6,386 nt of DNA. Source: Candidatus Eiseniibacteriota bacterium. GTDB lineage: Bacteria; JAFGKV01. Position numbers and translations under genes: made by a program. Under the pieces are notes generated by a model that did no database searches, was not told the origin of the DNA, and saw nothing but the letters and a program-made list of their open reading frames with translations. The stretch's first letter is position 1; the number at the start of each line of letters is the position of its first letter. Of this stretch, positions 1 to 6,386 are shown in pieces. The stretch spans positions 1 through 6,386 of the forward strand of contig JALOPK010000193.1 of NCBI GenBank assembly GCA_025453925.1, written 5' to 3'.

Positions 1-930
1 CCCCAGGCGTACGTCTGGTGGATCACCGGCTGTGCGGCCGGCGATGTGATCGACGCAAGTTTCTACGTGTACGATGACACGCCGGGCACATACTCCAGCG
101 GCCGCATTTGGGCACATTACACCAGCGACCCCAATGACGTCGAGTCATACTCCGGGAGTGCGAGCGGCAACAACACATACTCATCGGGCATCGGGTGGGA
201 GCAACTCTCCTACCAGTGGACCTACGCGAATAGCGGTGACGATGATGGTTTCGTGGTCGAGGCCAGGGTCTACAGCAGCGCCGGCGAGAGCTTGCTCTAC
301 ATTGACAACGCCTACATCGCGACGACCTCGAACACTGCCGTGATCCACAATGCCGCCGGCGCCGTGCCGGTTGAGTTGACATCCTTCGCCGCGTCGGTGT
401 CGCGGGGCGAGGTCAGGCTTACGTGGAGCACCGCCTCCGAGTCTGACAACATGGGCTTCAATGTCCTGCGTGCCGTTGGCGTTGCCGGCCGGTCGCTCGT
501 CAATGGGGATCTCATCCCTGGCGCGGGAACGACGCCCGCACCCCAGTCCTACGAATTCGTTGACCGTGATGTGTCATGCGGTCTGATGTATCGCTACTGG
601 CTTGAACAGGTGGATTTCCAGGGATCGACGGAGCTCTTCGGACCTGTCACCGCTGCGGTTCCGGCGGAGGCCCCTGCGGACCTCTCGCTGGCGGTCAGTC
701 CGTCTCCTGTCTCTGGTGCCGCCGAGATCCGCTTTTCCGCGCCGGCCGGCGATGCCTCGGTGAGGCTCTACGACGCGCAGGGCAGGGCCGTCGCGCAATT
801 GTGGCGCGGTACGGGCGGTTCCGGCGCGCAGGTCGTCAGGTGGGATCGCAGCGGGATTCCCGCCGGTCTCTATGTGCTGCGGCTTGTTGCGGGTGCGCAC
901 AGCACCGACTATCCCGTGATCCTGAACTAA
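1..930 (+). CDS. Secreted/surface protein with C-terminal FlgD-like (type IX-style) sorting domain, 5' partial
   Basis: The reading frame is open from the first base and stops with TAA at 928-930. The ATG at 46 lies inside a continuous domain, so I treat the gene as truncated by the window edge (309 visible residues). Residues about 1-110 are rich in Tyr, Ser, Gly and aromatics in alternating beta-strand patterns ending in 'LLYIDNAYI'. This resembles jelly-roll, carbohydrate-binding-like modules that follow catalytic or lamin-tail domains in extracellular proteins. Residues about 122-215 start with 'VPVELTSFAA' and continue 'VRLTWSTASESDNMGFNVLRA', a fibronectin-III-like linker typical of FCB-group surface proteins. 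Residues about 227-309 form a FlgD-Ig-like C-terminal domain ('SPSPVSGAAEIRFS', 'VRLYDAQGRAV', 'GIPAGLYVLRL'), which in T9SS organisms directs outer-membrane secretion. It probably acts at the cell surface or outside. Any enzymatic domain would be upstream of the window. It is convergent with the operon on the other strand and has no evident functional link to it. Confidence 0.82.
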   Translation, partial: PQAYVWWITGCAAGDVIDASFYVYDDTPGTYSSGRIWAHYTSDPNDVESYSGSASGNNTYSSGIGWEQLSYQWTYANSGDDDGFVVEARVYSSAGESLLYIDNAYIATTSNTAVIHNAAGAVPVELTSFAASVSRGEVRLTWSTASESDNMGFNVLRAVGVAGRSLVNGDLIPGAGTTPAPQSYEFVDRDVSCGLMYRYWLEQVDFQGSTELFGPVTAAVPAEAPADLSLAVSPSPVSGAAEIRFSAPAGDASVRLYDAQGRAVAQLWRGTGGSGAQVVRWDRSGIPAGLYVLRLVAGAHSTDYPVILN

Positions 931-943
931 GCTCGCGATTCCA

Positions 944-974
944 ACCGGCCTCCGCTCGGCGCGCGGAGGCCGGT
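944..974. terminator. Perfect 12-bp GC-rich hairpin between convergent genes
   Basis: Bases 944-955 are exactly complementary to 963-974, giving a 12-bp stem (ACCGGCCTCCGC) with a 7-nt loop. It sits in the only intergenic gap of the window, 14 bp after the plus-strand stop and 18 bp after the minus-strand stop. A symmetric hairpin here could end transcription from both sides. Neither side carries a clear T-tract, so it is not a canonical intrinsic terminator. It could instead act as a mRNA 3'-end stabiliser or with Rho. Confidence 0.68.
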
Positions 975-991
975 GCGCGTTCCCGGGTGAA

Positions 992-2365
992 TCAGTACGC
1001 TGCCGCCAGCTCGGCCTCGGGGAAGTAGTGGTTCAGAATGGCCGCGCAGTCGGCGCCGCCGGCGGCCAAAGCGCCGGCGCCGATCTGGCACATGCCCACG
1101 CCGTGCCCCCACCCTGCTCCGGTCAGCGTGATCTGGCGGGGAATGCCTCCAATCATCTCCCCCGGCATGGCGACGAAGGCCGCGCTCTTCAGGTGGCTGG
1201 ACGACAAGAGCCGGCGGATAGCCAGTTCCTTGCCGATCCTGAGTACCCCCCTTACGCCCTGGATCTCGAGTATCTCGATCCTCCCTGACGATCCCCGGCG
1301 CAACGCCTTCAACCCCTTGACGCTGCCGATTCCCGCCCCGGTCTTGGCTTCGATGAGGGAGGCGAGCCGCTCCTGGGAGAACTCCTCTCTCCAGCGGAAG
1401 AAGTGCTCGGTCGCCCTGTCCATGGGCAGGAGGATCCGGTCGAGGATGCCCGCATCGGTGATGCTGCAGTGCGCAGGTGGGAACCCCATGATCCATGGGA
1501 CGGCTCCGGCCTCCACGGTGAGCGAGTGGGGCCATTCGGGCGGAAGGGGTGAGGCGTCGAGCACGCTCGTGAGGCCGGTCGGCGGCGGACCTCCCCACGC
1601 GGTGGTGAAGTCCTCGGTCACTCCTCCGCAGCACTTGGAGAACCTGGCGTCCACCACGGCGCCCTTCGCGTACAACGCCGTGCCGCGGGTTCGCCGCACT
1701 GCCTGCGAGGCCGCCGCAAGCTTTCGAGACTGCCCGTGGTAGCGCTGACAGTGATCGTCGGCGCAGAGATCGAAGAGGTCGTGATTCCGACGATCGAACC
1801 ATTCCCACATATCGACGCCCGGAGGCCGAGCTTCTTCGACGCTCCGGGGCGGCCCGAGCTGGGCCAGCACCCAGCTCCGCGCCACCACCGCATGGGCTTC
1901 CAGGAAAGGCTCGGGCGCACACGGGTTCATCTCCGAGGAGATCACGCTCTCCAGGTAGTCCTCCAGCCCGACCCGGTTCACGCCGACCAGGGCGCGGGAG
2001 CCGGCAGCGACCAACTCCAGCGAGCCAGGATAGGTCAGATCCTCCCGATGATTCCAGTGGAAGCCCGCGCCCACCGGTACAGCGGGGATGACGAACGTGC
2101 CTGCCTGCCGGCAGGGCGTCAGGATCACCGGCGAAGGCAGGAGCCGGGACGTCTCCTCGCAGGCCACCACGACACCCTGGTCGCCGGGCTCCGCCCTGCA
2201 CCAACCGGGGCCGACTGTCACGTCAGCCAGAGCGTACCTCCCCGCGAGGAAGAACCTCAGAACCGGCAGAGGCGGAGAAACGCCCACGCGGAGCACCGGT
2301 TCGGCACCGATGGAGAGGCTATCAGCGGCAGAGTCGAGCGAGGAGCTCATCCCACGCAGGGTCAT
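992..2365 (-). CDS. SpoIID/LytB-domain protein without signal peptide (putative glycan-strand lytic enzyme)
   Basis: The protein has 457 residues from the ATG at 2365; the preferred start has GGGAGG nine bases upstream. SpoIID of spore formers is a lytic transglycosylase acting on peptidoglycan glycan strands, and LytB relatives modify amidases. Visible family marks: 'GVNRVGLEDYLESVISSEMN' at about 128-147, where Glu145 matches the catalytic Glu of SpoIID; 'EAHAVVARSW' just after; 'CADDHCQRYHG' at about 201-211, matching the Cys/His zinc-loop region described for clostridial SpoIID; 'FSKCCGGVTEDF' at about 242-253; and 'GAGWGHGVGMCQIGA' at about 416-430. The first ~100 residues form an additional beta-rich domain. 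I see no signal peptide, lipobox or membrane helix, which is unusual for a wall enzyme. The detailed motifs match, from memory, a Bacteroidetes subgroup encoded beside DUF4922 and GT2 genes. It is the last gene of the operon and overlaps DUF4922 by 44 bp. Family is sure; a cytoplasmic role is inference. Confidence 0.9.
   Translation of the reverse strand: MTLRGMSSSLDSAADSLSIGAEPVLRVGVSPPLPVLRFFLAGRYALADVTVGPGWCRAEPGDQGVVVACEETSRLLPSPVILTPCRQAGTFVIPAVPVGAGFHWNHREDLTYPGSLELVAAGSRALVGVNRVGLEDYLESVISSEMNPCAPEPFLEAHAVVARSWVLAQLGPPRSVEEARPPGVDMWEWFDRRNHDLFDLCADDHCQRYHGQSRKLAAASQAVRRTRGTALYAKGAVVDARFSKCCGGVTEDFTTAWGGPPPTGLTSVLDASPLPPEWPHSLTVEAGAVPWIMGFPPAHCSITDAGILDRILLPMDRATEHFFRWREEFSQERLASLIEAKTGAGIGSVKGLKALRRGSSGRIEILEIQGVRGVLRIGKELAIRRLLSSSHLKSAAFVAMPGEMIGGIPRQITLTGAGWGHGVGMCQIGAGALAAGGADCAAILNHYFPEAELAAAY
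2104..2115. repeat. 12-bp perfect palindrome inside the SpoIID-like gene
   Basis: CCTGCCGGCAGG reads the same on both strands. On the coding strand it is part of an 18-nt in-frame stretch that encodes Pro-Cys-Arg-Gln-Ala-Gly with an internal GGCAGGCAGGC tandem repeat, in a loop between beta strands of the N-terminal domain. Similar Cys-Arg-Gln-Ala-Gly or Leu-Pro-Ala-Gly-Arg-Gln peptides appear, as I recall, scattered in translated genes of candidate-phylum genomes, suggesting a small dispersed palindromic repeat. It occurs once in this window, so chance cannot be excluded. Confidence 0.45.
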
Positions 2366-3299
2366 TGAGGCAAACCTCCCGGTAGATCCGCGCCAGGGTC
2401 TCCGGATCCATGCGTTCCCAGTCCATAGGTCTGGGCAGAACAACCAGGCCCGCCATCTCCACCGAGCCGGGGCTGATCACGATACGCCGATCCTCACCGA
2501 GCGAGTAGCATGACGGCCGATGTTTGCTTCGCGGGAAAAGCGCTGCCACGAAGCCGCATTCCCGCCACATGACAAGGTTCATGGGGAACTCCCCATCGGC
2601 CATGAGCAGATCCAGCGTCCATTCAATCATCGGGGGAATCAGTGAAGGATCGTCGGCGGTGAGCCGCAGGAATCTCCGCGCTCCGCCTTCGACTGCGGCT
2701 GCGGTGCCCCACGGGGTGAGGCGCTGGCTCACGGGCACCAGGGAGGACGCTTGGGCAGTCAGCGGCAGATCGCCGGCGCGGCCCGCCTGCAGATGGAGGT
2801 GATAGGGAGAGGATGCTCCCGAAGTGGGCCCATTGTAGAGAAACACGGTGTCCTCATCCGCTGCGGCGAGCAACCAAGCGAGATCAGGGAGGGCGGGACG
2901 CAGGCGTTGGGCGACATGCTGCCGATGCGCGAACACCACGTGGTCGCGGATGATGGGTGTCGGGTTCGGAAGTGCCACCAGCAGCTCGCGGACCGCCACC
3001 CCCTTCTCTTCCTGCGGCAGGTTTGAGAGGCACAACGGACACCATGCATCCGGAGTCGGCGCCGCAACCACGCTCGCCAGCCGCGCGGGGTTGTGATGGA
3101 GTTCCACTGAGAGCGGCGCCGAATCGCCAACCGAGATCCACCGCCTGCGCGCCTGCTGCATAGCGGTGATTCCGGCCCGCAGCATCGGCCACTCCGAGCT
3201 GACGCGCCGCACCAGCGTGCCCAAGACCGGGGATGTTCCCTGAGCCCATGCCACACCCATTTGGGCGGGGGTGAGTTCACGGGTACCCCCGGTGCTCAT
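2322..3299 (-). CDS. DUF4922 / HIT-superfamily protein (putative nucleotidyl transferase or phosphorylase)
   Basis: The protein has 325 residues. The ATG at 3299 overlaps the stop of the glycosyltransferase as ATGA, with GAGGG four bases upstream. Key region: 'YNGPTSGASSPYHLHLQAG' at about 155-173. The HxHxQ signature (His167, His169, Gln171) after a GxxSGAS-type loop is the nucleotide-binding/catalytic motif of the GalT, Ap4A phosphorylase and GDP-hexose phosphorylase branch of HIT proteins, in which the middle His becomes nucleotidylated. Upstream are 'CPLC' at 87-90 (possible metal site) and 'NPTPIIRDHVVFAHRQH' at about 112-128, matching the 'NP.PI...H..' strand of DUF4922. The C-terminal part ('FVAALFPRSKHRPS', about 250-263, and 'ISPGSVEMAGLVVLPR', about 275-290) also resembles sugar-nucleotide phosphorylases. 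No signal peptide or membrane segment, so cytoplasmic. The substrate is unknown. A link to the glycosyltransferase, by supplying or recycling an activated sugar, is inference. Confidence 0.83.
   Translation of the reverse strand: MSTGGTRELTPAQMGVAWAQGTSPVLGTLVRRVSSEWPMLRAGITAMQQARRRWISVGDSAPLSVELHHNPARLASVVAAPTPDAWCPLCLSNLPQEEKGVAVRELLVALPNPTPIIRDHVVFAHRQHVAQRLRPALPDLAWLLAAADEDTVFLYNGPTSGASSPYHLHLQAGRAGDLPLTAQASSLVPVSQRLTPWGTAAAVEGGARRFLRLTADDPSLIPPMIEWTLDLLMADGEFPMNLVMWRECGFVAALFPRSKHRPSCYSLGEDRRIVISPGSVEMAGLVVLPRPMDWERMDPETLARIYREVCLNDPAWDELLARLCR
2375..2380 (-). promoter_or_regulatory. Shine-Dalgarno site that fixes the SpoIID-like start
   Basis: On the minus strand this reads GGGAGG, nine bases before the ATG at 2365. 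It supports that ATG over the more upstream in-frame ATG at 2443 and the next one at 2350. It lies within the 3' end of the DUF4922 gene, so translation of the two genes is probably coupled. Confidence 0.7.
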
Positions 3300-4654
3300 C
3301 CGTCCCTCGTTCTGGCTCGAGCTCCTACTTCGACGGTACGCAGCCGGTTCTTGTACGCCTCCCGGCGTCGGTTCAGTTCGGCGGACGGCAGATGGTCCGT
3401 GTTTCCTTCCCATCGTCTCGCCAGATAGACCGGGTCGAAGCTCCGCGCGATGTGATAGTCGCGGCTCACCCGAAGCGCGACGGCATAGTCCTCCCCGTAG
3501 CTCACGTTCGGGAATGGGTGTTCGCGGACGACACCCGTGGCGAAGACCCGGGGAGCGCCGATGCCTGAGACCCGCAGGAGGTTGTTGTGACCGTTCTCGG
3601 CGGTCCACTCGTGGTGCGCCACCAGTCCGGGTGGTATCTCGACCCGCTGCATGTCCACCGTCCGGTATGCGCCGACGGCCATGGCCCATGGTCCCGACCG
3701 GATGAGGCCGATCATGGCCTGCAGCGACTCGTGGCTGGCGTAGACATCATCGGAGTCAAGCTGCACCAAGAATCGCCCCGCCCGAGAAGAGAAGGCGGCG
3801 ACGTTCCAACACCCACCGATGCCGAGATCAGTTCTACCAGGAACAATGATCTGCAAACGAGCATCGCCGGCACTCGCCTCCATGGCCTTCCGGGCGGTAT
3901 CGTCACGGGAGTGGTTGTCCACCATGAGCACGTTGAACGGGAAGTCTGTCTCTTGGGACAAGGCGCTCGAGACCGCGTCTCCGATGGTGCGAACCCTGTC
4001 GCGGACCGAGATGACCACCGACGCGTCGACGGGGTAGACGGCGTGATCAATGAATCGGCGCTCCCGGGGAGGAAGCCAGGCGTCTACCCGTCGGAGGTGG
4101 TCGGTGAGGACCGTCTCCAGCTCTCGCTGAAGCGATTCCGTGCCGGCTCGAACGTAACCGAACAGGTCCTCGGGCACATCGCGCACGGTGCGGGCGATCT
4201 CCTCCGGCAGACGCATGGCGCCTTGGCGAAGCAATCCCAGCCGCAGCCCGTACCGGACGGCGCGGTGCGAAACCACCTCTGCGGGAAGGCTCTCGATGGC
4301 CGCCAGCACCGCGGCAGAACGGGCCAGCCAGACCGGTCCCGCGTCAAACTCCTCCCGCAGGCTTCCAGGCTCGGGATCGAGGGTGTCCACCCGGCCGGCT
4401 CGGCCCTCGTAGTCGCCGTAGACCAGAGCTGCTCCGCCTTCGGCGGCTGCACAACACCTCGACCATGCGTGGGGCAGGGGCTCGACACTGCCTCCGCCCC
4501 ACACCATGCCCATCCATACTCCGGCCTTGCGCGCCGCCGCCACCAGCGAGGCGCGGATCGAATCTGCCTGGGCTTCCTGGCGGAGATCACCGGTCGGAGC
4601 ATCATCCGAGACAAATGAAGTCCCCGGCTCCACCCAGACGGTCAGCTTCTCCAA
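3296..4654 (-). CDS. Family 2 glycosyltransferase with a degenerate N-terminal half-domain
   Basis: The protein has 452 residues. It starts with TTG at 4654, chosen because GGAGG lies six bases upstream and the next in-frame ATG is about 48 codons later. The C-terminal half is a full GT-A domain: 'DASVVISVRDRVRTIGDAV' from about 210, 'VLMVDNHSRDDT' at about 242-253, 'RTDLGIGGCWNVA' at about 274-286, the metal-binding DxD-type 'QLDSDDVY' at about 298-305, 'GIGAPRVFATGVVRE' at about 364-378, and 'YGEDYAVALRVSRDY' at about 386-400, whose Glu-Asp matches the catalytic-base motif of GT2 enzymes. The N-terminal ~200 residues contain 'LVYGDYEGRAG', 'PGSLREEFDAGPVWLARS' and 'RYGLRLGLLRQGAMRLPEEIA', which look like the acceptor half of another GT2 domain with the nucleotide half lost or diverged. 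There are no membrane helices, so it is probably cytoplasmic. It transfers a sugar from an NDP donor to an unknown acceptor. It overlaps DUF1460 by 13 bp and DUF4922 by 4 bp. Confidence 0.88.
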   Translation of the reverse strand: MEKLTVWVEPGTSFVSDDAPTGDLRQEAQADSIRASLVAAARKAGVWMGMVWGGGSVEPLPHAWSRCCAAAEGGAALVYGDYEGRAGRVDTLDPEPGSLREEFDAGPVWLARSAAVLAAIESLPAEVVSHRAVRYGLRLGLLRQGAMRLPEEIARTVRDVPEDLFGYVRAGTESLQRELETVLTDHLRRVDAWLPPRERRFIDHAVYPVDASVVISVRDRVRTIGDAVSSALSQETDFPFNVLMVDNHSRDDTARKAMEASAGDARLQIIVPGRTDLGIGGCWNVAAFSSRAGRFLVQLDSDDVYASHESLQAMIGLIRSGPWAMAVGAYRTVDMQRVEIPPGLVAHHEWTAENGHNNLLRVSGIGAPRVFATGVVREHPFPNVSYGEDYAVALRVSRDYHIARSFDPVYLARRWEGNTDHLPSAELNRRREAYKNRLRTVEVGARARTRDG

Positions 4655-5307
4655 TCGACACCTCCGCGAAGCCTCGCGAGCAGCAGCCCCGCACCTCGCT
4701 CCCGCGACAGGAAGGCCGCTAGTGGTTCCTCGATCACTCCCCCCTCGGCACGGGATGCGTGCCGTAGAAGCGGCCCCGCCAGCAGCCCGGCATGATACAC
4801 ATCCAGATCGTCCCGCACCGAAGCGAAGGCGACGAGATCAGCGGCGGGGATCGCGCCGGACCAGGGGTGGAGCCGAAGGCGTACGCTGGCCCGGGGGATC
4901 CCAGGGACCAGCGTGAGCACCCTCACCGTATCTGTTGCGTCCCGGGCGGGATCGACCGTCTGCAGCAGACCCCGTCGCTCATGGGCAGCCAACCAGTGCG
5001 ACCAGATGTGGAGGCGATGCTCCCATCGTGGTGGCCGTCCGCCATACCGTATCTCAATCAGTCTGGCGCGGTATTCCTGGGCGGATCGCGACAGTGCGAG
5101 GGCCAGCGCCGCCTCAACGAAGGTGACGCAGTCGAAGGAAGTCAAGGCCAGCACCAGACGCTCGGGCTTCTCTGGTCCTCCCCGCAGCGGATTGCCCCTG
5201 TAGCGTGCCCCTAGGAGCAGGGCGGACGCGGCCACCAGCCGCTCCCGCTGCCCCGCGGTTTCCTCCAGGGCGGTGAGGAGCCTTTTGGCATCAGCTCGCC
5301 ACGACAT
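4642..5307 (-). CDS. DUF1460 NlpC/P60-like protein (putative N-acetylmuramoyl-L-alanine amidase-like) without signal peptide
   Basis: The protein has 221 residues and starts at the ATG at 5307, with GGGAG five bases upstream. DUF1460 proteins have a papain-like NlpC/P60 fold and are annotated as N-acetylmuramoyl-L-alanine amidase-like peptidoglycan hydrolases. Visible marks: 'YRGNPLRGG' at about 36-44; 'TSFDCVTFVEAALALA' at about 57-72, whose Cys60 is the probable nucleophile; 'EIRYGG.....EHRLHIWSHWL' at about 85-106, matching the family's 'IRY...RLHY.SDW' block; 'DVYHAGLLAG' at about 169-178, whose His172 is the probable catalytic His; and 'LRHASRAEGGVIEEPLAAFL' at about 181-200. The length is shorter than usual for the family because the N-terminal export signal is absent: the protein opens with a charged amphipathic helix. 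It overlaps the Fe-S gene by 17 bp upstream and the glycosyltransferase by 13 bp downstream. Family fairly certain; the bond cleaved here and a cytoplasmic location are inferences. Confidence 0.84.
   Translation of the reverse strand: MSWRADAKRLLTALEETAGQRERLVAASALLLGARYRGNPLRGGPEKPERLVLALTSFDCVTFVEAALALALSRSAQEYRARLIEIRYGGRPPRWEHRLHIWSHWLAAHERRGLLQTVDPARDATDTVRVLTLVPGIPRASVRLRLHPWSGAIPAADLVAFASVRDDLDVYHAGLLAGPLLRHASRAEGGVIEEPLAAFLSRERGAGLLLARLRGGVDWRS
4661..4665 (-). promoter_or_regulatory. Shine-Dalgarno site supporting a TTG start
   Basis: On the minus strand this is GGAGG (extended GGAGGTG), six bases before the TTG at 4654. The strong match and ideal spacing make TTG the likely initiator of the glycosyltransferase. 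It lies within the 3' end of the DUF1460-like gene. Confidence 0.7.
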
Positions 5308-6386
5308 CGATGCTCCCTTGCCGCAGCAGGCAGAAGAGATCAGTCACTTCCAGATCGGCCCGCTCCAAAGTGCTCTGCAGCCGAAGGCCGTCACGGCAGG
5401 ACGGGCACCCCGACACGACCCGCCGGATGCACGCCGCGCGTATGGCCCCGGAGAGCCGTTCCGCGAGCATCAGACCAACATCAGGGTGCTCGATCCTTCC
5501 GATTCCCGCCATTCCGCAACACTGGTCCAGCCGCACCGGGTCGTATCCGCACTCCGCCAGCAGCCGCATCTGGGAGGATGCCGCCTGGGGTGTCGCGTGA
5601 CATGGCACCTTCAGGCCGATAGTCTCCCCGGGACCTTGGCGCTGGACCCGGTCGGCAGTCCGCTTCACCACATACTCCGCGGGGTCGGCGACGACCAAGA
5701 GCTCTTTGCTTCCTCCCGCTTCGGTCTGAGCCATGCGCAGGGATTCCTGGCATGTTGGGCAACTAGACATGATGACCGCCCGCGGAACACCGTATTCCCC
5801 ACAGGCCGCGCGCGCCGCCGCACAGATCCGGCGCAACAGCTCGGATCGTCGGGCGCGGGCGGCCTCGAGGTCTCCTGAGGCGGTGAATGGGAACCCGCAG
5901 CACATGTCTGGTGAGAAGTCGAGAAACGGGATGCCGGCGGCACGGAAGAACGCGTCCTCGTGGAGACTGGCATCGGCCTGCCCCACGGTGCCCACGCACC
6001 CCTTGAACCGTACCAGTACCTCCCCACCGATGGCAAACAGGCGGGTGTCTCCCACCAGTGTGAGATCAGACGTGACTCCCGCCACAGACCGGCCGGAACG
6101 AGGATACCGATGCCACCCCGGCGCCGGCAGGGCGGCATAGGCGACGAGGGAACGGGGTGCGGATCCGGCGACCAGCCGCGACAGCGGCCGCATCGCGTGC
6201 TGGAGTGCAGCCACGCCCCAGAGGGTTCCGGCCCGGGGAGTAGGCGCCAGGAACAGCCGGTGCAGCAGGCGGGATCGCCAGGAACCGGTGGTGACGGGGC
6301 GCTGCATCGCCTCGGCGATCTCCTTGAGCGTGATCGACGCGGGGCAGTCTGCATCGCATCGCCCACAGGATATGCAGGCGGCCATT
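5291..6386 (-). CDS. Cysteine-rich (CCG) Fe-S oxidoreductase subunit, GlcF/LutA/HdrD-like, 5' partial
   Basis: About 364 residues are visible, and the frame remains open at the right edge. An ATG falls at 6385, but it sits three residues before a cluster motif, so it is probably internal and the N-terminus is missing. In order: a 4Fe-4S motif 'CISCGRCDADCPA' at about 4-16; a first CCG domain with Cys130, 'DMCCGFPF' at about 160-167 and 'SSCPTC' at about 207-212; and a second CCG domain with 'PCHAT' at about 261-265, 'DQCCGMAGIGRIEH' at about 287-300 and 'SGCPSC' at about 325-330. Paired CCG domains after ferredoxin clusters are typical of glycolate or lactate oxidase Fe-S subunits, heterodisulfide-reductase-like proteins and FAD/Fe-S fusion oxidases. 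The 'CCGMAG' form favours the FAD-linked oxidase group. It would pass electrons from a flavin partner to a membrane acceptor; whether a FAD domain is fused lies beyond the window. It overlaps the DUF1460 gene by 17 bp. The stop is TGA at 5291-5293. Confidence 0.82.
   Translation of the reverse strand, partial: MAACISCGRCDADCPASITLKEIAEAMQRPVTTGSWRSRLLHRLFLAPTPRAGTLWGVAALQHAMRPLSRLVAGSAPRSLVAYAALPAPGWHRYPRSGRSVAGVTSDLTLVGDTRLFAIGGEVLVRFKGCVGTVGQADASLHEDAFFRAAGIPFLDFSPDMCCGFPFTASGDLEAARARRSELLRRICAAARAACGEYGVPRAVIMSSCPTCQESLRMAQTEAGGSKELLVVADPAEYVVKRTADRVQRQGPGETIGLKVPCHATPQAASSQMRLLAECGYDPVRLDQCCGMAGIGRIEHPDVGLMLAERLSGAIRAACIRRVVSGCPSCRDGLRLQSTLERADLEVTDLFCLLRQGSIDVVAS
5313..5317 (-). promoter_or_regulatory. 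Shine-Dalgarno site of the DUF1460-like gene
   Basis: On the minus strand this reads GGGAG (within AAGGGAG), five bases before the ATG at 5307. It is embedded in the last codons of the Fe-S oxidoreductase gene and supports the short DUF1460 form that lacks an export signal. Confidence 0.6.

Follow-up and report, generated by a model that had tools for sequence, protein, structure and literature searches.

The GT2, DUF4922 and SpoIID genes are the core of a bacterial module that, in our estimation, probably serves the cytoplasmic salvage of GlcNAc-anhMurNAc and GlcNAc-MurNAc (probability about 0.6). This reading follows from how consistently the three enzymes accompany one another and are fused, their cytoplasmic location as judged by sequence, their intact catalytic residues, and the recycling genes that surround them in several phyla. 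Salvage is well supported at the level of the pathway, whereas the enzyme-by-enzyme steps set out below are ones that we infer. An earlier note on this DNA had proposed a glycan or muropeptide module that builds or recycles in the cytoplasm; the cytoplasmic part of that proposal agrees with our predictions, and gene context favours recycling over building.

Organisation and distribution of the module

The window (the whole stretch of 6,386 nucleotides that was analysed) contains four open reading frames at 992-5307, all on the minus strand, which overlap head to tail by 13, 4 and 44 bp, as had been described. They encode a DUF1460 (AmiA-like NlpC/P60) amidase of 221 aa (4642..5307), a tandem GT-A protein of the GT2 family of 452 aa (3296..4654), a DUF4922 protein of 325 aa with the fold of Ap4A-phosphorylase/GalT-type nucleotidyl-transferring enzymes (2322..3299), and a SpoIID/LytB-type glycan enzyme of 457 aa (992..2365). 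The family identities first given to these genes stand, every Pfam score lying over its curated cut-off: PF07313 with 90 bits (cut-off 27), PF00535 with 45.8 bits (cut-off 23.3), PF16269 with 86.6 bits and PF08486 with 71.3 bits, the SpoIID protein also passing the cut-off of TIGR02669. The GT2 gene starts with TTG, and a sister genome has ATG at the aligned position. The run is longer than four genes, as DUF1460 is overlapped by 17 bp by a fifth gene (5291..6385, minus strand; PF02754), which encodes the C-terminal part of a FAD/Fe-S (CCG/4Fe-4S) 2-hydroxyacid-dehydrogenase-like oxidoreductase and whose 5' end lies past the contig end. This five-gene order is kept in 3/3 genomes examined from the window's phylum, where the FAD/Fe-S protein is a probable operon partner.

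At least six bacterial groups have the three core enzymes as a set, and since their orthologues stay together across phyla, the gene set is not a chance association. In our Bacteroidota sample of 148 genomes, DUF4922 and this GT2 are each found in 22, without exception the same ones, the two genes being adjacent in 19 and unlinked in 3. SpoIID lies no more than six genes away in 27 of the 43 well-flanked loci, and AmpG in 20 of the 43. This gene-neighbourhood check bears out the suggestion that the module is conserved across phyla, Bacteroidetes included; DUF1460, counted at the outset as a member of a four-gene set, is sporadic across loci and does not belong to the core. Moreover, the core genes are sometimes joined, with GT2-DUF4922 fusions at 8 loci, DUF4922-SpoIID fusions at 5 and fusions of all three at 6. 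Fused proteins are found in several Bacteroidales, and the triple fusion (e.g. locus L016) places 1,200-1,300 aa in one chain. Genes neighbouring the core include AmpG, a MurK/NagK-type kinase, MurQ, AmgK-MurU (adjoining the module in some Desulfobacterota and Bacteroidales), NamZ, GH3 and DUF1460, such that the neighbourhood is one of peptidoglycan salvage in Bacteroidota, Ignavibacteria and Desulfobacterota alike. Counting against the salvage reading, 22/83 loci, several of them truncated by contig ends, have no SpoIID and no salvage gene nearby.

Protein families and predicted location

A structure model of GT2 (pLDDT 91.5) has a partial GT-A domain at the N-terminus and a catalytic GT-A domain at the C-terminus, the latter with a DxD motif (D300-S-D302-D303) and an acidic pair (E388-D389); D300, D302, D303, E388 and D389 are invariant among 38 orthologues. 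The top structural match of the whole protein is the two-domain K4 chondroitin polymerase/synthase, over both domains (Z 24.7). The model of DUF4922 (pLDDT 95.1) is closest in fold to the Ap4A phosphorylase Apa2 (Z 22.4, 268 residues, rmsd 3.5), followed by ADP-glucose phosphorylase and GalT; with these enzymes, Apa2 included, it has 12-17% identity and a common HxHxQ motif (H167-L-H169-L-Q171; H167, H169 and Q171 invariant in 39 orthologues); it also carries C87 and C90. On the modelled fold and this nucleotidyl-transfer motif, DUF4922 is placed in the GalT/ApaP (HIT) superfamily. A HIT hydrolase function was considered and rejected, given that the motif is HxHxQ and not HxHxH, that the full-length matches are to phosphorylases, and that matches to HIT hydrolases span only some 95 residues.

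The SpoIID protein matches the SpoIID entries 4rwr, 5i1t and 5txu in the PDB. Its catalytic E145 aligns with E101 of C. difficile SpoIID, and H195, C201, H205 and C206 form a putative zinc site resembling the zinc residues of that enzyme (PMC6221140); these active-site residues are invariant in 30 orthologues. By hydropathy, none of the same number of orthologues has a signal peptide or a hydrophobic segment of transmembrane strength, and neither feature was found in the GT2 proteins tested. Export by a signal peptide was rejected for SpoIID, whose N-terminus is not hydrophobic, and in fusion proteins the SpoIID domain is internal. The module protein belongs to the same fold family as the sporulation lytic transglycosylase and shares its catalytic Glu and zinc residues of the C. 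difficile type, but it has no membrane anchor, is predicted to be cytoplasmic, is fused to GT2/DUF4922, and comes from Gram-negative-type bacteria without known sporulation. On primary structure, it is a member of the sequence family but not a classical exported SpoIID, and all three core proteins look cytoplasmic.

DUF1460 has a Cys-His-His site (C60, H172, H183), matches 2p1g, 2im9 and 4h4j/4q5k/4q68 in the PDB, and is predicted to be an N-acetylmuramoyl-L-alanine amidase; AmiA of B. uniformis reportedly splits GlcNAc-anhMurNAc-peptide into disaccharide and peptide. The full-length homologue of the FAD/Fe-S protein in a sister genome (L009) has approximately 1,030 aa and contains FAD_binding_4 and CCG domains. 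Such a neighbour might oxidise D-lactate released by the MurQ reaction; against this link, the window's phylum yielded no MurQ, and only one other locus (L035) was flagged as having a comparable flavoprotein.

Relationship to known recycling systems

The closest parallel is an operon of T. forsythia (Tanf_08345-08385), where xanthan lyase-gtf-gtf-lytB-ampG-ybbC-murT-murK-murQ were shown to be co-transcribed on a single mRNA, with an experimental tie to the use of muropeptides (PMC5388701), and with gtf, gtf and lytB (amidase enhancer) directly before ampG (PMC5388701, PMC7670621). The neighbour types are those of module loci L024, L050, L060 and L097, and we infer from gene order that DUF4922 corresponds to the second gtf and the module SpoIID to lytB, so that this operon is apparently equivalent to that of the module. 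The set is consequently not wholly undescribed, contrary to what had been supposed, since co-transcription was already established, yet the gtf, gtf and lytB genes were given no role (PMC5388701). In a literature search that covered few subscription papers, and so is not proof, the T. forsythia operon papers were the only ones found that bear on a function for the module. T. forsythia grows on GlcNAc-anhMurNAc through AmpG and without AnmK; what becomes of anhMurNAc "remains to be explored" (PMC7670621), and its MurK has no kinase activity towards this sugar (PMC5790795). In contrast to this operon, the window has no AmpG, MurT, MurK or MurQ nearby.

In E. coli-type recycling (AmpG, AmpD, NagZ, AnmK, MurQ), the same imported anhydro-disaccharide is processed that the module would receive after amidase action. 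However, Pfam and NCBIfam scans gave no match between the module enzymes and NagZ or AnmK, and the core contains no kinase; its chemistry must therefore differ from the E. coli type. Pseudomonas-type AmgK/MurU salvage is represented beside the module in some relatives, and the window's phylum has a similar AmgK/MurU-like pair. As the substrate of AmgK is free MurNAc, the anhydro ring has to be opened beforehand, and the module is a candidate for that step.

None of the three genomes from the window's phylum has a detectable AmpG, which counts against salvage, and a protein query for AnmK (PF03702) gave no match in that phylum. All 35 of the AmpG genomes (E<1e-45) in the Bacteroidota sample carry AnmK, the module or both, and among AnmK-less genomes the module is present in 12/12 with AmpG versus 2/33 without (Fisher 3e-9, kinship ignored), a correlation that is confounded by phylogeny. 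Of the 50 module genomes, 37 have no AnmK but 13, many of them Ignavibacteria, do carry it, and the module is thus not a simple AnmK replacement. Likewise, the majority of AmpG genomes in the Desulfobacterota sample have neither AnmK nor DUF4922, so an either/or rule fails in that group; strict replacement is rejected on both counts.

A proposed pathway and its alternatives

Under the salvage reading, DUF1460 would strip the stem peptide off GlcNAc-anhMurNAc-peptide, after which cytoplasmic SpoIID would attack the C1 bond of the muramyl residue, ring opening of the anhydro sugar being its most likely action. SpoIID enzymes act on denuded glycans and form 1,6-anhydro-MurNAc; the step envisaged would be the reverse, or a hydrolytic variant, of this reaction, doing the job of AnmK without ATP, and we know of no precedent for a SpoIID opening the 1,6-anhydro bond. 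GT2 may then handle the GlcNAc-MurNAc bond via a nucleotide sugar, which DUF4922 would interconvert with sugar-1-phosphate, together recovering glycosidic bond energy that NagZ-type hydrolysis wastes. The SpoIID step and the GT2/DUF4922 step are the least certain parts of the proposal. In its fullest form, a kinase-free, nucleotide-sugar-coupled disaccharide salvage in which SpoIID opens the ring and reverse GT2 action with a GalT-fold phosphorylase yields sugar-1-phosphate, the three activities sometimes residing on one polypeptide, is possible but distinctly doubtful.

Every characterised SpoIID protein known to us works outside the cytoplasm, which would suit a remodelling of the sacculus by SpoIID and DUF1460, with the linkage to GT2 and DUF4922 a matter of loose operon packing. 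Muropeptides are also reported substrates of DUF1460 enzymes (Xu 2014, as cited in PMC10318531), but the lack of signal peptides and transmembrane segments in 30/30 SpoIID orthologues, and the occurrence of SpoIID in one chain with soluble GT2 and DUF4922 (L016), make this very improbable indeed. A signalling role, quite improbable in our view, would have DUF4922 as an Ap4A-type phosphorylase coupling the supply of muropeptides to a nucleotide alarmone, while GT2 and SpoIID would act on the fragments to sense or detoxify them. Its proximity in fold to Apa2, with the HxHxQ motif, accords with this; however, nucleotide-sugar phosphorylases (2h39) belong to the same superfamily, and, given the strict 22/22 co-occurrence and the fusion with GT2, a sugar nucleotide used by both proteins is a better fit than Ap4A.

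We also regard as unlikely a biosynthetic role, whereby GT2 would build a soluble glycan or glycoconjugate in the cytoplasm by polymerising nucleotide sugars of salvaged GlcNAc/MurNAc (or others), DUF4922 would supply or control the nucleotide sugar, and SpoIID would trim or release the product. The two GT-A domains of GT2, most like those of glycan polymerases such as its best match, point towards synthesis and against salvage; the cutting of MurNAc-GlcNAc chains is the usual SpoIID activity (PMC6221140), and the T. forsythia operon was earlier labelled glycosylation-related (PMC5388701). Nevertheless, the core is flanked by genes for import, kinases and etherases, not by those for lipid carriers, flippases or export, and a purely synthetic role leaves the AmpG link in AnmK-less genomes unexplained.

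Implications

Cell-wall recycling is known mainly from Proteobacteria. Bacteroidales, the dominant bacteria of the human gut and a source of muropeptides with immunological activity, often have no AnmK despite importing anhydro-muropeptides. The module is a concrete and widespread candidate for anhydro-muropeptide use, with invariant active sites, and its fused proteins make it directly testable. If our reading is true, the SpoIID family would have a role in the cytoplasm, to our knowledge for the first time, and DUF4922 would gain a pathway.

Organisation of the gene set in the window and its phylum

The earlier note described a head-to-tail four-gene set, and we find the same arrangement in the window, one entire contig (G000:C210) of a draft genome. 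Genes for DUF1460 (4642-5307), GT2 (3296-4654), DUF4922 (2322-3299) and SpoIID (992-2365) lie on the minus strand, overlap by exactly the 13, 4 and 44 bp claimed, and each match the profile of the family originally proposed for them above its curated cut-off. Overlapping DUF1460 by 17 bp is the C-terminal part of a FAD/Fe-S (CCG) 2-hydroxyacid-dehydrogenase-like oxidoreductase (5291-6385, minus strand), and this five-gene order is identical in both other genomes examined from the phylum. The FAD and Fe-S (CCG) protein is constantly upstream in this phylum (also at locus L009, 6435-9527), and the Ignavibacteriales locus L035 has a related flavoprotein (2662-5589) 3' of DUF4922. Through D-lactate, this neighbour may be connected with the breakdown of MurNAc. 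On the plus strand, window positions 1-930 encode the C-terminal portion of a secreted protein that carries, by profile, a FlgD_ig/T9SS type A sorting tail; its homologues come after the module in both sister genomes.

Distribution and neighbourhoods of the core

The core of the set is GT2-DUF4922-SpoIID. A GT2-alignment scan of genome contigs gave at least 592 confirmed stretches; the 80 best, which were retained, span Bacteroidota, Ignavibacteria, Syntrophales/Desulfobacterota, Planctomycetota, Verrucomicrobia, Acidobacteria and Myxococcota, and the window's phylum forms a separate clade on a long branch in the GT2 tree. For the Bacteroidales proteins, identity to those of the window is 35-42% for GT2, about 37-42% for SpoIID and about 23-33% for DUF4922. 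Where 5 kb or more flanks GT2 on each side (43 loci), genes within six of it include DUF4922 (37/43), SpoIID (27/43), AmpG (20/43), NagK/MurK-type kinase (9/43), MurQ and AmgK (5/43 each), MurU (4/43), NamZ and NagZ-like GH3 (3/43 each) and DUF1460 (2/43). Names were verified on representatives for AmpG, MurQ, MurU, AmgK, GH3, the kinase and the Golvesin-domain "xanthan lyase", and NamZ was identified from sequence alone.

Fusions join GT2 to DUF4922 at 8 loci, DUF4922 to SpoIID at 5, and all three at 6. In the annotated record of Bacteroides finegoldii, one protein unites GT2 and DUF4922, and after it come SpoIID, a permease of AmpG type and a kinase resembling NagK/MurK; in that of Prevotella sp. 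oral taxon 299, a single 1,265-aa ORF holds all three core domains and is followed by the same kind of permease. Among 148 evenly drawn Bacteroidota genomes, strong DUF4922 matches and GT2 occur in the same 22, side by side or fused in 19 of them and without linkage in the remaining three (G182, G190, G240); this co-occurrence even without linkage argues for interdependence.

Several loci depart from this arrangement. The models used detected no DUF4922 beside GT2 at the loci from Verrucomicrobia and Acidobacteria; this applies to L034 and L049 (Verrucomicrobia, Pirellulales) and to L076 and L091 (Acidobacteria), and at the latter two GT2 adjoins a protein that contains SpoIID but is longer (693 and 992 aa). 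These four loci may hide a divergent DUF4922, or may use GT2 differently. In Parabacteroides (L014, 3848-10190; L089; L093), SppA, LpxK and ThiL follow the GT2-DUF4922 pair, SpoIID is not nearby, and at L014 a Golvesin-domain "xanthan lyase" precedes the pair. Locus L011 (7917-10113, plus strand) comes from a genome that is AT-rich and belongs to a phylum other than the window's; GT2 there is apparently broken up over two ORFs (7917-8564, 8575-9063), followed by a divergent DUF4922, which looks like decay. The Bacteroidota genome G155 carries two GT2-DUF4922 copies (contigs C67 and C140), one with an in-frame TAG in GT2 and a DUF4922 match in two pieces.

Properties of the core proteins

By hydropathy, no transmembrane-strength segment was found in 38 GT2 or 30 SpoIID orthologues, or near the N-terminus of 39 DUF4922 orthologues (one of which reaches 2.0 internally), so the core proteins are predicted to be cytoplasmic, an unusual location for SpoIID. 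The window SpoIID profile matches solved SpoIID structures, and its E145, invariant in orthologues, coincides with E101, the catalytic residue in SpoIID of C. difficile (PMC6221140). Its H195/C201/H205/C206, also invariant, resemble at near-equal spacing the zinc residues H134/C140/H145/C146 of that enzyme (PMC6221140); this putative zinc site rests on motif spacing and is not cleanly placed by the profile alignment. Denuded glycans are the substrate of SpoIID (PMC6221140), in keeping with prior action of an amidase such as DUF1460.

The best match of the DUF4922 model (pLDDT 95) is Apa2, the Ap4A phosphorylase of yeast (Z 22.4 and rmsd 3.5 Å over 268 residues); ADP-glucose phosphorylase and GalT come next, both at Z about 9-10. 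The HxHxQ motif of DUF4922 is invariant in orthologues. The GT2 model (pLDDT 91.5) is a tandem GT-A protein. Along its length it matches K4 chondroitin polymerase with a Z of 24.7 and an rmsd of 22 Å, which is large because the domains are arranged differently; its C-terminal domain resembles UDP-sugar transferases, and DxD and ED are invariant.

Association with AmpG and AnmK

The Bacteroidota sample (n=148) holds the module in 22 genomes, AnmK in 103 and AmpG (E<1e-45) in 35, and each of the 35 AmpG genomes has at least one of the other two: 19 have AnmK, 12 have the module and 4 have both; a looser AmpG threshold yields one exception, genome G113. Among genomes without AnmK, the module occurs in 12/12 with AmpG versus 2/33 without (Fisher 3e-9, kinship ignored), and among those with AnmK the association is weak (4/23 versus 4/80, kinship likewise ignored). 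In the Desulfobacterota sample, AmpG occurs in 10 of the 11 module genomes versus 72/137 others (p 0.02), the link being strongest for Bacteroidota-type AmpG (8/11 versus 7/137), and AnmK occurs in none of the 11.

That the module is a plain AnmK substitute everywhere is ruled out by the presence of AnmK in 13 of the 50 module genomes reached through loci, and by the Desulfobacterota sample, where the majority of AmpG genomes have neither. One genome of that sample (G379:C122, 5616-9970) has a Bacteroidota-type AmpG about 2 kb from AnmK, in the module's place in other genomes, which is in line with interchangeability of the two.

The window's own phylum is represented by three genomes (completeness 82% for G000, 94% and 98% for the others), in which protein queries (six proteins joined) found no match for AnmK, MurQ or NagK-like proteins, and the family profile none for AmpG. 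All three genomes have an AmgK/MurU-like pair (31-40% over partial length), the kinase adjoining the nucleotidyltransferase and a methyltransferase (L106, 5667-6755, minus; L107, 208-2272, minus; L108, 1681-3803, plus), with just moderate similarity to characterised AmgK/MurU.

A probable role in peptidoglycan salvage

The glycan/muropeptide pathway suggested earlier for the set is supported, and can be sharpened to peptidoglycan salvage, which is well supported at the pathway level. For the individual steps, we infer that the amidase would act first, that SpoIID would then open the ring at the disaccharide's muramyl C1 bond, that GT2 and DUF4922 would handle the GlcNAc-MurNAc bond via nucleotide sugar and sugar-1-phosphate, and that products would pass into the MurK/MurQ or AmgK/MurU routes. 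The chief competing reading is a role in synthesis, since polymerisation is the typical activity of tandem GT-A proteins.

We found no description of a cross-phylum module with cytoplasmic SpoIID in the literature searched; the module is already known in part, as a stretch without assigned role in one species' operon. Tannerella forsythia transcribes xanthan lyase, gtf, gtf, lytB, ampG, ybbC, murT, murK and murQ as a single transcript (PMC5388701), whose genes without assigned role appear to be GT2-DUF4922-SpoIID; from gene order in relatives (e.g. loci L050 and L060), rather than its own sequence, we infer that the second gtf is DUF4922. Use of GlcNAc-anhMurNAc and GlcNAc-MurNAc requires AmpG in this species, which is without AnmK and whose use of anhMurNAc "remains to be explored" (PMC7670621). 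With AnmK absent and anhMurNAc left unphosphorylated by the MurK of this species (PMC5790795), an enzyme converting the anhydro-sugar to MurNAc is missing from the scheme for T. forsythia, a biological gap which the module could fill.
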